NCBI GenBank assembly: GCA_041228335.1
Contig: CP166130.1
Coordinates: forward strand, 124,001 to 188,000
From: Alphaproteobacteria bacterium LSUCC0684
GTDB taxonomy: Bacteria; Pseudomonadota; Alphaproteobacteria; Puniceispirillales; UBA1172
DNA length: 64,000 bases
Reading direction: 5' to 3'
Shown: piece after piece, positions 1-64,000 of the stretch
How the letters are laid out: each line of letters opens with the position of its first letter
Position numbering within the stretch: position 1 is the first letter of the stretch
Notes under the pieces: model-generated
What the model saw: only the letters and a program-made list of their open reading frames with translations
What the model was told of the DNA's origin: nothing
Database searches by the model: none
Program-made: the position numbers and the translations under genes

Positions 1-64
1 TTGACACCTTTGGCTTCGTATTCATGATCGTGACGTCAGATGCGTTGCGGATCAATCTGGCCAC
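1..64 (-). CDS. possible 5' end of a gene running off the left edge
   Basis: On the minus strand an open frame continues from about position 142 to the left edge without a stop. Possible starts are a GTG at 64, a TTG at 55 and an ATG at 25. The readable peptide is too short to assign to a family. It would follow the racemase-like gene in the same direction with a gap of about 40 bases, as the next gene of the same operon. No convincing ribosome binding site marks any of the starts, so this is only a candidate. Confidence 0.25.
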   Translation of the reverse strand, partial: MARLIRNASDVTIMNTKPKVS

Positions 65-102
65 GAGTTTGGCGCCGACCTTGCCAAGGGTCGAGAGCGG
101 AA

Positions 103-876
103 TTATCCCTGGAGGCTGAACAGTCTTCCATGCTGGGGTAATTCATCGTCAATACCAGCAAGCCGCAGGCAATGCCAGGCAAGGGCATGATTTGACGAGG
201 TGACCGGAATATCCAGCTCAGCCTCGATGGCCGCAACATCGGCCGCAATACGCACCGAGGTACAGGATATGAACACTGCATCAACCTCATGGTTTGCGGT
301 GATCCTGGCAATGGCATCTTTCAGGCTGGATGTGTCAATTGCAGCAACGGTCGGGTCATGGGGCTCGTTGAAACTGCCGAAGACCGGAACCTCAAACCCT
401 GCCTCTTCCACCGATTGCTGAACCATTTCATTAACTGGTTTTGCATAGGGGGTCAGCAAGGCAATCCGCCTTGCCCCGAGGGCTCGAAATGCATTGAACG
501 CGGCGAAGGCCGGATTGGTGGTTTTTGCTTCCGGCTTGGCGGCGTTCAGGTTTTCGGCCACCGTCGGTGTGCCGAGCACAATTGATGCCGACGTACAGGC
601 AAAGGCCAATACGTCAAGCCTGTCTCCTGGCAGAATCAATTCGGCCGTTGATGTTATCAATGGCTGCATCGCTCTCAGTGTATCTGGTGTGATATTGGGT
701 GAGTTGGCAATCCGGGCGTGATAGATATCAACACCGGGCAAGGTAATCAGATGCCGCAACTCATGTTCCAGCGTATAGTCGGTTGCGAGCACCACCATGC
801 CTATTCTGGCCCTGGCGCCGATCACCTTGCTTGTCTGGAACGGCAGATGTTCAATATGTTCTGTCTTAACTGGCAT
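103..876 (-). CDS. Asp/Glu racemase superfamily protein (maleate isomerase/arylmalonate decarboxylase-like)
   Basis: The 257-residue cytoplasmic protein has the two-cysteine pattern of the Asp/Glu/hydantoin racemase superfamily: Cys94 in FACTSAS and Cys205 in ISCTSVR, each in an S/T-rich turn that closes the active site between two pseudo-symmetric domains. Known members racemise amino acids, isomerise maleate or decarboxylate arylmalonates by cofactor-free acid-base chemistry. The start overlaps the end of the DadA-like gene by 11 bases, so the two are probably translationally coupled. With RidA upstream, the operon suggests breakdown of a D-amino acid or related imino compound. The exact substrate cannot be read from the sequence. 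Confidence 0.8.
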   Translation of the reverse strand: MPVKTEHIEHLPFQTSKVIGARARIGMVVLATDYTLEHELRHLITLPGVDIYHARIANSPNITPDTLRAMQPLITSTAELILPGDRLDVLAFACTSASIVLGTPTVAENLNAAKPEAKTTNPAFAAFNAFRALGARRIALLTPYAKPVNEMVQQSVEEAGFEVPVFGSFNEPHDPTVAAIDTSSLKDAIARITANHEVDAVFISCTSVRIAADVAAIEAELDIPVTSSNHALAWHCLRLAGIDDELPQHGRLFSLQG

Positions 877-2113
877 AGTTCATCCCCTCGTTTGAATGGG
901 CCATCGGTTTCTGTCCGATCATGTCAGCCATCATCCGCGCACATCCATTTGACATTGTCCAGCCCATGTGACCATGACCGGTATTGATGAAAAGATTGTC
1001 GATCGGCGAACGATCAACAATCGGCAGTCCTGTTGGCGTCATGGGACGCAACCCGGCCCAGTATTCAATACCCGAAGCACCCAGTTCATCGCCGAACAGC
1101 TCTCTCGCCTTTTTCAGCATGACGTTGAAATCCGCCGGGCTGTGCTGTGTTGAATAGTCGGCTATTTCCGCTGTTGCTGTCAATCGCAGGCGGTTTCCCA
1201 TCGGGCAATAGGCCAGCAGATTTTCTTCATCGACACCTCCAAGTCTTGGTGGTATCCGGAGATCATCTGCGGCAACGGTCACGGAATAACCTTTCACCGG
1301 ATAGACCGGCAACTGCACTCCAATCTTTTCAGCAAGAAATGGACTGAACACCCCAAGACACATTACAAAGGCATCACCAGATATCTCGCCCTTGCTGGTG
1401 CTGGCTGAAACGACCATGCCGGACTTGCGCCTGATATCATGTATCTCAGCACCATAGAGGAAGCTGCACCCCATCTGGCTACACTTGGCTGCAAGTGCAC
1501 GGGTGAAGAGATGAGCATCCCCGCTTGCATCTGTCGGAGCATAGAGCCCGCCTGCAATCCTGTCCCCGGCACCCGCCAGACCGGGATCCTTTTCCACAAC
1601 CTGATCACGGGTAAGTTGATGTACGGTCAGGCCCTGACTGCGCAGGATATCTGCCTTCCGTGTTGCTGCCGCCAGCCGTGACGGATCTCGATAGAAATAG
1701 AGCAGCCCGCCAGTTTGGCCGTCATACTCAACTTCCGTTTCGCGGGCGACTTCCTCGAGCATGGATTGCGAATATCGGCAGAGGCGGGCTTTCGTTTGCG
1801 TGTTTATGGCGGCACGCTCGGAGTTGCATTCACCCAGAAAAGCCAGCACCCATCGCCATTGCCGCACCGAGATTCGCGGCTTGAAGCGGATGGCCTGGTC
1901 ATTTCGGAAGAATGATCGCCACATCATGCCAGGTGCCGCAGGCGACCCCCAGGCATAGGCATGGCCAGGGGCAACCAGTCCGGCATTGGCAAAACTGGTG
2001 AATTGTGCCGGACCTGTATCACGTTCAATAACCGTGACGTTGTGGCCGTCCTTCAACAACTGATAGGCTGTTGTGATTCCGATGATGCCAGCGCCTAAGA
2101 CAACAATATGCAT
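866..2113 (-). CDS. FAD-dependent D-amino-acid dehydrogenase-like oxidoreductase (DadA family)
   Basis: This 415-residue DAO-fold flavoprotein starts with a Rossmann motif, GAGIIG at residues 7-12, followed by an acidic residue ending the second beta strand (VIERD). The C-terminal GHGHMGWTMSNG segment is the conserved FAD-binding tail of DadA. DadA enzymes oxidise D-amino acids to 2-oxo acids and ammonia, passing electrons to the respiratory chain. It is the middle gene of a three-gene minus-strand operon: RidA ends 32 bases upstream and the racemase-like gene overlaps its end. An oxidase that makes an imine, a RidA deaminase and a racemase form a coherent set. The substrate is not determined; D-Ala, D-Asp or another secondary amine are all possible. 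Confidence 0.88.
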   Translation of the reverse strand: MHIVVLGAGIIGITTAYQLLKDGHNVTVIERDTGPAQFTSFANAGLVAPGHAYAWGSPAAPGMMWRSFFRNDQAIRFKPRISVRQWRWVLAFLGECNSERAAINTQTKARLCRYSQSMLEEVARETEVEYDGQTGGLLYFYRDPSRLAAATRKADILRSQGLTVHQLTRDQVVEKDPGLAGAGDRIAGGLYAPTDASGDAHLFTRALAAKCSQMGCSFLYGAEIHDIRRKSGMVVSASTSKGEISGDAFVMCLGVFSPFLAEKIGVQLPVYPVKGYSVTVAADDLRIPPRLGGVDEENLLAYCPMGNRLRLTATAEIADYSTQHSPADFNVMLKKARELFGDELGASGIEYWAGLRPMTPTGLPIVDRSPIDNLFINTGHGHMGWTMSNGCARMMADMIGQKPMAHSNEGMNYAS

Positions 2114-2145
2114 CGGATGCCCTGCAATTTTTCACCGCAGAAAAA

Positions 2146-2499
2146 TCATCGCGCGGCGATAAGACCGATTTCAACAGTGAATTGAGGCGCGGCGAGACGT
2201 GGCGATTCCACCGCCGCACGGCATGGGGCATTTCCGCCCTTTGCCCATTCATCCCAGACATTGTTCATTTCAGCAAAATCGTCCATGCTGCAAAGCCATA
2301 TGGTGGCGGTGAGTGCCTTCGATTTATCTGTTCCGGCCAAGGCCAGCAATTCGTCGATCTGATCAAGAATGGCGCGCGTCTGGTCTGCAACCGAAGCGCC
2401 AGGTGCCTTCAGGGCAACCTGACCTGCCAGATAGACGGTGTCGTTATGGATCACCATCTGGCTCATACGATCATTGGTTTGAAAACGTTCAATCGACAT
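2146..2499 (-). CDS. RidA family enamine/imine deaminase
   Basis: This 117-residue protein has the YjgF/YER057c/UK114 fold: YLAGQVA in the first strands, a central helix with DQTRAILDQIDELLALAG, and Arg in the PCRAAVE segment, the position of the arginine that binds the substrate carboxylate in active RidA proteins. RidA hydrolyses reactive 2-aminoacrylate and similar enamines released by PLP enzymes or amino acid oxidases. The start is supported by a purine-rich GGGGGTAAGG directly upstream. It is the first gene of the operon with the DadA-like oxidase, whose imine product it would deal with. Confidence 0.88.
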   Translation of the reverse strand: MSIERFQTNDRMSQMVIHNDTVYLAGQVALKAPGASVADQTRAILDQIDELLALAGTDKSKALTATIWLCSMDDFAEMNNVWDEWAKGGNAPCRAAVESPRLAAPQFTVEIGLIAAR

Positions 2500-2606
2500 A
2501 CCTTACCCCCTTAAATACGCATATGAATCCAACCTAGTCCAAGGTCTCAACCTTGTATACCATTTATTAAGCCGGAAAGATTAAGCTCCCAGTAAAACAG
2601 CGGTGG

Positions 2607-4292
2607 TTACACGCATCTTATGTGGTCGTGGATGCCGGTCATGCGGAAGCCCGGATATCCTTTGGCCGCAACTTCATCGCAATGGGACCTGTATCTATCA
2701 AGGCCGCCGGCATAGGGCATGAACACCCGCGGTTTGCCAGGCACGTTCGCGCCCAGATACCAGGAATGGTTGGCTTTGGGCAGAAGTGTCAGGTTGGCGG
2801 TATCGGTCACGTGATCGGTCCAGTTCCGCATGGCGTCATCCTCGGCTTCGATCTTGGCAATGCCGCTGGACTCGGCATGTTTCAGCAATGCCGTGATCCA
2901 GTCCACATGCTGTTCAATGGATCGCGGCATATTGGTCAGCACCGACGGGCTGCCCGGGCCTGTTATGGTGAACATGTTGGGAAATCCGTGAACACCAAGT
3001 CCGAGATAGGTTTTCGGCCCTTCCTTCCATGCTTCGTCAAGCGTGCAGGCATCGCGCCCGACGATCCCCATCTTCAGCAGCGCGCCCGACATGGCATCAA
3101 AGCCGGTTGCAAAGACGATGATATCGGCAGGAATATGCGCGCCATCCGCCAGTTTCACGCCATCCTCGTCAAGACAATCGATCGGGTTGGGACGGATATC
3201 GACAAGCTCGACATTGTCGCGGTTATACGTTTCAAAATAGTTTGTATCGATCGGCGGGCGTTTTGTGCCGAAGGGATGATCCAGGGGCAGGAGCTTTTCG
3301 GCAGTCTCGGCATCATCGACAATGCCGCGAATTTTCGCGCGGATGAAATCCGACATCAGATGATTAGAACGCTCATCCAGGAGGATATCGTCAAAACTTT
3401 CACGAAAGCGGAGCCCGCCGATCCGCCAGGCGTCTTCCAGAATGGCATTGCGCTCATCTTCAGGCGTTTCGCATAATTTACGTGGTGGCGCACTCCAGGG
3501 ATGGCCGTGCCGTGAGATCAGCATCTTCTGGTGCCAGGAGTCAATCTCCTCGCAGAAATTTGGGTGAAAATCCTCCTTTAGCGGCGCGTTACGGGCCGGA
3601 ACACTGAAATTGGGGGTGCGCTGCAGGACCGTCAGTTTGCACGCTTCAGCGGCAATGACCGGAATAGCCTGAATGCCGGTTGACCCGGTGCCCACCACAA
3701 CCACCGTCTTGCCTTCAAAATCCACCCCGTCATGCGGCCATTCCCCGGTGTGGTAGATCTCGCCCTTGAACCGCGTGATGCCGTTGATCGATGGCAGATT
3801 GGCCGAAGACAAGCACCCGACCGCCGTGATGAGGTATCTGGCTTCGACCTCTAATCCTGAAGTGCATCTGACCTGCCATCTGCCGGAGGCTTCATCCCAG
3901 ACCGCTTGATCAACCCGTTGATTGAGGTAGATATCTCGCCGCAAATCCAGCTTGTCGGCGCAGAAATTCAGGTAACTGAGGATTTCGGCCTGCCCGGGAT
4001 AACGTTCGGACCAGCGCCATTCATCCAGCAGGTCCCGGTTAAAATAATAGCAATAGGAATGGCTTTCCGAGTCACACCGGGCACCGGGATAGCGGTTCCA
4101 GTACCAGGTCCCGCCAACACCGTCTCCAGCTTCAAGTACTGCTGCATTCATCTCGAGCGTATCACGCAGGCAATGGAGCTGATAGAGCCCGGAGAACCCG
4201 GCGCCGACAATCACCGCGTCAAGATGGAGTTTGGTTCCATTCGCAACAGGATGGTTGTGTATCTGCTGGTGGGGGGACGGATCAAGTGACAT
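2607..4292 (-). CDS. flavin-containing Baeyer-Villiger monooxygenase
   Basis: This 561-residue class B flavoprotein monooxygenase has an FAD Rossmann motif GAGFSG at residues 30-35, the Baeyer-Villiger fingerprint FKGEIYHTGEWP at 175-186, and an NADPH motif GTGSTG at 201-206. Length and order match cyclohexanone/phenylacetone monooxygenases, which insert one oxygen atom next to a carbonyl to give esters or lactones. It is monocistronic on the minus strand, downstream of a decayed tRNA-Arg end. The substrate is unknown. The adjacent divergent CocE-type hydrolase (4667) could process an ester product, but that pairing is inference only. Confidence 0.9.
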   Translation of the reverse strand: MSLDPSPHQQIHNHPVANGTKLHLDAVIVGAGFSGLYQLHCLRDTLEMNAAVLEAGDGVGGTWYWNRYPGARCDSESHSYCYYFNRDLLDEWRWSERYPGQAEILSYLNFCADKLDLRRDIYLNQRVDQAVWDEASGRWQVRCTSGLEVEARYLITAVGCLSSANLPSINGITRFKGEIYHTGEWPHDGVDFEGKTVVVVGTGSTGIQAIPVIAAEACKLTVLQRTPNFSVPARNAPLKEDFHPNFCEEIDSWHQKMLISRHGHPWSAPPRKLCETPEDERNAILEDAWRIGGLRFRESFDDILLDERSNHLMSDFIRAKIRGIVDDAETAEKLLPLDHPFGTKRPPIDTNYFETYNRDNVELVDIRPNPIDCLDEDGVKLADGAHIPADIIVFATGFDAMSGALLKMGIVGRDACTLDEAWKEGPKTYLGLGVHGFPNMFTITGPGSPSVLTNMPRSIEQHVDWITALLKHAESSGIAKIEAEDDAMRNWTDHVTDTANLTLLPKANHSWYLGANVPGKPRVFMPYAGGLDRYRSHCDEVAAKGYPGFRMTGIHDHIRCV

Positions 4293-4666
4293 GAAACACT
4301 GGCAACGGGGTTGAAATCACGAAAAAACTATCAGTTGCCGGTCACATAATCAAAGGTTTAAGGCAGATATATGTAATTGCGCGTTATTGATCTCAGCTGA
4401 ATTAGAAATTTCCCATAAGAAATCACGCATCTTTTCAGCCGAGATGATGATCCTGGCAGGGCTCGAACCTGAACCGTTGCGATTGGGAAATATATAGTGG
4501 CGCAATAAGTAAATTAATTATTTCAACACGTTAAGATATAAATTCTTGGATATATTAATGATTTATTCGTTTATTTACCCCCTTTCCCAGACCAGAAAAT
4601 TCTTCCGTTCATGGAAATTCCGTTGGATTATAATTGGGAATTGTATCTTTCTGACCAGGCCAGATC
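4293..4666. other. 374-bp AT-rich divergent intergenic region
   Basis: This spacer separates the BVMO gene (minus) from the CocE-type hydrolase gene (plus), so it must hold both promoters. It also contains a decayed tRNA-Arg 3' end, listed separately at 4445. The half next to the hydrolase (4495-4620) is markedly AT-rich. No open reading frame worth calling was seen. Confidence 0.6.
4445..4490 (-). repeat. decayed tRNA-Arg(CCT) 3' end, candidate old attachment site
   Basis: Read on the minus strand, this segment matches the last 46 bases of the tRNA-Arg gene at 25539-25584 at 36 of 46 positions. The T-loop core (complement of GCTCGAACC) and the end of the acceptor stem are kept; the anticodon arm has drifted and there is no 5' half. 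It shares extra flanking sequence with the copy at 10313 (a TTTTC tract before it and GGGAA.TATAT after it). This suggests both derive from the same kind of integrating element. It is the most diverged, hence probably oldest, of the two scars. Confidence 0.7.
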
Positions 4667-6649
4667 ATGCGTTCAGCAACCAATTCGGATGACACCTACT
4701 GGATCGAAATGCCGGATGGCCGCCGGCTTTCGGCACGTGTCTGGTTACCTGAAGACCTGACCCCGCATCCGGTAATCCTCGAATATCTGCCCTATCGGAA
4801 ACGTGATGGAACAGCACAAAGAGACGCGACCACCCATGCCTGTTTTGTCAAGCGGGGCTATGCCTGCATTCGCGTTGATATAGCCGGCACCGGCGACAGC
4901 GAAGGCCGGTTTGACGATGAATATTCCGAGCAGGAACTGAGCGATGGGGAAGCGGTGCTTGCGTGGATTGCAGGGCAGGACTGGTGCAACGGCTCTATCG
5001 GGATAATCGGCATCAGCTGGGGCGGGTTCAATGGTCTCCAGCTGGCCTATCGCCGCCCGCCTGCCTTGAAAGCCTTGGTCAGCGTGGCATCCACCACCGA
5101 CCGGTATGCTGATGATATTCATTATATGGGCGGGTGCCTCTTGAGCGATAACGCCAATTGGGGGGCGACCATGCTTGCCTATCTGTCGCGTCCGGCGGAC
5201 CCGCTGCTGCGTCCAGACTGGCGAGAAGACTGGATTGCCCGGATGGAAAATCTGCCAGATCTGACGGCGACATGGCTCCGCCATCAGACCCGGGATGCTT
5301 ATTGGAAACATGGTTCGGTTTGCGAGGACTGGTCACGTATTTCCATTCCTGTTCTGGCCATAACCGGCTGGGCGGATGCCTATGTCAACACGCCTGGATA
5401 TCTCGTTGAAAACCTCAGGAGTCCGGCCAAGGCACTGATCGGCCCCTGGGAGCATCGCTATCCCCATATATCAAAACTTGGGGCGGCGGACTTCCATTCA
5501 GAGGTCCTGAACTGGTTTGATCGCTGGCTCAAAGGTGAGGAGAACGGGATCGACAATATTCCCGATTTTCGAACATTCTGCAAAGAATTCCATGCACCAT
5601 CCCGAAAGATGGCGCCGCCAAAAGGCCGCTGGATCGCCGAGGCCGAATGGCCATCTCCCAATGTCATGGAGAAGGTTTTCTATATAAACGCCGAAACGCT
5701 CGGGCCAGAGGCAGGTACGGGTGAGGTGAAGATCAGCAACCCGGCACATCTCGGGATGGCCAGCGGATATTTCTGCCCCGGGATGAGATTTGATAACGAG
5801 TTGGCCGGTGATCAGGCCGAAGATGACGCGCTCTCAACACATTTTGACATGGTGCTGTGCGAAGATATCGAACTAATGGGGCAACCCCGGCTGAAACTGG
5901 CTTTTCGTGTTGATCAGCCTGTTGCCCAGATTGTCGCCAGGTTATGTGAAGTGGACAGCAATGGTGTGTCCCAGCGTATTTCGTATCGGCCCTTTAATCT
6001 GACGCATTGGGAAAGTCATGAAACACCTTCAGCGCTTGTGCCCGGGCAAACCTATATGGCCGAATTTGTGCTTAATGCCTGCGCCCATCGTCTTAAGGCG
6101 GGACATCGGTTAAGGTTGTCGCTTTCCACTTCATACTGGCCGATTGTCTGGCCTGCCCCGAAACCGGTTACCATTACCCTTGATGAAGATGCCGTTGAGC
6201 TGACCTTGCCGGTGCGCAAGAGCGAGGATCTGCTTCCGCCTGCCAATCCGGCATCGATTGACCCTGTGGTACCGGACGCTGCGCGGATGCTTCGTTCTGC
6301 CGGTGGCTGGGCAAAGGATCATGTTGAACCTGATGGCACGATCGTCCAGGAAAGTTTTGATGATTTTGGCAAATCGGAGGACCTGACCCATGGCATGGTC
6401 ACGAGCAGTCATGTCCATATGCGATATTCCATCCATCCCGAAAGGCCGGAAAGCGCGGATCTACAGGTCACATGGCGGTTTTCCTACGGGCGGGATCAAT
6501 GGCAAGTCGAAATAGATACCTCAACGCGTATGACCTGTGATGAGGAGAATTTCTATTTGCATCGAGGGCTGCGCGCAACAGAGGGCGCAGTCAAATCCGA
6601 AGTCCTCACCAAGGAATGGATCGAGACCATCCCCCGGGGCCTTCTTTGA
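4667..6649 (+). CDS. CocE/NonD family serine hydrolase (X-Pro dipeptidyl-peptidase S15-like)
   Basis: This 660-residue protein has an N-terminal alpha/beta-hydrolase domain with the nucleophile elbow GISWGG (Ser117), preceded by DIAGTGDSEG typical of CocE/S15 proteins. A C-terminal jelly-roll domain (about 350-550) carries RLRLSLSTSYWPIVWP, the usual PepX_C signature. Known relatives are cocaine esterase, glutaryl-7-ACA acylase and X-Pro peptidases. No signal peptide is seen, so it acts in the cytoplasm. The C-terminal 100 residues beyond the jelly roll are longer than in minimal CocE proteins. It is monocistronic inside the middle accessory island; the substrate is unknown. Confidence 0.88.
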   Translation: MRSATNSDDTYWIEMPDGRRLSARVWLPEDLTPHPVILEYLPYRKRDGTAQRDATTHACFVKRGYACIRVDIAGTGDSEGRFDDEYSEQELSDGEAVLAWIAGQDWCNGSIGIIGISWGGFNGLQLAYRRPPALKALVSVASTTDRYADDIHYMGGCLLSDNANWGATMLAYLSRPADPLLRPDWREDWIARMENLPDLTATWLRHQTRDAYWKHGSVCEDWSRISIPVLAITGWADAYVNTPGYLVENLRSPAKALIGPWEHRYPHISKLGAADFHSEVLNWFDRWLKGEENGIDNIPDFRTFCKEFHAPSRKMAPPKGRWIAEAEWPSPNVMEKVFYINAETLGPEAGTGEVKISNPAHLGMASGYFCPGMRFDNELAGDQAEDDALSTHFDMVLCEDIELMGQPRLKLAFRVDQPVAQIVARLCEVDSNGVSQRISYRPFNLTHWESHETPSALVPGQTYMAEFVLNACAHRLKAGHRLRLSLSTSYWPIVWPAPKPVTITLDEDAVELTLPVRKSEDLLPPANPASIDPVVPDAARMLRSAGGWAKDHVEPDGTIVQESFDDFGKSEDLTHGMVTSSHVHMRYSIHPERPESADLQVTWRFSYGRDQWQVEIDTSTRMTCDEENFYLHRGLRATEGAVKSEVLTKEWIETIPRGLL

Positions 6650-6703
6650 TTTTGGGAGTTTTTCTGGGTTAGACGGAATTAACCATTTTTTGTCTCATTG
6701 AAA

Positions 6704-6854
6704 TAAGAGAAATGTCCGGGCATGACGCCGCCCTTGACCCCAACAATCTGCCCGGTCACAAAACTGGCTTTATCGCTGACAAGAAAAACGGCAAGCCCGT
6801 GGATTTTGTCTTGCTCTCCTTATCGTTCCATCGGAAATGGAACTTCTTTTCACG
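6704..6854 (-). pseudogene. 3'-terminal fragment of a short-chain dehydrogenase gene
   Basis: The minus-strand translation reads GLAVFLVSDKASFVTGQIVG and then a glycine-rich tail ending in MP. This closely matches the C-terminus of the intact SDR encoded at 20968-21723. Nucleotide similarity continues to about 6854 (the region encoding PMERIGQPDEIAGLAVF) and into the sequence after the stop. The stop codon of the intact gene is changed and the upstream 80 percent of the gene is missing. The fragment abuts the 3' end of the ketopantoate-reductase-like gene, so an insertion or deletion joined that gene to it. It is a rearrangement scar and is not expected to be expressed. Confidence 0.82.
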
Positions 6855-6861
6855 TCATGGA

Positions 6862-7923
6862 TTAGCCGCGGTTCTTGGTTAGCCAGTGATCTACCAGCCT
6901 AACGATTTCGTCAAGACTGTCGAGATGTTGCCCTTTCTGCGCGGCAATCAATTGAACCAGTTTGTCGACACGTTCGATATTCTTGGCCCCGCCAGCAAGC
7001 GCACGCGCCGCTGATGACGGGCTGCCAAGCGAGAGGGCGGCATTGGCGTATTTTTCAAACGGCACCAGATCGGCCGGGTCACTGCCAAGCGAAATGCACA
7101 GATCAACAACCCAGTTATAGATTGCTTCCGACAAGGCAATATCGCCATGCACGGCCTGCTGGATCGGGCGCATTTCGTTGTTGCCGATGCAGCGGTAATT
7201 GCCGGCAATCAGCATGGCCCATTTCGCCATGGGGACAAACACGGATTCATGCACTTTCAGTTTCACCGGAATTTCGAACTTGCTGCCGTCATCGGAGGCA
7301 AACAGGGCAGCTTCAATATCGGCCTGCAGGCGGTAAAGGATTGCGGTATCTTCATCACCCTTGAAACGTGCGGCCTTGAAGTTGGTTGGCAGGCGCACCT
7401 GCAACACATTCAGATTCTCCTCTGGCGGACGGAATGCCTGTGGGTCGGGGCTGCACAGGGTGAATTTAGCAGCATCGAACGCATCCCAGACGGTTGAGTC
7501 TGTATAGCATCCCCGAAGCGCGTCAATATCAAGCCCGTGAATGCGGCGCAGAAATACCAGCGGCGGCATGTTCATGATCGACATTGTCGGCACGCTTGAT
7601 TTGGCAATCTTTTGAAGCAATTCCCCAACTTCAGGGGCTGAATATTGCGGCTCTTGCATTGCCAGCACCGCCAGATCAAAGGCTGCAGGGTCGGCATCCC
7701 CCGGCGCACAGGCCGCAAGGTTGCCAGCAAGATCGCGACTACGGATTTCGACAAGACCATCGCGGCCTTTTACTGGAGTGCGAATAATCGCGCCTTCACT
7801 GTTGAAAAGGTCAGCTTCGGCCGGGAGACACACCATGGTCGCATTGTGACCAGCCAGAACAATTTTAGTCGCAAGCAAGGATCCGTAGGATGCGCCAAGG
7901 ATCAAAACATTTAGGGGGGTCAT
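6862..7923 (-). CDS. ketopantoate reductase-like NAD(P)-binding protein
   Basis: This 353-residue protein has an N-terminal Rossmann motif GASYGS (residues 10-15), a hydrophobic second strand and a helical C-terminal half, the layout of the ketopantoate reductase/opine dehydrogenase group of the 6-phosphogluconate dehydrogenase-like superfamily. It is longer than PanE (about 300) and lacks an obvious match to its catalytic K-x3-N segment, so pantothenate synthesis is not a safe assignment. A strong AGGAG lies 8 bases before the ATG. The truncated binding-protein gene is 20 bases upstream in the same direction. The substrate is unknown. Confidence 0.65.
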   Translation of the reverse strand: MTPLNVLILGASYGSLLATKIVLAGHNATMVCLPAEADLFNSEGAIIRTPVKGRDGLVEIRSRDLAGNLAACAPGDADPAAFDLAVLAMQEPQYSAPEVGELLQKIAKSSVPTMSIMNMPPLVFLRRIHGLDIDALRGCYTDSTVWDAFDAAKFTLCSPDPQAFRPPEENLNVLQVRLPTNFKAARFKGDEDTAILYRLQADIEAALFASDDGSKFEIPVKLKVHESVFVPMAKWAMLIAGNYRCIGNNEMRPIQQAVHGDIALSEAIYNWVVDLCISLGSDPADLVPFEKYANAALSLGSPSSAARALAGGAKNIERVDKLVQLIAAQKGQHLDSLDEIVRLVDHWLTKNRG

Positions 7924-7943
7924 GTGAAGAACTCCTTTTAAAA

Positions 7944-8372
7944 TCAGGTTTTTTGGGTGAACACAGAAACGGTATCAAGCGACAATGAAGGGAGGCGGTT
8001 TAACCCAGCGATACGCAATGTCATTTCATCGTGCCAACTCCCTTGGTCATGCGCCATGATCGGGTTGATGAAGTTGACCGAACCGGCATTGGCCCAAATC
8101 GGGTTTTCCCCGTCGTTAAATGTGACGATCTCGATTTTTTTGGGCCTTGTGGCGATCTTTTCACCGCCGATTTCATCGAGCCAGGCAGCGCGCGCCTTCA
8201 TCGAGCGCGCATTTGATACACCCCAAGTTGCCGCCGAACCACTCGTCACGCCAACAAAACTTATTTTCAGTGTCACGTTTTCAGCCTGTGCTGATAATCC
8301 GCTGAACCCAATCGTCGCGGTAACGGCAACTGATGCTGCAAGGGGTTTTAATGTCAATAATTTTCCAATCAT
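7944..8372 (-). pseudogene. truncated periplasmic substrate-binding protein (LivK-like N-terminus)
   Basis: The 142-residue reading frame begins with a signal peptide (MIGKLLTLKPLAAS to SAQAEN) followed by residues 32-97 that look like the start of a branched-chain-amino-acid/urea type ABC binding protein: ISFVGVTSG, an SMKARAAWLDEIGG helix and the KKIEIVTFND strand. After FNDGE the similarity stops. The remaining 45 residues are unrelated, and the roughly 250 residues of the rest of the lobes are absent. No partner permease or ATPase genes are nearby. I read it as a gene cut by a rearrangement and joined to foreign sequence. A short expressed periplasmic peptide cannot be excluded. Confidence 0.65.
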
Positions 8373-8498
8373 TTCAACTATCTTCCTTGATGTGTGATTT
8401 TTCGTGAAAAACTTTTATTCCAACACAATATGAATTAATGGAGAAAAAATCATAATTTCCGCAACAGTTTTTTCTATATCGTATACAATTTTTATATT

Positions 8499-8577
8499 AA
8501 TTGGATATTATTTTAAATCAATTGGATATTATTTGTTGACTAATGCACGTTTATCTTTTGAGATCTTGAGACTCAAA
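8499..8577. promoter_or_regulatory. tandem 15-bp direct repeat and inverted repeat upstream of the NCS1 permease
   Basis: The 15-mer AATTGGATATTATTT occurs perfectly twice, at 8499-8513 and 8520-8534, with a 21-bp period (two helical turns). It is followed by TTGACT at 8536, a possible -35 element, and then an inverted repeat TTTGAG...CTCAAA at 8557-8577. The permease ATG is at 8603 behind a GGGGG-rich ribosome binding site. Repeats on the same helix face next to a -35 box are typical of an operator for a dimeric or cooperatively binding regulator. No regulator gene for it is adjacent. The -10 element is not clear. Confidence 0.5.
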
Positions 8578-8602
8578 ATTATTTTGTACGAAGGGGGACA
8601 AA

Positions 8603-10051
8603 ATGAGTAAATCTGAGAGGTTATACAACCCTGATTTGGCACCGACGCCAAGCGAGCAAAAAAATTGGGGTTGGTTTGAAATATTTAATGTCTGGGCAAA
8701 CGATGTTCAAAGCCTTTTCGGCTACACGCTTGCCGCATCATTGTTTCTGTATTCGGGACTCAATGGCTGGGCTGTGTTTGCAGCGTTGATACTGGCCGGC
8801 TTCTTTATTTCCTGGTTGGTCAATCTATCGGGCAAGCCAAGTGTGGAGCACGGCATCCCGTATCCGGTTTTCGCCCGCGTCAGCATGGGCGTTTTCGGGG
8901 CAAACTTTCCTGCCATGGCCAGAGGTCTTGTGGCCATGTTCTGGTATGGGGCACAAACCTATGCTGCCTCAACCGCAGTGGCACTGCTGATCACCGGCAT
9001 AACGGGAATACAAGGCGAAGTCATGTTCCTCGGAATGACCGGGGTGATGTGGGTTTCATTTATCTTTGTCTCTGCATTCCAGGTCTACTTGTTTTGGCAT
9101 GGCGTGGATCTCATCAAGCGCTTCCTTAATTTTGCCGGCCCGGCGGTGTATCTGGTGATGATTGTTCTGATGATCGCTATATGGGCAAAGGCTGGTGGCG
9201 GTCTGCTGTCTGAAGTGGGCACGGTGTTTTCCGGTGGCGCCCGTTCAGGGGAATTTGAAAATCTCAGTTCATTTGGCGCATTTGTAGCGGTGTTTTCCAT
9301 CATGGTCGGGTATTTTGCCGCCGTCGTGATCAACTTCGGCGACTTCGCACGCTTTGTCAAAAGTGAAGAAGAGATGAGGAAAGGTAATTTATGGGGATTG
9401 GTCGGCAATGTCGTGTTCTTCTCATTTATCACGTTGATGATCACTGGGGGAACAATTGCAATTTTCGGTGAATACATAGCTGAGCCGACAGAAATGGTCG
9501 CAAAAGTTGATAATATGTTTCTGACCATCGTTGCTGCCTTTGCTTTCTTCGCAGCTACCGTCGGGATCAACATGGTGGCGAATTTCATCCCGCCTGCTTA
9601 CGACCTGGCCAACCTGCTTCCCAGCAGGATCAATTTCCGAACGGGCGGTCTGATAACTGCCGGTTTTGGTTTCGTAATTGGCGGTTTGTGGGTCGCTGTC
9701 ATAACGCAGATGGGCCTTTTCCCATTCGTGAACACACTGGGTGCTATCTTGGCGCCGGTATTCGGTATCATGATCGTTGATTACTACATGATCAAAAAGC
9801 AGCAGTTGAATATTGATGCCCTGTTTGATGACAGCCCGGAGTCCGAGTACCATTACGATGGAGGATTTAACCGCAAAGCCATCCTGGCTTGGATTATTTC
9901 AGGTTACATCGCGGTAGGTTCAGTGTGGCCAAACATTCTTGTGTTCGGCTTGGATGACTTTTTCGCAAACTTGGGCGGCGGCGGTGGATATGCCTGGATA
10001 ATCGGGGCATCGCTGGGCGCGCTGGTTCACCTGGGTATTTCCAGGAGATAA
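8603..10051 (+). CDS. NCS1-family nucleobase:cation symporter (purine/cytosine/allantoin permease-like)
   Basis: This 482-residue inner-membrane protein has about twelve hydrophobic segments. The N-terminus LYNPDLAPTPSEQKNWGWFEIFNVWAND is the hallmark entry of NCS1 carriers (Mhp1, PucI, CodB), with NPDLAP and the WxxFxxWxND region at TM1. These symporters import nucleobases, hydantoins, allantoin or related ring compounds with Na+ or H+. The C-terminus has the usual short hydrophilic loop (DDSPESEYHYDGGFN) before the last two helices. It stands alone in the middle island, so its substrate cannot be inferred from an adjoining pathway. Confidence 0.92.
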   Translation: MSKSERLYNPDLAPTPSEQKNWGWFEIFNVWANDVQSLFGYTLAASLFLYSGLNGWAVFAALILAGFFISWLVNLSGKPSVEHGIPYPVFARVSMGVFGANFPAMARGLVAMFWYGAQTYAASTAVALLITGITGIQGEVMFLGMTGVMWVSFIFVSAFQVYLFWHGVDLIKRFLNFAGPAVYLVMIVLMIAIWAKAGGGLLSEVGTVFSGGARSGEFENLSSFGAFVAVFSIMVGYFAAVVINFGDFARFVKSEEEMRKGNLWGLVGNVVFFSFITLMITGGTIAIFGEYIAEPTEMVAKVDNMFLTIVAAFAFFAATVGINMVANFIPPAYDLANLLPSRINFRTGGLITAGFGFVIGGLWVAVITQMGLFPFVNTLGAILAPVFGIMIVDYYMIKKQQLNIDALFDDSPESEYHYDGGFNRKAILAWIISGYIAVGSVWPNILVFGLDDFFANLGGGGGYAWIIGASLGALVHLGISRR

Positions 10052-10069
10052 ACACTAAAGCCAAAAATA

Positions 10070-10107
10070 GAGATATCCTGCCGACCAAGAGGTTGGTGGG
10101 CTATCTC
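10070..10107 (+). terminator. possible hairpin terminator after the NCS1 permease
   Basis: GAGATA at 10070-10075 pairs with TATCTC at 10102-10107, and an inner CCGACC/GGTTGG stem encloses an AAGA loop. The hairpin starts 19 bases after the permease stop codon. No strong T-run follows, so it may act as an mRNA 3'-end stabiliser instead of a classical intrinsic terminator. Confidence 0.4.
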
Positions 10108-10312
10108 ATTCAGAAATAAAAGAACAACAGCTAAAATTGATGCTTTGAATGATCACGATCAGGGCAGCAGTCTGCCGCCCAGCGATACACCCATATACAC
10201 CCCATTCACCCCACCACACATGGCAAAGCGTGCTCAAATGCCCCCACACATATGCAGAACACGGCATTGATTTGGTTTTCCAATAATATAGTCCGTAATT
10301 TTCCGGCTGAAA

Positions 10313-10358
10313 TGGTGATCCCGGCAGAACTCGAACCTGCACCCTTGAGTTTGGGAAT
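10313..10358 (-). repeat. decayed tRNA-Arg(CCT) 3' end, candidate attachment site
   Basis: Read on the minus strand, this 46-base segment matches the 3' part of the tRNA-Arg gene (25539-25584) at 41 of 46 positions, including the discriminator-CCA end, the acceptor 3' strand and the whole T arm. The 5' half of a tRNA is absent, so it is not a functional gene. A same-orientation partial copy of a tRNA 3' end at a distance is the classic footprint of an element that integrated into the tRNA. It defines a 15.2-kb island between here and 25538. Confidence 0.85.
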
Positions 10359-10552
10359 ATATGGCGATAATCACCATCATCTCTTTATCAAGATCACTGA
10401 TATGTGAACATAAAACGGACGTATATTTATGCATTTCCTTGAATTATGAGTTACGATGAGGCGTATGTATGAATTGCCATACGGAAATCGAAACTGTTCA
10501 CATATGATAATGGCTCATATCATGGGAAAATTTCTTTGATAAATTTATTGTC

Positions 10553-12010
10553 ATGAGTGGAAATGAAATGAAAACAACCACTACCACTACCAGAGAAGTC
10601 AGTTTCAACGAAACTGTTGATCTTATGTTTGATCGTGCAGCGGCCTTGATGGATCTGCCGGACGGCCTTAAAGAAAAAATAAAAATCTGCAATTCCGTAT
10701 ATACAGTCCGTTTTGGGGTCAGGCTGCGCGGCCGCATCGAAACCTTTACAGGTTATCGTGCCGTGCATTCTGAACATCTGGAGCCGGTCAAGGGGGGCAT
10801 CCGCTTTGCCAGTGTTGTTAATCAAGATGAGGTCGAAGCTCTTGCCGCATTAATGAGCTATAAATGTGCTGTTGTCGAAGTGCCGTTTGGAGGCGCCAAG
10901 GGTGGGCTGGTCATTGATCCTTCTCAATATTCGGAAGAAGAGTTGGAAAGGATTACCCGGCGCTTTGCCTTTGAACTTGTTAAACGTGACCTGATACATC
11001 CAAGCCAGAATGTTCCCGCGCCGGATATGGGAACAAGTGAACGCGAGATGGCATGGATTGCTGACCAGTATGCCCGAATTCATACAACGGATATCAATGC
11101 ACGTGCTTGCGTGACAGGAAAACCGATACATGCAGGAGGCATCAATGGGCGCATTGAAGCGACGGGTCGGGGAGTTCAATTCGCCTTGCGAGAATTCTTT
11201 CGCCATCCCGAAGATGTGGCTCTCACTGGGCTGAAAGGCGGGTTGGAAGGCAAACGCATGATCGTTCAGGGGTTAGGTAATGTCGGGTATCACGCATCGA
11301 GTTTGCTGGCGAAAGAAGATGGTGCATTAATCACGACTGTCATTGAGAGGCAAGGCGCCTTGCATGATCCCAAAGGGCTTGATGTCGAAAATATCAGAGC
11401 TTTCATGGACCAGACCGGCAGTATTGTAAACTATCCCCATGCCAGGTTCATTGAAGACGGCCCCTCCATGCTCGAAGCTGAGGCGGATATCCTCATCCCC
11501 GCCGCTATGGAAGGGGCTATCCATCAGGGTAACGCTGACCGGATCAGGGTTCCGCTTATAATCGAGGCGGCCAATGGCCCTGTCACTTTCCTTGCGGATG
11601 ATATCCTGCGCAAGAAGGGTGTTGTGATCATCCCGGATCTTTATGCCAATGCTGGCGGGGTGACGGTATCGTATTTCGAATGGGTCAAAAACCTTACCCA
11701 TATCCGCTTCGGAAGAATGGAACGTCGACGCGAAGAAATGCGCCATGAAATGCTTATAAGCGAATTGAAACGCCTGACTGCAGATAAAGGTAGCGGTTGG
11801 CAGTTGTCTTCTGATTTTATAGATACCTATATGATGGGTGCGGGCGAAATTGAAATGGTGCGTTCTGGTTTAGACGACACCATGCGTGGAGCGTATCAAT
11901 CAATTCGCGAGATCTGGCGTCGTCGTGATGATGTGGAAAGCCTTCGCACCGCGGCATTCATCCTGGCCATCGACCGTATTGCAACCAGTTATTTGTCCAA
12001 AGAATTGTAA
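10553..12010 (+). CDS. Glu/Leu/Phe/Val family glutamate dehydrogenase
   Basis: This 485-residue enzyme interconverts glutamate and 2-oxoglutarate plus ammonia. Visible features are the substrate-binding HLEPVKGGIRFA segment, Lys104 in MSYKCAVV, the catalytic PFGGAKGGL motif (Lys116), PAPDMGTSEREMAW, and the NAD-binding GLGNVG turn around residue 240, then NAGGVTVSYFEWVKN. An ATG at 10553 and a second at 10568 (MKTTTTTT) are both possible starts. It is the gene of the inner island furthest from the tRNA and appears monocistronic. Core metabolism usually has another GDH or GS-GOGAT, so this copy may serve catabolic ammonia release. Confidence 0.92.
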   Translation: MSGNEMKTTTTTTREVSFNETVDLMFDRAAALMDLPDGLKEKIKICNSVYTVRFGVRLRGRIETFTGYRAVHSEHLEPVKGGIRFASVVNQDEVEALAALMSYKCAVVEVPFGGAKGGLVIDPSQYSEEELERITRRFAFELVKRDLIHPSQNVPAPDMGTSEREMAWIADQYARIHTTDINARACVTGKPIHAGGINGRIEATGRGVQFALREFFRHPEDVALTGLKGGLEGKRMIVQGLGNVGYHASSLLAKEDGALITTVIERQGALHDPKGLDVENIRAFMDQTGSIVNYPHARFIEDGPSMLEAEADILIPAAMEGAIHQGNADRIRVPLIIEAANGPVTFLADDILRKKGVVIIPDLYANAGGVTVSYFEWVKNLTHIRFGRMERRREEMRHEMLISELKRLTADKGSGWQLSSDFIDTYMMGAGEIEMVRSGLDDTMRGAYQSIREIWRRRDDVESLRTAAFILAIDRIATSYLSKEL

Positions 12011-12247
12011 GGGAACAAAAGCCTTGAAGCTGGCCCAAACCACCAGATTCGCAGCGCTTGATTTTGAGGCAAAAAATCGTTCAGGTTGATCTGTAATCAT
12101 ACCGTCGACACCCATTTCAATCCTGACGGCGCCGGAAATTGACCAGCCCGGAAATTGACGGGTAATGGAGCAAATGTCGATGTGATGCCGAGCCACCCCA
12201 TATGCCTTAAAGTTATGCTGCCAGGGCTTATCCTGCCCGCCAGAACC

Positions 12248-13003
12248 CTAGCCCGCCAAAACCGTTGCAGTTAATTCGCGGCCGACAAGCATCAGACCCG
12301 ATGCCAGAATGAGCCAGATCAGCAATTGCTGAAAACCCCGATCGGTCAACCGGCGAAAGACAAAGATGCCAAGCTGGGTTCCCATTACCGAAAAGGGAAA
12401 CGCTATCGCAACAATAAGCCAGATATGAGCATCGATAAGTCCGCGCCAAGCCATCGACGCGAACACCGATCCAAGGACTGCCATGTTAAAGGGCTGGGTT
12501 AGTGCCCGACGCTCAGCCTTTGGCCAGTCGTAAAGCGAACACCACATGGTCATTACCGACCCCGACAAACCGCCAATCACCCCAAGAAATCCGCCAAGAA
12601 ATCCAACCAAACCATCAATCACAGGATAGCGTTTCTGAAGCGTGGGCAGTTTCTTGCTGAAGGTAAAATAGCCGCCATACAGTATCAGCATACAGGCCAC
12701 CAGAAATTTCAAAATGGTGGCATTGATGGCATCGAGAATAATAAAACCAATAATAATACCCACAAAGGATGGCAGGAGAAACCGTGCCAGTTGCGGCAAG
12801 TCAACAGCATGGCGAACTGCATAGAGCCCCTGCAGGCCGCCAACCAGCGACATGATTACAACGGTAATTACCGCATCAAGCGGCGGTAAGGCAGCCAGCC
12901 ACCAGCCAAGCGCAAACAGACCAGTACCGAACCCGGCCAGCCCGTTGACAAAGCCGCCGGCGAACGCACCTGCAATGATCAGGAATATGACGTCAATACT
13001 CAT
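12248..13003 (-). CDS. TauE/SafE family anion exporter (TSUP)
   Basis: This 251-residue inner-membrane protein has about eight hydrophobic segments in two repeats. The N-terminal AGAFAGGFVNGLAGFGTGLFALGWWL and the mid-protein GLVGFLGGFLGVIGGLSGSVMTMW are the duplicated glycine-rich TSUP motifs. TSUP proteins export sulfite, sulfoacetate or related organic anions. In this island a TauABC-like importer lies 10 kb away, so sulfite export after sulfonate breakdown is conceivable, but the genes are not in one operon. It is monocistronic on the minus strand, convergent with glutamate dehydrogenase. Confidence 0.88.
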   Translation of the reverse strand: MSIDVIFLIIAGAFAGGFVNGLAGFGTGLFALGWWLAALPPLDAVITVVIMSLVGGLQGLYAVRHAVDLPQLARFLLPSFVGIIIGFIILDAINATILKFLVACMLILYGGYFTFSKKLPTLQKRYPVIDGLVGFLGGFLGVIGGLSGSVMTMWCSLYDWPKAERRALTQPFNMAVLGSVFASMAWRGLIDAHIWLIVAIAFPFSVMGTQLGIFVFRRLTDRGFQQLLIWLILASGLMLVGRELTATVLAG

Positions 13004-13339
13004 TACGGCATAATCAGGAAAAGCAGTTTTTGGACCATCATATTCTTTCAGGTTTACCGGACCAGGAGGGCAGGACGTGCCAGGCGCCAGCAGCGGGTTG
13101 GCACGATATGAACACTACGACGTTAAGTATAATTTTATGAAGCGACAATCCTTTTTCCACCTAGTCTTTCTTCATTTTTTGACCTGATTTTGTGCGCGCC
13201 GGAATGGGCTGTAAAAAATATTTAGATATTATTGATATATGTGTGATATATTTGTTGTGTAATGAATTTGTGATCCTGAAGAAAAGACATCGACAGTTCT
13301 AAATTCATTATTGGGGGAACTTCTCTGGAGTTTTGAACA
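13004..13339. other. 336-bp divergent intergenic region upstream of TauE and the DUF6166 protein
   Basis: This is an AT-rich spacer between divergent genes, so promoters for both should lie here. A GGAG ten bases before the TTG at 13340 is the ribosome binding site that decides the start of the DUF6166 gene. I see no RNA gene, repeat or additional reading frame. Confidence 0.5.
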
Positions 13340-13651
13340 TTGGCAGAGAAAGCAAAATATGAAGGTTCCAGGACCATCGATGGGTTGGTGGTTACATTTG
13401 ATGGAACTCCGCTTCAAACATATGCGGATATCAAATCCTTCTGCCCTGCCGGTTTTGAATGGGGATATTACGGAGACGCATCAAAGCAACTGGCATTTGC
13501 TCTACTCATGCATCACACCAATGATCAGGCAACGTCACTTTCGCTTGCTGACAGTTTTGCCAGCGAAGTGGTGAGCAATCTCGACAATCACTGGACACTT
13601 TTTTCCGAAGAAATTGAGGGTTTCATAAAGACAAGTATTTCCAAGGGATGA
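13340..13651 (+). CDS. DUF6166 domain protein
   Basis: This 103-residue soluble protein contains the DUF6166 signature: a DGLVVTFDGTPLQ strand, then PAGFEWGYYGDASKQLAFALLMHHTND, where the G-F-E-W-G-Y/x-G-x3-Q-L-A-x-A-L-L core is diagnostic. The start is a TTG with GGAG ten bases upstream. The domain has no established function and is often carried by plasmids and genomic islands, which fits this location. It lies 65 bases before the TRAP binding-protein gene in the same direction and could share its transcript. Confidence 0.75.
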   Translation: MAEKAKYEGSRTIDGLVVTFDGTPLQTYADIKSFCPAGFEWGYYGDASKQLAFALLMHHTNDQATSLSLADSFASEVVSNLDNHWTLFSEEIEGFIKTSISKG

Positions 13652-13716
13652 ATTTATGCAGTCCTGCAGCGTATCCCTTAGGTCAGCAACAGCAGGAAAA
13701 GTAAAGGGAGGTAAAC

Positions 13717-14781
13717 ATGCTTCAATTAAAATATACCCTAAAACGGGCAATTACCGTTTTCTTTGTAGCGGCATCGCTTTTGACCATGTCTCAGGCATTT
13801 GCCGCTGAAGTAAAGTGGAAAATGGCGACAAGCTGGGGAGGCGGTCCGCTGATGGAAATCGGGGCCAAAGCCTTTGCCGACAAGGTTGCTTTCATGAGCA
13901 ACGGACGTATCGAAATAGAGGTCTTTACCGGCGGCACGCTGGGCAAGGCTCTTAATGTTTCCGAAACGGTTCGCAACGGTATCGCGCAGGTCGGCCATAC
14001 CTGGATGGGATATGACTGGGGCAAGGACAAGGCCACGGTTGTCTTTGGTGGTTTTGCCGGATCCATGGATTCCGAAAGAATGCTGCACTGGCTTTATGAA
14101 GGTGGTGGTACCCAGATGCAGCGCGATTTCCGCATGGAGAAATTCGGCGTGGTATCCATGCCGCTTTTCATCCGGACAGCCGAAGCCTTTCTTCATTCCC
14201 GCAAGAAAGTTGAATCCATGGATGATCTGCAGGGGCTCAAGGTCCGCACTGCCGGTGCATGGCTTGAAATCGCCAAGGGAATGGGGGCAGCTCCCGTGAC
14301 CATGCCGGGAGCCGAGGTCTACACATCGCTTGAACGGGGTACCATTGATGCAACGGAATGGGGCACGCTTTATGAAAATATTTCTCCGGGCTTCCACAAG
14401 ATCGCCAAGTATGTTGTCATCCCCGGTGTTCACCAGCCTGTCGCGCCATTTGAGCTTGTTATCAACAAGGAGGCCTTCGAAGCACTTTCGGCAGATGATC
14501 AGAAACTGATCGAAGAAGCGGCAAAGCTGGTTACCCTCGAAAGCTGGCTTCGCATTGGTCATGAAGATGCAAAAGCGCTGGAATTTTTCCGCTCGCAGGG
14601 CAATGAGATCATCGAACTTTCCAAAGATGTTCAGGTGAATGTCAAGAAAGCGGCAATCGAATGGGGCAAGGCCCAGGGCAATGAAAACGAGTGGTTTAAG
14701 AAAGCCTATGAAAGTCAACTGGCTTACGAAAACCTGTGGAAAGATGCATCGCGTTACCGCAATGTAGCTACAGCAAACTAA
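13717..14781 (+). CDS. dctP: TRAP transporter periplasmic solute-binding protein (DctP family)
   Basis: This 354-residue secreted protein has a signal peptide (to about residue 29, SQAFA-AEVKW). The DctP fold follows: WKMATSWGGGP at the mature N-terminus, ADKV..MSNGRIEIEVFTGG, and a conserved substrate-carboxylate arginine region LKVRTAG about residue 170. It captures an organic anion in the periplasm for the DctQ-DctM membrane complex encoded directly downstream. The TSWGGG and GAEVYTSLERGTIDATEW pattern resembles TRAP proteins for 2-oxo acids and similar carboxylates. The ligand cannot be fixed from sequence alone. Confidence 0.92.
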   Translation: MLQLKYTLKRAITVFFVAASLLTMSQAFAAEVKWKMATSWGGGPLMEIGAKAFADKVAFMSNGRIEIEVFTGGTLGKALNVSETVRNGIAQVGHTWMGYDWGKDKATVVFGGFAGSMDSERMLHWLYEGGGTQMQRDFRMEKFGVVSMPLFIRTAEAFLHSRKKVESMDDLQGLKVRTAGAWLEIAKGMGAAPVTMPGAEVYTSLERGTIDATEWGTLYENISPGFHKIAKYVVIPGVHQPVAPFELVINKEAFEALSADDQKLIEEAAKLVTLESWLRIGHEDAKALEFFRSQGNEIIELSKDVQVNVKKAAIEWGKAQGNENEWFKKAYESQLAYENLWKDASRYRNVATAN

Positions 14782-14790
14782 ATCTTGATC

Positions 14791-14821
14791 AGCACCGGCA
14801 ACAAACAATGCTGCCGGTGCT
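14791..14821 (+). terminator. intercistronic hairpin between TRAP binding-protein and membrane subunit genes
   Basis: The perfect 10-bp stem AGCACCGGCA/TGCCGGTGCT, with an 11-base loop, starts 10 bases after the dctP stop, followed by GCTTTATT. Such hairpins partially terminate or protect the upstream message, so the binding protein is made in excess over the membrane subunits. Confidence 0.7.
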
Positions 14822-14847
14822 GCTTTATTGATTTAGACTGAATTCAA

Positions 14848-15366
14848 ATGAAATACTTACTTGCAGGTATAGACAGATTATCGGGAGCCTTCGGCTGGAT
14901 AGCCGGCCTTCTCATCGTGCCCCTTGTTTTCGCATCAGTGTTTGAGGTGATCTCGCGCTATGTGTTCAATGCGCCGACAATATGGGCTTATGAAATTGGG
15001 TATATGGCGACGGGCACGAATTTTTTCCTCGGCATGTCATACGCCTTGCGTGAGCGGGCGCATATCCGCATTGATGTTCTATACAGCCATTTTTCACCGC
15101 GCACGCAGTCTCTGGTTGATGCGCTGGGCTATACGTTCCTGATGCTGCCTTTTGTCATCTGGCTGACCTGGCGCCTGGGGCTTTATGCCTATGATGCCTG
15201 GATCTGGGGAGAGCGATCGGGGGAATCTGCATGGAACCCGGTCATCTGGCCATATCGGGTTGTCTTTGTTCTCGGCTTTCTGCTGCTTACGCTTCAAAGC
15301 CTGGCTGAGTGGTTTCGCAGTTTAATGGTACTGGCTGGCAAGGCGCCACCACGAAACAGTGATTGA
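14848..15366 (+). CDS. dctQ: TRAP transporter small membrane subunit (DctQ family)
   Basis: This 172-residue inner-membrane protein has four hydrophobic segments. The typical DctQ features are VFEVISRYVFNAPTIWAYEIG after TM1 and LRERAHIRIDVLY between TM2 and TM3. It pairs with the large DctM subunit to form the Na+-driven uptake channel served by the periplasmic binding protein upstream. Its end overlaps the next gene if that gene starts at the GTG at 15359. Confidence 0.92.
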   Translation: MKYLLAGIDRLSGAFGWIAGLLIVPLVFASVFEVISRYVFNAPTIWAYEIGYMATGTNFFLGMSYALRERAHIRIDVLYSHFSPRTQSLVDALGYTFLMLPFVIWLTWRLGLYAYDAWIWGERSGESAWNPVIWPYRVVFVLGFLLLTLQSLAEWFRSLMVLAGKAPPRNSD

Positions 15367-16699
15367 GGCGAAGAAGATGGGTGAATATGCAGCTTTATTG
15401 ATGTTTCCCGCTATCCTGACAGTGTTGTTTATGGGTTTTCCGGTGGCGCTGTCGCTGATGGGGGTTGCGCTTTATTTTGGCCTTTATAACTTCGGCTCTC
15501 CCGTCATTTTTCAGTTTGTTGAAAAAGTTTCGGATATCGGCGGCAATTTTATCCTTGCCGCTGTTCCGCTTTTTGTTTTCATGGGATCTATGCTGGAGCG
15601 CTCAGGGATTGCCGAGCGACTGTTTGATGCGGTGCATCTCTGGACCAGGCGTCTTCCCGGCGGGCTTGCGATCGGTACGATCATTATGTGCGTAATCTTT
15701 GCGGCATCCACAGGCGTTATCGGTGCAACGGAAACGGTTGTCGGGTTGCTTGCGATACCTGTAATGATGAAGCATAAATACAATACGGGGCTTATTTCAG
15801 GGACAATCTGTGCTGGTGGTTCGCTGGGGACGATTATCCCGCCATCAGTGGTGGTTGTAATTCTTGGTCCTGTGGCCGATGTGTCCGTGGGAGACCTTTT
15901 TGTCGGCATGATATTTCCCGGGTTGATCATGTCGGGATGCTATATTTTATATATTCTGCTCCGCTGCATTATCCGGCCGCAGGACGGATCACCGGCTGAT
16001 CTGGCGGAAACGGATATACCAATTAAAGATAAATTAATCATAACATTCAAAGCTTTGCTTCCTCCGGTTCTGCTTATCTTTGCGGTGCTTGGATCGATCA
16101 TGCTGGGGTGGGCTGCGCCGACGGAAGCCGCTGGCATGGGTGCGTTTGGTTCGATCTTGCTGTCCTTTTTCTACGGCACGTTCAGCCTTGCGGTAATTGG
16201 AGAGGCGCTCAAGAAAACGGTCAAGGTCACCTGCATGATCATGCTGATTCTGCTCGCTGGCAGCATCTTCTCCGGTGTGTTCATCGCATCAGGGGGTGTT
16301 GCGCTCACTTCTGACTTGATAGCCCAATCCAATCTCGGGGCCTGGGGGACATTGTTCCTGTTTCTTGCCATCAGCTTTCTTGCGGGTTTCATCCTTGAAT
16401 GGATATCCATTCTGCTGATTTTCATCCCCGTATTCATCCCCATCATCGTGTCGTTAGGGTTTGACCCTGTCTGGTTCTGTATTCTGTTTCTCATAGTTAT
16501 CCAGACAAGTTATCTCACACCACCAATGGCGCCGGCCATTTTCTATCTCAGGGGAATCTCGCCGCCAGAGATCAAGCTCACGGATATGTTCAAGGGCGTC
16601 GTACCCTTTATCCTGATGCAGATAGTGACCTTGTTTATCGTCATGCTTTACCCGCAGACAGTACTTTGGTTACCGGAACAACTGCTTGGTTTTAACTGA
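15359..16699 (+). CDS. dctM: TRAP transporter large membrane subunit (DctM family)
   Basis: This 446-residue inner-membrane protein has about 11-12 hydrophobic segments and conserved TRAP-M signatures: IPPSVVVVILGPVADVSVGDLFVGMIFPG, WAAPTEAAGMGAFGS, and LTPPMAPAIFYLRGI near the C-terminus. It forms the transport channel of the DctPQM system. The frame opens with a GTG at 15359 overlapping dctQ by 8 bases. An ATG at 15377, preceded by GAGGCGAAG, is the better-supported start and gives MGEYAALLM. Confidence 0.93.
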   Translation: MIEAKKMGEYAALLMFPAILTVLFMGFPVALSLMGVALYFGLYNFGSPVIFQFVEKVSDIGGNFILAAVPLFVFMGSMLERSGIAERLFDAVHLWTRRLPGGLAIGTIIMCVIFAASTGVIGATETVVGLLAIPVMMKHKYNTGLISGTICAGGSLGTIIPPSVVVVILGPVADVSVGDLFVGMIFPGLIMSGCYILYILLRCIIRPQDGSPADLAETDIPIKDKLIITFKALLPPVLLIFAVLGSIMLGWAAPTEAAGMGAFGSILLSFFYGTFSLAVIGEALKKTVKVTCMIMLILLAGSIFSGVFIASGGVALTSDLIAQSNLGAWGTLFLFLAISFLAGFILEWISILLIFIPVFIPIIVSLGFDPVWFCILFLIVIQTSYLTPPMAPAIFYLRGISPPEIKLTDMFKGVVPFILMQIVTLFIVMLYPQTVLWLPEQLLGFN

Positions 16700-16856
16700 C
16701 GCTCAATGGTGTTCCCCGTCGGTATTTTTTGATTGATAATCCTGCAAGAACAAAGTGCTTAAGATGTGCAGATGTCCTTGCAAAGCTGATGTGTGACTGA
16801 TATATTAGTTCGAAATTAATCATGATTACCCAATCAATGTATTAGGAGCCTGATTC

Positions 16857-17624
16857 ATGAAGGATCGTCAGTTATCTTTCCGGAAAGCCTACAGAGAAAA
16901 GATTGTGGGTTGGTATAATGGACCGATACATGTTGTCGTGATCTATGCCATCGGCTTGACGGCAATGTGGATCTACGCACAGCACATCAATGCGCCAAGT
17001 TTATGGGAATATCTCATCATCCCGGCGGCATTCCTGATGTGCAATATCTTTGAATGGTTTCTTCATAAATATGTGATGCACCGCCCGCACACGAATCCCG
17101 CTCTTCGAGCTGTTTATGAACGGCATACATTGAACCATCATCAGTTCTTCACCGATCATGAAATGAGGTTCAGGGATTCCAAAGACTGGCGTGTTACTTT
17201 CTTTCCACCCTATGCGCTGGTGGTGTTCATTCTCATGTCATCTGTCGGGGTCGTAGGGTTGCATGTGATTGCAACGCCGAACGCCGCCTGGCTTTTCATT
17301 TCCACCACAACGGCGATGTATCTCATCTATGAATTTATGCATTTCTGCTGTCATGTGGATGAAAACTGGTTTGTGCGCTGGTGTCCCTTTGTGAATACCC
17401 TGCGCCGCCACCATACCGCGCATCACAACGACAAGATCATGATGAATGTGAATATGAATCTGACGTTTCCGATTGCTGACTGGCTTTTTGGGACATCGGA
17501 TCTGGATAGAGGACTTCTCGGTCATATTTTCAATGGATATGACACAAAGCACCTCAAGAAAGACCTTCGCGAAATTCCAAAACGGCCGGATGAGGCGGCC
17601 GCCCAGCCAATAGCAGCTGAATGA
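16857..17624 (+). CDS. sterol desaturase/fatty acid hydroxylase family membrane enzyme
   Basis: This 255-residue integral-membrane di-iron enzyme has four or more hydrophobic segments. The histidine clusters that bind the iron pair are visible as FLHKYVMHR, HTLNHHQFF, HFCCHVDEN and RRHHTAHHN. Family members hydroxylate or desaturate lipid chains, sterols or carotenoids. It lies 157 bases after the TRAP operon and is followed by two small membrane proteins of the same island. The substrate is unknown; membrane lipid modification is the most likely role. Confidence 0.87.
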   Translation: MKDRQLSFRKAYREKIVGWYNGPIHVVVIYAIGLTAMWIYAQHINAPSLWEYLIIPAAFLMCNIFEWFLHKYVMHRPHTNPALRAVYERHTLNHHQFFTDHEMRFRDSKDWRVTFFPPYALVVFILMSSVGVVGLHVIATPNAAWLFISTTTAMYLIYEFMHFCCHVDENWFVRWCPFVNTLRRHHTAHHNDKIMMNVNMNLTFPIADWLFGTSDLDRGLLGHIFNGYDTKHLKKDLREIPKRPDEAAAQPIAAE

Positions 17625-17652
17625 TGCGAAGCCATCGGGGAGTTAATGCTAA

Positions 17653-17841
17653 ATGCCACCACGGATTAAGCTGATCCTGTCCCTTCTGGTAGCTCTGGTT
17701 ATTGGAGGTTATGGTTTATACGCTATGGATACTTCATCCCCAGGTGTCGGCAAGGTCACACTAGCACTCTCTTTGATGATGATCCTGGCCATCTGGATTT
17801 TCCCAGAAACCGGCAAGGTAAAGCGAAAGAAACAACCCTGA
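17653..17841 (+). CDS. small two-helix membrane protein, unknown function
   Basis: This 62-residue protein has two hydrophobic segments (about residues 6-25 and 36-50) and a basic tail KVKRKKQP, placing the C-terminus in the cytoplasm. It starts 28 bases after the hydroxylase gene behind GGGGAG, so it is probably cotranscribed. I do not recognise a family. It may be an accessory subunit of the hydroxylase, which is a guess from position only. Confidence 0.55.
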   Translation: MPPRIKLILSLLVALVIGGYGLYAMDTSSPGVGKVTLALSLMMILAIWIFPETGKVKRKKQP

Positions 17842-17858
17842 ATGGTGCCTGCTGAAAT

Positions 17859-18245
17859 TCAAGGCACATACCACATCAGGTAAATCACCAACATATCAAG
17901 AAGTGACATCACCAGGGCAATTAGTCCCGGTGATTTGAATGTTTTGTGAAAAACCTCTTCCATCGGTGGCGCATAAAGAAGATTAAGCCCCATGACGGGA
18001 ACCGCCACATACCATGGAATATAAAGCCAGATGAAACAGACCGTTGAAAAGAGGCAGGCTGTTGCAAGCACTAGCGTTGCAACACCAGGGAGGCGGAATG
18101 AGCCATTTGTGTGAGCATCTTCCTGTGCAAGAAATCCGGGCTGAAAGGCACCAGCGGCAAAAACAAAGGAAACAATCGCCATAAACATCCCGATGATGGC
18201 AAGGAAAAGCTCCCAATAGGACGGGATGGGGAGGATGAAATCCAA
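17859..18245 (-). CDS. four-helix membrane protein, unknown function
   Basis: This 128-residue protein has four clear hydrophobic segments (about 10-32, 53-74, 77-92 and 107-127) and a short polar loop AQEDAHTNGSF. It is convergent with the preceding small protein, whose gene ends 17 bases away. There is no recognisable family, and its codon use resembles its island neighbours. The region upstream (18246-18431) separates it from the divergent PanB-like gene. Confidence 0.6.
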   Translation of the reverse strand: MDFILPIPSYWELFLAIIGMFMAIVSFVFAAGAFQPGFLAQEDAHTNGSFRLPGVATLVLATACLFSTVCFIWLYIPWYVAVPVMGLNLLYAPPMEEVFHKTFKSPGLIALVMSLLDMLVIYLMWYVP

Positions 18246-18431
18246 GATCTTCTCCTGAAATTATACAACCAGTTTCAAAAACGCCGCATCAGGGGTGTTG
18301 ACGGATATTTCCACCCCTTCAGCCCATGCCTGACGCAACGTAAACTTCACCATAGCAAAATATTTTACACACTAATATATCAGTGATATTTTAAGGGTAA
18401 ATATTAAAATGGACCGTGAAGGGGAAAGCCT

Positions 18432-19298
18432 ATGGCCGAGGACAAGAAGAAAAGAACGATCACTGAAATCAGGGATTCAAAACATACCGGTGAGAAAATG
18501 GTCTATATGTCTGTCCCTGACTATACCTCGGCGAAATGGGCGGAGATGGGCGGTGTAGATGTGGCTGTAGTTGGTGATAGCCTTGCGATGATCGCCCATG
18601 GCCATGCCAACACCATTCCCGCGACCATGGACATGATGGTAATGCATGCAGCCGCTATCCGGAGGGGCGCGCCAAATACTTTTGTGCTCGGCTGCATGCC
18701 GTATCAGAGTTACAACACAATTGACCGCGCTCTGGAGAATGCCACTCGTTTCATGCAGGAGGCAGGTTCTGATGCGGTAAAACCGCAAGGCGGCAAAAGC
18801 CAGGCCCATATCCTCAAAGCACTGGTGGATTCCGGCATACCGACCGCATCCCATATCGGACTGACCCCGCATACGGTTGCCATGTTTGGCGGTTTCAAGA
18901 TACAAGGGCGCACGGCAGAAACAGCGATGAAAATCCTTGAAGATGCCCTGGCCATTGAAGATGCAGGCTGCTTCATGCTTGAATTTGAGGCCGTGCCCGG
19001 CCCGATTGCCACAGTCATTTCACAGCAGTTGGAGATACCGACGATTGGTATCGGTGCCGGTAATGGAACAGATGGGCAGATCCTTCTCTGCCACGATCTG
19101 CTTGGTGTCTTCACCGATTTCAAACCGAAATTCACCAAGAGATTTGCCAACCTGACCGATGTGGCCGTCAAAGGTGTCTCCCAATATGTTGCAGAAGTGA
19201 AGGCTGGCACTTTCCCTGACGAAGATCATACCTATGGTGTTGACGAGAAAGAATTGGACAAGTTCATGACGATGGTTGAAAAAAGGAAACAAACCTAA
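18432..19298 (+). CDS. PanB-family (ketopantoate hydroxymethyltransferase-like) enzyme with altered metal ligands
   Basis: This 288-residue TIM-barrel protein is clearly alignable with PanB over its length: VGDSLAM, GHANTIPATMDMM, RRGAP, SHIGLTPHTV..FGGFKIQGR, IPTIGIGAGNGTDGQILLCHD. Of the E. coli residues that hold the Mg2+ and substrate, D45 is kept (Asp49) and the catalytic E181 is kept (Glu186). However, D84 is replaced by Cys88 (GCMPY for ADLPF) and E114 by Gln119 (VKPQGG for VKIEGG), with one extra residue between them. Canonical PanB uses both missing acids as metal ligands. The protein is therefore probably an isoprenylated-acid or 2-oxo-acid aldolase-type paralogue and not a housekeeping pantothenate enzyme. 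A GntR regulator follows 22 bases downstream. Confidence 0.85.
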   Translation: MAEDKKKRTITEIRDSKHTGEKMVYMSVPDYTSAKWAEMGGVDVAVVGDSLAMIAHGHANTIPATMDMMVMHAAAIRRGAPNTFVLGCMPYQSYNTIDRALENATRFMQEAGSDAVKPQGGKSQAHILKALVDSGIPTASHIGLTPHTVAMFGGFKIQGRTAETAMKILEDALAIEDAGCFMLEFEAVPGPIATVISQQLEIPTIGIGAGNGTDGQILLCHDLLGVFTDFKPKFTKRFANLTDVAVKGVSQYVAEVKAGTFPDEDHTYGVDEKELDKFMTMVEKRKQT

Positions 19299-19320
19299 AA
19301 TTCAGGCAAGAAAACAATCC

Positions 19321-19971
19321 ATGAGCGACAGAAAAAGAAGTTTATCTCTTGATGCGTATAATCAGATTGAAGAATTGATTGTAACGCAGCAGTTAAAGCC
19401 GGGGCAGCTGCTTTCGGAAGCCGAATTGTCAGGCCAGCTTGGCCTGGGCCGGACTCCGATCCGGGAGGCGCTTCAACGGCTGAACTGGGACGGACTCGTA
19501 GTCATCATGCCGAGGCGAGGTGTATTGGTGTCGGAGATTGACTACGGAAAACAGATGCTCGTACTTGAAGTGCGCCGCGAAGTCGAAAGGCTGATGGCGG
19601 CAAAGGCATCTTTGCGGGCTACCCAGGAAGAACGCAACGAATTTCTGCTTATTGCTGAAAACATGGAAGAGGCGGCAAAAGTCAATGATGGAATAACCTT
19701 TATCCGATATGACGGCAGGCTAAACATCCTGCTTGCGGAAGCCTGCCACAATGAATATGCCATGCGCATGAGCCGCATCTGGAACGGGTTGTCCCGCCGT
19801 TTCTGGTATCTGCATTATCAACGCGCAGCCGATCTGCCGCTTATTGCCAAACTGCATGCCGAATTAGCTCGGGCAATAACCGAGGGTGATCCTAAACAGG
19901 CAGGCAAGGCAAGCGATACTCTCAACGACTATGTGCTGGAATTTACAAAATCTGCCTTTAACTTGCCGTAG
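19321..19971 (+). CDS. GntR family transcriptional regulator (FadR/FCD subfamily)
   Basis: This 216-residue protein has an N-terminal winged helix (AYNQIEELIVTQQLKPGQLLSEAELSGQLGLGRTPIREALQRL, the classic GntR pattern) and an all-helical FCD effector domain containing histidine and acidic ligands (YDGRLNILLAEACHNEY, HAELARAITEGD). FCD regulators usually sense small organic acids through a metal ion. The ATG at 19321 was chosen because an in-frame upstream extension has no homology and overlaps panB-like coding. It probably controls the PanB-like gene and the adjacent dioxygenase/SDR genes. Confidence 0.9.
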   Translation: MSDRKRSLSLDAYNQIEELIVTQQLKPGQLLSEAELSGQLGLGRTPIREALQRLNWDGLVVIMPRRGVLVSEIDYGKQMLVLEVRREVERLMAAKASLRATQEERNEFLLIAENMEEAAKVNDGITFIRYDGRLNILLAEACHNEYAMRMSRIWNGLSRRFWYLHYQRAADLPLIAKLHAELARAITEGDPKQAGKASDTLNDYVLEFTKSAFNLP

Positions 19972-19994
19972 TCTTAAAGGGCACGGCCATTTTG

Positions 19995-20909
19995 ATGATG
20001 GAGGAAAGATTGCTACCCGAGGAAATTTTATCATACCCGGCAAGAGTGCTCAGCCAAAGCCAGCGGGAACATTACTTTGAACATGGATATATCGGCGTTG
20101 ACGAACTTGTCCCCGCCGAAACTCTGGCTGAGCTTCAGGCTGTAACGGATGACTTTGTCGAAAAAAGCAAGAGCGTCACGAAAAGCGACGAACGGTTCGA
20201 TATCGGCCCCGGGCATTCTGCTGTCCAGCCTGTCCTGCGTCGCCTTAAATGTCCTGATTCCGCAAGCGACGTCTATTGGAATTTCGCAACCGGCCTCATG
20301 GCAGATGTCGCCGCGGACCTGCTTGGGCCAAACGTCACCTTTCATCATTCAAAACTAAACTTCAAATGGTTTGATGAAAGCGATACGGTAAAATGGCATC
20401 AGGATATCCAGTTTTTCCCGCATACAAATTACAACGTGATAACCATCGGGTGCTATCTCAGTGATACCACCATGGAAAACGGGCCTCTTGCTGTTCTCAA
20501 AGGATCGCATAATCAGGATCTTTACGATCAGTACGACAAGAATGGCAACTGGACGGGAATGCTCTCGGAAGAAGATGCTGCCGGTATTGACATGAGCCGT
20601 GTCGACTATATCACTGGCAAGGCCGGGTCAATCACTGTTCACAATGCGCGGACGCTACATTATTCACCATCGTCCAAATCACCCGTGCCGCGGCCTCTGT
20701 TGTTGAACTGCTATGCCTCGGCAGATGCAAAACCATACACAGCGCATCCCCAGCCAACAGAGAACAGCTATAAACTGGTAAGGGGTGAACCTGTTTTATG
20801 GGCGCATCATGACCCGAGACCATGCCAGATGCCGCCAGACTGGTCCAAGGGCTATACATCCATCTACGCAGCCCAGGCCGGAGAAAATAAAAGCAACTCA
20901 TCCGCCTGA
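19995..20909 (+). CDS. phytanoyl-CoA dioxygenase (PhyH) family Fe(II)/2-oxoglutarate oxygenase
   Basis: This protein of about 304 residues has the facial triad of the family: HQD (His136/Asp138 counted from the TTG at 19992) in VKWHQDIQFF and a distal His in TLHYSP about residue 223, with the following RPLLLNCY strand supplying the oxoglutarate-binding arginine. PhyH enzymes hydroxylate diverse small molecules, not just phytanoyl-CoA. The gene follows the GntR regulator by 23 bases and is convergent with the SDR pair. Several tandem ATG codons (19995, 19998) follow a TTG, so the exact start is uncertain by a few residues. Confidence 0.87.
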   Translation: MMEERLLPEEILSYPARVLSQSQREHYFEHGYIGVDELVPAETLAELQAVTDDFVEKSKSVTKSDERFDIGPGHSAVQPVLRRLKCPDSASDVYWNFATGLMADVAADLLGPNVTFHHSKLNFKWFDESDTVKWHQDIQFFPHTNYNVITIGCYLSDTTMENGPLAVLKGSHNQDLYDQYDKNGNWTGMLSEEDAAGIDMSRVDYITGKAGSITVHNARTLHYSPSSKSPVPRPLLLNCYASADAKPYTAHPQPTENSYKLVRGEPVLWAHHDPRPCQMPPDWSKGYTSIYAAQAGENKSNSSA

Positions 20910-20967
20910 ACAGTCAATCATCTGGTGGATTTTATGTTTTTCGCTCTCTCTCTGAAAAAGAGAAAGG

Positions 20968-21723
20968 TCAGGGCATGACGCTGCCGCCATTGACCCCATA
21001 AATCTGCCCGGTGACAAAACTGGCTTTATCGCTGGCAAGAAAAACGGCAAGACCAGCAATTTCGTCAGGCTGACCTATTCGTTCCATCGGGATCTGTTCT
21101 TCTTTTTCCCGCCATTCAGGTGTCATGTTTTCAAGGTCCAGCATATCGGTGTCCACCGGCCCCGGGGCAATTCCATTGACAAGTATATGCGGCGCAAATT
21201 CAAGCGCCCAGGATTTGGTGAGGGCATTGATCGCCCCCTTTGATGCGGCATAAAGCCCGAAACTTTCCCTTCCCAGGAAACCGAGATCAGAGCTGATATT
21301 GATGATACGACCTTCCGTGCCATTTGCCTTCATGCGCATCAGAACTTCCCGGCCGGTCAGGAATGTTCCGCGGAGATTTATTGCCATCAGGTGGTCGAAT
21401 TCGGCCGCACTTGTCTCAATGGTTGGTTTTTCGAGTATAACGCCGGCATTGTTAACCAGAATATCTATCTGGATATTCTGCTTATCAATCACTTGAAAGA
21501 AGTCAAGGATTGCCCGTTCATCCGATATCTCGGCTTTGATGGCGGTCACCATATTTCCATGTCTTATAATGTTTTCCCTGGTCTTTTCAGCAGCATCTGG
21601 AGAACTGTTATAGGTAAAAACGATATCAGCACCTGCTTCAGCCATAGCCATGGCGATGGCTCTGCCAATACCGCGTGAGGCCCCTGTTATCAGCGCAGTT
21701 TTTCCCTTAAGGCTGATTTTCAT
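20968..21723 (-). CDS. short-chain dehydrogenase/reductase (3-oxoacyl-ACP reductase-like)
   Basis: This 251-residue classical SDR has a TGxxxGIG cofactor motif (TGASRGIG, residues 14-21), NNAG, and a catalytic Ser-Tyr-Lys set with YAASK, then PGPVDTDM. It uses NAD(P)H to interconvert an alcohol and a ketone. The start overlaps the end of the next upstream SDR gene by 4 bases (ATGA type), so the two are coupled. A 150-bp partial copy of its 3' end lies at 6704-6854, evidence for rearrangement between the islands. It belongs to the transporter operon 25329-20968. Confidence 0.9.
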   Translation of the reverse strand: MKISLKGKTALITGASRGIGRAIAMAMAEAGADIVFTYNSSPDAAEKTRENIIRHGNMVTAIKAEISDERAILDFFQVIDKQNIQIDILVNNAGVILEKPTIETSAAEFDHLMAINLRGTFLTGREVLMRMKANGTEGRIINISSDLGFLGRESFGLYAASKGAINALTKSWALEFAPHILVNGIAPGPVDTDMLDLENMTPEWREKEEQIPMERIGQPDEIAGLAVFLASDKASFVTGQIYGVNGGSVMP

Positions 21724-22499
21724 CCCAGCACCTCACCACGATCGACATTGATAGCCTGTCCGGTAATATTGGCGGCGTAATCAGATGCCAGAAAAAGATA
21801 AGTCTGGCTGACATCTTCCGGTTTCATCAATCCGTCAAGAGACTGGGCGTCGACAATTTCCTTTAAGAGATCGGTTTCAGTTGTCTGAATTTTTTCCGAC
21901 ATCCATTTAAGTGATTTCATGGCGGCTTCGGTTTCCACCCAACCGGGGCATACGGCGTTGACGCGAATTCCAGCAGGCCCCAGTTCTTTTGAAAGAGAGC
22001 GCATGAAACCGATATTGGCGTGCTTGGACGCGCAATAGGCGCTGAACTCTGCTACGGCTGTTTTCCCCCAGATGGAGGAGGTAATGATAATGCTCCCGCC
22101 CTTAGGTATTTTGGGGATGGCCGCATTGCTGACATAAAACGTACCCAGAACGTTGATGGATATAATGCGCTCAAAATCAGCAATGGTGCTGCTATCCCGG
22201 CTGGTAATCGGGGTTGGCTTTTCAAGGCCCGCATTATTGACCAGCACATCAATCTGATCGATTTCGCCAAGGATATCCTCCACCTCATCCTTACGGCTGA
22301 TATCGCATTGATAGGATTTAACGCGGCATCCCTCTATCGACGACAATTTCTCTCCGGCGCTGAAGATGCCTTTACCGCTGGACAGAATATGCACCTCGGC
22401 GCAATGGCGCGCAAATGCCTCGGCTACGCCATAGCCTATCCCGCGCGAGGCACCTGTAACAACTACGGACTTATTGGTGAAATCAAACCCTGATGACAT
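21720..22499 (-). CDS. short-chain dehydrogenase/reductase
   Basis: This 259-residue classical SDR has TGASRGIG at residues 14-21, NNAG after IDVLV, the catalytic Ser in ITSSIW, YCASK, and a C-terminal GQAINVDRG. It is not a duplicate of its neighbour; the two proteins are well diverged. It sits 24 bases downstream of the ABC ATPase gene and overlaps the next SDR gene by 4 bases, so the operon order is binding protein, permease, ATPase, SDR, SDR. Two dehydrogenases directly behind an importer suggest sequential oxidation of the imported compound. Confidence 0.9.
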   Translation of the reverse strand: MSSGFDFTNKSVVVTGASRGIGYGVAEAFARHCAEVHILSSGKGIFSAGEKLSSIEGCRVKSYQCDISRKDEVEDILGEIDQIDVLVNNAGLEKPTPITSRDSSTIADFERIISINVLGTFYVSNAAIPKIPKGGSIIITSSIWGKTAVAEFSAYCASKHANIGFMRSLSKELGPAGIRVNAVCPGWVETEAAMKSLKWMSEKIQTTETDLLKEIVDAQSLDGLMKPEDVSQTYLFLASDYAANITGQAINVDRGEVLG

Positions 22500-22523
22500 G
22501 AAATCTCTTTATGCTCTCCCTGC

Positions 22524-23342
22524 TCACGCATGCGCCTGTGATCGCATCAATCGCATCAATTCCTGTTCAGCCATTTTATAGCCTTTTTCCGAAAGAATAT
22601 CTTCCTTGCGGATGAACCTTTTGTTTTTTTTGAACGATATTGGCATATCGCTGATGATGTTGGCCGGCCTTTTTGAAAAAAAGATGATACGGTCGCCGAG
22701 AAAAAGTGCCTCTCCCAGGTCATGGGTGACAAGAATAATGGTTGTCTTGGTGGATTGGGCGATCGAAATCAGCAATTCCTGCATATTCCAGCGTGTTTCG
22801 GCATCGAGTGCACCGAAAGGTTCATCCATCAAGAGCAATTCAGGCTCATTTGCCAGAGTACGGGCGATGGCAACACGCTGTTTCATACCGCCGGAAAGCT
22901 GTTTGGGATAGGCATTCCTGAAATCCTTTAACCCAACCAATTCAAGATAATATTCAACACGTTCCTTGCGGATGGCCGCATCAACCTTGTTGAGTTTCAT
23001 TCCGTACTCGATGTTTTTTGATACCGTCAGCCACTCAAAAGATGTGTAACTTTGAAAGACCATGCCTCGTTTTCGGGAAGGACCATCCACCATCTGATCC
23101 CCATGGATGATCTGGCCGCTGCTAGGTATCTCCAAACCTGCAATCATTCTCAGAACGGTGGATTTACCGCAACCCGACGGTCCAAGAAGAACAGTGAGTT
23201 CATTCTCCATAACATGGAAACTGACCCCCTTTACAGCTTCAACGGGGTGGGCTGAGTTCTGGTCAAAGACTTTATGCAGGTCTTCTATCCGAAGAATGGT
23301 ATTTTTGTCTGAAACAGCTGATCTTTTTGAAACGGGTTTCAT
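22524..23342 (-). CDS. ABC transporter ATP-binding protein (TauB/SsuB/NrtD type)
   Basis: This 272-residue ATPase has Walker A GPSGCGKST, Q-loop QSYTSFEW, signature LSGGMKQR, Walker B LLLMDEP, the D-loop GALD and H-loop VTHD. Its closest overall pattern (ML..AGLE.P.SG.I, fused to a helical tail) is that of the nitrate/sulfonate/taurine importer ATPases. It energises the permease encoded 34 bases upstream. It acts at the cytoplasmic face of the inner membrane. Confidence 0.92.
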   Translation of the reverse strand: MKPVSKRSAVSDKNTILRIEDLHKVFDQNSAHPVEAVKGVSFHVMENELTVLLGPSGCGKSTVLRMIAGLEIPSSGQIIHGDQMVDGPSRKRGMVFQSYTSFEWLTVSKNIEYGMKLNKVDAAIRKERVEYYLELVGLKDFRNAYPKQLSGGMKQRVAIARTLANEPELLLMDEPFGALDAETRWNMQELLISIAQSTKTTIILVTHDLGEALFLGDRIIFFSKRPANIISDMPISFKKNKRFIRKEDILSEKGYKMAEQELMRLMRSQAHA

Positions 23343-23376
23343 TTCGATATTTTCCCTAAATCAGGTTTCAGCCCAG

Positions 23377-24168
23377 TTAGTAAAGATAGGCAAAGAGCTT
23401 TCGGTGAAGAAAACGAAACAGCAGATCAAAGATCAAACCCAGCGCCCCGATGATCATAATGCCTGCCATGATTTCATCCGTGTGCAAAAACCGTCTGGCC
23501 CGCATCATCATCGCGCCAATACCTGTAGTCGAGGCGACGATTTCTGCTATCACCAGATAGGTCCATGTTACCGCCAGCATCTGACGCATGGAAACAACGA
23601 TGTCTGGCAGAACAGCCGGAATGACAACAGTGTGGATCAATTGCCTTCTGGTCGCCCCCAGCGTCGCTGCCGTTTCCAGCAATTCAAGTTTCACTTTTTT
23701 CGTGTAATCCATCACCATGGTGATGAGAAAGAACACCACTCCTATAAAAAGCAAGGCAAGTTTGGGGGTCTCTCCAGTGCCAAACCACATCAGCAGCACC
23801 GGTATGAAGGAAGGGGCAGGCAGATACCGCCAGGCGGATACAAATGGATTGAAAAAAGATTCAACAGCATGGGAGTATCCCATCATGATACCCAGCGGTA
23901 CAGCCACGACAGAAGCCAGGAAAAAGCTGATGATCACCCGCCATATACTGTGCAAAATGTCTTCGGCAAAACTACGCTCGAAAATTAACTCACGCAGAGC
24001 TTCCAGCACATCAACCGGGCCAGGCACAAGTAATGGGTTAACCCAACCCATGCTTGATGATATCTGCCAGAGGCCAAAGAAAATACCCCAGATCGAGATG
24101 CCCAGATAAATGCTGGTCATCCGTTTGACCGGCTTTCTGATCTCTAGCTTTTTTTTCGTTTCGCTCAT
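23377..24168 (-). CDS. ABC transporter permease (TauC/SsuC type)
   Basis: This 263-residue protein has about six hydrophobic segments and the EAA-type cytoplasmic loop ETAATLGATRRQLIHTVVIPAVLPDI that contacts the ATPase. The C-terminal part VTWTYLVIAEIVASTTGIGAMMMRARR is the usual TauC/SsuC sequence. The frame is open to 24261, but the ATG at 24168 (MSETKKKLE) gives the normal family N-terminus; the extra 31 residues look non-homologous. It is the membrane channel of the TauABC-like importer. Confidence 0.9.
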   Translation of the reverse strand: MSETKKKLEIRKPVKRMTSIYLGISIWGIFFGLWQISSSMGWVNPLLVPGPVDVLEALRELIFERSFAEDILHSIWRVIISFFLASVVAVPLGIMMGYSHAVESFFNPFVSAWRYLPAPSFIPVLLMWFGTGETPKLALLFIGVVFFLITMVMDYTKKVKLELLETAATLGATRRQLIHTVVIPAVLPDIVVSMRQMLAVTWTYLVIAEIVASTTGIGAMMMRARRFLHTDEIMAGIMIIGALGLIFDLLFRFLHRKLFAYLY

Positions 24169-24261
24169 GGCGGAGGTTCGGTTTTTTGGTCTGGTCGGAT
24201 CTGCTTGATAAACATGGGTTAGAGGCAGCACCAGTGATGCTGCCTCTAATCGAAACGGCAT

Positions 24262-25329
24262 TTATCTGGCGGAGATGGACTGCCTGTAGCCTTGCTTGAC
24301 GAGATCACCCATCAGGCTGCAGTCAATGCCTTTGCCGGCATCATGGGACTTGCTCATCAGCCCAAGCTTGATCCACCATTCATTGGTCAGGGATACAACA
24401 TCCTTCATCGAGCCATTAGGCAGGCCAAACGGGGGATTTCCATCAAGCACCCCGCAGACACGGGCAGATTCATTGAAATCATACATGTAGATGCCGCCGT
24501 CGAAAAACTTGCCATTGGTTCCGATGACATAGCCGATATCTTCGGCGGGCCATTGCAGATAATCGGCAAAGAGCTGGTTAACTTCTTCGGTGTTGTCATG
24601 CCAATACTGCACGGCATCCCAGCGGGCCTTGAGCATATCAACCGCAACTGCTCTCCGCTGGCTGATGAAATTGGTGTTCATATACATCACATCCATGAAG
24701 ATGCCTGTCTTGAGCATGTCTGGATCAGCAGTGTTGATCACGCTTTTTGTGCCAGGGCGGCTTTCAATAACCTTGCTGATCCACGGCTCATACATGTAGG
24801 CCGCCGCCAGATCACCTGACATCATGGGACCGACCGCTTCGTCAGCGTTAAGGTTCACCCAGCTCACGTCATCAGGTGAGATTCCGTTTTTATCCAGGAA
24901 TAACCCCATCAGGAGATGGCCGATATAGGCTTGAGGTGCGGATACCTTCTGCCCTTTCAACGCGCCGATATCCTGATCCGGGGAAAGGATGATATGGTCA
25001 ACACCATAAGACGGGTTCAAAAAGGCCACATTGGCAACGGGCGTGTTGCTGTCAATGGTCAATGGCGTGTAATCTCCTGTGCAGAGATAGATATCTATCT
25101 GGCCGGCTGCAAGAGCGGAGTGCCCCCCAATCGGATCTTCGAAAATTGTAAGATTAAGGTCATAATCAGGGGCAAGATTTTTTTGCCGTACGACTTCATA
25201 CATGGCATAGCCCGGCCATGAAACGCATATCCCGATATTGACATTTTCCTTGGCTGCCGCCTGAAAATTTACACTTAAAACAGCACCAAGCGTGGCCAGG
25301 GTTGCGAGTATCATTTTTGCCAATTTCAT
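24262..25329 (-). CDS. ABC transporter substrate-binding protein (nitrate/sulfonate/taurine type)
   Basis: This 355-residue secreted protein has a signal peptide (MKLAKMILATLATLG to FQAAAKENV), then NIGICVSWPGYAMYEVVRQK and GGHSALAAGQIDIYLCTGDYTPL, the pattern of NMT1/TauA/SsuA binding proteins. The ATG at 25329 follows GGAGG by 7 bases; the longer frame has an unlikely N-terminus. It is the first gene of a five-gene minus-strand operon next to the tRNA-Arg, the tRNA-proximal cargo of the inner island. Ligands of this family include taurine, alkanesulfonates, thiamine precursors and aromatic acids, so the compound is open. Confidence 0.9.
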   Translation of the reverse strand: MKLAKMILATLATLGAVLSVNFQAAAKENVNIGICVSWPGYAMYEVVRQKNLAPDYDLNLTIFEDPIGGHSALAAGQIDIYLCTGDYTPLTIDSNTPVANVAFLNPSYGVDHIILSPDQDIGALKGQKVSAPQAYIGHLLMGLFLDKNGISPDDVSWVNLNADEAVGPMMSGDLAAAYMYEPWISKVIESRPGTKSVINTADPDMLKTGIFMDVMYMNTNFISQRRAVAVDMLKARWDAVQYWHDNTEEVNQLFADYLQWPAEDIGYVIGTNGKFFDGGIYMYDFNESARVCGVLDGNPPFGLPNGSMKDVVSLTNEWWIKLGLMSKSHDAGKGIDCSLMGDLVKQGYRQSISAR

Positions 25330-25538
25330 TTCTTCCTCCCGAAATAAATTTACTATTTCTAATATTATAATCAAATAATAAGCTGTGGTTGTCTATCACT
25401 GTTTTTGAACGTCTAAATTATCTGAAATAAAATTCAGAAGCCGGGATTGACGAAAGAATACCTCAATTCCCAGCGTACTTGCAGGGCTGAAATACCTTCT
25501 CGATTTGCCAGAAGATATCCTCAACTTCCCAACTTGGG

Positions 25539-25615
25539 TGGTGATCCCGGCAGGACTCGAACCTGCTACCTTGAGATTAGGAATCTCACGCTCTATCCTG
25601 ATGAGCTACGGGACC
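25539..25615 (-). tRNA. tRNA-Arg (anticodon CCT)
   Basis: The minus strand folds into a full cloverleaf: acceptor GGTCCCG/CGGGATC, D arm GCTC/GAGC, anticodon stem TGAGA/TCTCA with loop TTCCTAA (anticodon CCT), T arm GCAGG-TTCGAGT-CCTGC, and an encoded CCA at 25541-25539. It is complete and should decode AGG. Its 3' end points to lower coordinates, and two partial copies of that end at 10313 and 4445 show repeated use as an integration site. Confidence 0.95.
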
Positions 25616-25760
25616 ACAAGGCATGTGATACCACATCCCATCCCTTTTGTTGAGGCATGAATACCAATCTTTTGCCTCGATCCGTTTTTACGCATTCCCT
25701 TGATGCATTTATCAGGTGGCGGGCTGACCGGATTGGCGGGCTGTCTTGCGAGCCGTGCTC

Positions 25761-26714
25761 CTAGCGCTGGGGGATGATCTCATAGCCCACCTCTTCAGGT
25801 TCGTCATCAACCATTTCAGCAGGAAAGCCGGGCGCGCGGATATCGAGCCCGGTTGCATCTTCAAGCCGTCTGATAATATTCGGTGACCATTCCCTTGCCC
25901 CATATCTGGCCATGCCATCCTTGAAGATCTCGATCAGAAGGGGGGAGACGTCAAGCGGCACGTTTGAGCGTTCGGCGATCTCCTGAAAGAGGCCGATATC
26001 CTTGAGCACCAGATCCATGGTGAAGTTGATATCACGGCTGCCATTCAGGATGACCTGGCTTTCCGTTTCATGGACAAAGGAGTTTCCAGATGAAATCCGG
26101 ATTGCTTCAAACGTGGTGTTAAGATCCATGCCGGCAGCCTTCATCGTCACCAGCGCTTCGGTGCAGGTGATCAGATTGGCGGTGGCGAGGTAGTTGGTCA
26201 TCACCTTGAGTATCGATGCAGAACCGAGAGGGCCGGTATGCAGGATGCGGCGCCCCATGACGGTGAGAACAGGCAGAATCCGCTCAAACACGTCGCGGTC
26301 GCAACCGGCGAAAATGGCGATATTTCCGGTTGCCGCCCGGTGGCAGCCGCCCGAAACAGGGCAGTCGACCGCAGCGCCGCCTCTTTCCGCCACAAGAGCC
26401 CCAAGCCGGCGAACTTCAGCCTCATCGGTGGTGCTCATCTCTGCCCAGATCTTGCCAGGCGCGAGTCCGGCCAGGATTCCGTCTTCGTCTTCCATCACCC
26501 GGGCGCTGGCCGCAGGCGAGGGCAGGCAGGTGATGATCATATCACAGGTTTCGGCCAATTCCTTAGGGCTTTCGGCCCATCCTGCCCCTTTTTCAAGCAG
26601 CGAAGTGGCCGCGTCTTTGTCGAGATCCCTGACCGTTACATTGAGCCCGTTGCGAACAAGGCTTCCCGCCAGTTTACCGCCAACATTGCCAAGACCAATA
26701 AATCCGATGCGCAT
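25761..26714 (-). CDS. NAD(P)-dependent beta-hydroxyacid dehydrogenase (3-hydroxyisobutyrate dehydrogenase family)
   Basis: This 317-residue enzyme has an N-terminal GLGNVG dinucleotide motif (residues 7-12), the substrate-binding CPVSGGCHRAATG segment, the catalytic-lysine helix region KVMTNYLATANLI and a helical C-terminal domain. Relatives oxidise 3-hydroxyisobutyrate or reduce tartronate semialdehyde or succinic semialdehyde. The tail beyond about 295 is longer than in HIBADH. It lies on the far side of tRNA-Arg from the islands, so it may be resident. It is followed upstream by the acyl-CoA synthetase gene in the same direction (66-base gap). Confidence 0.87.
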   Translation of the reverse strand: MRIGFIGLGNVGGKLAGSLVRNGLNVTVRDLDKDAATSLLEKGAGWAESPKELAETCDMIITCLPSPAASARVMEDEDGILAGLAPGKIWAEMSTTDEAEVRRLGALVAERGGAAVDCPVSGGCHRAATGNIAIFAGCDRDVFERILPVLTVMGRRILHTGPLGSASILKVMTNYLATANLITCTEALVTMKAAGMDLNTTFEAIRISSGNSFVHETESQVILNGSRDINFTMDLVLKDIGLFQEIAERSNVPLDVSPLLIEIFKDGMARYGAREWSPNIIRRLEDATGLDIRAPGFPAEMVDDEPEEVGYEIIPQR

Positions 26715-26780
26715 GGTGCACTCCCCAGGTTTTCCTCATCGAAGAGTGATCCCAAATTCATCCATCGGGCAAGAAAAATT

Positions 26781-28562
26781 TCAGTTCTGGCGTGAATAAA
26801 GCTGGTTCAGTCTGTCTTCAAAATCCCGCCAGATGATATGGCGTCTGGGCTTAAGCGTCGGTGTCAGTCGCTTGTTGTCAATCGTAAAGCCGTCCCGATC
26901 GATGATAAACCGGCGCACCCGTTCACTTGCGGCAAGGCGGGAGTTCGCCGTGTCGATATCACTCTGGATATATTTGGTGATCTTGTCGGGCTTTTTTGCG
27001 GCGTGATCAAGGCAGAGCTGGCTTGGCACGACTACCGCCACCAGCCAGGGCCGTCGGTCACCGAACACCATCGCCTGTTCGATGTATGGCTGGGCGAGAA
27101 GGCGGCTTTCCACTCGTCCGGGAGACACGTTTTCACCCCCGGAATTGACGATGATGTCCTTCTTGCGGCCGGTGATGGTGATGAAACCGTCCCCGTCGAT
27201 TTCAGCAATATCGCCGGTATGAAGCCAGCCGTCTTTCAGCACTTTGGCGGTTTCCTCGGGTTGTCCCCAGTATCCCTGCATGACGAGGGGCCCGCGAACA
27301 AGGAGCTCGCCGGATTTGCTGCGCCTGACCTCAACGCCTTCAAGCGGCCGCCCGACGCTCTGGATACGGATATCGTCCGTTCCGTTTGAGCTGATCACAG
27401 GGGAAGCCTCGGTTTGGCCGTATCCTTGTACAAGCCGGATGCCAAGGGCGAGGAAGAAGCGGCCCACGGCGGGTGACAGGGCAGCCCCGCCTGAGACGAT
27501 GATCCTCAGTCTGCCGCCAAGTTGCCTTGCAACGGCACGCCGGACCAGCACGGTCAGGAACAGGTCAAGCAGCATCTCCCCAGGCGAAAGCCTGTCCTTC
27601 TGCTCTTTTTTGCGGCCAAGACGAAGCGTCAGGGCGAGAAGGTTTTCAGCCATTCTTCCCCGGCCTTTGGCGCTGCTGCGAATACGGTCATGCAAGAGCT
27701 CGCATAATCTGGGCACGGCGGTCATCATGGTGGGCCGCGCCTCACGAAGGGCCTGGGCGATATGTTCCGGCGTCGGTAGATGATAGATTTCCGCTGCCAC
27801 CAGTATCGCGAAATAAAGCCCGATCGTGTGTTCATACGCATGGCTCAACGGTAAAAGGGAAAGGAAAACCTCCCTGCCTTCCCGCACCATGGGAAACCTC
27901 TCGCGGGCGGCGGTGATATTGCCGAGAATCGACCGATGGCTGAGCATGACACCCTTGGGCTGATCATCGCTGCCGGATGTGTAGATGATGCAGGCCAGAT
28001 TATCAGGCTCAAGGGTTGAGATCATGGCATCGATATCAGCAGGGAAACGTTTGCCATCGGCAATCAGATTATCCCAGGAGATAATGGCAAGCCCGGCTGG
28101 CTGATGGATGGTCTTGGAGCTTTCGATGAGCACCAGAAGCCGGCAGGAAGGGGCCTGTTCGGCTGCCACCTCCGCAACCGATGCCAGTTTCCGGGTCGAG
28201 CAGATAATCGCCACCGCCCCGCTGTCATTGATCAGGTGAAGGTGATCGTCAATCGTGTAGCTGGTATAGGCAGGAACGGTCACCGCGCCGATAGACATGA
28301 TTGCAAGATCAGCGATGACCCATTCGAGCCGGTTTTCCGAATTGATGATGACACGGTCCCCGGCATTGACTCCGCGGGCAAGCAGGCCGGAGGCAATATG
28401 TCTCACCTCTTTTGCCACCTCGCCGTAACTGATGCCGATCCAGCCGCCCATATGGCGATTCCAGATGAACTTGCCAGGCCCCATCCGGGTTGAAATGCGC
28501 AGAAACATTGCAGGGAGGGATCGATCCTCTGGAAAGAGCGTGGAAGGGTTCATTCTGTTCAT
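26781..28562 (-). CDS. AMP-dependent long-chain acyl-CoA synthetase (FadD/FAA1-like)
   Basis: This 593-residue adenylate-forming enzyme has the AMP-binding P-loop YTSGSDDQPKGVMLSH, the GYGQTEASP motif, TGDIAEIDGDGF and ITGRKKDIIVNSGGENVSP near the hinge. A basic C-terminus containing LTPTLKPRR places it with the eukaryote-like AMP-forming fatty acyl-CoA ligases. It activates fatty acids for beta-oxidation or lipid synthesis in the cytoplasm. It is the first gene of a two-gene minus-strand unit with the hydroxyacid dehydrogenase and diverges from pepF. Confidence 0.9.
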   Translation of the reverse strand: MNRMNPSTLFPEDRSLPAMFLRISTRMGPGKFIWNRHMGGWIGISYGEVAKEVRHIASGLLARGVNAGDRVIINSENRLEWVIADLAIMSIGAVTVPAYTSYTIDDHLHLINDSGAVAIICSTRKLASVAEVAAEQAPSCRLLVLIESSKTIHQPAGLAIISWDNLIADGKRFPADIDAMISTLEPDNLACIIYTSGSDDQPKGVMLSHRSILGNITAARERFPMVREGREVFLSLLPLSHAYEHTIGLYFAILVAAEIYHLPTPEHIAQALREARPTMMTAVPRLCELLHDRIRSSAKGRGRMAENLLALTLRLGRKKEQKDRLSPGEMLLDLFLTVLVRRAVARQLGGRLRIIVSGGAALSPAVGRFFLALGIRLVQGYGQTEASPVISSNGTDDIRIQSVGRPLEGVEVRRSKSGELLVRGPLVMQGYWGQPEETAKVLKDGWLHTGDIAEIDGDGFITITGRKKDIIVNSGGENVSPGRVESRLLAQPYIEQAMVFGDRRPWLVAVVVPSQLCLDHAAKKPDKITKYIQSDIDTANSRLAASERVRRFIIDRDGFTIDNKRLTPTLKPRRHIIWRDFEDRLNQLYSRQN

Positions 28563-28721
28563 GGCATGCCTTTTTCCCTATTAAGGAGGAAAGAAAAGAC
28601 GCTGGCAAGCCTTGAGCCTTGAAACCATATGATTGATAATCACCCCAAGGGCCGGTCAGGGATATTGCTTTATCCTCTATCGGCCTTATATCTCAAGTGT
28701 CCCATCTGATATGTGTGAGCC

Positions 28722-30527
28722 ATGCCTGACAGTCTTCCCCATTGGTCCCTAGATGATCTTTATGTTTCTCCCGATGCGCCAGAACTTGCGCATGATCGCG
28801 TCAGTTGCGAGGCCGCATCCCTTGATCTTGCAGGAAACTGGGAAGGCAAGCTCGGCAGTGCCACCGGAGATGAACTCGCCGCCGTAATCGAGACATATGA
28901 GAGCATTTGCGAGAAACTCGGCCGGATGACAAGCTTTGCCGATCTCGCCTTTGCCGCCGACATGACCGATCCCGCGGTTGGCCAGAAAGCACAGATGATG
29001 CGTGAGGCCGAAAGCGAGATCAGCGCCAGGCTTGTCTTTGTCGAGCTTGAACTGGCGGCGATTGATGATGCCCGGATGGAGGAGCTTTATGCCGAAAGTG
29101 CGCGTCTTGCCTCCTGGCAGCCCTGGCTTCGGCAGGTTCGTGCTTTCCGGCCGCATCAGCTTTCAAATGAAATGGAAACCCTGCTGCTTGAACGCCAGCC
29201 TTCCGGCCGGGCTGCCTGGATCCGTCTTTTTGACGAAACCGCCGCCGGACTTCGTTTTCCCGTTGGCGACCGGGAGGTGAGCGAAGCCGAAATCCTCGAC
29301 ATGATGACGGATCCCGACCCCGAGATCAGGCGCGAGGCCGGGCTCAGCCGGTCCAATGTTCTTGACAAGAACAAGAGGCTGATGGCGCTTATCCTCAACA
29401 CCATTGCCAAGGAGAAGAGCGTCGATGACAAATGGCGCAAGTTTCCGCGGCCGGTGTCTTCGCGCAATCTGGCCAATGATGTCGAGGATGACGTCGTCGA
29501 TGCCCTGGCCCGGACCGTGACAGACCGCATGCCGGATCTGACCCACCGCTACTACCGGCTCAAGGCAGACTGGATGGGCATGGATACTCTGCCCTGGTGG
29601 GATCGCAATGCCCCTGTTCCCGGGGAGGATACGCGGGAATTTTCATGGGACAGGGCCAGATCGATCGTTCTTGAGGCCTTTGGCGAGTTTGATCCGGGCA
29701 TGGCCGAAGTGGCGGGCTGGTTCTTTGACCGGAAATGGATTGATGCGCCACAGCGTCCCGGCAAGGCCTCTGGTGCCTTCAGCCATCCGACGGTGCCGTC
29801 GGCGCATCCCTATATTCTCATGAATTACAGCGGGCAGGTGCGGGATGTGATGACGCTGGCCCATGAACTTGGTCACGGGGTGCATCAGGTACTGGCAGCG
29901 CCAAAAGGTCATCTGATGTGCTCAAGCCCGCTGACGCTGGCCGAAACAGCTTCGGTATTTGGTGAAATGCTGGTCTTCCGGAAACTCATCGATACAGCTG
30001 AAGATCCGATCCAGCGGCGTGCCCTGCTGGCAGGCAAGATCGAGGATATGCTGAATACGGTTGTTCGCCAGATCGGCTTTCACAATTTCGAGACACGCCT
30101 TCATGATCAGCGTCGGCAAGGCGAGATGACCCCGGATCAGATTTCCGATATCTGGATGGAAACCCAGGCCATGGCTCTTGGCCCGGCGATCACGATGGAC
30201 GAAAGCTATCGGCCGATCTGGGGATTCATTCCTCATTTCGTTCATGTGCCTTTCTATGTCTATGCCTATGCTTTCGGGGATTGCCTGGTGAACGCGTTGT
30301 GGCAGGTCTATCAGCAAGCCGATACCGCCGAGGCCAGAGAGACGTTTGTGGCAAATTATCTCGCACTGCTGCGGGCTGGCGGGACCGATCGCCATGATGC
30401 GGCGCTGGCGCCGTTCGGGCTGGATGCACGGCAGGCAACCTTCTGGTCACTTGGGCTCGACATGCTCGCCGGGATGATCGACAGCCTGGCCGAAGATCTT
30501 GCCGCTGATGGTATTGGGGAGGTGTAG
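28722..30527 (+). CDS. pepF: M3 family oligoendopeptidase (PepF)
   Basis: This 601-residue zinc metallopeptidase has the HELGH catalytic motif at residues 381-385 and a downstream ETASVFGE glutamate as third zinc ligand, with the long helical N-terminal domain of oligopeptidase F. It cuts short peptides in the cytoplasm. Its stop codon is followed without a gap by the ABC1 kinase gene, a pairing seen in other alphaproteobacteria, so the two are one operon. Confidence 0.93.
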   Translation: MPDSLPHWSLDDLYVSPDAPELAHDRVSCEAASLDLAGNWEGKLGSATGDELAAVIETYESICEKLGRMTSFADLAFAADMTDPAVGQKAQMMREAESEISARLVFVELELAAIDDARMEELYAESARLASWQPWLRQVRAFRPHQLSNEMETLLLERQPSGRAAWIRLFDETAAGLRFPVGDREVSEAEILDMMTDPDPEIRREAGLSRSNVLDKNKRLMALILNTIAKEKSVDDKWRKFPRPVSSRNLANDVEDDVVDALARTVTDRMPDLTHRYYRLKADWMGMDTLPWWDRNAPVPGEDTREFSWDRARSIVLEAFGEFDPGMAEVAGWFFDRKWIDAPQRPGKASGAFSHPTVPSAHPYILMNYSGQVRDVMTLAHELGHGVHQVLAAPKGHLMCSSPLTLAETASVFGEMLVFRKLIDTAEDPIQRRALLAGKIEDMLNTVVRQIGFHNFETRLHDQRRQGEMTPDQISDIWMETQAMALGPAITMDESYRPIWGFIPHFVHVPFYVYAYAFGDCLVNALWQVYQQADTAEARETFVANYLALLRAGGTDRHDAALAPFGLDARQATFWSLGLDMLAGMIDSLAEDLAADGIGEV

Positions 30528-31889
30528 ATGAGCGATGATCAGTCCGGCATGGGTGGCCGTATTCGCCGCTACGCCAAAGTTACGGGAACCATGGGAAATC
30601 TGGCGATGAAAATCGCCGGTGAGCGCTATCTCGGGATCAAGGTTGACCGGGAAAGTCACGCCACCGAATTGCGCGATGCGCTGGGCGGGCTCAAGGGCCC
30701 GCTCATGAAAGTCGCCCAGATACTGGCGACCATTCCCGAAGCCCTGCCCCGGGAATACGCCGAAGAACTGGCCAATCTCCAGACAGATGCGCCGTCGATG
30801 GGCTGGCTTTTCGTCAAGCGCCGGATGGCAACCGAACTGGGATCGGACTGGCAGTCCAGATTTGCCAATTTTGAAAAACAGGCCGCGGCGGCCGCGTCGC
30901 TCGGCCAGGTGCACCGGGCCACCGGTCATGATGGCACCGCCTATGCCTGCAAGCTGCAATATCCGGACATGCGCTCTGCCGTTGAAGCGGATTTGCGTCA
31001 GCTCAAACTGATTTTCTCGCTCTACGAACGCTACGACAAGGCAATCTCAACAGGTGAGATTCACGCCGAACTCGCTGAAAGGCTTGAAGAAGAGCTTGAT
31101 TACGCGCGCGAGACCGCAAACATGAAGCTCTATCATCTGATGCTCAAGGATGAAACCGGGGCCAATGTGCCTGAACCCGTGCCGGAACTCTCTACAGAGC
31201 GGCTTCTGACCATGACCTGGGTTGAAGGACAGAAACTGAAAGACTATATCGCCGCCACCGAAGATCAGGATGAACGCAACGCCGTTGCCATCAATATGTT
31301 TCGAACATGGTATGTGCCTTTCTATTATTATGGGGTGATCCATGGTGATCCGCATCCGGGCAATTACACCATCGCCCCGGATCGGTCGGTCAACCTTCTG
31401 GATTATGGTTGTATCAGACTGTTCCGGCCGGATTTTGTCGCCGGCGTCATTGATCTTTATCACGCGCTAAGGAATGGGGATACGGATCTGGCGGTTCAGG
31501 CCTATGAGAAATGGGGGTTTGCCGGGCTTGACCGGGAGGCCATCGATATTCTCAATATCTGGGCGAAATTCATCTACACGCCGCTTCTCGAGGACCGGGC
31601 AAGACCGATACAGGAAATGCGGACAGGCAACCAGGGACGTGAGGTTGCCATGAAAGTCTATGATGAGCTGAAAAGGATCGGCGGTGTGCAGCCGCCCCGG
31701 GAATTCGTGCTCATGGATCGGGCCGCGATCGGACTTGGCTCGGTTTTCATGCACCTGAAAGCAGAGGTCAACTGGCATCAACTGTTTGAAGGATTAATTG
31801 ACGCATTTGACGCAAAAGACCTTGCAAAGCGTCAGCGTGATGCGGCATCTTTGTGTGGAATTCCTGAGACGGTCTATTCGCATGGGTAG
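30528..31889 (+). CDS. ABC1/UbiB-like atypical kinase
   Basis: This 453-residue protein has the ABC1 (ADCK) kinase pattern: a KVAQILA helix in place of the KxGQ motif, AAAASLGQVHRA nucleotide loop, YACKLQYP with the invariant lysine, HGDPHPGNY catalytic loop and LLDYG metal-binding motif. Members support ubiquinone synthesis or act on lipids. UbiB proper carries C-terminal membrane helices, which I do not see here, so a soluble ABC1 paralogue is likelier. It directly abuts pepF. Confidence 0.87.
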   Translation: MSDDQSGMGGRIRRYAKVTGTMGNLAMKIAGERYLGIKVDRESHATELRDALGGLKGPLMKVAQILATIPEALPREYAEELANLQTDAPSMGWLFVKRRMATELGSDWQSRFANFEKQAAAAASLGQVHRATGHDGTAYACKLQYPDMRSAVEADLRQLKLIFSLYERYDKAISTGEIHAELAERLEEELDYARETANMKLYHLMLKDETGANVPEPVPELSTERLLTMTWVEGQKLKDYIAATEDQDERNAVAINMFRTWYVPFYYYGVIHGDPHPGNYTIAPDRSVNLLDYGCIRLFRPDFVAGVIDLYHALRNGDTDLAVQAYEKWGFAGLDREAIDILNIWAKFIYTPLLEDRARPIQEMRTGNQGREVAMKVYDELKRIGGVQPPREFVLMDRAAIGLGSVFMHLKAEVNWHQLFEGLIDAFDAKDLAKRQRDAASLCGIPETVYSHG

Positions 31890-31952
31890 TCTTCGGGTGT
31901 GTTTGAAAAACGAACGGTGCCTTGCCGCCGTGGATATTGATATCGGAGCGAT

Positions 31953-33524
31953 GTGATGCGGATAGGTGCCCCCAAGGAGATCATGGCAGGTGAAGCGCGG
32001 GTTGCCATGACGCCGGATTCGGCGCGTCAGCTTCAGAAACTGGGTCATGACTGCTTTATCGAGGCTGGCGCAGGCGAAGCGGCGCGGTTTTCAGATGCGT
32101 CCTATGCGGAAGCTGGCGTGACAGTGGTGGAGTCGGCGAAGGATCTTTTCGCCAAGGTCGACGTGGTGGCCAAGGTCCGCCCCACCACCACCGATGAGCT
32201 CAAACTGCTGAAAAAGGGCCAGACTCTCATCGGATTTTTCAACCCGGCGGGTGATGCGGCGGCACTCGAGCAGGCCAGGAAACAGGGCATCAATGTCATT
32301 GCCATGGAAATGGTGCCGCGGATTTCCCGGGCCCAGAAGATGGACGCGCTCTCCTCCATGGCGAATATTGCAGGCTACCGTGCGGTTATCGAAGCTGGCA
32401 ACAATTTCGGCCGGTTCTTCACCGGTCAGGTCACGGCCGCGGGCAAGGTGCCGCCTGCCAAGGTGCTTGTTATTGGTGCCGGCGTGGCCGGGCTTGCCGC
32501 GATTGGGACAGCGCAGTCTCTCGGGGCGATTGTCCGTGCCTTTGATGTCCGGCCTGAAGTGGCCGAACAGATCGAATCCATGGGCGCGGAATTTCTCTTC
32601 CTTGATTTCGAGGACAGCCAGGATGGCGCGGCCTCCGGCGGTTACGCAGCCCCGTCCAGCCCTGAATTTCGTGAAAAGCAGCTGGCGCTCTTTCGTGAAC
32701 AGGCCCCGGAAATTGACATTGTCATCACCACGGCCTTGATCCCGAACAGGGACGCGCCTGAACTCTGGACGCCTGATATGGTGGCCGCGATGAAGCCAGG
32801 ATCGGTGATCGTCGATCTGGCAGCCGAAAAGGGCGGCAACTGTAAACTCACCGTTGCCGATCAAAAGATCATCACGGATAACGAGGTGACCATCATCGGC
32901 TATACGGACTTCCCGTCACGGATGGCCACCCAGGCCTCCACGCTCTATGCCACGAATATCCGGCATATGGTGTCGGATCTTACACCTGGGAAAGATGGCG
33001 TCCTGGTCCATGATATGGAAGATGACGTCATCCGCGGGGCCACGGTGACCTTCGCAGGAGAGATCACCTATCCGCCGCCGCCGCCGAAAGTTCAGGCAAT
33101 TGCCTCAAAGAAACCGGAAAAAACACCCCAGAAGACACCCGAAGAGATCGCCGCCGAAGAAGCGGCCGCCATGGCCCGGGCCGGACGTCAGCAGGCAGGA
33201 TTGCTTGTTCTGGGCGGTCTTCTGATGGCCCTGATCGGCATCTATGCACCGCCAAGTTTCATGCAGCATTTCATTGTCTTCGTGCTGGCGGTCTTCGTGG
33301 GCTTTCAGGTGATCTGGGGGGTGGCGCATTCGCTGCATACGCCGCTGATGGCGGTAACAAATGCGATTTCGGGGATCATCATTCTCGGCGCATTGCTGCA
33401 GCTTGATACAGGAAATTCGGTTGTCACGGCACTGGCGGCCATATCGGTGCTGATCGCAACGATCAATATTGTTGGCGGGTTCATGGTGACGCGCCGCATG
33501 CTTCAGATGTTCAAGAAGTCCTAA
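31953..33524 (+). CDS. pntA: NAD(P) transhydrogenase alpha subunit
   Basis: This 523-residue fused alpha subunit has the NAD(H)-binding domain I over residues 1-380 (MRIGAPKEIMAGEARVAMTPDS start, VIGAGVAGLAAIGTAQSLGA Rossmann turn), a Pro/Lys/Glu-rich linker (PEKTPQKTPEEIAAEEA), and about four transmembrane helices to the end. Together with PntB it couples hydride transfer from NADH to NADP+ to proton import. Many alphaproteobacteria split this protein in two (PntAA and PntAB); here it is single as in E. coli. pntB starts 15 bases after it. Confidence 0.95.
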   Translation: MMRIGAPKEIMAGEARVAMTPDSARQLQKLGHDCFIEAGAGEAARFSDASYAEAGVTVVESAKDLFAKVDVVAKVRPTTTDELKLLKKGQTLIGFFNPAGDAAALEQARKQGINVIAMEMVPRISRAQKMDALSSMANIAGYRAVIEAGNNFGRFFTGQVTAAGKVPPAKVLVIGAGVAGLAAIGTAQSLGAIVRAFDVRPEVAEQIESMGAEFLFLDFEDSQDGAASGGYAAPSSPEFREKQLALFREQAPEIDIVITTALIPNRDAPELWTPDMVAAMKPGSVIVDLAAEKGGNCKLTVADQKIITDNEVTIIGYTDFPSRMATQASTLYATNIRHMVSDLTPGKDGVLVHDMEDDVIRGATVTFAGEITYPPPPPKVQAIASKKPEKTPQKTPEEIAAEEAAAMARAGRQQAGLLVLGGLLMALIGIYAPPSFMQHFIVFVLAVFVGFQVIWGVAHSLHTPLMAVTNAISGIIILGALLQLDTGNSVVTALAAISVLIATINIVGGFMVTRRMLQMFKKS

Positions 33525-33539
33525 GGCGGGGGTGTAGAT

Positions 33540-34913
33540 ATGGTTTTTGGTATTCAGGCCGCCGCGTATATTTCGGCAACAGTTCTTTTTATTCTGTCTC
33601 TTGGCGGGTTGTCCAATCAGGAAAGCGCCAAACGCGCGGTGTGGTACGGCATTATCGGGATGACCATAGCCGTGCTTGCAACCGTGGCTGGCCCATCGGT
33701 ACCGTTGAGCATGGTGCTGATTGGGGCGATCGTCATCGGAACGATCATCGGGGCTGTTGTCGCCATGCGGGTGGAGATGACCGGCATGCCGCAACTGGTG
33801 GCGGCGCTGCATTCCTTCGTCGGTCTTGCCGCTGTCTTCATCGGGATCAATTCTGATCTGACGGTGCATGATTTTGCAAGCCAGGCCGAGCGGATCATCC
33901 ATGAAGTGGAAATCTTCCTCGGGGTGTTCATCGGTGCGGTGACCTTCACCGGCTCGATCATTGCCTATGGGAAACTTGCTGGCAGGATTGATGGTAAGGC
34001 GCTGATCCTGCCTGGCCGAAATCTTCTCAATATTGCACTTGTTGTGGTGTCGCTTGTTCTCATGGTCATGTATATGAACCATGCCGGATCATGGACGCTA
34101 TATGTCATGACGGCCCTTGCGCTTGTGCTTGGTGTGCATCTGGTCATGGCGATTGGCGGCGCGGATATGCCGGTGGTTGTCTCGATGCTCAATTCCTATT
34201 CGGGCTGGGCGGCGGCGGCGACAGGCTTCCTGCTTGGCAATGATCTCCTGATCGTTACCGGGGCACTGGTAGGCTCTTCCGGCGCGATCCTTTCCTACAT
34301 CATGTGCAAGGCCATGAACCGCCATTTCGTGTCGGTCATCCTTGGCGGATGGGGAGATGCCAAAGGGCCTGCCATGGAAATTGAAGGTGAGCAGATCGCC
34401 ATCGACGCCGATGGTGTTGTGGCGGCGCTTGATGACGCCGACAGCATCATCATCGTGCCCGGCTACGGGATGGCCGTGGCCCAGGCCCAGCAGTCGATCT
34501 CCGAGCTAACACGGCGGCTGAGGGCGCAAGGCAAGAACGTTCGCTTTGCCATTCATCCGGTGGCAGGGCGTCTGCCCGGGCACATGAACGTGCTGCTCGC
34601 CGAGGCCAAGGTGCCTTATGATATCGTCCTTGAAATGGACGAAATCAACGAGGATTTCCCGAATACCGATGTGGTGATCGTGGTGGGATCGAACGATATC
34701 GTCAATCCGGCCGCCCAGGAAGATCCCAATTCCCCGATTGCCGGAATGCCGGTTCTGGAAGTCTGGAAGGCAAAGCAGGTCTTTGTGTCCAAACGTGGAC
34801 AGGGCACGGGATATTCCGGGATTGAGAACCCGCTTTTCTTCAAGGAAAATACACGCATGTTCTATGGCGATGCCAAGGCCAGCGTCGATAATCTGCTCTC
34901 ACAGATATCCTAA
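33540..34913 (+). CDS. pntB: NAD(P) transhydrogenase beta subunit
   Basis: This 457-residue subunit has about nine hydrophobic segments in the first 260 residues (proton channel), followed by the NADP(H)-binding domain III with [38 protein letters not shown] and [19 protein letters not shown]. It completes the proton-translocating transhydrogenase with PntA. A strong intrinsic terminator follows 23 bases after the stop. Confidence 0.96.
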
Positions 34914-34936
34914 GCCTAAAGAAGTCAAATTAAAGA

Positions 34937-34960
34937 AGGCGAGGGAGACCTCGCCTTTTT
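34937..34960 (+). terminator. intrinsic terminator of pntAB
   Basis: The 8-bp stem AGGCGAGG/CCTCGCCT with a GAGA tetraloop is followed by TTTT and a pyrimidine tract. It ends the pntAB transcript. Read backwards, an A-rich tract lies on the other side, so it may also end the convergent GNAT gene. Confidence 0.85.
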
Positions 34961-34998
34961 CCTCTTCAGGTTTCGGGTCGGGCGGGGTGACGGAAGGT

Positions 34999-35442
34999 TC
35001 AGGCCATTTCCTCGCCGCGGCGCGTCAGCATGCTCATTGAAATCCGGTCTTCAACTTCGAAGCCAAGGCTTTCGTAATACCGCCTCAAGGCCATGTTGTT
35101 GCCTCGAACCTGGAGGTTGACCTTGACCGCCCCCATGTCTTCAAGTTTGGCGATGGCCGCATCAATCAACTCCTTGCCATACCCTTTGGCGCGATGGGCC
35201 GGGTCCACCGCCATGGCGTTTATCCAGCCGCGATGGCCGTCATAGCCAGCCATGACCGCGGCAACGATACGTCCCTTATCTTCGCCAACCAGCAGACCTT
35301 CGGCCTGAAAGGATTTTTTTTGCGCAAGCATGGCTTTGGGCTCGTTCCAGGGGGGATCATCCGGAAATACACGTTTCCAGAGCGCGCATACCGCCTCTTC
35401 ATCGCTGTCATCGTAGCTTCGTATATGGATCGAATCAGTCAT
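34999..35442 (-). CDS. GNAT family N-acetyltransferase
   Basis: This 147-residue protein has the acetyl-CoA pyrophosphate loop AVDPAHRAKGYGKELIDAAI (motif A, R-A-K-G-Y-G) and the motif B strand NNMALRRYYESLGFEVEDRISM. Overall pattern fits the YpeA/RimI-like small GNATs that acetylate amines or protein N-termini. The substrate is unknown. It lies downstream of rpsU in the same direction, separated by the rpsU terminator. Confidence 0.88.
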   Translation of the reverse strand: MTDSIHIRSYDDSDEEAVCALWKRVFPDDPPWNEPKAMLAQKKSFQAEGLLVGEDKGRIVAAVMAGYDGHRGWINAMAVDPAHRAKGYGKELIDAAIAKLEDMGAVKVNLQVRGNNMALRRYYESLGFEVEDRISMSMLTRRGEEMA

Positions 35443-35474
35443 GATCGTAAGTATAAGGCCGAAATCGCAAATTC

Positions 35475-35506
35475 CGAAAAAGAAAAAGCCACCCGGGGGG
35501 TGGCTT
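35475..35506 (-). terminator. intrinsic terminator of rpsU
   Basis: Read on the minus strand, AAGCCACCC/GGGTGGCTT forms a 9-bp stem with a CCC loop followed by TTTCTTTTTC. It lies 45 bases after the rpsU stop codon, right for a monocistronic rpsU transcript. Confidence 0.85.
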
Positions 35507-35550
35507 CATCCGACAGTTTTACAAAACCTGATGTGGAGAATTCCAGGAAA

Positions 35551-35754
35551 CTAGAATCCTTCACGTTCCATGCGCTTGCGCATGAGCTTGCGAACACGGC
35601 GGGTTGATTCGGCGGCTTCCCGGGCGCGACGCTCCGATGGCTTTTCATAGGAACGACGGTTTTTCATCTCACGGAAAAGTCCTTCGCGCTGCATTTTCTT
35701 TTTCAATACGCGCAGGGCCTGATCAACATTATTGTCCCGAACGGTTACGAACAC
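35551..35754 (-). CDS. rpsU: 30S ribosomal protein S21
   Basis: This 67-residue, highly basic protein starts [25 protein letters not shown] and ends with an Arg-rich helix, exactly the S21 pattern. It binds the small subunit near the anti-Shine-Dalgarno region and aids initiation. It diverges from the COQ9 gene, an arrangement common in alphaproteobacteria. Confidence 0.97.
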
Positions 35755-35927
35755 TGGCTTTCACATCCTTTCAGATGGATAAATGGTTATGGCCTTGTGG
35801 CCGGAAGCGCCTCTTATACCATACTTGATCTGGATGGCAAACCCTAAAGCCTGATCCAGGCTGTGACGGATTAGGACTTCCAATCCCCGGCCCCCGATAC
35901 TATATAAATAGGACAAGGAGAGTGATA

Positions 35928-36572
35928 ATGGCTGATACAGATAAGGATGAACTTGTCCGCGCGATGCTCATCCATGTGCCTTTTGATGGCTGGAGCGATG
36001 CTGCAATAACTGCGGCAGCCCAGGAATGTGGCATCAGCGATGATGACGCGCGCACTCTCCTGCCAGGTGGCCCGATCGATGCCATTGATCACTTTACCCA
36101 TCTTGCTGACCAGGATATGGCCGTGGCACTGGACCAGCTTGATCCGCGACCAACGGGCATCACATCGATCATCCGTGAAGCCATTCTGTGCCGGCTGGAT
36201 GGTGCCGCCCCGCATCGTGAGGCGGTGGCCACAGCATTGCGGATTCTTGCCCGCCCGCCACATGCACCGCTGGCGGCAAAAACGCTTTACCGTACCGTGG
36301 ACCGGATCTGGCGGCTGACCGGAGACGGCGCGGTTGATTTTTCCTTTTACACAAAACGGGCGACACTTGCTGGTGTCTATTCGGCGACGCTTCTTTACTG
36401 GGTGGCCAACCCGTCGGCGGATCGTCAGCGGATGGAGACGTTTCTTGACCAGCGGCTGCGCGAAGTCGCCCTCATCCCGAAAATTACCGCACCGGCTCGG
36501 AAAGCCGCGGCGATGGGGCTCAAGATGGCGGGCCGGATGTTCAGCCGAATGCCGATGCGGCATTCCAGCTGA
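35928..36572 (+). CDS. COQ9 family protein (ubiquinone biosynthesis)
   Basis: This 214-residue protein has the COQ9 core: a TetR-like helical start (LVRAMLIHVPFDGWSDAAITAAAQECGI), PGGPIDAIDHFTHLADQDM, and VFSFYTKRATLAGVYSATLLYW-type lipid-binding helices in the C-terminal half. COQ9 binds isoprenoid quinone precursors and presents them to the COQ7-type hydroxylase. The ATG at 35928 is preferred over the in-frame GTG at 35922 because AAGGAG ends 7 bases before it. It is divergent from rpsU. Confidence 0.88.
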   Translation: MADTDKDELVRAMLIHVPFDGWSDAAITAAAQECGISDDDARTLLPGGPIDAIDHFTHLADQDMAVALDQLDPRPTGITSIIREAILCRLDGAAPHREAVATALRILARPPHAPLAAKTLYRTVDRIWRLTGDGAVDFSFYTKRATLAGVYSATLLYWVANPSADRQRMETFLDQRLREVALIPKITAPARKAAAMGLKMAGRMFSRMPMRHSS

Positions 36573-36625
36573 TCCAGCGTCCTTTCATCCATCCCCCGGA
36601 AATTGACCGTTACAGACCATAACCC

Positions 36626-37546
36626 ATGCCCATCAAGATTCAACATGATCTGCCGGCGCGATCGGTACTTGAAGATGAGAACGTGGATCTCATCATTTCC
36701 GATGCCGCGCTGAAACAGGATATCCGCCCGCTCAGAATTCTTCTGCTCAACCTGATGCCGAAAAAGAAGGAAACGGAGATTCAGTTCGCCCGGCTTCTTG
36801 GTAACTCGCCCCTGCAGATTGAGCTTACCCTCATGGCGACGGCGAGCTACACGCCCAAGAATACCGAACCCGGCTATCTCAGGCGCTATTACCGCAGCCT
36901 TGATGATATCAGGGATGAATATTTCGATGCCATTCTGGTCACCGGGGCACCGGTGGAAACGCTGCCCTTTACGGAGGTGAACTACTGGCCCGAACTCAAG
37001 GAAATCTTTGACTGGTCTCAACAGCACTGTTTCCGCCGACTTGGGATCTGCTGGGGGGCGCAGGCTCTGCTCTATCATTTCTACGGGCTTGAAAAGCATC
37101 AGCTGGAAAGCAAGGTCTTCGGCATCTACGATCATCTGGTGACCGAGAACACCTCTCGTCTGATGAAAGGGTTCACGGATCTGTTCCCCATGCCGGTATC
37201 ACGCTACACCACCAATCTGCGGGATGAGATACTGGCCATCCCCGAGCTTGACCTTCTGGCTGAAAGCCGCGATTCCGGCCCCGGCATGGTGCGCGACAGC
37301 AAATCAGGGGATATCTTCATTTTCAATCATCTGGAATATGACGCGGAAACACTTGGTGCCGAATATAGCCGGGATAGTGAAACCGGCCTCGGGACAGCCT
37401 TGCCGGTGAATTATTTTCCGGGCGATGATCCATCAAGGCCCCCAACAAATTTCTGGCGGCCGTTTGCCTATCTTTTCATGACAAACTGGATCCATGATCT
37501 CTATCAGGCCACGCCGTTTGATCTTGAAAAACTGGCCGAGCGCTGA
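36626..37546 (+). CDS. metA: homoserine O-acetyltransferase, MetA type
   Basis: This 306-residue protein is MetA family throughout (MPIKIQHDLPAR start, LLNLMPKKKETE, catalytic Cys142 in GICWGAQA, RYYRSLDDIRDEYFDAILVTGAP). Residue 111, which decides acyl donor in MetA proteins, is Glu (TGAPVE), the residue associated with acetyl-CoA; Gly would indicate succinyl-CoA. The product should be O-acetylhomoserine for methionine synthesis. The 53-base leader after COQ9 is too short for a riboswitch, and its stop is only 7 bases from the convergent purK stop. Confidence 0.94.
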   Translation: MPIKIQHDLPARSVLEDENVDLIISDAALKQDIRPLRILLLNLMPKKKETEIQFARLLGNSPLQIELTLMATASYTPKNTEPGYLRRYYRSLDDIRDEYFDAILVTGAPVETLPFTEVNYWPELKEIFDWSQQHCFRRLGICWGAQALLYHFYGLEKHQLESKVFGIYDHLVTENTSRLMKGFTDLFPMPVSRYTTNLRDEILAIPELDLLAESRDSGPGMVRDSKSGDIFIFNHLEYDAETLGAEYSRDSETGLGTALPVNYFPGDDPSRPPTNFWRPFAYLFMTNWIHDLYQATPFDLEKLAER

Positions 37547-37553
37547 AGGCTGA

Positions 37554-38642
37554 TCAGCTCAACTGCCGGGTGATATGGGCCATCTTCCGGCCCGGGCGTG
37601 CGGCCGCCTTGCCGTAGCGGTGAATATAGGCGCCAGGCTGCCCCATCGCTAAGTCAAGTTTTTCCATATCCTGGCCGAGGATGTTTTCCATCTGCCAGAC
37701 CCCGGTGGCTTTGGTTGAGCCAAGGGGAAGGCCCGTGATGGCGCGCACCAGCTGGGCAAACTGGCTTGTCTCGGCGCCTTCAATCGTCCAGTGGAAGGAA
37801 TTATGCGGGCGCGGTGCCATCTCGTTGAAGATGAGCCTGTTGTCTTTTACGAACATTTCCACCGCCAAGAGCCCGGTCAGCGCAAGATGATCGGCAAGCG
37901 CCAGTGCCGCCTCACCCCCTTCACGAACCAGCGCGAGAGAGACAATGTCTCGATCCGCCGGTGCCGTCGATGTATCGAGAATTCCGGCCTTATGGGTGTT
38001 GAGGCTTGGCGGGAAAAGAGCGGTCTCACCATTTTCGGTGCGGGCAATCAGAAAACTGACCTCGGCAATGAAATCGATCCGCTCTTCAAGAATGCAGTCA
38101 TCCGACCGGAGGGCATCAAAAGCCTGATCGGCTTCGCCTGCCGCCATCACCGGCATCTGGCCTTTGCCGTCATAGCCGAAGCGGCAGGTTTTGAGAATGG
38201 CTCCATTGGGCATGTCGGCCAGCGGTTCTGCGATCTGGTCGGCCCGGGCGATGGCCGCAAAACGCGGCGTCGCTATCCCCAGTTTTGCCGCGAGCGATTT
38301 TTCGGCAATCCGGTGCTGGGCGACGCGCAATGCCTCAGCCCCGGGGCTGACCGGCCGCCTTTGGCCGAGAAACTCCATGGTCTCGGCGGGGACGTTTTCA
38401 AATTCGCTGGTGATCGTGTCCACGCTATCGGCAAAAGCGGCGAGCGCATCCTCATCTTCATAGGCTGCGCGTGTGGAGGTCATGGCAATATCCGTTGCAG
38501 GGGCATCACCTTCAGGGGCAAAGACATGGCAACGATAGCCGAGTTCTGCTGCCGCGATGGCGGTCATCCGGCCGAGCTGGCCACCGCCCAAAATGCCAAT
38601 GACTGATCCTTCGGGAAGCACTAAGCTCGTAGCACTAGTCAT
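37554..38642 (-). CDS. purK: 5-(carboxyamino)imidazole ribonucleotide synthase
   Basis: This 362-residue ATP-grasp enzyme has [11 protein letters not shown] near the N-terminus, [13 protein letters not shown] in the ATP-binding loop, [13 protein letters not shown], and [17 protein letters not shown] with the metal-binding pair. It carboxylates AIR in purine synthesis. The frame is open far upstream, but the ATG at 38642 ([12 protein letters not shown]) is right because it overlaps the end of purE by 8 bases and gives the normal length. Confidence 0.95.
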
Positions 38643-39129
38643 CCTGGGGTTCTTCCATGACCCCGGCTGTCTGGTCCTGACGCCAGCGGGCGAGTTTCTC
38701 GGCGATACCGGTATCGTCGAGGCTGATGATGCTGGCGGCCAGAAGGCCGGCATTTGCCGCCCCGGCCTTGCCGATGGCAAGCGTGCCGACCGGAACGCCG
38801 GCGGGCATCTGAACAATCGAAAGAAGCGAGTCCATCCCCTTGAGGGCAGCGGATTCAACCGGCACGCCGAGAACCGGCAGCGTCGTATGGGCCGCGATCA
38901 TGCCCGGCAGATGAGCGGCCCCGCCTGCCCCGGCGATAATCACCTTGATCCCTCTGGCGCGGGCTTCTTCGGCATAGGTTGCCATCCGTTTTGGCGTGCG
39001 ATGGGCAGACGTGATCTTTTTCTCATAAGCGATGCCGAACTGGTCCAGCATCTCTGCGGCATGACGCATGGTTGGCCAGTCGGATTGGCTGCCCATGCAG
39101 ATACCTACGCAAATTTCAGATGCCCCCAT
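38635..39129 (-). CDS. purE: 5-(carboxyamino)imidazole ribonucleotide mutase
   Basis: This 164-residue protein has the PurE phosphate-binding signature [13 protein letters not shown], the catalytic SAHRTPKRM segment and [12 protein letters not shown]. It moves the carboxylate from N5-CAIR to C4, acting right after PurK. The ATG at 39129 is chosen because AGGA precedes it and it gives the usual short N-terminus; a longer in-frame start has no homology. It overlaps purK by 8 bases, forming the purEK operon. Confidence 0.95.
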
Positions 39130-39172
39130 ATTCCTGTGCCTCGACTGTTTTTTCGTAAAATGCGACTGTAAT

Positions 39173-39394
39173 TCAGGCGATGATATCTGGCAACAGCCGC
39201 TGGTGCAGCTGGCGTATTTCATCCTTGATGGCCAGTTTGCGTTTCTTGAGCCGCTGGAGCTTGATCATGTCGCATGAAGGGTTGCGCGCCATGTCCTCGA
39301 TCACTTCGTCAAGGTCACGGTGCTCAAGTGTTATCTGCTCCAGTTTTTTTCGCAGCATCTCCTGCTGCTTTGCCAGATCGTTGCTTTCGTCCAT
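39173..39394 (-). CDS. YdcH family DUF465 protein
   Basis: This 73-residue, highly charged, helical protein has the DUF465 pattern: [18 protein letters not shown] then [18 protein letters not shown], likely a helical hairpin or coiled coil. Function is not established. It lies 43 bases upstream of purE in the same direction, a frequent alphaproteobacterial neighbourhood. Confidence 0.87.
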
Positions 39395-39534
39395 GATTAT
39401 CGGATACCTGATCCGTTACCGGTCTAGGCGAACTCCACCCTTAATTGACTTGCACCAGACTGTATGAACAGCCAGAATAATGACTTCCGCTGACCGGAAC
39501 ATGAATATTATACGAGAATTGAGGCGCTTTGACC

Positions 39535-41436
39535 ATGACTGATCGTTTTGATGAGATTACCGCCGCCGCCAAAGCAGATCCGCAAGCGTTCTGGGCGGAA
39601 GCGGCAGAGGATATCACCTGGATTGAACCTTACAACCGCATCCTCAATGACGATAACCCCCCTTTCTATCGCTGGTTTGAAGGTGGCAAGGTCAATACCT
39701 GCCATAACGCCATTGATGTTCATGTTCAACATGGCCGCGGTGATCAGCCGGCCCTGATTTACGACAGTCCGGTCACCAATACAAAGGCAAGCTACACTTA
39801 TGCCGAAATGCAGCAGAAAATCGCGCATTTTGCCGGGGTGTTGAAGTCCCGCGGTGTCGGCTATGGCGATCGTGTCATCATCTACATGCCCATGATACCT
39901 GAGGCGATTGTCGCCATGCTGGCCGTTGTCCGTATTGGTGCCGTGCATTCGGTTGTGTTCGGCGGGTTTGCCGCCAACGAGCTGGCCAAGAGAATTGATG
40001 ACTGCACGCCGAAACTGATTGTCTCGGCATCCTGCGGGATCGAGCCGAGCCGGGTGGTGGAATACAAACCTCTCCTCGATGAAGCGATCGACTTGAGCAA
40101 ACATAAGCCTGAGTACTGTATCGTCTTTCAGCGTGAGCAGGTTATCGCTCCCCTCATTGATGGGCGTGATATCGAATGGCATGAAGCGCATGAAGGTGTC
40201 GCGCCGGCGGATTGTGTGCCCGTGGACAGCAGTGATCCCTGCTATATTCTCTATACATCCGGCACAACCGGTGTCCCCAAGGGGGTGGTGCGCTCCACCG
40301 CCGCCCATATCGTGGCCCTCAAGTGGTCCATGAAAAATATCTATGATACCGATCCGGGGGATGTTTTCTGGGCGGCATCGGATATCGGCTGGGTTGTCGG
40401 CCATTCCTATATTGTCTATGCGCCACTGTTTGCCGGGTGCACTACCGTCCTCTATGAAGGCAAGCCGGTCGGCACGCCCGATGCCGCGGCTTACTGGCGT
40501 GTTATTGCCGAGCATAAGGTCAGGGTGATGTTCACGGCGCCAACGGCTATCCGGGCCATCAAGAAAGAAGATCCCGATGGCGCGTTGCTGAAGAACCATG
40601 ACCTCAGCCATTATCGGGCCCAGTTTGTCGCCGGTGAGCGCTGTGATCCGGATACGCTTGAATGGCTGCAACGCCATCTCGGGGTGCCGGTTATTGACCA
40701 CTGGTGGCAGACGGAAACCGGCTGGTCCATTGCGGCCACCTGCCTTGGTATCGATAAATCCCCCGTCAGGGTGGGGAGCCCGGGGCGCGCGGTCCCAAGC
40801 TGGGATATTCAGGTGCTGGATCCAGCAGGTCATCCGGTTGCCGCTGGCGAAATCGGGGCGATTGTGGTCAAACTGCCCATGCCGCCGGGAAGCCTGCCGA
40901 CGTTATGGAACAACGATGATCGCTTTAAGGAAAGCTACATGGCGGAATATCCCGGCTATTACAAGACCGGTGATGCAGGATACCTCGATGAAGACGGATA
41001 TGTCTATGTCATGTCCCGCACAGATGACATCATCAATGTCGCAGGCCATCGTCTTTCCACCGGCGGGATGGAAGAAGTTCTGGCAAGCCATCCCGATGTG
41101 GCGGAATGCGCCGTTGTCGGGGCGGCGGATGCACTCAAGGGGCAGGTGCCGCTTGGTTTTCTGGTGCTGAAGGCAGGCGTCAATCGCGCCGGGGATGAGA
41201 TCATCGCCGAATGCGTCAAGATGGTGCGTGAACGGATCGGCCCGGTAGCAGCCTTCAAGGAAGGGGTCATTGCCCAGCGTCTGCCGAAAACACGGTCAGG
41301 TAAAATCCTCCGCGGCACGATGCAGAAAATCGCGGATGGAGTGGACTATCCGATACCGGCTACGATTGATGATCCCGCCATCCTAGATGAGATCACGATT
41401 GTTCTTGCATCTATCGGTTATCCCCGCAAGGGATAG
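39535..41436 (+). CDS. prpE: propionyl-CoA synthetase (acetyl-CoA synthetase-like)
   Basis: This 633-residue adenylate-forming enzyme has YILYTSGTTGVPKGVV, the WWQTETGWSI active-site motif, YKTGDAGYLDEDGYVYVMSRTDDIINVAGHRLSTG at the hinge and the acetylatable lysine in TRSGKILRG. The short N-terminus and VFGGFAANELAKRIDD favour PrpE over Acs. It activates propionate (and perhaps acetate or 3-hydroxypropionate). The ATG at 39535 is the family start. Confidence 0.9.
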   Translation: MTDRFDEITAAAKADPQAFWAEAAEDITWIEPYNRILNDDNPPFYRWFEGGKVNTCHNAIDVHVQHGRGDQPALIYDSPVTNTKASYTYAEMQQKIAHFAGVLKSRGVGYGDRVIIYMPMIPEAIVAMLAVVRIGAVHSVVFGGFAANELAKRIDDCTPKLIVSASCGIEPSRVVEYKPLLDEAIDLSKHKPEYCIVFQREQVIAPLIDGRDIEWHEAHEGVAPADCVPVDSSDPCYILYTSGTTGVPKGVVRSTAAHIVALKWSMKNIYDTDPGDVFWAASDIGWVVGHSYIVYAPLFAGCTTVLYEGKPVGTPDAAAYWRVIAEHKVRVMFTAPTAIRAIKKEDPDGALLKNHDLSHYRAQFVAGERCDPDTLEWLQRHLGVPVIDHWWQTETGWSIAATCLGIDKSPVRVGSPGRAVPSWDIQVLDPAGHPVAAGEIGAIVVKLPMPPGSLPTLWNNDDRFKESYMAEYPGYYKTGDAGYLDEDGYVYVMSRTDDIINVAGHRLSTGGMEEVLASHPDVAECAVVGAADALKGQVPLGFLVLKAGVNRAGDEIIAECVKMVRERIGPVAAFKEGVIAQRLPKTRSGKILRGTMQKIADGVDYPIPATIDDPAILDEITIVLASIGYPRKG

Positions 41437-41446
41437 GGGCTGAAAC

Positions 41447-42013
41447 CTAGGGCAACTCGGAAATGTTTGCCACCTGATCTTCGGGTGCCTGAGGTGTGCC
41501 GCCTGATTTCTCGATCGCCATATCCAGATCCTGCTGGCTGCACAGCCCGAGCATGACCGGATGCTTGGCTGAAATATTGGCAATATTCCAGTGGGAACGG
41601 TCCCTGATCTTGCCGATCGTATCCTTAGTGGTGCCGATCAGTTTTGAAATCTGGCTATCCTTGATATTTGGATGATGCTTGACGATCCAGGCAATAGCGT
41701 CGGGCTTGTCGCCGCGGCGGGCCAGGGGCACATAGCGCGGCCCTTTGGTGCGGGCCGTCGGCTCGGGCAGGGCAGAACTCTCCCGGCTGAGCCTGGCAGA
41801 AGGATCAGCTTCGCAGCGCTTGATCTCATCTTCGGACAACTGCTTGTTCAGGATGGGATTATAGCCCTGGATGCCGGCGCCGACATCCCCATCAGCGATG
41901 GCCTGAACTTCAAGATCATGCAAAGCACAGAAATCTGCAATCTGAGCAAAGGTCAATGCGGTGTTATCAATCAGCCATACAGCGGTGGCTTTTGGCATAA
42001 GCAGATCAGACAT
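41447..42013 (-). CDS. trcR: cell-cycle transcriptional regulator TrcR (DUF1013)
   Basis: This 188-residue protein matches the DUF1013/TrcR family: LLMPKATAVWLIDNTALTFAQIADFCALHDLEVQAIADG at the N-terminus and DAIAWIVKHHPNIKDSQISKLIGTTKDTIGKIRDRSHWN, a helix-turn-helix-like segment. The family is restricted to alphaproteobacteria and influences transcription across the cell cycle. The ATG at 42013 follows AGGAG; the longer frame is rejected. It is convergent with prpE with an 10-base gap. Confidence 0.9.
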   Translation of the reverse strand: MSDLLMPKATAVWLIDNTALTFAQIADFCALHDLEVQAIADGDVGAGIQGYNPILNKQLSEDEIKRCEADPSARLSRESSALPEPTARTKGPRYVPLARRGDKPDAIAWIVKHHPNIKDSQISKLIGTTKDTIGKIRDRSHWNIANISAKHPVMLGLCSQQDLDMAIEKSGGTPQAPEDQVANISELP

Positions 42014-42156
42014 CGTGGCTCCTGGACAAATAGGTTTTGGCGCGGTCGGCGCCGGAGTGAACATCTCATACACTATAAATAGGGATTGCGTCAAAAAATT
42101 GCAAAGATTTCGGCCTCGTCCTAGACTGGTATTTCATTCGAGCGATGGAGGGGATC

Positions 42157-42336
42157 ATGGAAGATGAATTTGAAGCCTTCAGGCCAGCTCATCCCCCGGG
42201 AGAGCTGGAGCGTTGGAATATTGAAGATCTTAACGCCTATAAACTGCGCCTGCTGGAGGAAGTTCGCCGCATTGATGCTGTTCTGGATGGCAAGGGCGAT
42301 GTACGTTCGGCGGCCGAAAACCTGTTCAAATCCTAG
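42157..42336 (+). CDS. DUF1192 family small protein
   Basis: This 59-residue acidic protein has the DUF1192 core LERWNIEDLNAYKLRLLEEVRRIDAVL, a predicted amphipathic helix. Function is unknown; it is a conserved alphaproteobacterial protein often found beside SDR or cell-division-linked genes. The ATG at 42157 follows GGAGGGGATC, better than the ATG at 42145. It lies 20 bases before the 3-hydroxybutyrate dehydrogenase gene and is divergent from trcR. Confidence 0.82.
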   Translation: MEDEFEAFRPAHPPGELERWNIEDLNAYKLRLLEEVRRIDAVLDGKGDVRSAAENLFKS

Positions 42337-42356
42337 ATATATAAGAGGGAGTTTTC

Positions 42357-43139
42357 ATGCCAGGATATGCTGTTTTTGTTACCGGTGCCACCAGTGGTAT
42401 CGGGCTTGGGATTGCACGGAAACTTGCGTCGGCCGGTCATCATGTCGCGTTCAATGGTCTTGCGGATGCCAGCACGGTTAACGCCGTCAAAGCTGAACTT
42501 GCCGGTCTAGGCGCTGAAAGCTGCCATTATTTTGATGGTGATATGCGCGATGCCGGGGCGATCCGCGCGATGATGGCGGAGGCCGAAGAAGTTCTGGGCC
42601 GGATAGACGGGCTGGTGAACAATGCCGGGATCCAGCATGTTGCCCCGATTGAGACATTTCCACCCGAAAAATGGGACGAGATCATCGCGGTAAATCTGTC
42701 GGCAAGTTTCCATACCATTGCCGCGGTGCTCAAGGGGATGAAAGAGAGGAACTTTGGCCGGATCATCAATATCTCATCGGTGCATGGGCTGATCGCATCA
42801 GTGAACAAGACGGCCTATATCGCCGCCAAGCACGGGCTTGTAGGCCTGACAAAGGCGGTGGCGCTGGAGGCGGCGACGTCCGGGGTTACCTGCAACGCGA
42901 TCTGCCCTGCCTGGGTTCGGACCCCGCTGGTGGAAGCCCAGATCGAGGCACGAATGGCGGCCAATGGCACCACCCGTGATGAAGAAGCCCGCGCCATTGT
43001 TGGTGAACGTCAGCCCAATGAGCGGTTTGTCACGGTAGAGGAAATCGGTGATCTGGTCCGGTTTCTCATCGAAGGTGAGGGGGCGGCCAGCATAACCGGC
43101 ACAGCCATGCCAATCGATGGTGCCTGGACTGCGCAATAA
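42357..43139 (+). CDS. bdhA: 3-hydroxybutyrate dehydrogenase
   Basis: This 260-residue SDR has TGATSGIGLGIA at the N-terminus, NNAGIQHVAPIE (the typical 3HB-dehydrogenase sequence), the catalytic ISSVHG serine and YIAAKHGLVG, then NAICPAWVRTPLVEAQI, a diagnostic BDH segment. It interconverts 3-hydroxybutyrate and acetoacetate with NAD, linking polyhydroxybutyrate or ketone body use to central metabolism. Confidence 0.92.
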   Translation: MPGYAVFVTGATSGIGLGIARKLASAGHHVAFNGLADASTVNAVKAELAGLGAESCHYFDGDMRDAGAIRAMMAEAEEVLGRIDGLVNNAGIQHVAPIETFPPEKWDEIIAVNLSASFHTIAAVLKGMKERNFGRIINISSVHGLIASVNKTAYIAAKHGLVGLTKAVALEAATSGVTCNAICPAWVRTPLVEAQIEARMAANGTTRDEEARAIVGERQPNERFVTVEEIGDLVRFLIEGEGAASITGTAMPIDGAWTAQ

Positions 43140-43145
43140 ATTACC

Positions 43146-43172
43146 CGGGCAAGCGAAAACCTCGAATGCCCG
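43146..43172. terminator. inverted repeat between convergent bdhA and ygfZ
   Basis: CGGGCA at 43146-43151 pairs with TGCCCG at 43167-43172, with an inner CGA/TCG pairing. It lies between two convergent stop codons without a T-run. It may serve as a weak shared terminator. Confidence 0.4.
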
Positions 43173-44009
43173 CTATCCTCTCTCATCGGCGGTAGTATCT
43201 CCAGGAAGAGGCAGGAGCCGGTCCGGGAAAAAGGGCGTGATCGCAACCCCTCCTGATAGGTAGACACGACTTTCCTCCCGCAGATATTCCAGCCTGAGCG
43301 AGGCCAGTCCAAGACATCCTTCACCATCGCGGACGGTATCAAGAAGAAGCCCGGCCTGCTTTCCTTCCACCTCTATGTCTGCCGGGGCATCAATCATCCG
43401 GTCGGCATGTACAGGAACATAGCTCCGCTTCACCAGGCCGCGATAGCGGGTCCGCGCCGTGACTTCCTGGCCGACATAGCAGCCTTTCTCAAAACTGATC
43501 CCGTTGTTAAGGTCCAGTCTTGCCTCGAGTGGCAACGCCTTCTCGGAGGGAAGATCGCGGCCGCCTTCCGGCACGCCGTGACGCCAGCGGAACCTCTTCC
43601 AGTCATCAGTATCCCCGTCGGCAGGAAGGGCGGGATCGCCGTAAAGGCGGAAGACATCTTGGGCAAAGCGTTCATCTTTGAGGCCGGCGCCATTGATGCT
43701 GGCATGGACAGGCAGGTCAGTCTCTTCAAGATCAAGCTTGCGCCGAAGCCGGAAGAGCTTGAACCGCCGCAGGAGATCACCTCGCCCATTTGTATCACAT
43801 TCGATCAGAAATCCGCCGTCATCACGGCTGATGAGCAGATCATGAAGAATACGCCCCTGCGGGGTGAGCAGGGCCGCGGGCCGCACCATTCCTTCAGGCA
43901 GACCGCAGATATCCGCCGTCACCAGATCGTGAAGAAATTCCGCAGCCTCAGGTCCGCGGATCGAGATCAGCCCCCGTTCGGGCAGAAAACAACGAGAAGG
44001 TTCAGCCAT
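43173..44009 (-). CDS. ygfZ: folate-binding protein YgfZ (iron-sulfur cluster repair)
   Basis: This 278-residue GcvT-like protein has the YgfZ signature KGCYVGQE at residues 175-182 with the essential cysteine Cys177 and an N-terminal LISIRGPEAAEFLHDLVTADI that binds tetrahydrofolate. It helps maintain Fe-S enzymes such as MiaB. The ATG at 44009 overlaps the upstream secreted-protein gene by 8 bases; the longer frame does not match the family. Confidence 0.9.
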   Translation of the reverse strand: MAEPSRCFLPERGLISIRGPEAAEFLHDLVTADICGLPEGMVRPAALLTPQGRILHDLLISRDDGGFLIECDTNGRGDLLRRFKLFRLRRKLDLEETDLPVHASINGAGLKDERFAQDVFRLYGDPALPADGDTDDWKRFRWRHGVPEGGRDLPSEKALPLEARLDLNNGISFEKGCYVGQEVTARTRYRGLVKRSYVPVHADRMIDAPADIEVEGKQAGLLLDTVRDGEGCLGLASLRLEYLREESRVYLSGGVAITPFFPDRLLPLPGDTTADERG

Positions 44010-44535
44010 CGAAACGTACCATGCCATTATAACGGCGAAGATAGAAATGCTTTTCCCCGGCCCAAAAACACCGCGACGCATCCGGTTTCGCTTCTATATA
44101 ATCCGCCAGTTGAGTGGTGTGGAAAACCTGGGTGCAGCCAATGAAACGAATGCCGATGGTGCCGGGGGTGAATTCCGCCTCCCCTTTCCTGTTGCGGGTG
44201 ACCGTGATGGCAGGGGCATCTGCCCTGAAACACTGGCCGGCGCGCTGTTTCTTGCAGGCATCCGTCTCCGTGCTGTCGATGACCTTGATATAGGTAACCG
44301 TGTTTCCTTCAAAGATGAACCCGTCATCATCCAGCATCGCGCAACCATCGCCGGGCGGGCTGGTACGTGACGCGAATTCACACTCGAACCAGATGCCGTT
44401 CCACGAGTTCGCGGTATCCGATGATCCGGCAAGGGCAGGTCCTGCAAAAAACGCCATGGCAAGGCCAGGCATTGCAAATGAAATCAGCCAGTTTGAGTTT
44501 TTCAGTCCCATCATCTCTCCGGCCATCCTGATCAT
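44002..44535 (-). CDS. secreted protein of unknown function
   Basis: This 177-residue protein has an N-terminal signal peptide (WLISFAMPGLAMAFFAGPALA-GSSD) and six cysteines in the mature part, which could form disulfides in the periplasm. The sequence WNGIWFECEFASRTSPPGDGCAMLDDDGFIFEG is not one I recognise. Its ATG overlaps the MFS stop codon (ATGA), and its end overlaps ygfZ by 8 bases, so the three genes are translationally coupled. No function can be assigned. Confidence 0.75.
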   Translation of the reverse strand: MIRMAGEMMGLKNSNWLISFAMPGLAMAFFAGPALAGSSDTANSWNGIWFECEFASRTSPPGDGCAMLDDDGFIFEGNTVTYIKVIDSTETDACKKQRAGQCFRADAPAITVTRNRKGEAEFTPGTIGIRFIGCTQVFHTTQLADYIEAKPDASRCFWAGEKHFYLRRYNGMVRFDG

Positions 44536-45749
44536 GCTTTTGTTTTTACCGCGATGAGGCCGAATGTTCCAGCCAGCAACGGGACAATACCCAGCACAAG
44601 AAGCAACGCGCCGAACGGGTAGCCGCCATCGATCATCAGTCCAAGCGTAACAGGCGACATCGCCGATGCAAAGACCATCAATGCCGCGGTGATCGCCTTG
44701 ATGCCGCCAAGATGCCTTGTGCCGTAGATTTCCGCCCAGATCGGGGTTGCCACTGTATGCACCAGCCCCTGGATCAGCCCGAAGACGATGAAATAGAGAT
44801 AGATCATCACCCCCGGCCCGACCATGTAAAGAAGGCAGGGGATAAGCGTGATGGACATCACCGCAAAAGGGGTTGTTCTGGCGCTGGTGAAACGGTCAGC
44901 GACCCCGCCACCGAGAAAGGCGCCAAGGATGCTCATGCTGGCGTAAAACGCGTATCCGCTGACCCATAGATCAAGCGCGACCATCTTCTGCTCGGCGATA
45001 TAGAGTTGATGGAAAAAGAGCCCGGTTGAGGTGAAACTTGGTGCCATCACGATGCCGGTGAGCATCCAGAACCGCCAGTGCAGGAGCATCTCTTTGCGTG
45101 TCCAGTGCTGGCCGTCACGTCCAGCCGCCATCGCGTCCACGCCGCCGCCATCCTGGCCTTCGCGGCGCTCGGTCAGGGAAAGTGCGGCCGGGATCATGAC
45201 GATCAGCACCGTCGCCGCCGTGATCTGCCAGACCTGCCGCCAGTCATAGAGCGTCAGCAGGGCAAAAGCGAGTATAGGCAACAGAAATTCCGACACCGGA
45301 TGCCCGAAAGTGGCAAAAGCCAGCGCCCGGCCACGTTCCGCCACATAGCGCCGTGTCATGGCGGTGGCGTAAAGATGGGTCATCATCCCCTGGCCGCTGA
45401 GCCGCAGGAAATAGATCCCCGCCGCCAGCATCGCAACGCTGCTGACAAAAGAAAAGAACAGCGCGGCCAGCGCAAGACCAAGAATGATCGCCGTGGCGAT
45501 TATCCTGAGCCGGATCGTATCCACCAGCCGGCCGAGCGGGATAAGGGTGGCGGCGCTGGCCAGCGTGCCGATGGCGTAGAGCGTGCCGAATTCCCCGTGG
45601 CTGAGCGCAAGATCTTCACGGATCACGCCTGAAAAAAGGGAGATATAGAATGTCTGCCCCGGGCCTGAGAAAAACGCGAGGAGGAAACCGAAAAGAAGGA
45701 ATCTCCATTGATCGAGGATAAAGTCTTTCGAAGGGAAGATCGACGACAT
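44532..45749 (-). CDS. MFS transporter
   Basis: This 405-residue inner-membrane protein has twelve hydrophobic segments and the MFS motif A between TM2 and TM3 (GRLVDTIRLR). The pattern GEFGTLYAIGTLASAATLIPLG and the long central loop (SLTERREGQDGGGVDAMAAGRDGQ) resemble monocarboxylate/oxalate-formate type MFS members. The substrate is not known. It is the first gene of a three-gene minus-strand unit with the secreted protein and ygfZ. Confidence 0.88.
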   Translation of the reverse strand: MSSIFPSKDFILDQWRFLLFGFLLAFFSGPGQTFYISLFSGVIREDLALSHGEFGTLYAIGTLASAATLIPLGRLVDTIRLRIIATAIILGLALAALFFSFVSSVAMLAAGIYFLRLSGQGMMTHLYATAMTRRYVAERGRALAFATFGHPVSEFLLPILAFALLTLYDWRQVWQITAATVLIVMIPAALSLTERREGQDGGGVDAMAAGRDGQHWTRKEMLLHWRFWMLTGIVMAPSFTSTGLFFHQLYIAEQKMVALDLWVSGYAFYASMSILGAFLGGGVADRFTSARTTPFAVMSITLIPCLLYMVGPGVMIYLYFIVFGLIQGLVHTVATPIWAEIYGTRHLGGIKAITAALMVFASAMSPVTLGLMIDGGYPFGALLLVLGIVPLLAGTFGLIAVKTKA

Positions 45750-45925
45750 GTCGGGGCGGCCTTGATCAATCGGGCGGGTTGGAGAAAAAACGGCTGCAGC
45801 CCCGGCGCGGCGTTACATGGCCGGAAGCTTGGGGACATACTGCACCTAAACCCGGCCCCTGCCAAGCCTGCACGCGATTGACCTGATACCTTTATTGGAA
45901 GGAGCCCGCGAAACGGTATGAAAAG

Positions 45926-45939
45926 GCTGGTGCTGCTGA
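45926..45939. repeat. 14-bp copy of tRNA-Thr 3' end, candidate attachment site
   Basis: GCTGGTGCTGCTGA occurs here and again at 47421-47434, where it spans the CCA and the 3' acceptor strand of tRNA-Thr plus two bases downstream. The two copies are in the same orientation and bracket exactly one gene. The nuclease-like gene's stop codon begins just 2 bases after this copy. This is the structure expected of a small islet inserted at the tRNA 3' end. Confidence 0.75.
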
Positions 45940-45940
45940 G

Positions 45941-47254
45941 TTATTCATTTTTGCATAATGAAATCAGTGGCTCGCATGCAAGCCAGGTATCTGCAATCAA
46001 TTTCAAGGACTCTGGTGTATGGATTTTGGGGCAATCATTATGTTTAAAACTGATCCCAATCCCAAACTGGAAATTAGACTTATGGGAAATAAACACATCA
46101 TACAACGCATCCAACCATTGGGGTTGAAACTTGGGTTGAAACTTTTGCTCTTGGCGGCTTCCAGCGCCAGTGACTAATGCTGTGCGCAGGTCAAAACGCA
46201 GTATTGCATCCTCATCTGGGACGGCCCCTTGTGACTTGTAGCGTCTCTGATACCCGCCGACCTTGGGCGTGGCCTTTTCATTATCGCGCAGAATATGATC
46301 CATCTTATTGAGAATCATTAAGCATACGTCTCTAAACCCGTCTTTCCCCAGTTCTTTAAGACGTTTCCTGGGCGGTCCGTTAAGCCCGTTAGGAATCGTA
46401 ATCTCAGCCATCACATCCGTTTCACTCAAAGAAAGCGTCAAATGCATAAATTTATCGGAACTCTTTTCTTCTGGACCACTGTTTAACTTGATAATATCCC
46501 AGACGCCCCGTTCACGGGAACCTGTGATTGAGGCACGTCCTTTGTGTTCCGGGTCCATACCCAATCGAGTTATAAGATCGGTATTTTCTCGAAGTTTAGC
46601 CATTGCTTGTCGAAGCTTCAACTTGGCAACCGAATAGCTATAATCGTTTTCAAATTTTGGAAATCCATCAAACTCTGTGATCGCTGTGTTATGCATCTTT
46701 CCATCCTTCATCATGCGTGTTTCCAGCAGTTCAAAGAAATCGGCCGCGTGTTTCGCCCATATTGAAGGTTTCTTGCAAGGTTTCTTGCGTAGCCAAAGAT
46801 AAATGTCTGACCAGTATAATTCCGTCCATGCTCCAGATTTTGCATTTTCCCTTGTTCCAGGGGTTGGGATTGTGCCAACGATTGTGAAGAAATACATGGA
46901 GTTGGATTCCGGTCTGTATTTTTTCGCAATGTCTTCATGTCCTTTCAATTGATTTTCATCAAGGGGCGCCGTGATCTTCGCTTCAAAAACCATGGTAAAT
47001 TCAGACTTTTCATCGAAAATCCACGCATCTGGTATATTCCGTATATTCCTGGCCTTGCTGTCGCCGTCTGGATAATTTTTAGCCCAAGGATATGTTTGTA
47101 CGCAAATTTGCAGTTCAGGTGATTTCGGGGGCGAAACACCACAAATATTTTTTATAAAGCAGGCCAGCAGATCTGGATCATTATTCAATGCCGCAAACAG
47201 TGCATGAGTAAGTTTATTCTCATTTTGGGAATACTGGTCGAATACATTTCTCAA
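45941..47254 (-). CDS. PD-(D/E)XK nuclease-like protein, orphan islet cargo
   Basis: This 437-residue soluble protein is not from a family I can name. Its N-terminal quarter fits the PD-(D/E)XK nuclease layout: an NENKLTHALFAAL helix with Glu12, Asp76 in IPDAWIF, then VFEAKITAPLDENQL giving Glu91-x-Lys93 and Gln102. The 330-residue remainder (helical, with KRLKELGKDGFRDV and a basic KVGGYQRRYKSQG stretch) has no evident domain and could bind nucleic acid or sense a signal. The gene stands alone between tRNA-Thr and a duplicated tRNA end, and is more AT-rich with different codon use from its neighbours. A solitary nuclease in a tRNA islet suggests anti-phage or anti-plasmid defence; this is inference. 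Confidence 0.7.
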   Translation of the reverse strand: MRNVFDQYSQNENKLTHALFAALNNDPDLLACFIKNICGVSPPKSPELQICVQTYPWAKNYPDGDSKARNIRNIPDAWIFDEKSEFTMVFEAKITAPLDENQLKGHEDIAKKYRPESNSMYFFTIVGTIPTPGTRENAKSGAWTELYWSDIYLWLRKKPCKKPSIWAKHAADFFELLETRMMKDGKMHNTAITEFDGFPKFENDYSYSVAKLKLRQAMAKLRENTDLITRLGMDPEHKGRASITGSRERGVWDIIKLNSGPEEKSSDKFMHLTLSLSETDVMAEITIPNGLNGPPRKRLKELGKDGFRDVCLMILNKMDHILRDNEKATPKVGGYQRRYKSQGAVPDEDAILRFDLRTALVTGAGSRQEQKFQPKFQPQWLDALYDVFISHKSNFQFGIGISFKHNDCPKIHTPESLKLIADTWLACEPLISLCKNE

Positions 47255-47422
47255 TTTTTTGTCTCCCCTTGAGTACAGATGCTTAATCGCACCCGGGACG
47301 GAAACTCGACCTCAAAAGTTGAAAAATACTAAAAGCATAAAAATCACTCTAACGCTGTGCCAGCGCGGTGAGGACAAAGCTTGAAAAAACCTGAAAATTT
47401 ACCAGCTAAATCAATAGGGTGC

Positions 47423-47498
<76 letters not shown>

Positions 47499-47585
47499 AT
47501 TGCCGCTTTATTATCAGCACCGGCCGGGGGATGCAAGCCCCTCGTCGCTCCTTGGTTCCAATCCGCCGGTAAAGGGCCCGGAATG

Positions 47586-49004
47586 TCAGAACGGCAGTTT
47601 CAGCAACAGCCGCACAAGACGCCGTGTCCGTGCTGAAAAAAGGGCTTCGGTGAAATAGGCGCCAGCGGCACGTTTGGAAGCTTCGCCATAGGTGGGATAG
47701 GGCGCGATATAGGAGGCCATGGCACTGATTTTCAGGCGCTTTGAGATGGCCAGCGCCCAGGGCTGTATCATCTCACCGGCATGGGGGGCAAGAATGCTGG
47801 CGCCAAGAATAAATCCCTTTTTATCCGTAAGGGCAATGATGCGGCCTTCACCGCGCCGTTCCGCCCGGGCACGGTCATTTTCGGCAAGAGACGAGCTGAC
47901 AGTCCGGTAGGTGATATTGCGGGCCTTTGCGTCAGCCTCGCCAAGACCGACATGCGCAAGTTCAGGGTCCGTATAGGTGACCCAGGGCATGATGGCATCA
48001 TCAACCTTTGCCGGAATTCGGAAGAGGATATTCCGGATCACGATCCCCGCATGATAGCTCGCCGCATGGGTGAACTGGTGGCGCCCGGCCGCATCGCCCA
48101 TGGCATAGACGCGCCGGTTGCTGGATCTGAGGCGCCGGTCGGTGATGATGCCGGCACGATTGTGATCAACTCCAGCCGCCTCAAGATTGAGCCGCTCAAG
48201 ATTGGGCTTCCGGCCTGTTGCCACCAGCAGATGACTTCCCCGAATGGCATCATTCCCCTCAAGCTCAACCCGGATGGCACCTGCCTTGCCGCCAACCGCG
48301 GTAACGCCGACGCCTTCGATCAGCGTAATCCCGTCTTCAGTTAGGCATCGCCGAAGTGTGTCCACGAGATCGGGATGATCCCGGATCATGATGGAAGGGG
48401 CAGCTTCGATGAGCGTCACCTTCGACCCGAGCCGCTGATGCGCCTGCGCCATTTCAACCCCGATCGGGCCGCCGCCGATAATGATGAGATGTTCGGGCAG
48501 GGTGCGATCTGCAAAAATCGTCTCATTGGTATGAAAGGGGATATCGGCAAGACCGGGGATGGGCGGGACAAGCGGGGAGGATCCCGTGGCGATGACAAAC
48601 CGTTTTGCCCGAACTGTATAACCGCCTCCGGTTACGGTATCAGGGCTCGTAAAACCGGCATAGTCTTCGATAACCTTGACCCCGAGCCCGCGGAACCTTT
48701 CCGGCGAATCATGTGGGGCGATCCCGGCAATGACATCGGCGACATGGTCCTTGACGGCGGCAAAATCCACCTCGGCCGCCGCCCCCTTGATCCCCATGGC
48801 CGCATTGCCTCTGGCCGATTTGGCCATTTTGGCCGCCGCCAGCATCGCTTTTGACGGAACACAGCCGTAATTGAGGCAGTCACCCCCCATGCGATGCCCC
48901 TCGAAAAGCATCACATCGGCCCCCATCTGGACAGCGCCCGCCGCCAGGCTGAGGCCGCCGGAGCCGCCGCCAATGATGCAGATATCCGTAGTCAGGGTTT
49001 TCAC
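47586..49004 (-). CDS. FAD/NAD(P) disulfide oxidoreductase (mercuric reductase-like)
   Basis: This 472-residue class I pyridine-nucleotide disulfide oxidoreductase has GGGSGG at residues 12-17 (FAD), the redox-active CLNYGC pair (Cys43/Cys48), GGGPIGVEMAQ for NAD(P)H, and a dimerisation domain. It lacks the N-terminal heavy-metal domain of MerA. The GTG at 49004 overlaps the TVP38 stop codon (GTGA), giving the family N-terminus; an upstream ATG would add 20 unrelated residues. TVP38 plus this reductase is a recurrent pairing. The electron acceptor is unknown. Confidence 0.88.
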   Translation of the reverse strand: MKTLTTDICIIGGGSGGLSLAAGAVQMGADVMLFEGHRMGGDCLNYGCVPSKAMLAAAKMAKSARGNAAMGIKGAAAEVDFAAVKDHVADVIAGIAPHDSPERFRGLGVKVIEDYAGFTSPDTVTGGGYTVRAKRFVIATGSSPLVPPIPGLADIPFHTNETIFADRTLPEHLIIIGGGPIGVEMAQAHQRLGSKVTLIEAAPSIMIRDHPDLVDTLRRCLTEDGITLIEGVGVTAVGGKAGAIRVELEGNDAIRGSHLLVATGRKPNLERLNLEAAGVDHNRAGIITDRRLRSSNRRVYAMGDAAGRHQFTHAASYHAGIVIRNILFRIPAKVDDAIMPWVTYTDPELAHVGLGEADAKARNITYRTVSSSLAENDRARAERRGEGRIIALTDKKGFILGASILAPHAGEMIQPWALAISKRLKISAMASYIAPYPTYGEASKRAAGAYFTEALFSARTRRLVRLLLKLPF

Positions 49005-49744
49005 AGCGACGCATCCTTTCGGGATTTGATGAATTTCACCACCATCGGCACCAGCGCAAGGCATCCCAGCGCCGTCAGCGGCAGGATGATCTCAGGCCGG
49101 GCAAGGCTGCTTGTATCCGGTGTCCGGCCACTGGCGAGCACCGTGTCAAACCCGCGCCCGACCCAGATATAGACCGAGGTGCCGGGGAAAATGCCGATAA
49201 AGGTGGCGAAAAGGAAATCTCTTGTCTTCATCCCCAGTGCCGCCGGCACAATATTCACCACCCAGAAAGGGGCCGCGGGTATCAGCCTCAGCGCCAGGAG
49301 CCAGAGAAAGGGGGACTGGTCAAACCCGGCCTTGATCCGCGAGATGAACGGCCCGGCCTTGCGGGTCAGGCTGTCGGCCAGTGCGCCCTTGGCCGCGAGA
49401 AAAAGGATCAGGGCCCCGGCGGTGGCCGACGTTACCACCAGCAGCACGGCCGGCCAGCCGATGATCGCGCCGCCCGCAAGTGTCAGGAGCGTTGCCACGG
49501 GCAGCGAGAAGGCCACGGCCAGCGTATAGGCCAGCATGAACCCGCCCCAGGCCAGGATTGTGTTCTCCGCAACCCAGGAGGTGATTGCCGTGTAATGCTG
49601 GCTCAACGCAGCAAAACTGAAAATATCATCAAGATCAAAGGCAAAGAACAACACGAGGCCAAGAAGAAGTATCCCCAAGGGGAGAAGACGCCGCAGCCGG
49701 TGCGGCTGCCGATGTTCCGGGGATGTATCTGATACAGGTGACAT
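49001..49744 (-). CDS. TVP38/TMEM64 (VTT/DedA-like) membrane protein
   Basis: This 247-residue inner-membrane protein has five or six hydrophobic segments and the VTT domain core: FMLAYTLAVAFSLPVATLLTLAGGAIIGW, then LALRLIPAAPFWVVNIVPAALGMKTRDFLFATFIGIFPGTSVY, which is diagnostic. Related DedA/TMEM41 proteins move or scramble phospholipids. The ATG at 49744 follows GGGA; the longer frame adds non-homologous residues. It is cotranscribed with the disulfide reductase. Confidence 0.9.
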   Translation of the reverse strand: MSPVSDTSPEHRQPHRLRRLLPLGILLLGLVLFFAFDLDDIFSFAALSQHYTAITSWVAENTILAWGGFMLAYTLAVAFSLPVATLLTLAGGAIIGWPAVLLVVTSATAGALILFLAAKGALADSLTRKAGPFISRIKAGFDQSPFLWLLALRLIPAAPFWVVNIVPAALGMKTRDFLFATFIGIFPGTSVYIWVGRGFDTVLASGRTPDTSSLARPEIILPLTALGCLALVPMVVKFIKSRKDASL

Positions 49745-49916
49745 AACACGTTCCCATATGATCGCGTCTACCCTAACGAGCCCCTTGATCTGCGGCAATT
49801 CACAAATCCGTGAAGGGTGAAGCCATAATTCTGACATGACGCCATGCTAGGGAAAATTCTTGGCCTTTGATATGGCAAAGTTTATGGTGATCACGAACAA
49901 TATGAATATATGTGCC

Positions 49917-50102
49917 ATGACCGACAAGAACCAGGGCGAGCAGTGCCCTAACTCCCAGGCTCAATCCGAAAGGCAGAAGCGTGAATCTCGCCTTGCGGAA
50001 GCGTTGCGGGCAAATCTCCATCGCCGCAAGGCGCAGAAACGCGGGCGTCATGCCAGTGACATCGCCGCCGCCGGAAAAGATAAGGAAAACAGCAATGGAT
50101 AA
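49917..50102 (+). CDS. small basic protein upstream of murA
   Basis: This protein of about 61 residues has the pattern [27 protein letters not shown], a strongly basic helix. Small proteins of this kind commonly precede murA in alphaproteobacteria, so I consider it real although no function is known. Its end overlaps the murA start by 8 bases. The frame is open from 49860, and the ATG at 49917 is the best fit to the usual length, though no clear Shine-Dalgarno is present. Confidence 0.6.
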
Positions 50103-51351
50103 GCTCCGGATTGAAGGTGGCACGCGACTCGAAGGCAGGATTGCCATTTCCGGAGCCAAGAACGCGGCACTTCCCCTGATGGCAACCAGCCTCATGGCTG
50201 AAACACCGCTCGTGCTGGAAAATCTCCCGGAACTTGCCGATACCGATTGCATGGCTGAACTGCTTGATCATCTTGGCATCAGCAGCACGAGAGAGGGGGA
50301 GACCGTCACCTTTTCCCCAAATGCGGCACCGGTGACCTTCGCGCCATACGATATTGTCCGCAAGATGCGGGCATCGGTGCTGGTGCTTGGCCCGCTTCTG
50401 GCACGTTTTGGCGAGGCCCGGGTTTCCATGCCCGGTGGCTGCGCCATCGGCACAAGACCGGTGGATATTCATATCATGGCCATGAAAGCTCTTGGCGCCA
50501 GGGTGGAACTTGAAGACGGGTATGTCGTTGCGACGGCACCCGATGGGCTCAAGGGGGGTAAGATCACGTTTCCCTTTGTCAGCGTCGGGGCCACGGAAAA
50601 TGCGCTGATGGCGGCCGTGCTTGCAGATGGCACCAGTCGGCTGGTCAACGCGGCAAGGGAGCCGGAAATCACGGATCTTGCCGACTGCCTTAATGCCATG
50701 GGGGCGAAAATTACCGGCCATGGGTCCGGGACCATCGAGGTTGAAGGGGTCAGCAGCCTCAAAGGTTGCCGCCATGCCGTGGTGGCTGACCGTATTGAAG
50801 CCGGGACATTCGCGCTGGCAGCTGCCATGACCGAAGGGGATATCACGCTCACCGGATGCCAGCCGCAGCATCTTGGGGCATTGATTGAGGTCATGCGTGC
50901 GAGCGGCGCCCAGATTGATTTAATGGCGACCAGTCTGCGGGTGCGAGGGCAGGGCAGGCCAAGGCCGGTTAACGTCACCACCGCACCCTATCCCGGGTTC
51001 GCGACCGATCTTCAGGCCCAGTTCATGGCGATGATGTGCATTGCCGATGGAACGAGCGAAATTTCAGAAACGATTTTTGAAAACCGTTTCATGCATGTCC
51101 CTGAACTGGTTCGCCTTGGGGCTGATATCCAGGTATCGGGGGGGCTGGCCCGGGTTTCCGGTGTTGAGCATCTTCTCGGTGCTCAGGTGATGGCGACCGA
51201 TCTTCGCGCCTCGGTTTCGCTGGTTCAGGCAGGTCTGGTGGCCAGAGGCACCACGGTGATCGGCCGTGTCTACCACCTTGACCGGGGCTATGACAGGCTT
51301 GAAGAAAAACTCTCCGCCTGTGGAGCCCGGATCACGCGGGAACGAGGATAG
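50095..51351 (+). CDS. murA: UDP-N-acetylglucosamine 1-carboxyvinyltransferase
   Basis: This 418-residue enzyme has [25 protein letters not shown] at the N-terminus (Lys22), and the PEP-binding cysteine Cys116 in [13 protein letters not shown], which makes it a fosfomycin-sensitive type. It catalyses the first committed step of peptidoglycan synthesis. The start at 50095 follows AAGGA; the long upstream extension is an overlap artefact. It heads the murA-DUF2948-hisG-hisD-UPF0262-phosphatase series. Confidence 0.96.
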
Positions 51352-51357
51352 AAGATC

Positions 51358-51810
51358 ATGACAGGCAGTGACATGAGCAAGGGCGGCGCCCCCGGAACGG
51401 ATCTGGCCAGGCTGATCGTCAAGGATGGTGAAGATCTCAACGTCCTGTCCTCGCTTTTGCAGGATGCCACGGTATTGATCGGTGATATGGGGTATGATGC
51501 AGGCGAAGGCCAGTTTCTTTTTGTGGCCGCCCGGCACCTCAGGGAATCATCGGGGGAGATGCGGCGACGGCTGATGGGTGTTCATATCGGCGGGGTTCAA
51601 CGCCTGCAGCGACGGGGTTTCTCCCCGAAAGACCGTGATGATGTGCTTATTCTGCTTGCCATCCGCGCTGAAGGCACCATGCTTGAGGTAATATTTTCCG
51701 GTGCGGCAACAGTCAGGCTTGAATGTGACGGAATAAATGTTTATGCCGCTGATCTGGGGGAAGGTTGGCAGACACATTTTCAGCCTGCCCACGACGTGGA
51801 TGAAGGCTGA
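51358..51810 (+). CDS. DUF2948 family protein
   Basis: This 150-residue protein matches DUF2948: [32 protein letters not shown] and [11 protein letters not shown], then [14 protein letters not shown]. Function is unknown. Alphaproteobacteria keep it between murA and the his genes, as here; it starts 6 bases after murA. An alternative ATG at 51373 (MSKGGAPG) is possible. Confidence 0.87.
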
Positions 51811-51847
51811 ACGGGATCAGCCCGGGACAGATGGTCAGGGATCAGAC

Positions 51848-52543
51848 ATGACGGAAACATCACCATTGAACATGGCCGGAACGGGCAGGGGCACAAGCCT
51901 GGTGCTGGCATTGCCGAAAGGGCGTATCCTCAAATCTATCCGTCCGATCCTGAAACATGCCGGGATCGAACCTGAACCGGGGTTTTTTGATGAAGGCGAC
52001 CGGCGGCTCAGATTCAGCACCGAAGCCGAGGGGGTGGAGGCGATAAGGGTGCGGAGTTTCGATGTCGCCACGTTCATTGCCTTTGGTGCCGCGCATATGG
52101 GTGTTGCTGGCTCCGATGTGCTGATGGAATTTGATCATCCTGAAATCTACGCGCCGGTTGATCTTGGTGTCGGCGCCTGCCGGATGGTTGTCGCAAGCCC
52201 GGCCGAAGAGATCAGGAAAGAAGACCCCCGCAGCTGGAGTCATGTCAGGGTGGCCACCAAATATCCCAATGTCACCCGTCGGCATTTTGCCGCAAGGGGG
52301 GTGCAGGCGGAATGCATCAAACTCAATGGCGCGATGGAACTTGCCCCGGGTCTGGGCCTGTGTCGGCGGATCGTCGATCTTGTCGAAACCGGTTCAACGC
52401 TGAAAGCCAACGGCCTCGAAGAGGTTGAGGAAATTGCCCTTGTGTCCAGCCGTTTTGTCGTCAATCGCGCCGCCTGGAAAACCAGACCGGCGGAGATCAG
52501 CGGCTGGGTAAGCCGGATCAGGGAGGCGGTTGATGCCGGTTAG
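51848..52543 (+). CDS. hisG: ATP phosphoribosyltransferase, short form
   Basis: This 231-residue protein catalyses the first step of histidine synthesis. Features are [36 protein letters not shown] and [22 protein letters not shown], which binds PRPP. It is the short form without the C-terminal regulatory domain, so it should need HisZ for activity and feedback control. hisZ is not in this window. The ATG at 51848 follows AGGGA; the frame is open further upstream over the DUF2948 end. Confidence 0.94.
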
Positions 52544-53828
52544 GCTCAATACCAGCGATGCCGGGTTTGAGGAGGCGTTTACCTCCCTCTTGCAATCGAA
52601 AAGGGAAGATGGCGCCGATGTCAGCGCTACCGTCTCCGCCATCATTTCCGAGGTGATTTCCCGTGGCGATGAGGCGGTACTTGAATTCACGCATCGTTTT
52701 GATGGGATCAGGGCGGACTCCATGGCTGATCTTCGCCTGGATGGTGATGCCATGGCGGCAGCCTATGATGCCATCGACGATGATCTTCGCGCAGCCCTGA
52801 CCGTGGCCGCGGACCGTATCCGCCGCTTTCACGAACGCCAGCTGCCAGAGGATATCAGCTATACCGATGATCAGGGGGTTGATCTCGGCCTTCGGCACAC
52901 ACCGGTGGATGCGGCCGGGCTTTATGTTCCGGGTGGCAAGGCCGCCTACCCTTCATCGGTGCTGATGAACGCAATACCGGCTCTTGTTGCCGGGGTTCAG
53001 CGCCGGGTGATCGTGGTGCCGGCCCCGGATGGCGACGTGCCTGCCATGGTGCTGGCGGCGGCGCATATCGCCGGGATATCGGAGGTCTGGCGGATCGGCG
53101 GCGCCCAGGCGATCGCCGCGCTGGCCTATGGCACGCAATCTATTGCGCCGGTGGATAAGATTGTCGGCCCCGGCAATGCCTATGTTGCCACGGCAAAACG
53201 TCAGGTCTTCGGCAAGGTGGGGATCGACTCCATCGCCGGGCCATCCGAAATTCTGGTGATGGCCGATGGCCGGAACAATCCGGACTGGGTGGCCATGGAT
53301 CTTCTCTCCCAGGCTGAGCATGACGAAGCAGCCCAGGCCATTCTCATCACCGATGATGCGGGCTTTGCCAATGACGTCGCCGATGCGGTCAGCAGGATTC
53401 TGCCCGGGCTTGAACGGGCCGCGGTGGCCGGGGCTTCCTGGCGGGATCACGGGGCGATCATTACCGTTGCCGACTGGCCCGAAGGAGCTGAGCTTGCCAA
53501 TCGCATCGCCGCCGAGCATCTTGAGATCATGACCGAGGATCCTCAACATATCGCTGCCATGATCCGCCATGCTGGGGCGATATTCCTTGGCCGCTGGACG
53601 CCGGAAGCCATTGGCGATTATGTTGCCGGGCCGAACCATGTTCTGCCGACGGCGCGGACGGCCAGATTCTCCTCCGGTCTCGGGGTGCTTGATTTCATGA
53701 AGCGGACGACCACCGTCCGCTGTGATGCGGATGCGCTGGCCGAAATCGGTCCGGCGGCGGTGACCCTCGCCCATGCCGAAGGGCTTGAAGCGCATGGTCT
53801 TTCCATCTCAAGGCGGATGAACAGGTGA
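52533..53828 (+). CDS. hisD: histidinol dehydrogenase
   Basis: This 431-residue zinc enzyme oxidises histidinol to histidine in two NAD-dependent steps. Typical segments are [67 protein letters not shown] (zinc ligands) and [27 protein letters not shown]. It overlaps hisG by 11 bases, so the two are coupled. Confidence 0.96.
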
Positions 53829-53832
53829 TGAG

Positions 53833-54321
53833 ATGAGCGGCGCTCCATCACATCCGGATACCTGCCGGATTGTGCATATTCGGCTTGATCAGGCCGATGC
53901 GCCGCGGCTTTCACCTGAAGCCGAGCATGAGCGTTCAATCGCGATTTATGATCTCATTGAAGAAAATTACTTCACGCTGGCCGAGGTTGAGGGCCCGTAC
54001 CACCTTGTGCTGAGATCGGATTCACGCCACATCCATTTCGATATACGGACTGTTGATGATCAGCCCATTGCCGGGTTTTTTCTGGCCATGGGGCCCTTGC
54101 GTCGGGTGATCCGTGACTATCACATGGTTTGCGAGAGCTATTACGATGCGATCCGGACCAAATCACCCTCCCAGATTCAGGCCATTGATATGGGTCGGCG
54201 GTCGCTCCATAACGAAGGCTCTGCCATATTGCAGGAACGCCTGGAAAACAAGGTGGTCATGGACAAGGACACATCCCGGCGACTGTTCAGTCTTGTCTGT
54301 GTTCTGAGGCTGAGAGGATAG
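53833..54321 (+). CDS. UPF0262 family protein
   Basis: This 162-residue protein has the UPF0262 pattern: RIVHIRLDQADAPRLSPEAEHERSIAIYDLIEEN and GPYHLVLRSDSRHIHFDIRT, ending MGRRSLHNEGSAILQERLE. It is conserved in alphaproteobacteria next to hisD and has no established function. It starts 4 bases after hisD. Confidence 0.9.
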   Translation: MSGAPSHPDTCRIVHIRLDQADAPRLSPEAEHERSIAIYDLIEENYFTLAEVEGPYHLVLRSDSRHIHFDIRTVDDQPIAGFFLAMGPLRRVIRDYHMVCESYYDAIRTKSPSQIQAIDMGRRSLHNEGSAILQERLENKVVMDKDTSRRLFSLVCVLRLRG

Positions 54322-54322
54322 A

Positions 54323-54757
54323 ATGACGACAGCCCCCGCTTTCCCCGGTACCGTGCTTTTCGCCTGCACCCATAACATGATCCGTTCGCCCATGGCCGAA
54401 GGCATCATGAAACAGCTCTACCCCAACCGTGTTTTTGTTGATTCCTGCGGGATCAACGCCGGGTCAAGCGACGGGTTTGTCATTGCCGTGATGCAGGAAA
54501 TCGGGATTGACATGACCGGGCATGAGCCAAAATCCTTCAGCGATCTTGATGATGAGTTCTTTGATCTGATCATCTGTTTTTCCGAAGATTCCTATAAGGT
54601 GGCAGCCGAGCTTGCCCGCACCAGATCAACCGAGGTCGAGTACTGGCCTGTTTTTGATGCAGGTCTTGCCAGCGATAACCGTGAAGAACGTCTGGCGGCG
54701 TATCGTCTTGTTCGTGACCGGATCCACGAACTTGTTCGGGAAAGGTTCAGCACCTGA
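54323..54757 (+). CDS. low-molecular-weight protein-tyrosine-phosphatase/arsenate-reductase-like protein
   Basis: This 144-residue protein has the P-loop CTHNMIRS (Cys15 to Arg21, the CX5R motif) within VLFACTHNMIRSPMAEGIM, and an Asp in YWPVFDAG near the expected general acid. It begins 1 base after the UPF0262 stop codon. It dephosphorylates phosphotyrosine proteins or reduces arsenate; the context with housekeeping genes favours a phosphatase role. Confidence 0.88.
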   Translation: MTTAPAFPGTVLFACTHNMIRSPMAEGIMKQLYPNRVFVDSCGINAGSSDGFVIAVMQEIGIDMTGHEPKSFSDLDDEFFDLIICFSEDSYKVAAELARTRSTEVEYWPVFDAGLASDNREERLAAYRLVRDRIHELVRERFST

Positions 54758-54841
54758 AGAGACTTTGCGCAACAAAAGGCTTGACCAGATTGCCCTGGTC
54801 CGTCACAAAACAGCAGGATTAACGATAAAAAAAGGTTCTTC

Positions 54842-55060
54842 ATGGCCAAGGAAGATGTCATTGAATTTTCTGGTACGGTAACCGAACTGCTGCCGAACGC
54901 AATGTTTCGGGTAAAACTGGATAACGATCACGAAGTGCTTGCCCATACCAGCGGCAAGATGCGGAAAAACCGGATCCGGGTGCTTGCCGGAGACCGGGTG
55001 AATGTTGAAATGACGCCTTATGACCTGACCAAGGGACGGATCACCTTCCGTTTCAAGTAA
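54842..55060 (+). CDS. infA: translation initiation factor IF-1
   Basis: This 72-residue OB-fold protein is diagnostic throughout: [28 protein letters not shown], then [38 protein letters not shown]. It binds the 30S A site during initiation. It is followed by maf after 19 bases. Confidence 0.98.
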
Positions 55061-55079
55061 AACCCCTGCCGGATCGGGG

Positions 55080-55688
55080 ATGTTGATAATGCCCAAGGCA
55101 ACCCCAAAACTGGTTCTGGCCTCTGCCTCGCCCCGGCGGCAGGAACTTCTCGCCCAGATCGATATTTTCCCCGATAGAATTGAGCCTGCGGATATTGATG
55201 AGACGCCGCATGCCAATGAGTCTCCCAGAACATATGTCCGCCGCATGGCCGAAGAAAAGGGGCGTTCCGCCGCGATGCGAAATCCCGGTGATCTGGTGCT
55301 GGCGGCGGATACGGTCGTTGCGCTTGGTCGCCGCATCCTTGGCAAGCCTGCAACCCGCGATGAGGCGGAAAGATATCTTCGCCTGCTTTCCGGCCGCCGC
55401 CATCAGGTGCTGACCGCTGTTGTATTGATATCCCCGAAGGATGGCAAACCGGCCTGCCGGACAAGCGCCAGCACCGTGCGTTTTCTCCGTCTTGGCGATG
55501 ATGCGATCACCCGGTATCTTGAGACAATGGAATGGCAGGGCAAGGCCGGCGGCTATGCCATCCAGGGTCAGGCCGCCCGCTTCATTGATTTCATCAGCGG
55601 GTCTTACAGCGGTATCGTCGGTCTGCCGCTCGCGGAAACTGCCCGGCTGCTTGAGGGGGCAGGGTATCGCCCCACCCGCCCGGATTGA
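55080..55688 (+). CDS. maf: Maf family nucleoside triphosphate pyrophosphatase
   Basis: This 202-residue protein has KLVLASASPRRQELLAQI at the start, the AADTVV..G..LGKP catalytic segment and FLSGRRHQVLTAV. It ends with QGKAGGYAIQGQAARFI..I.GSYSGIVGLPL, the usual Maf signature. It hydrolyses non-canonical nucleotides. It may start at 55080 or at the ATG at 55089, which is closer to the family start. Confidence 0.93.
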   Translation: MLIMPKATPKLVLASASPRRQELLAQIDIFPDRIEPADIDETPHANESPRTYVRRMAEEKGRSAAMRNPGDLVLAADTVVALGRRILGKPATRDEAERYLRLLSGRRHQVLTAVVLISPKDGKPACRTSASTVRFLRLGDDAITRYLETMEWQGKAGGYAIQGQAARFIDFISGSYSGIVGLPLAETARLLEGAGYRPTRPD

Positions 55689-55715
55689 GGCTCTCTCTCG
55701 GCATGGAGGTGGCGC

Positions 55716-56975
55716 GTGGCTTCAACGCGGATCATTGTTGACCGGCTGGCAGGATATACCCGCACGGCGTTGCTGAAGGATAACCTGCTGACCGATCTTT
55801 TTATCGATGATGCCGATGATCTCGCCCCCGGGCCGGGTGCAGTGCTTCGCGCAAGGGTGGAGCGTGTCTTTCCCGATCACGACCGGGTTTCCCTCGATAT
55901 CGGCGGTATTCCTGCCAGCATGCGCAACCGTGGCGGAAAGGCCGTGCGGCCCGGGGAGATGATCCTTGCCACCGTCGCAGCCGAGGCGCGGGAGAAAAAA
56001 CCGCTTCAACTCCGCCGCGGCCTGTTCAGGGCCGGGCGATATGTGATGGTGGAAGATGGCGCGGCTGAACGCCGTCTTTCAAGGGGGTTGCGTGAGACGG
56101 GGTATATGCCGCCGGATGATCTCCTGCGCCCTCTTTCGTCGCTCACCATTACGCTGCGCCGGGCAGTGGCAGGGGCAGATCCTTCATGGGTAAAGGCGGA
56201 GTTTGATGAACTCGTCACCTGGGCGGAGTCGATCCTTGATCTGCCATCATCCGGCCCTGCCATCCTTGCCCCGGCCATTACCGGGATTGAAGAAGCCCGT
56301 CTCGTGGAGCCCGACGCCGAGATGGTGATGGATGATGACGGCAGCGCGTGGGAGGAGGCTGGCATCGATGAGGCGCTGGAGGCGGCGCTTGCCCCGACGG
56401 TTTTTCTTGCCGGAGGCGGCGCTATCCATATCAGCACACCCCCGGGTGCGGCCGTGATTGATGGTGATAGCGGCGATGATGCGCTTGCGCCGATGCAGCT
56501 TGCCCGGGCCATGGTCCCTGAAGTGGCGCGGCAAATACGGTTACGGCGGATCGGTGGTCCCGTGGTGATTGACTTTCCGCGTCTGGGGGCAAAGGACCGC
56601 CGTCAGATCGCGGATCTCATGGATGCGGCTGTCCAGGATGATCCCTGCCGCCCTCGCTGCCACGGATTTACCGAAGGCGGGCTCTTTACCCTGACACGAC
56701 CCTGGCGCTGGCGCTCGCTTGCGGTGCATCTGGCGCCGTCACCTGCCCGGATTGGCCGTGATGCGCTCAGGCTTTTGCGGAGGAATGGCGCAAGGCGGCC
56801 ACATCATCCTCTTGAGATATGTCTGCCGCCCGCAGGACTTGAATGGCTTGAAGGGCCAGGTGCATTGAGCCGCGCGAAAATCGAAGAAGGGCTTGTCTTC
56901 GCGCCGCGTTTCCGATCAGATAGCACCTTAGACCACGCATTCGTCCAGGATATGGCACCAAAGAGGAAAGGCTGA
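55716..56975 (+). CDS. ribonuclease E/G family protein
   Basis: This 419-residue protein matches the short RNase E/G of alphaproteobacteria: an S1-like N-terminal segment (GPGAVLRARVERVFPDHDRVSLDIGG), and PVVIDFPRLGAKDRRQIADLMDAAVQDDP near the catalytic DNase-I-like subdomain, where canonical proteins have the Mg-binding aspartates. The start is a GTG 7 bases behind GGAGG. It is shorter than E. coli RNase G (489 residues) and lacks a recognisable zinc-link CPxC motif. yacG follows in TGATG overlap. Confidence 0.85.
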   Translation: MASTRIIVDRLAGYTRTALLKDNLLTDLFIDDADDLAPGPGAVLRARVERVFPDHDRVSLDIGGIPASMRNRGGKAVRPGEMILATVAAEAREKKPLQLRRGLFRAGRYVMVEDGAAERRLSRGLRETGYMPPDDLLRPLSSLTITLRRAVAGADPSWVKAEFDELVTWAESILDLPSSGPAILAPAITGIEEARLVEPDAEMVMDDDGSAWEEAGIDEALEAALAPTVFLAGGGAIHISTPPGAAVIDGDSGDDALAPMQLARAMVPEVARQIRLRRIGGPVVIDFPRLGAKDRRQIADLMDAAVQDDPCRPRCHGFTEGGLFTLTRPWRWRSLAVHLAPSPARIGRDALRLLRRNGARRPHHPLEICLPPAGLEWLEGPGALSRAKIEEGLVFAPRFRSDSTLDHAFVQDMAPKRKG

Positions 56976-57202
56976 TGGCCGTGAAATGCCCGACATGCGG
57001 AAACCCTGGTCAGGGAAAGCATAAGCCGTTCTGCTCACAGCGTTGCGCCCAGGCGGATCTGGGCCGCTGGCTTTCAGGCCATTATGCCGTGCCGGCTGAA
57101 GAGGAGCCTGACAGCGCCGATCTCGAAGCACTGGAAAAGGCTATTGTCGAGGCCATGGAAAACGGCACGCTTGTTCCGGGTGAGTTTCGCCGCAAGGATT
57201 AG
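56975..57202 (+). CDS. yacG: DNA gyrase inhibitor YacG (zinc-binding)
   Basis: This 75-residue protein has the YacG zinc site: CPTCG near the N-terminus and FCSQRCAQADLGRWLSGHY, four cysteines in CX2C plus CX3C. It binds gyrase and lowers its activity. Its ATG overlaps the RNase stop codon, so translation is coupled. Confidence 0.93.
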   Translation: MAVKCPTCGNPGQGKHKPFCSQRCAQADLGRWLSGHYAVPAEEEPDSADLEALEKAIVEAMENGTLVPGEFRRKD

Positions 57203-57368
57203 CTCTGGTGCTTTTAATGGCAAAGGCTCATCAGTTTAGCCGGGGACGGGGGAGGAAAGCCGGGGGAGCGGCAAAATTTTCAGCCTAATCGTGCCATCAC
57301 CGCTGGACAGCGGCGTGGAGATGGGCTAGTACCGTATGTCGAAAGAAACATAACGGTTTCTTTCTTGC

Positions 57369-57444
<76 letters not shown>

Positions 57445-57477
57445 TTTTTTCCCTGAAAATCCTCGCCTTTTCTGCCA

Positions 57478-57500
57478 CTTAACCGCCAGGTTAAGTTTTT
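57478..57500 (+). terminator. intrinsic terminator after tRNA-Phe
   Basis: A 7-bp stem CTTAACC/GGTTAAG with a GCCA loop is followed by TTTTT. It begins 33 bases after the tRNA 3' end and would end its transcript. It lies inside the island, so the element seems to supply the terminator for the rebuilt tRNA gene. Confidence 0.85.
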
Positions 57501-57590
57501 CAGTAATTTCGATTCTTGCATGCTATTGGTTATCTGTTACTGGTGGCCAAGGTAGATGTTAATCCGTAACCCGGCCAGAACTAGACAAAA

Positions 57591-57854
57591 TCAAAGTGCA
57601 AGAAGCGGCGGTTGCGGGGCCCCCGTAACCTGAAATTTAATCAAGAGATCCAACTCTTCTGGATGCAATAGATATGCGGTATAATAGACACTCACATCGG
57701 GGTCTTTAGGTTGCAGACCAAAGATAATGCCACCATAGGTATTGAATGACGTTTTGGGGCTGATTGGCCTGGCCAGCGATGCGGTGCCAAGACAAGAAAA
57801 GGAACTGAGTGCCAACGACCTGCCAACAAGAAGAATGGGTGTTGCAGGGTCCAT
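57591..57854 (-). CDS. hypothetical small ORF at the island entry
   Basis: This 87-residue frame occupies most of the 497-bp gap between tRNA-Phe and the DMSP lyase gene. Its composition (GGIIFGLQPKDPDVSVYYTAYL) is not obviously random, but I recognise no family and no clear Shine-Dalgarno. It may be a remnant of an integrase-region gene or not a gene at all. The rest of the gap holds a tRNA terminator and the probable lyase promoter. Confidence 0.3.
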   Translation of the reverse strand: MDPATPILLVGRSLALSSFSCLGTASLARPISPKTSFNTYGGIIFGLQPKDPDVSVYYTAYLLHPEELDLLIKFQVTGAPQPPLLAL

Positions 57855-57941
57855 GGTGGTGCTAGTGGCCGCTAAGACAGATTAGTATAATGATCAGAGA
57901 TAATACGGTAAGATAGCATTTTAAATCGGAGTCAGGAGATC

Positions 57942-58571
57942 ATGACACTCTCACGGCTGTTTGATGAATTATCTGCGCTTCTTTCCGGTGACTACACGAT
58001 TGAAGCGAACGCCATCAAGGCGTTGCAGAAGGCGGATGCCGAGATTGATCTGAAGTATCAATCATCCCCCCTGTCCGCACCTTTCCTTGAGGTGATGGCG
58101 CAGGCTGAGGCAAATCCCATATGTGATCTGATCAGGGATATCCCCTTTCACTGGGCGCCGCCTGAAACTTCAAAAGACCCTCTTTATAAACAACATAGCC
58201 ATTTCAAGGCTCATGTGGAACTGCTTGGTCCGACCGGGCTTGTTCCATCCTCCGAGGTGCGCGTAGGGCTATATGGAATGCTGCCACATTCAGAATACGG
58301 TATCCGCACCCATCCGGCAGAAGAAACCTATCTCATGCTGGCAGGAAATGCGTTCTGGAAACGTGGCGATGATGCTTACGAGCAACTCTTTACCGGCCAG
58401 CGGTCCTATCACCCTTCCATGATGCCACACGCGACCCGGACAGAAGACTCCGCATTTATGTCGGTTTACATATGGGATGGGGATATCTCGACCGATCAAT
58501 ATACATATTTGGGGCTTCCTGAAACATCAATAGAGAAATCCAAAATTACTGGCACAGAAAATCGGGGCTAG
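57942..58571 (+). CDS. dddQ: DddQ-type DMSP lyase (cupin)
   Basis: This 209-residue cupin has the metal and catalytic set of the DddQ/DddL DMSP lyase family: His124, Glu128 and Tyr130 in HPAEETY, His163 in MPHATRT, and Tyr119 upstream. This spacing matches what is known of DddQ (H125, E129, Y131, H163, Y120), shifted by one. The family cleaves dimethylsulfoniopropionate to dimethyl sulfide and acrylate. An N-terminal helical domain of about 100 residues precedes the cupin, as expected. It lies in the tRNA-Phe island, so the trait appears recently acquired; acrylate-processing genes are not adjacent. Confidence 0.87.
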   Translation: MTLSRLFDELSALLSGDYTIEANAIKALQKADAEIDLKYQSSPLSAPFLEVMAQAEANPICDLIRDIPFHWAPPETSKDPLYKQHSHFKAHVELLGPTGLVPSSEVRVGLYGMLPHSEYGIRTHPAEETYLMLAGNAFWKRGDDAYEQLFTGQRSYHPSMMPHATRTEDSAFMSVYIWDGDISTDQYTYLGLPETSIEKSKITGTENRG

Positions 58572-58650
58572 ACAACTATAGTAAAATTAAAAAACATGAA
58601 ACCTCATTAATTATTGAATTCTTATTTTTTATGAGATTAAAGTAATTTTT

Positions 58651-60102
58651 ATGAAACTTGATTTCTTTCGGAAGATTGGTTTTGGTTTAGCACCGGATGA
58701 AAATGTTCCATCTGATCCCATTGCATGGGCAGTGCGTCAGGTTGAAACACCTGCAAAACTCACTTGGCCAGGGCATATACCATCGGAACAGGAATTACTT
58801 GATCACAGGGCTGAATTTGTCTATCAGGATCGGCGTATTCTTCGCGAAAAGTTCAAAAATAATCGCAACGCCTATGATGATGCAAAAACGCAGTTGCGAT
58901 ACAAAACTGGCGAACGTTATTTCCCCAGTTTAGAGACAGTAATTCGCCATCATGCCGCAGTTAAGGGTAAGGCGCCTGTATTTGAGCGGCTATGGCATTT
59001 TTGGTGCAATCATTTTGCGATTTCTGAAAAGGATATGCTCGATCGCTGGAACACCGGCGGTTATCAACGTGAGACCATCCGTCCCAATTTGTGTGGCAGT
59101 TTTACCGATTTGGTTAAGAAAGTAACCGTGTCTTGGACAATGATCCATCATCTGGACAACACCGAGTCAGTGGGGCCTAATTCGAAATGGGGAAAAAATC
59201 GCCGTAAAAAGGGTAAGCCCGCAACTGTAAACGAAAATCATGCCCGCGAATTACTTGAATTACATACGGTTTCACCAGCTGCGGGCTATACTCAGCAGGA
59301 TGTGATAAATCTGGCCTATATCATGGCGGGATGGGAAAACAGGTGGTCTAAAAAACGTGAGGAGTGCAATCCCGTTCAGTTCAATGACAAGAAACATGAG
59401 CCTGGCACCCATAAAGTTATGGGTAAAGGTTATAAGCAACGGGGCATTTCCTCAGAAACCAAATTATTTGATGTTGTTGAAGACCTTTGTGCGCACCCAT
59501 GCACACGCCGCTTTATCAGTTGGAAATTGGTTCGACATTTTGTTACCGATGAACCCACCGATGCGATGATTGCGCCATTGATTAAAGCATGGGAAGAAAC
59601 CGACGGAGATCTGCCATCGGTCTACAAGGCCTTAATTAAGGTTGTTTATGAGCATACAGGATCGGAGCAAAAGTTTCTGAATCCTGAAACGTGGCTGTTG
59701 CAATGCATTCGTATTTCCGGAACGAATTGGCCACCTTCGCCGGAGGTCATGGCTTATGATTTCAAATCAAAGCCTAGTCAACCTGCTCGTCAACCTAGTA
59801 TTATCATGCGGGAATTAGGGCATAATCTGTTGGCGCCCTCACAACCTAACGGCTGGCCAGATACAGAGGCAGAATGGTTGTCTCCGGAACTGCTGATCCG
59901 ACGTTTGGCGGCGTCGAGCAAATTTGCCAATGATCCGAAGTACAGTGTATTTGTGGATTATCACAAAGTGGCGGAAAAGAATTTTGATGCGTTGGATGAC
60001 GTGAATTATTTCCTCCATAAGGCTAAAAATGTTGATTTTTACTCTAATCCAAAACGAATGGGACAAGCCCTATTTTCTAGTAAATGGATGTTAAAAGTAT
60101 GA
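58651..60102 (+). CDS. DUF1800 family protein
   Basis: This 483-residue protein has the DUF1800 core: VFERLWHFWCNHFAIS, VNENHARELLELHTVSP, GYTQQDVINLAYIMAGW, CTRRFISWKLVRHFVTDEP and WPPSPEVMAYD-like C-terminal segments. No signal peptide is obvious. The family is of unknown function and nearly always accompanies a DUF1501 protein, as here; the two overlap by 4 bases (ATGA). Its codons are more AT-rich than those of the core block. Confidence 0.87.
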   Translation: MKLDFFRKIGFGLAPDENVPSDPIAWAVRQVETPAKLTWPGHIPSEQELLDHRAEFVYQDRRILREKFKNNRNAYDDAKTQLRYKTGERYFPSLETVIRHHAAVKGKAPVFERLWHFWCNHFAISEKDMLDRWNTGGYQRETIRPNLCGSFTDLVKKVTVSWTMIHHLDNTESVGPNSKWGKNRRKKGKPATVNENHARELLELHTVSPAAGYTQQDVINLAYIMAGWENRWSKKREECNPVQFNDKKHEPGTHKVMGKGYKQRGISSETKLFDVVEDLCAHPCTRRFISWKLVRHFVTDEPTDAMIAPLIKAWEETDGDLPSVYKALIKVVYEHTGSEQKFLNPETWLLQCIRISGTNWPPSPEVMAYDFKSKPSQPARQPSIIMRELGHNLLAPSQPNGWPDTEAEWLSPELLIRRLAASSKFANDPKYSVFVDYHKVAEKNFDALDDVNYFLHKAKNVDFYSNPKRMGQALFSSKWMLKV

Positions 60103-61238
60103 CTATTAGCCGTCGACATTTCATATCAGGGATAGGATCCCTGACCTTGCTGGGATCTCCTTTATTTAATGCCCGTGCCGCCTCCATGAAGAAGAAAAAC
60201 TTTGTAGTGATCATGCTGAGGGGTGGGATGGACGGTCTTACGGCGATCCAACCCAATGACAGCAAAATGGCACAAGTGCGGCCTGATATTCTGGTCAAAG
60301 GGGTAAAAAAACTTACTGCTGATTTTAATATCCATCCTCGCCTAAAGGCTTTTTATGAATGCTGGCAAGAAGGCAAGGCGTCAGTTGTTCATGCTACCTC
60401 AATACCTTACACGATGCGGTCACATTTTGATGGACAAAACCTGATGCAAAGTGGCGGGCATACCCCCTATACCGAAAAAACAGGCTGGCTCGGGCGTGGG
60501 ATTGAAGTCTCAGCTTTGGGCGGATTGGCGATATCCTTGCCAATGCCTTTGCTGTTGCGGGGGAAGAATACACTCGACAATTTTTTTCCCACTTGGATGA
60601 GCTTGCCAAATGATGGTGATCTAAGAGTTATTGAAAGTTCCTATTCAAAAGGATCAGCCTTGGCTGAAGTGATGAATCGCGTTCGTTCACGTCCTGTTTC
60701 TATGATGAAACGTGGTGGTGATAACCAAGCACATGAACTGGCGGTTGTGGCTGCGCAGGAATTACGCCGTGAAGATGGTCCTCGTGTTGCTGTTTTTGAC
60801 ATTGGAGGTTTTGATACCCATGCTGCTCAAGGTGGTGAAGATGGAGCCCATGGTGAATGCTTGGCTGATTTTGATAAAGTTTTGAACGCATTGCGCAACG
60901 GACTTGGCAATCAATTCGATCAGACTCTGATTGTTACATTAACAGAATTTGGTCGGAAGGTAGAACAAAACGGGGGCTATGGCACTGAACATGGCTATGG
61001 CACGGCGATCTTGATGGCAGGGGGATTGGTCAAATCTTCTCAAATTTATGCTGATTGGCCAGGCCTGGCTACCAAGAATCTCTTTGAGCGACAGGATTTG
61101 AACGCCACGATTGATGCTCGTTCAGTCTATTGCTCTGCCATGTCAACATGTTTTGATGTTGATTTCAAAACGATGAAGGATAGAGCCTTCTTTGGTGATC
61201 CGCTCACAGATCTTTCTGATCGGTTATTCAAGATCTAA
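60099..61238 (+). CDS. DUF1501 family Tat-exported protein
   Basis: This 379-residue protein starts MTISRRHFISGIGSL, a twin-arginine signal, and has an alkaline-phosphatase/sulfatase-like core: NFVVIMLRGGMDGLTAIQP, the AVFDIGGFDTHAAQGGEDG motif and TEFGRKVEQNGGYGTEHGYGTAILMAGG. It is exported folded across the inner membrane. Its biochemical role is not established. The ATG at 60099 overlaps the DUF1800 stop; an earlier ATG at 60084 is possible. A cytochrome gene follows within 5 bases, so the three form one operon. Confidence 0.89.
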   Translation: MTISRRHFISGIGSLTLLGSPLFNARAASMKKKNFVVIMLRGGMDGLTAIQPNDSKMAQVRPDILVKGVKKLTADFNIHPRLKAFYECWQEGKASVVHATSIPYTMRSHFDGQNLMQSGGHTPYTEKTGWLGRGIEVSALGGLAISLPMPLLLRGKNTLDNFFPTWMSLPNDGDLRVIESSYSKGSALAEVMNRVRSRPVSMMKRGGDNQAHELAVVAAQELRREDGPRVAVFDIGGFDTHAAQGGEDGAHGECLADFDKVLNALRNGLGNQFDQTLIVTLTEFGRKVEQNGGYGTEHGYGTAILMAGGLVKSSQIYADWPGLATKNLFERQDLNATIDARSVYCSAMSTCFDVDFKTMKDRAFFGDPLTDLSDRLFKI

Positions 61239-61242
61239 AACT

Positions 61243-61692
61243 ATGCAAAAAATCATTGGGTATTCCATGATTGTGGCTATAGCTATGACTGTTGAAATAG
61301 TTACATCAAATACATTTGCCCATAGCGATACCACAGGCATCGTAAATGAACGTAAGGAACGCTTCAAAGCCAGTCAAGACGCCATGAAATCTATGGCTGA
61401 TGCGGTGACATTGGAAGATTTTGATCGCCTTGTTGAGTATACTGAAAGCATCGAAATTTGGGCCAATGAGATGGTGTCGTACTTCCCCGAAGGATCGAAT
61501 GGAAAACCATCAGAAGCTCTTGATGTGATCTGGGAAAAACCAGCTGAGTTTGCTGCTGCGGCTGCTCAAAATGAAGTGGCTGCCCGCCGATTGATAAAGT
61601 TAGCAAAAGACGGTGATGCGCAATCGGTTCGTACGGCTTTCATAGACTTGGCCGCAAGTTGCAAGGCCTGTCACAAGAAGTTTAGGCAATAA
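61243..61692 (+). CDS. cytochrome c-prime/c556 family protein
   Basis: This 149-residue periplasmic protein has a signal peptide (to about residue 26, NTFA-HS), a four-helix-bundle body and a single C-terminal haem motif, Cys140-x-x-Cys143-His144 (CKACH), as in cytochrome c-prime and c556. It starts 5 bases after the DUF1501 gene. It may pass electrons to or from that exported protein, which is inference from operon structure. No oxidase is encoded nearby. Confidence 0.85.
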   Translation: MQKIIGYSMIVAIAMTVEIVTSNTFAHSDTTGIVNERKERFKASQDAMKSMADAVTLEDFDRLVEYTESIEIWANEMVSYFPEGSNGKPSEALDVIWEKPAEFAAAAAQNEVAARRLIKLAKDGDAQSVRTAFIDLAASCKACHKKFRQ

Positions 61693-61945
61693 TTATTTAA
61701 CCTTGAGCAGTACCATTTTTTGCATCTCATCGCGGGTCTTGGACCTTGGATCGGGGGTTACTTGGAGGTTTTGCCGTTTGCAAGAATAAAGATCAGAGGG
61801 GGGGTTGCCCCTAAAACATTACATTACAGATTATGTGACTTTGCTGGGGTGATAGATGCGCAGAGTTTGTGGGGTATAGTTTTATTGGGGTGCCTTAGCC
61901 CCTTAAATCAGAGCCATAATTTTATAGATACGGAGGAACAGAATT

Positions 61946-62233
61946 ATGGCCCGCAAGCGTCACTCAGACGAGGATATTTTCAAGCTGTTGCATCAGATTG
62001 AGGTGCATGTTCATAGCGGAATGGATGTTGTCGGTGCTTGCCGTAAAGCCGGCGTGTCAGACAAGGCTTATTAATTTTGGCGCAAGAAGTTTGGCGGCAT
62101 GGGGCGTTCACAGCTCAGCGAGATGAAGTCACTTCAGAAAGAGAATGATCGGCTGAAGAAGATCGTAGCTAAACTTGAGTTGGACAAGTTGATCTTGAAG
62201 GAAAGCCTGGATATTTTAAAACCAAAGGCCTGA
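61946..62233 (+). pseudogene. IS3-family transposase OrfA with a premature stop
   Basis: The frame reads a typical IS3 OrfA: helix-turn-helix (MARKRHSDEDIFKLLHQI, GMDVVGACRKAGVSDKAY) and a leucine-zipper end (KSLQKENDRLKKIVAKLELDKLILKESLD). It is interrupted by a TAA at 62072-62074 where family members have a residue before FWRKKFGG, usually Tyr. The orfB part (DDE catalytic) is missing and no terminal inverted repeats are found. It is a dead remnant of an insertion sequence near the distal end of the island. Confidence 0.87.
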
Positions 62234-62352
62234 CACGCGAAGAAAACGTCATGCCTGTCCCCACAGTCAAATTTCATTACACACTTTTTAACACACCTGA
62301 TTTTTCTGCCTGCAAGCCACTGATATAAAACAGGAAAAGTTAAAGCAGTTTT

Positions 62353-62397
62353 CTGAAAATCCGCGTGTCGGTGGTTCGAACCCGCCCCTGGGCACCA
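62353..62397 (+). repeat. 45-nt duplicate of tRNA-Phe 3' half, island attachment site
   Basis: This segment repeats positions 57400-57444 of the tRNA-Phe gene (anticodon loop to CCA) with a single mismatch (T57428 to C62381). The 5' half of a tRNA is absent. Both copies are in the same orientation and 4.95 kb apart. It marks the distal junction of an element integrated into tRNA-Phe. Confidence 0.95.
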
Positions 62398-62411
62398 CTT
62401 ACTCATCATAT

Positions 62412-62423
62412 TCCGCGTGTCGG
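62412..62423 (+). repeat. additional 12-bp fragment of tRNA-Phe variable/anticodon region
   Basis: TCCGCGTGTCGG, identical to part of the tRNA-Phe gene, occurs again 15 bases after the 45-nt copy. The match fades into GGG and unrelated sequence. It may be the scar of an older or nested insertion at the same site, but a 12-mer could also arise during repair of the junction. Confidence 0.45.
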
Positions 62424-62478
62424 GGGCAAGCACAACCTCCTCCGCCACCAACTTTTTTGCCAATACCTACAATTATTT

Positions 62479-62763
62479 ATGGCGTTTCAAAAATACCTCT
62501 GCGGCATTTTTAGCGTTACACCTCTTATATACTTATTGGGTTGCGCCACCGCTGATGCAACTTCGGGGTGAGCAATGCCGCAAATGGAAGCTGCCTTGAA
62601 AAAATATGGTCAATGAATACGCATCACTTCTGGAAAAAGCGATCTAAACGAAGCCAAGCAGGCTGCTTCAGATAGCTATCTCGAAAACAAATTGTGCTTA
62701 TGGACCCGCTTGGGGAAATACAGTATTTTGGAAATGTTTGAAATTTTGATGAAATATACCTAA
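62479..62763 (+). pseudogene. decayed small lipoprotein gene with two in-frame TGA codons
   Basis: A single frame of 95 codons runs from the ATG at 62479 to TAA at 62761, broken by TGA at 62569 and 62614. The first part has a lipoprotein signal (IYLLGC), and the later parts (MPQMEAALKKYGQ, then ITSGKSDLNEAKQAASDSY) look coding. Genes in this window use TGA as an ordinary stop, so this is most simply a gene inactivated by two nonsense changes. The product would have been a small outer-membrane lipoprotein. Confidence 0.6.
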
Positions 62764-62777
62764 ATGATAGATTGCTC

Positions 62778-63383
62778 ATGGTTTTCCGAGGCGCCATTTT
62801 ATTTTTACTGTGTTTTCTGATTTCCTGTACTGGAATTCAAAACACACCTGATGCAAATTTCGCCCCCGATGAAAAATCTGATGATCCACTACAATTTACC
62901 AATCAATGCGATAACCGTTTAGCCGAAAAAACCATTCTAATTGCTGAGGGTTCGCTAATCTTTTTGGACAGATCAGACAGCCCCATTCAAGAGTTAAATA
63001 TTATTTCTGGAGAGATGACATGCTCTCCTGCCATGCCAGAAAAATGGCTTGAACTGTCAAATAATGAAGCCAATCGCCTGCTTCTCTCACATGCCAACTC
63101 GATTTCATCTGAAAATTGGATAGTTGCAGGAAAAACCATTGCACAAGTTCAAGATACCTTCGTTGGATTGTGTCTGAAATATGATCTGGGCACTGTCTTT
63201 GCTGTCAATGAAACCCGCACATCCGTCATCACTGGGTGCCAGGTATCCCCCGATGCGCGCCAGGCTGTGATGATAGAATTCATTTTGGATGATAGCCAGA
63301 TCTCAATCACGATGATGTGGCCAAAGGGATTGGAAAATTCAGCAAGGAAGATTGCCCAAGCATTCGAAAATGAAAAAGACTAG
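62778..63383 (+). CDS. lipoprotein of unknown function
   Basis: This 201-residue protein has a lipoprotein signal: MVFRGAILFLLCFLISC with Cys17 as the lipidated residue, then a Ser/Asp-rich linker (PDANFAPDEKSDD). The mature part contains two or three further cysteines (SCTGIQ after the lipobox, QCDN, LCLKYD) and is not a family I recognise. The ATG at 62778 gives the signal peptide directly; the frame also opens with a TTG at 62772. Its stop overlaps the opposite-strand A24 gene end by 4 bases. Confidence 0.65.
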   Translation: MVFRGAILFLLCFLISCTGIQNTPDANFAPDEKSDDPLQFTNQCDNRLAEKTILIAEGSLIFLDRSDSPIQELNIISGEMTCSPAMPEKWLELSNNEANRLLLSHANSISSENWIVAGKTIAQVQDTFVGLCLKYDLGTVFAVNETRTSVITGCQVSPDARQAVMIEFILDDSQISITMMWPKGLENSARKIAQAFENEKD

Positions 63384-64000
63384 CCAATAACGTGGATGAT
63401 AGCAGCGGTTCCAGCCATGTAAGGTATCAGGGGAATTTCTCGATCTAATACATCGTTTCTACTATTTAACATCCCCCGCGCTAGAATATGACCTCCTAGC
63501 GCGGCAGCACTGAAAAGCGTAATCCAAACTGAAATTCCATGGGGGTTCATCCCCAAGGAAAGAGCAAAGATTAAAGGGGGATCTGCTTCTCCAAGGGCGG
63601 CATGACCCAAGTATTTTGAAATAAAGCTAGCCAGAACCCAAATTCCACCTGCGCAGCAAGCTGCATATATATAATCAGTGAACAACATGCCTTTGTCTGG
63701 CCATAGTCGAAAAAAATGATAGCTGATCAAGATGCATACTGTAGCCACGAGAAATACTACCGGAACTGTTCTACTTGCCAGATCTTCAATACACAAAAGT
63801 CCAAGACATCCAAGTCCTGTGGCCAGCAAATATAATGCCGGGCTGATCTCGGTTGTAACTCCTGGTCCTCCATGAGATCTGGCCATTACAGCCCAGAGGA
63901 TGAGCAGGATCAGACAAATTATCCCCCCACGGCGAAACAGAACATGTAAAACAGTCCTTGATCCAAGGTAATGCGACAAGAAAATAATCGGTATTATCCC
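63380..64000 (-). CDS. A24 prepilin peptidase-like membrane protein, partial at right edge
   Basis: This frame of at least 207 codons runs off the right edge without an upstream stop; a TTG at 63979 is a possible internal start. About six hydrophobic segments are present. Two aspartates sit where A24 aspartic peptidases have theirs: Asp in EDLASRTVP (compare D..TR.LP) and Asp in GEADPPLIFALSLG (compare GxGDxKL). The family cleaves leader peptides of type IV pilins. The second motif is GEAD and not the usual GxGD, and no pilus genes are nearby, so a specialised or pilin-independent role is possible. Confidence 0.65.
   Translation of the reverse strand, partial: GIIPIIFLSHYLGSRTVLHVLFRRGGIICLILLILWAVMARSHGGPGVTTEISPALYLLATGLGCLGLLCIEDLASRTVPVVFLVATVCILISYHFFRLWPDKGMLFTDYIYAACCAGGIWVLASFISKYLGHAALGEADPPLIFALSLGMNPHGISVWITLFSAAALGGHILARGMLNSRNDVLDREIPLIPYMAGTAAIIHVIG

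Follow-up and report, generated by a model that had tools for sequence, protein, structure and literature searches.

The 3' end of a tRNA-Thr(GGT) gene in Alphaproteobacteria bacterium LSUCC0684, a marine-type organism, is followed by a 1.5-kb islet of foreign DNA that contains exactly one gene. With moderate confidence, we take this gene, which resides on a cargo-only tRNA islet, to encode an anti-phage nuclease of restriction type that acts on its own and recognises its target through a YktB-fold module. The islet lies in a window of 64,000 nucleotides (positions 124,001 to 188,000 of contig CP166130.1), i.e. the whole stretch of DNA that was analysed, and coordinates without prefix are those of the window. 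The features of the region are as follows:

44532..45749, minus strand: MFS transporter, core flank, next after tRNA-Thr in the empty-site relative G002
45926..45939, minus strand: outer 14-bp repeat, attR-like, displaced tRNA 3' end (repeat match, genome search)
45941..47254, minus strand: islet gene, 437 aa, TTG start, with a predicted PD-(D/E)XK nuclease-like N-terminal half and a predicted DUF1054/YktB-fold C-terminal half
45944..46675, minus strand: C-terminal domain, residues 194-437, predicted DUF1054/YktB-like fold (Z 15.4 to 2a8e; fold comparison)
46700..47254, minus strand: N-terminal nuclease-like domain, approximately residues 1-185, with E12, D76, E91, K93, Q102 and H106 invariant (alignment, fold comparison)
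47255..47420, minus strand: gene leader, 166 bp, GC 0.42, with the ribosome-binding-like motif AAGGGGAGA
47421..47434, minus strand: inner 14-bp repeat, attL-like, made up of the last 12 nt of tRNA-Thr and GC (repeat match, genome search)
47423..47498, minus strand: tRNA-Thr, anticodon GGT, target of integration, whose 3' end forms the inner repeat (ARAGORN; lpd-tRNA-Thr order kept in relatives)
47586..49064, minus strand: pyridine nucleotide-disulphide oxidoreductase (lpd-like), core flank on the upstream side of tRNA-Thr

The two copies of the repeat GCTGGTGCTGCTGA are 100% identical over their 14 bp. Read on the tRNA strand, the repeat is TCAGCAGCACCA-GC, i.e. the last 12 nt of tRNA-Thr(GGT) including CCA, followed by GC. 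When the whole 2.70-Mb genome was searched for this pattern, exactly two copies were found, both at the islet edges, and under a dinucleotide model a second exact copy would occur by chance in the next 2 kb downstream with a probability of about 1e-5. The span between the repeats (45940-47420; 1481 bp, ~1.48 kb) holds one gene, which bears out the original observation that a tRNA-Thr 3'-end repeat brackets a single gene; only the distance between its stop codon and the outer repeat, given as two bases, had to be corrected to one. The insertion is also more AT-rich than its surroundings, as had been noted. Its GC content is 0.43 versus 0.53 for the window and lower than that of every 1.48-kb window tile sampled in 100-base steps. 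The step in composition falls at the repeats, with a GC content of 0.60 outside on either side, and the GC3 of the islet gene is 0.43 compared to 0.59-0.72 in the core neighbours.

The gene order lpd, tRNA-Thr, MFS and then more core genes is kept across the family. The empty site that was to be sought in relatives is present in G002, a relative from the same family, where lpd and tRNA-Thr are followed by 16 bp and the MFS gene. Other relatives harbour different genes in this slot: a glutamate dehydrogenase-like gene in G003, three small ORFs in genus g2 and a ClpB-like gene in family f3, all named from their translations rather than by family search, and several genes in G004. Among the latter, downstream of tRNA-Thr (L041:5227-7933), are genes for a 260-aa protein and a DndB-like protein (PF14072), a possible defence pair. 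When the tRNA-Thr(GGT) loci covered by the survey of the order were searched for a second copy of the tRNA end (at least 12 bp) on the downstream side, one was found only in the host and in G027, which belongs to another family of the order. In G027, 41 identical bp flank a 0.95-kb unit (GC 0.37) with one 2OG-Fe(II) oxygenase-like gene (L048:11244-12095). It thus represents a second single-gene islet at the same tRNA, and single-gene islets recur at tRNA-Thr(GGT). The search for other genes in the slot, which had been suggested, found varied genes in relatives and a one-gene islet in G027; the islet type itself turned out not to be unusual. The islet gene was found in none of the other 135 genomes of the order (136 searched including the host), so the core-like distribution in distant relatives that would speak against an insertion was not seen.

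Cargo-only islands bordered by tRNA repeats are a known kind of element, and the islet belongs there: it has a repeat at both edges, an empty site exists, and its single ORF leaves no integrase inside. In the additive fGI-2 of Methylophilaceae, units that range from 330 bp to 42 kb and hold 1-63 genes have repeats of the final ~20 nt of a tRNA at their borders (PMC10872708). The likeness lies in the tRNA 3'-end repeats bordering units of as few as one gene, but fGI-2 uses tRNA-Lys and a repeat of ~20 nt, while the islet sits at tRNA-Thr in another lineage with 14 bp. Tycheposons, in contrast, carry their own tyrosine recombinase beside the tRNA; the islet has none and falls outside that class. 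As the unit has one gene and no integrase, either an integrase in trans moved it or it is what is left of a larger island. Eleven tyrosine recombinases are encoded elsewhere in the genome.

The second of these histories, in which a larger integrative island lost its integrase and other genes and left the nuclease as a relic, is a real possibility, although we consider it somewhat improbable. Flanking att-like sites in an element without integration and transfer genes correspond to the definition of a CIME (PMC5704250), a likeness limited by the fact that no ICE or IME neighbours the tRNA-Thr of the host, and two homologues of the nuclease (L005 and L052) reside on integrase-bearing elements. 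On the other hand, the gene is intact, full-length and conserved at every family-invariant position, and the islet ORFs included no recognisable remains of other genes. As an account of the islet's history, a remnant is compatible with the restriction-type nuclease that we favour.

The TTG start of the islet gene is backed by the ribosome-binding-like motif in the leader and by the homologues, all of which begin with MRNVFDQY. A consensus scan of the leader (47255..47420) detected neither a sigma-70-like promoter nor a terminator. The gene also holds two perfect tandem 12-bp duplications (46121-46144 and 46765-46788), which give in-frame repeats such as QPKFQPK.

Searches of Pfam, NCBIfam and PHROGs yielded no confident family for the islet protein, and searching PDB sequences with the family profile gave nothing useful. 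A scan of 84,980 genomes revealed 21 homologous loci, of which 20 are clear and one is a short match; they come from Alphaproteobacteria, Planctomycetota, Armatimonadetes, Acidobacteria and other groups. Two viral-type contigs also carry members; these two loci came from a profile scan, after a first scan of viral contigs had been empty. By tblastn, no relative was present in the phage and plasmid record collections. The family is thus rare and patchily distributed, and no prior description of it was found in the literature searched. An alignment of 20 sequences from several phyla is collinear (three are incomplete in the alignment) and shows that MRNVFDQY, Q10, E12, N13, H17, P75, D76, E91, K93, Q102 and H106 are invariant; P75-D76, E91 and K93 are also kept in both members from viral contigs.

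In an AlphaFold2 model (pLDDT 83) the islet protein consists of two halves. Foldseek matched the N-terminal half with the model of a phage PD-(D/E)XK protein (E 6e-7). A VIA-align comparison of residues 2-168 returned mostly restriction, repair and CRISPR-ancillary nucleases at Z ~5-6, a range that the tool calls common. It had been proposed that a PD-(D/E)XK fold would bring Asp76, Glu91 and Lys93 together. The core is indeed seen in the model and the three residues are invariant in the 20 sequences; a model lacking the nuclease core was not obtained. The D...ExK residues that are kept together thus point to membership of the PD-(D/E)XK superfamily, and the predicted core alpha-beta fold is moderate, not decisive, evidence in the same direction. 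The closest named counterparts of the nuclease part are PDDEXK_4 (PF14281) and PDC-S26. The islet protein scored 19.4 bits (E 0.0011) against PF14281, under the gathering cut-off of 22.3, and weak matches to this profile were found in 10 of the 20 family members. With the PADLOC profile of PDC-S26, the best stretch covered 107-216 of 400 (E 6e-5), and a match along the profile was not found. Whereas the nuclease core aligns, the catalytic pattern is shared and both are candidate single-gene defence proteins, the islet family remains below the Pfam cut-off, matches only ~110 of the 400 PDC-S26 positions and has its own signature, MRNVFDQY..Q.EN. PDC-S26 proteins of other Alphaproteobacteria proved diverse, and sharing of the C-terminal half was not established for them.

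The C-terminal half had been regarded as long and unassigned. This view needs revision, as two models show a DUF1054/YktB fold. In the AlphaFold2 model of the islet protein, this half aligns with YktB (2a8e) over 191 residues at Z 15.4, far above the next unrelated rows, and with another DUF1054 protein (3mqz) at Z 11.1. For the C-terminal model of a planctomycete member the values are 13.5 (2a8e, 185 residues) and 10.5. Sequence profiles do not support homology: PF06335 (DUF1054) gave no match at E 1 in the 20 members, and hhalign against DUF1054/YktB, for which PDB sequences served as the YktB set, returned a probability of 1% and a score no better than that of block-shuffled controls. A single hhalign segment sets His271 on a conserved YktB histidine, with a segment score at the level of the shuffled controls. 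The C-terminal half is therefore predicted to share the DUF1054/YktB fold (PF06335) at the level of structure, with profile similarity that is not significant, and it differs from the free-standing YktB in being fused to a nuclease. Neither a functional study of DUF1054/YktB nor a description of a nuclease joined to a YktB fold was found in the literature searched. A weak likeness of the C-terminal domain models to Cas7/Csy3 (Foldseek E ~1e-3, TM ~0.25, VIA Z <4) was set aside, as it probably reflects a common beta-alpha arrangement, and a 2006 mention of DUF1054 in connection with phage T4 (E 0.43) was disregarded.

The neighbourhoods of the homologues lend indirect support to a role in defence. 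Restriction genes were found near several of them: a type I R gene with DUF4268 and a type IIG fragment (L003), an R gene recognised by homology to that locus (L002), an MmeI-like type IIG gene (L004) and a type II methyltransferase gene (L008). Others lie near HEC-05, HNH and integrase genes (L005), PDC-S11 (L012), PDC-M41A (L016) or HEC-01A/B (L021), and one shares its element with ArdC, Fic, resolvase and integrase genes (L052). In a plain tally made without a background set, tested restriction or candidate-defence genes are nearby in seven or eight of ~17 independent homologue loci, while at L011, L013, L019 and L020 the homologues stand among apparently ordinary genes. No partner gene is common to all loci, so no single operon reveals the function. 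Taken together, the restriction and candidate-defence neighbours and the integrase-bearing elements suggest that the family may act in defence.

We propose the following scenario. Site-specific recombination would join the 1.5-kb unit to the tRNA-Thr(GGT) 3' end and restore the tRNA, leaving the 14-bp copy of the tRNA end at the far edge of the islet; the unit would have been moved by an integrase in trans or would derive from a larger island. In the cell, the C-terminal module may recognise some property of invading DNA or a sign of infection, upon which the putative PD-(D/E)XK nuclease would cut DNA in the manner of a stand-alone restriction enzyme. Because no methyltransferase accompanies the gene, self and non-self would have to be told apart in some other way, and we propose a type IV-like, modification- or structure-dependent mode.

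The main rival to such type IV-like or structure-dependent restriction, which we favour, is abortive infection, where the C-terminal module senses infection and a suicide nuclease destroys the DNA or RNA of both host and phage. The anatomy of the protein and the stand-alone gene without methyltransferase fit equally well, no sequence feature distinguishes the two modes, and the homologue at L021 lies near the HEC-01 ATPase/DUF4276 pair. However, the islet is devoid of a toxin-antitoxin-like partner, and overall we judge abortive infection unlikely. Far less probable is a selfish homing-type nuclease that spreads itself by cutting the empty tRNA-Thr site. A single nuclease gene placed exactly between tRNA repeats would suit such an enzyme, and PD-(D/E)XK homing enzymes do exist, as exemplified by I-Ssp6803I in a tRNA intron. 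Yet none of the examined homologue loci has a tRNA gene, and the one gene of the G027 islet, which lies at the same tRNA, is an oxygenase-like gene rather than a nuclease gene. Finally, the possibility that the repeat arose by chance next to an ordinary gene of vertical descent, conceivable for a length of only 14 bp, is practically negligible in view of the low chance expectation, the composition step at the repeats, the empty site of G002 and the absence of the gene from all but one of the 136 genomes searched in the order.

Beyond the restriction-type reading of this one protein, the family might constitute a new class of stand-alone anti-phage nucleases with a YktB/DUF1054-fold sensor, spread as single-gene cassettes via tRNA att sites by integrases in trans; this broader proposal is tentative and, as a whole, rather doubtful. 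If it were true, the YktB-fold sensor would provide the first functional clue to DUF1054/YktB, pointing to a family that recognises either nucleic acid or a signal of infection. The islet gene represents a small, well-delimited candidate defence gene that ties a predicted nuclease to the YktB fold. Since tRNA-Thr(GGT) takes single-gene cassettes in two families of one order, integrase-less cassette movement becomes testable.

A related habit is apparent at a tRNA-Phe gene of the same genome, where islets extend from 57369-62400 of the window onward (G000 C1:181369-224302). Downstream of this gene, four copies of its 3' end, all in the same orientation, occur at C1:186353, 200453, 218514 and 224261, with 95-98% identity over 41-51 bp, and the repeats form a tandem array of four units over ~43 kb, inside which no PF00589 integrase was reported. 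A further copy of the end is located at C1:975619. The units appear to contain a set of DMSP-lyase-like, DUF1800, DUF1501 and cytochrome c' genes, a second set resembling type II secretion, and genes for metabolism and transport. The DMSP lyase-like cupin gene (57942-58571 of the window; PF16867, E 1e-16) is part of a tRNA-Phe islet, and thus a marine sulphur trait may ride on a movable unit.
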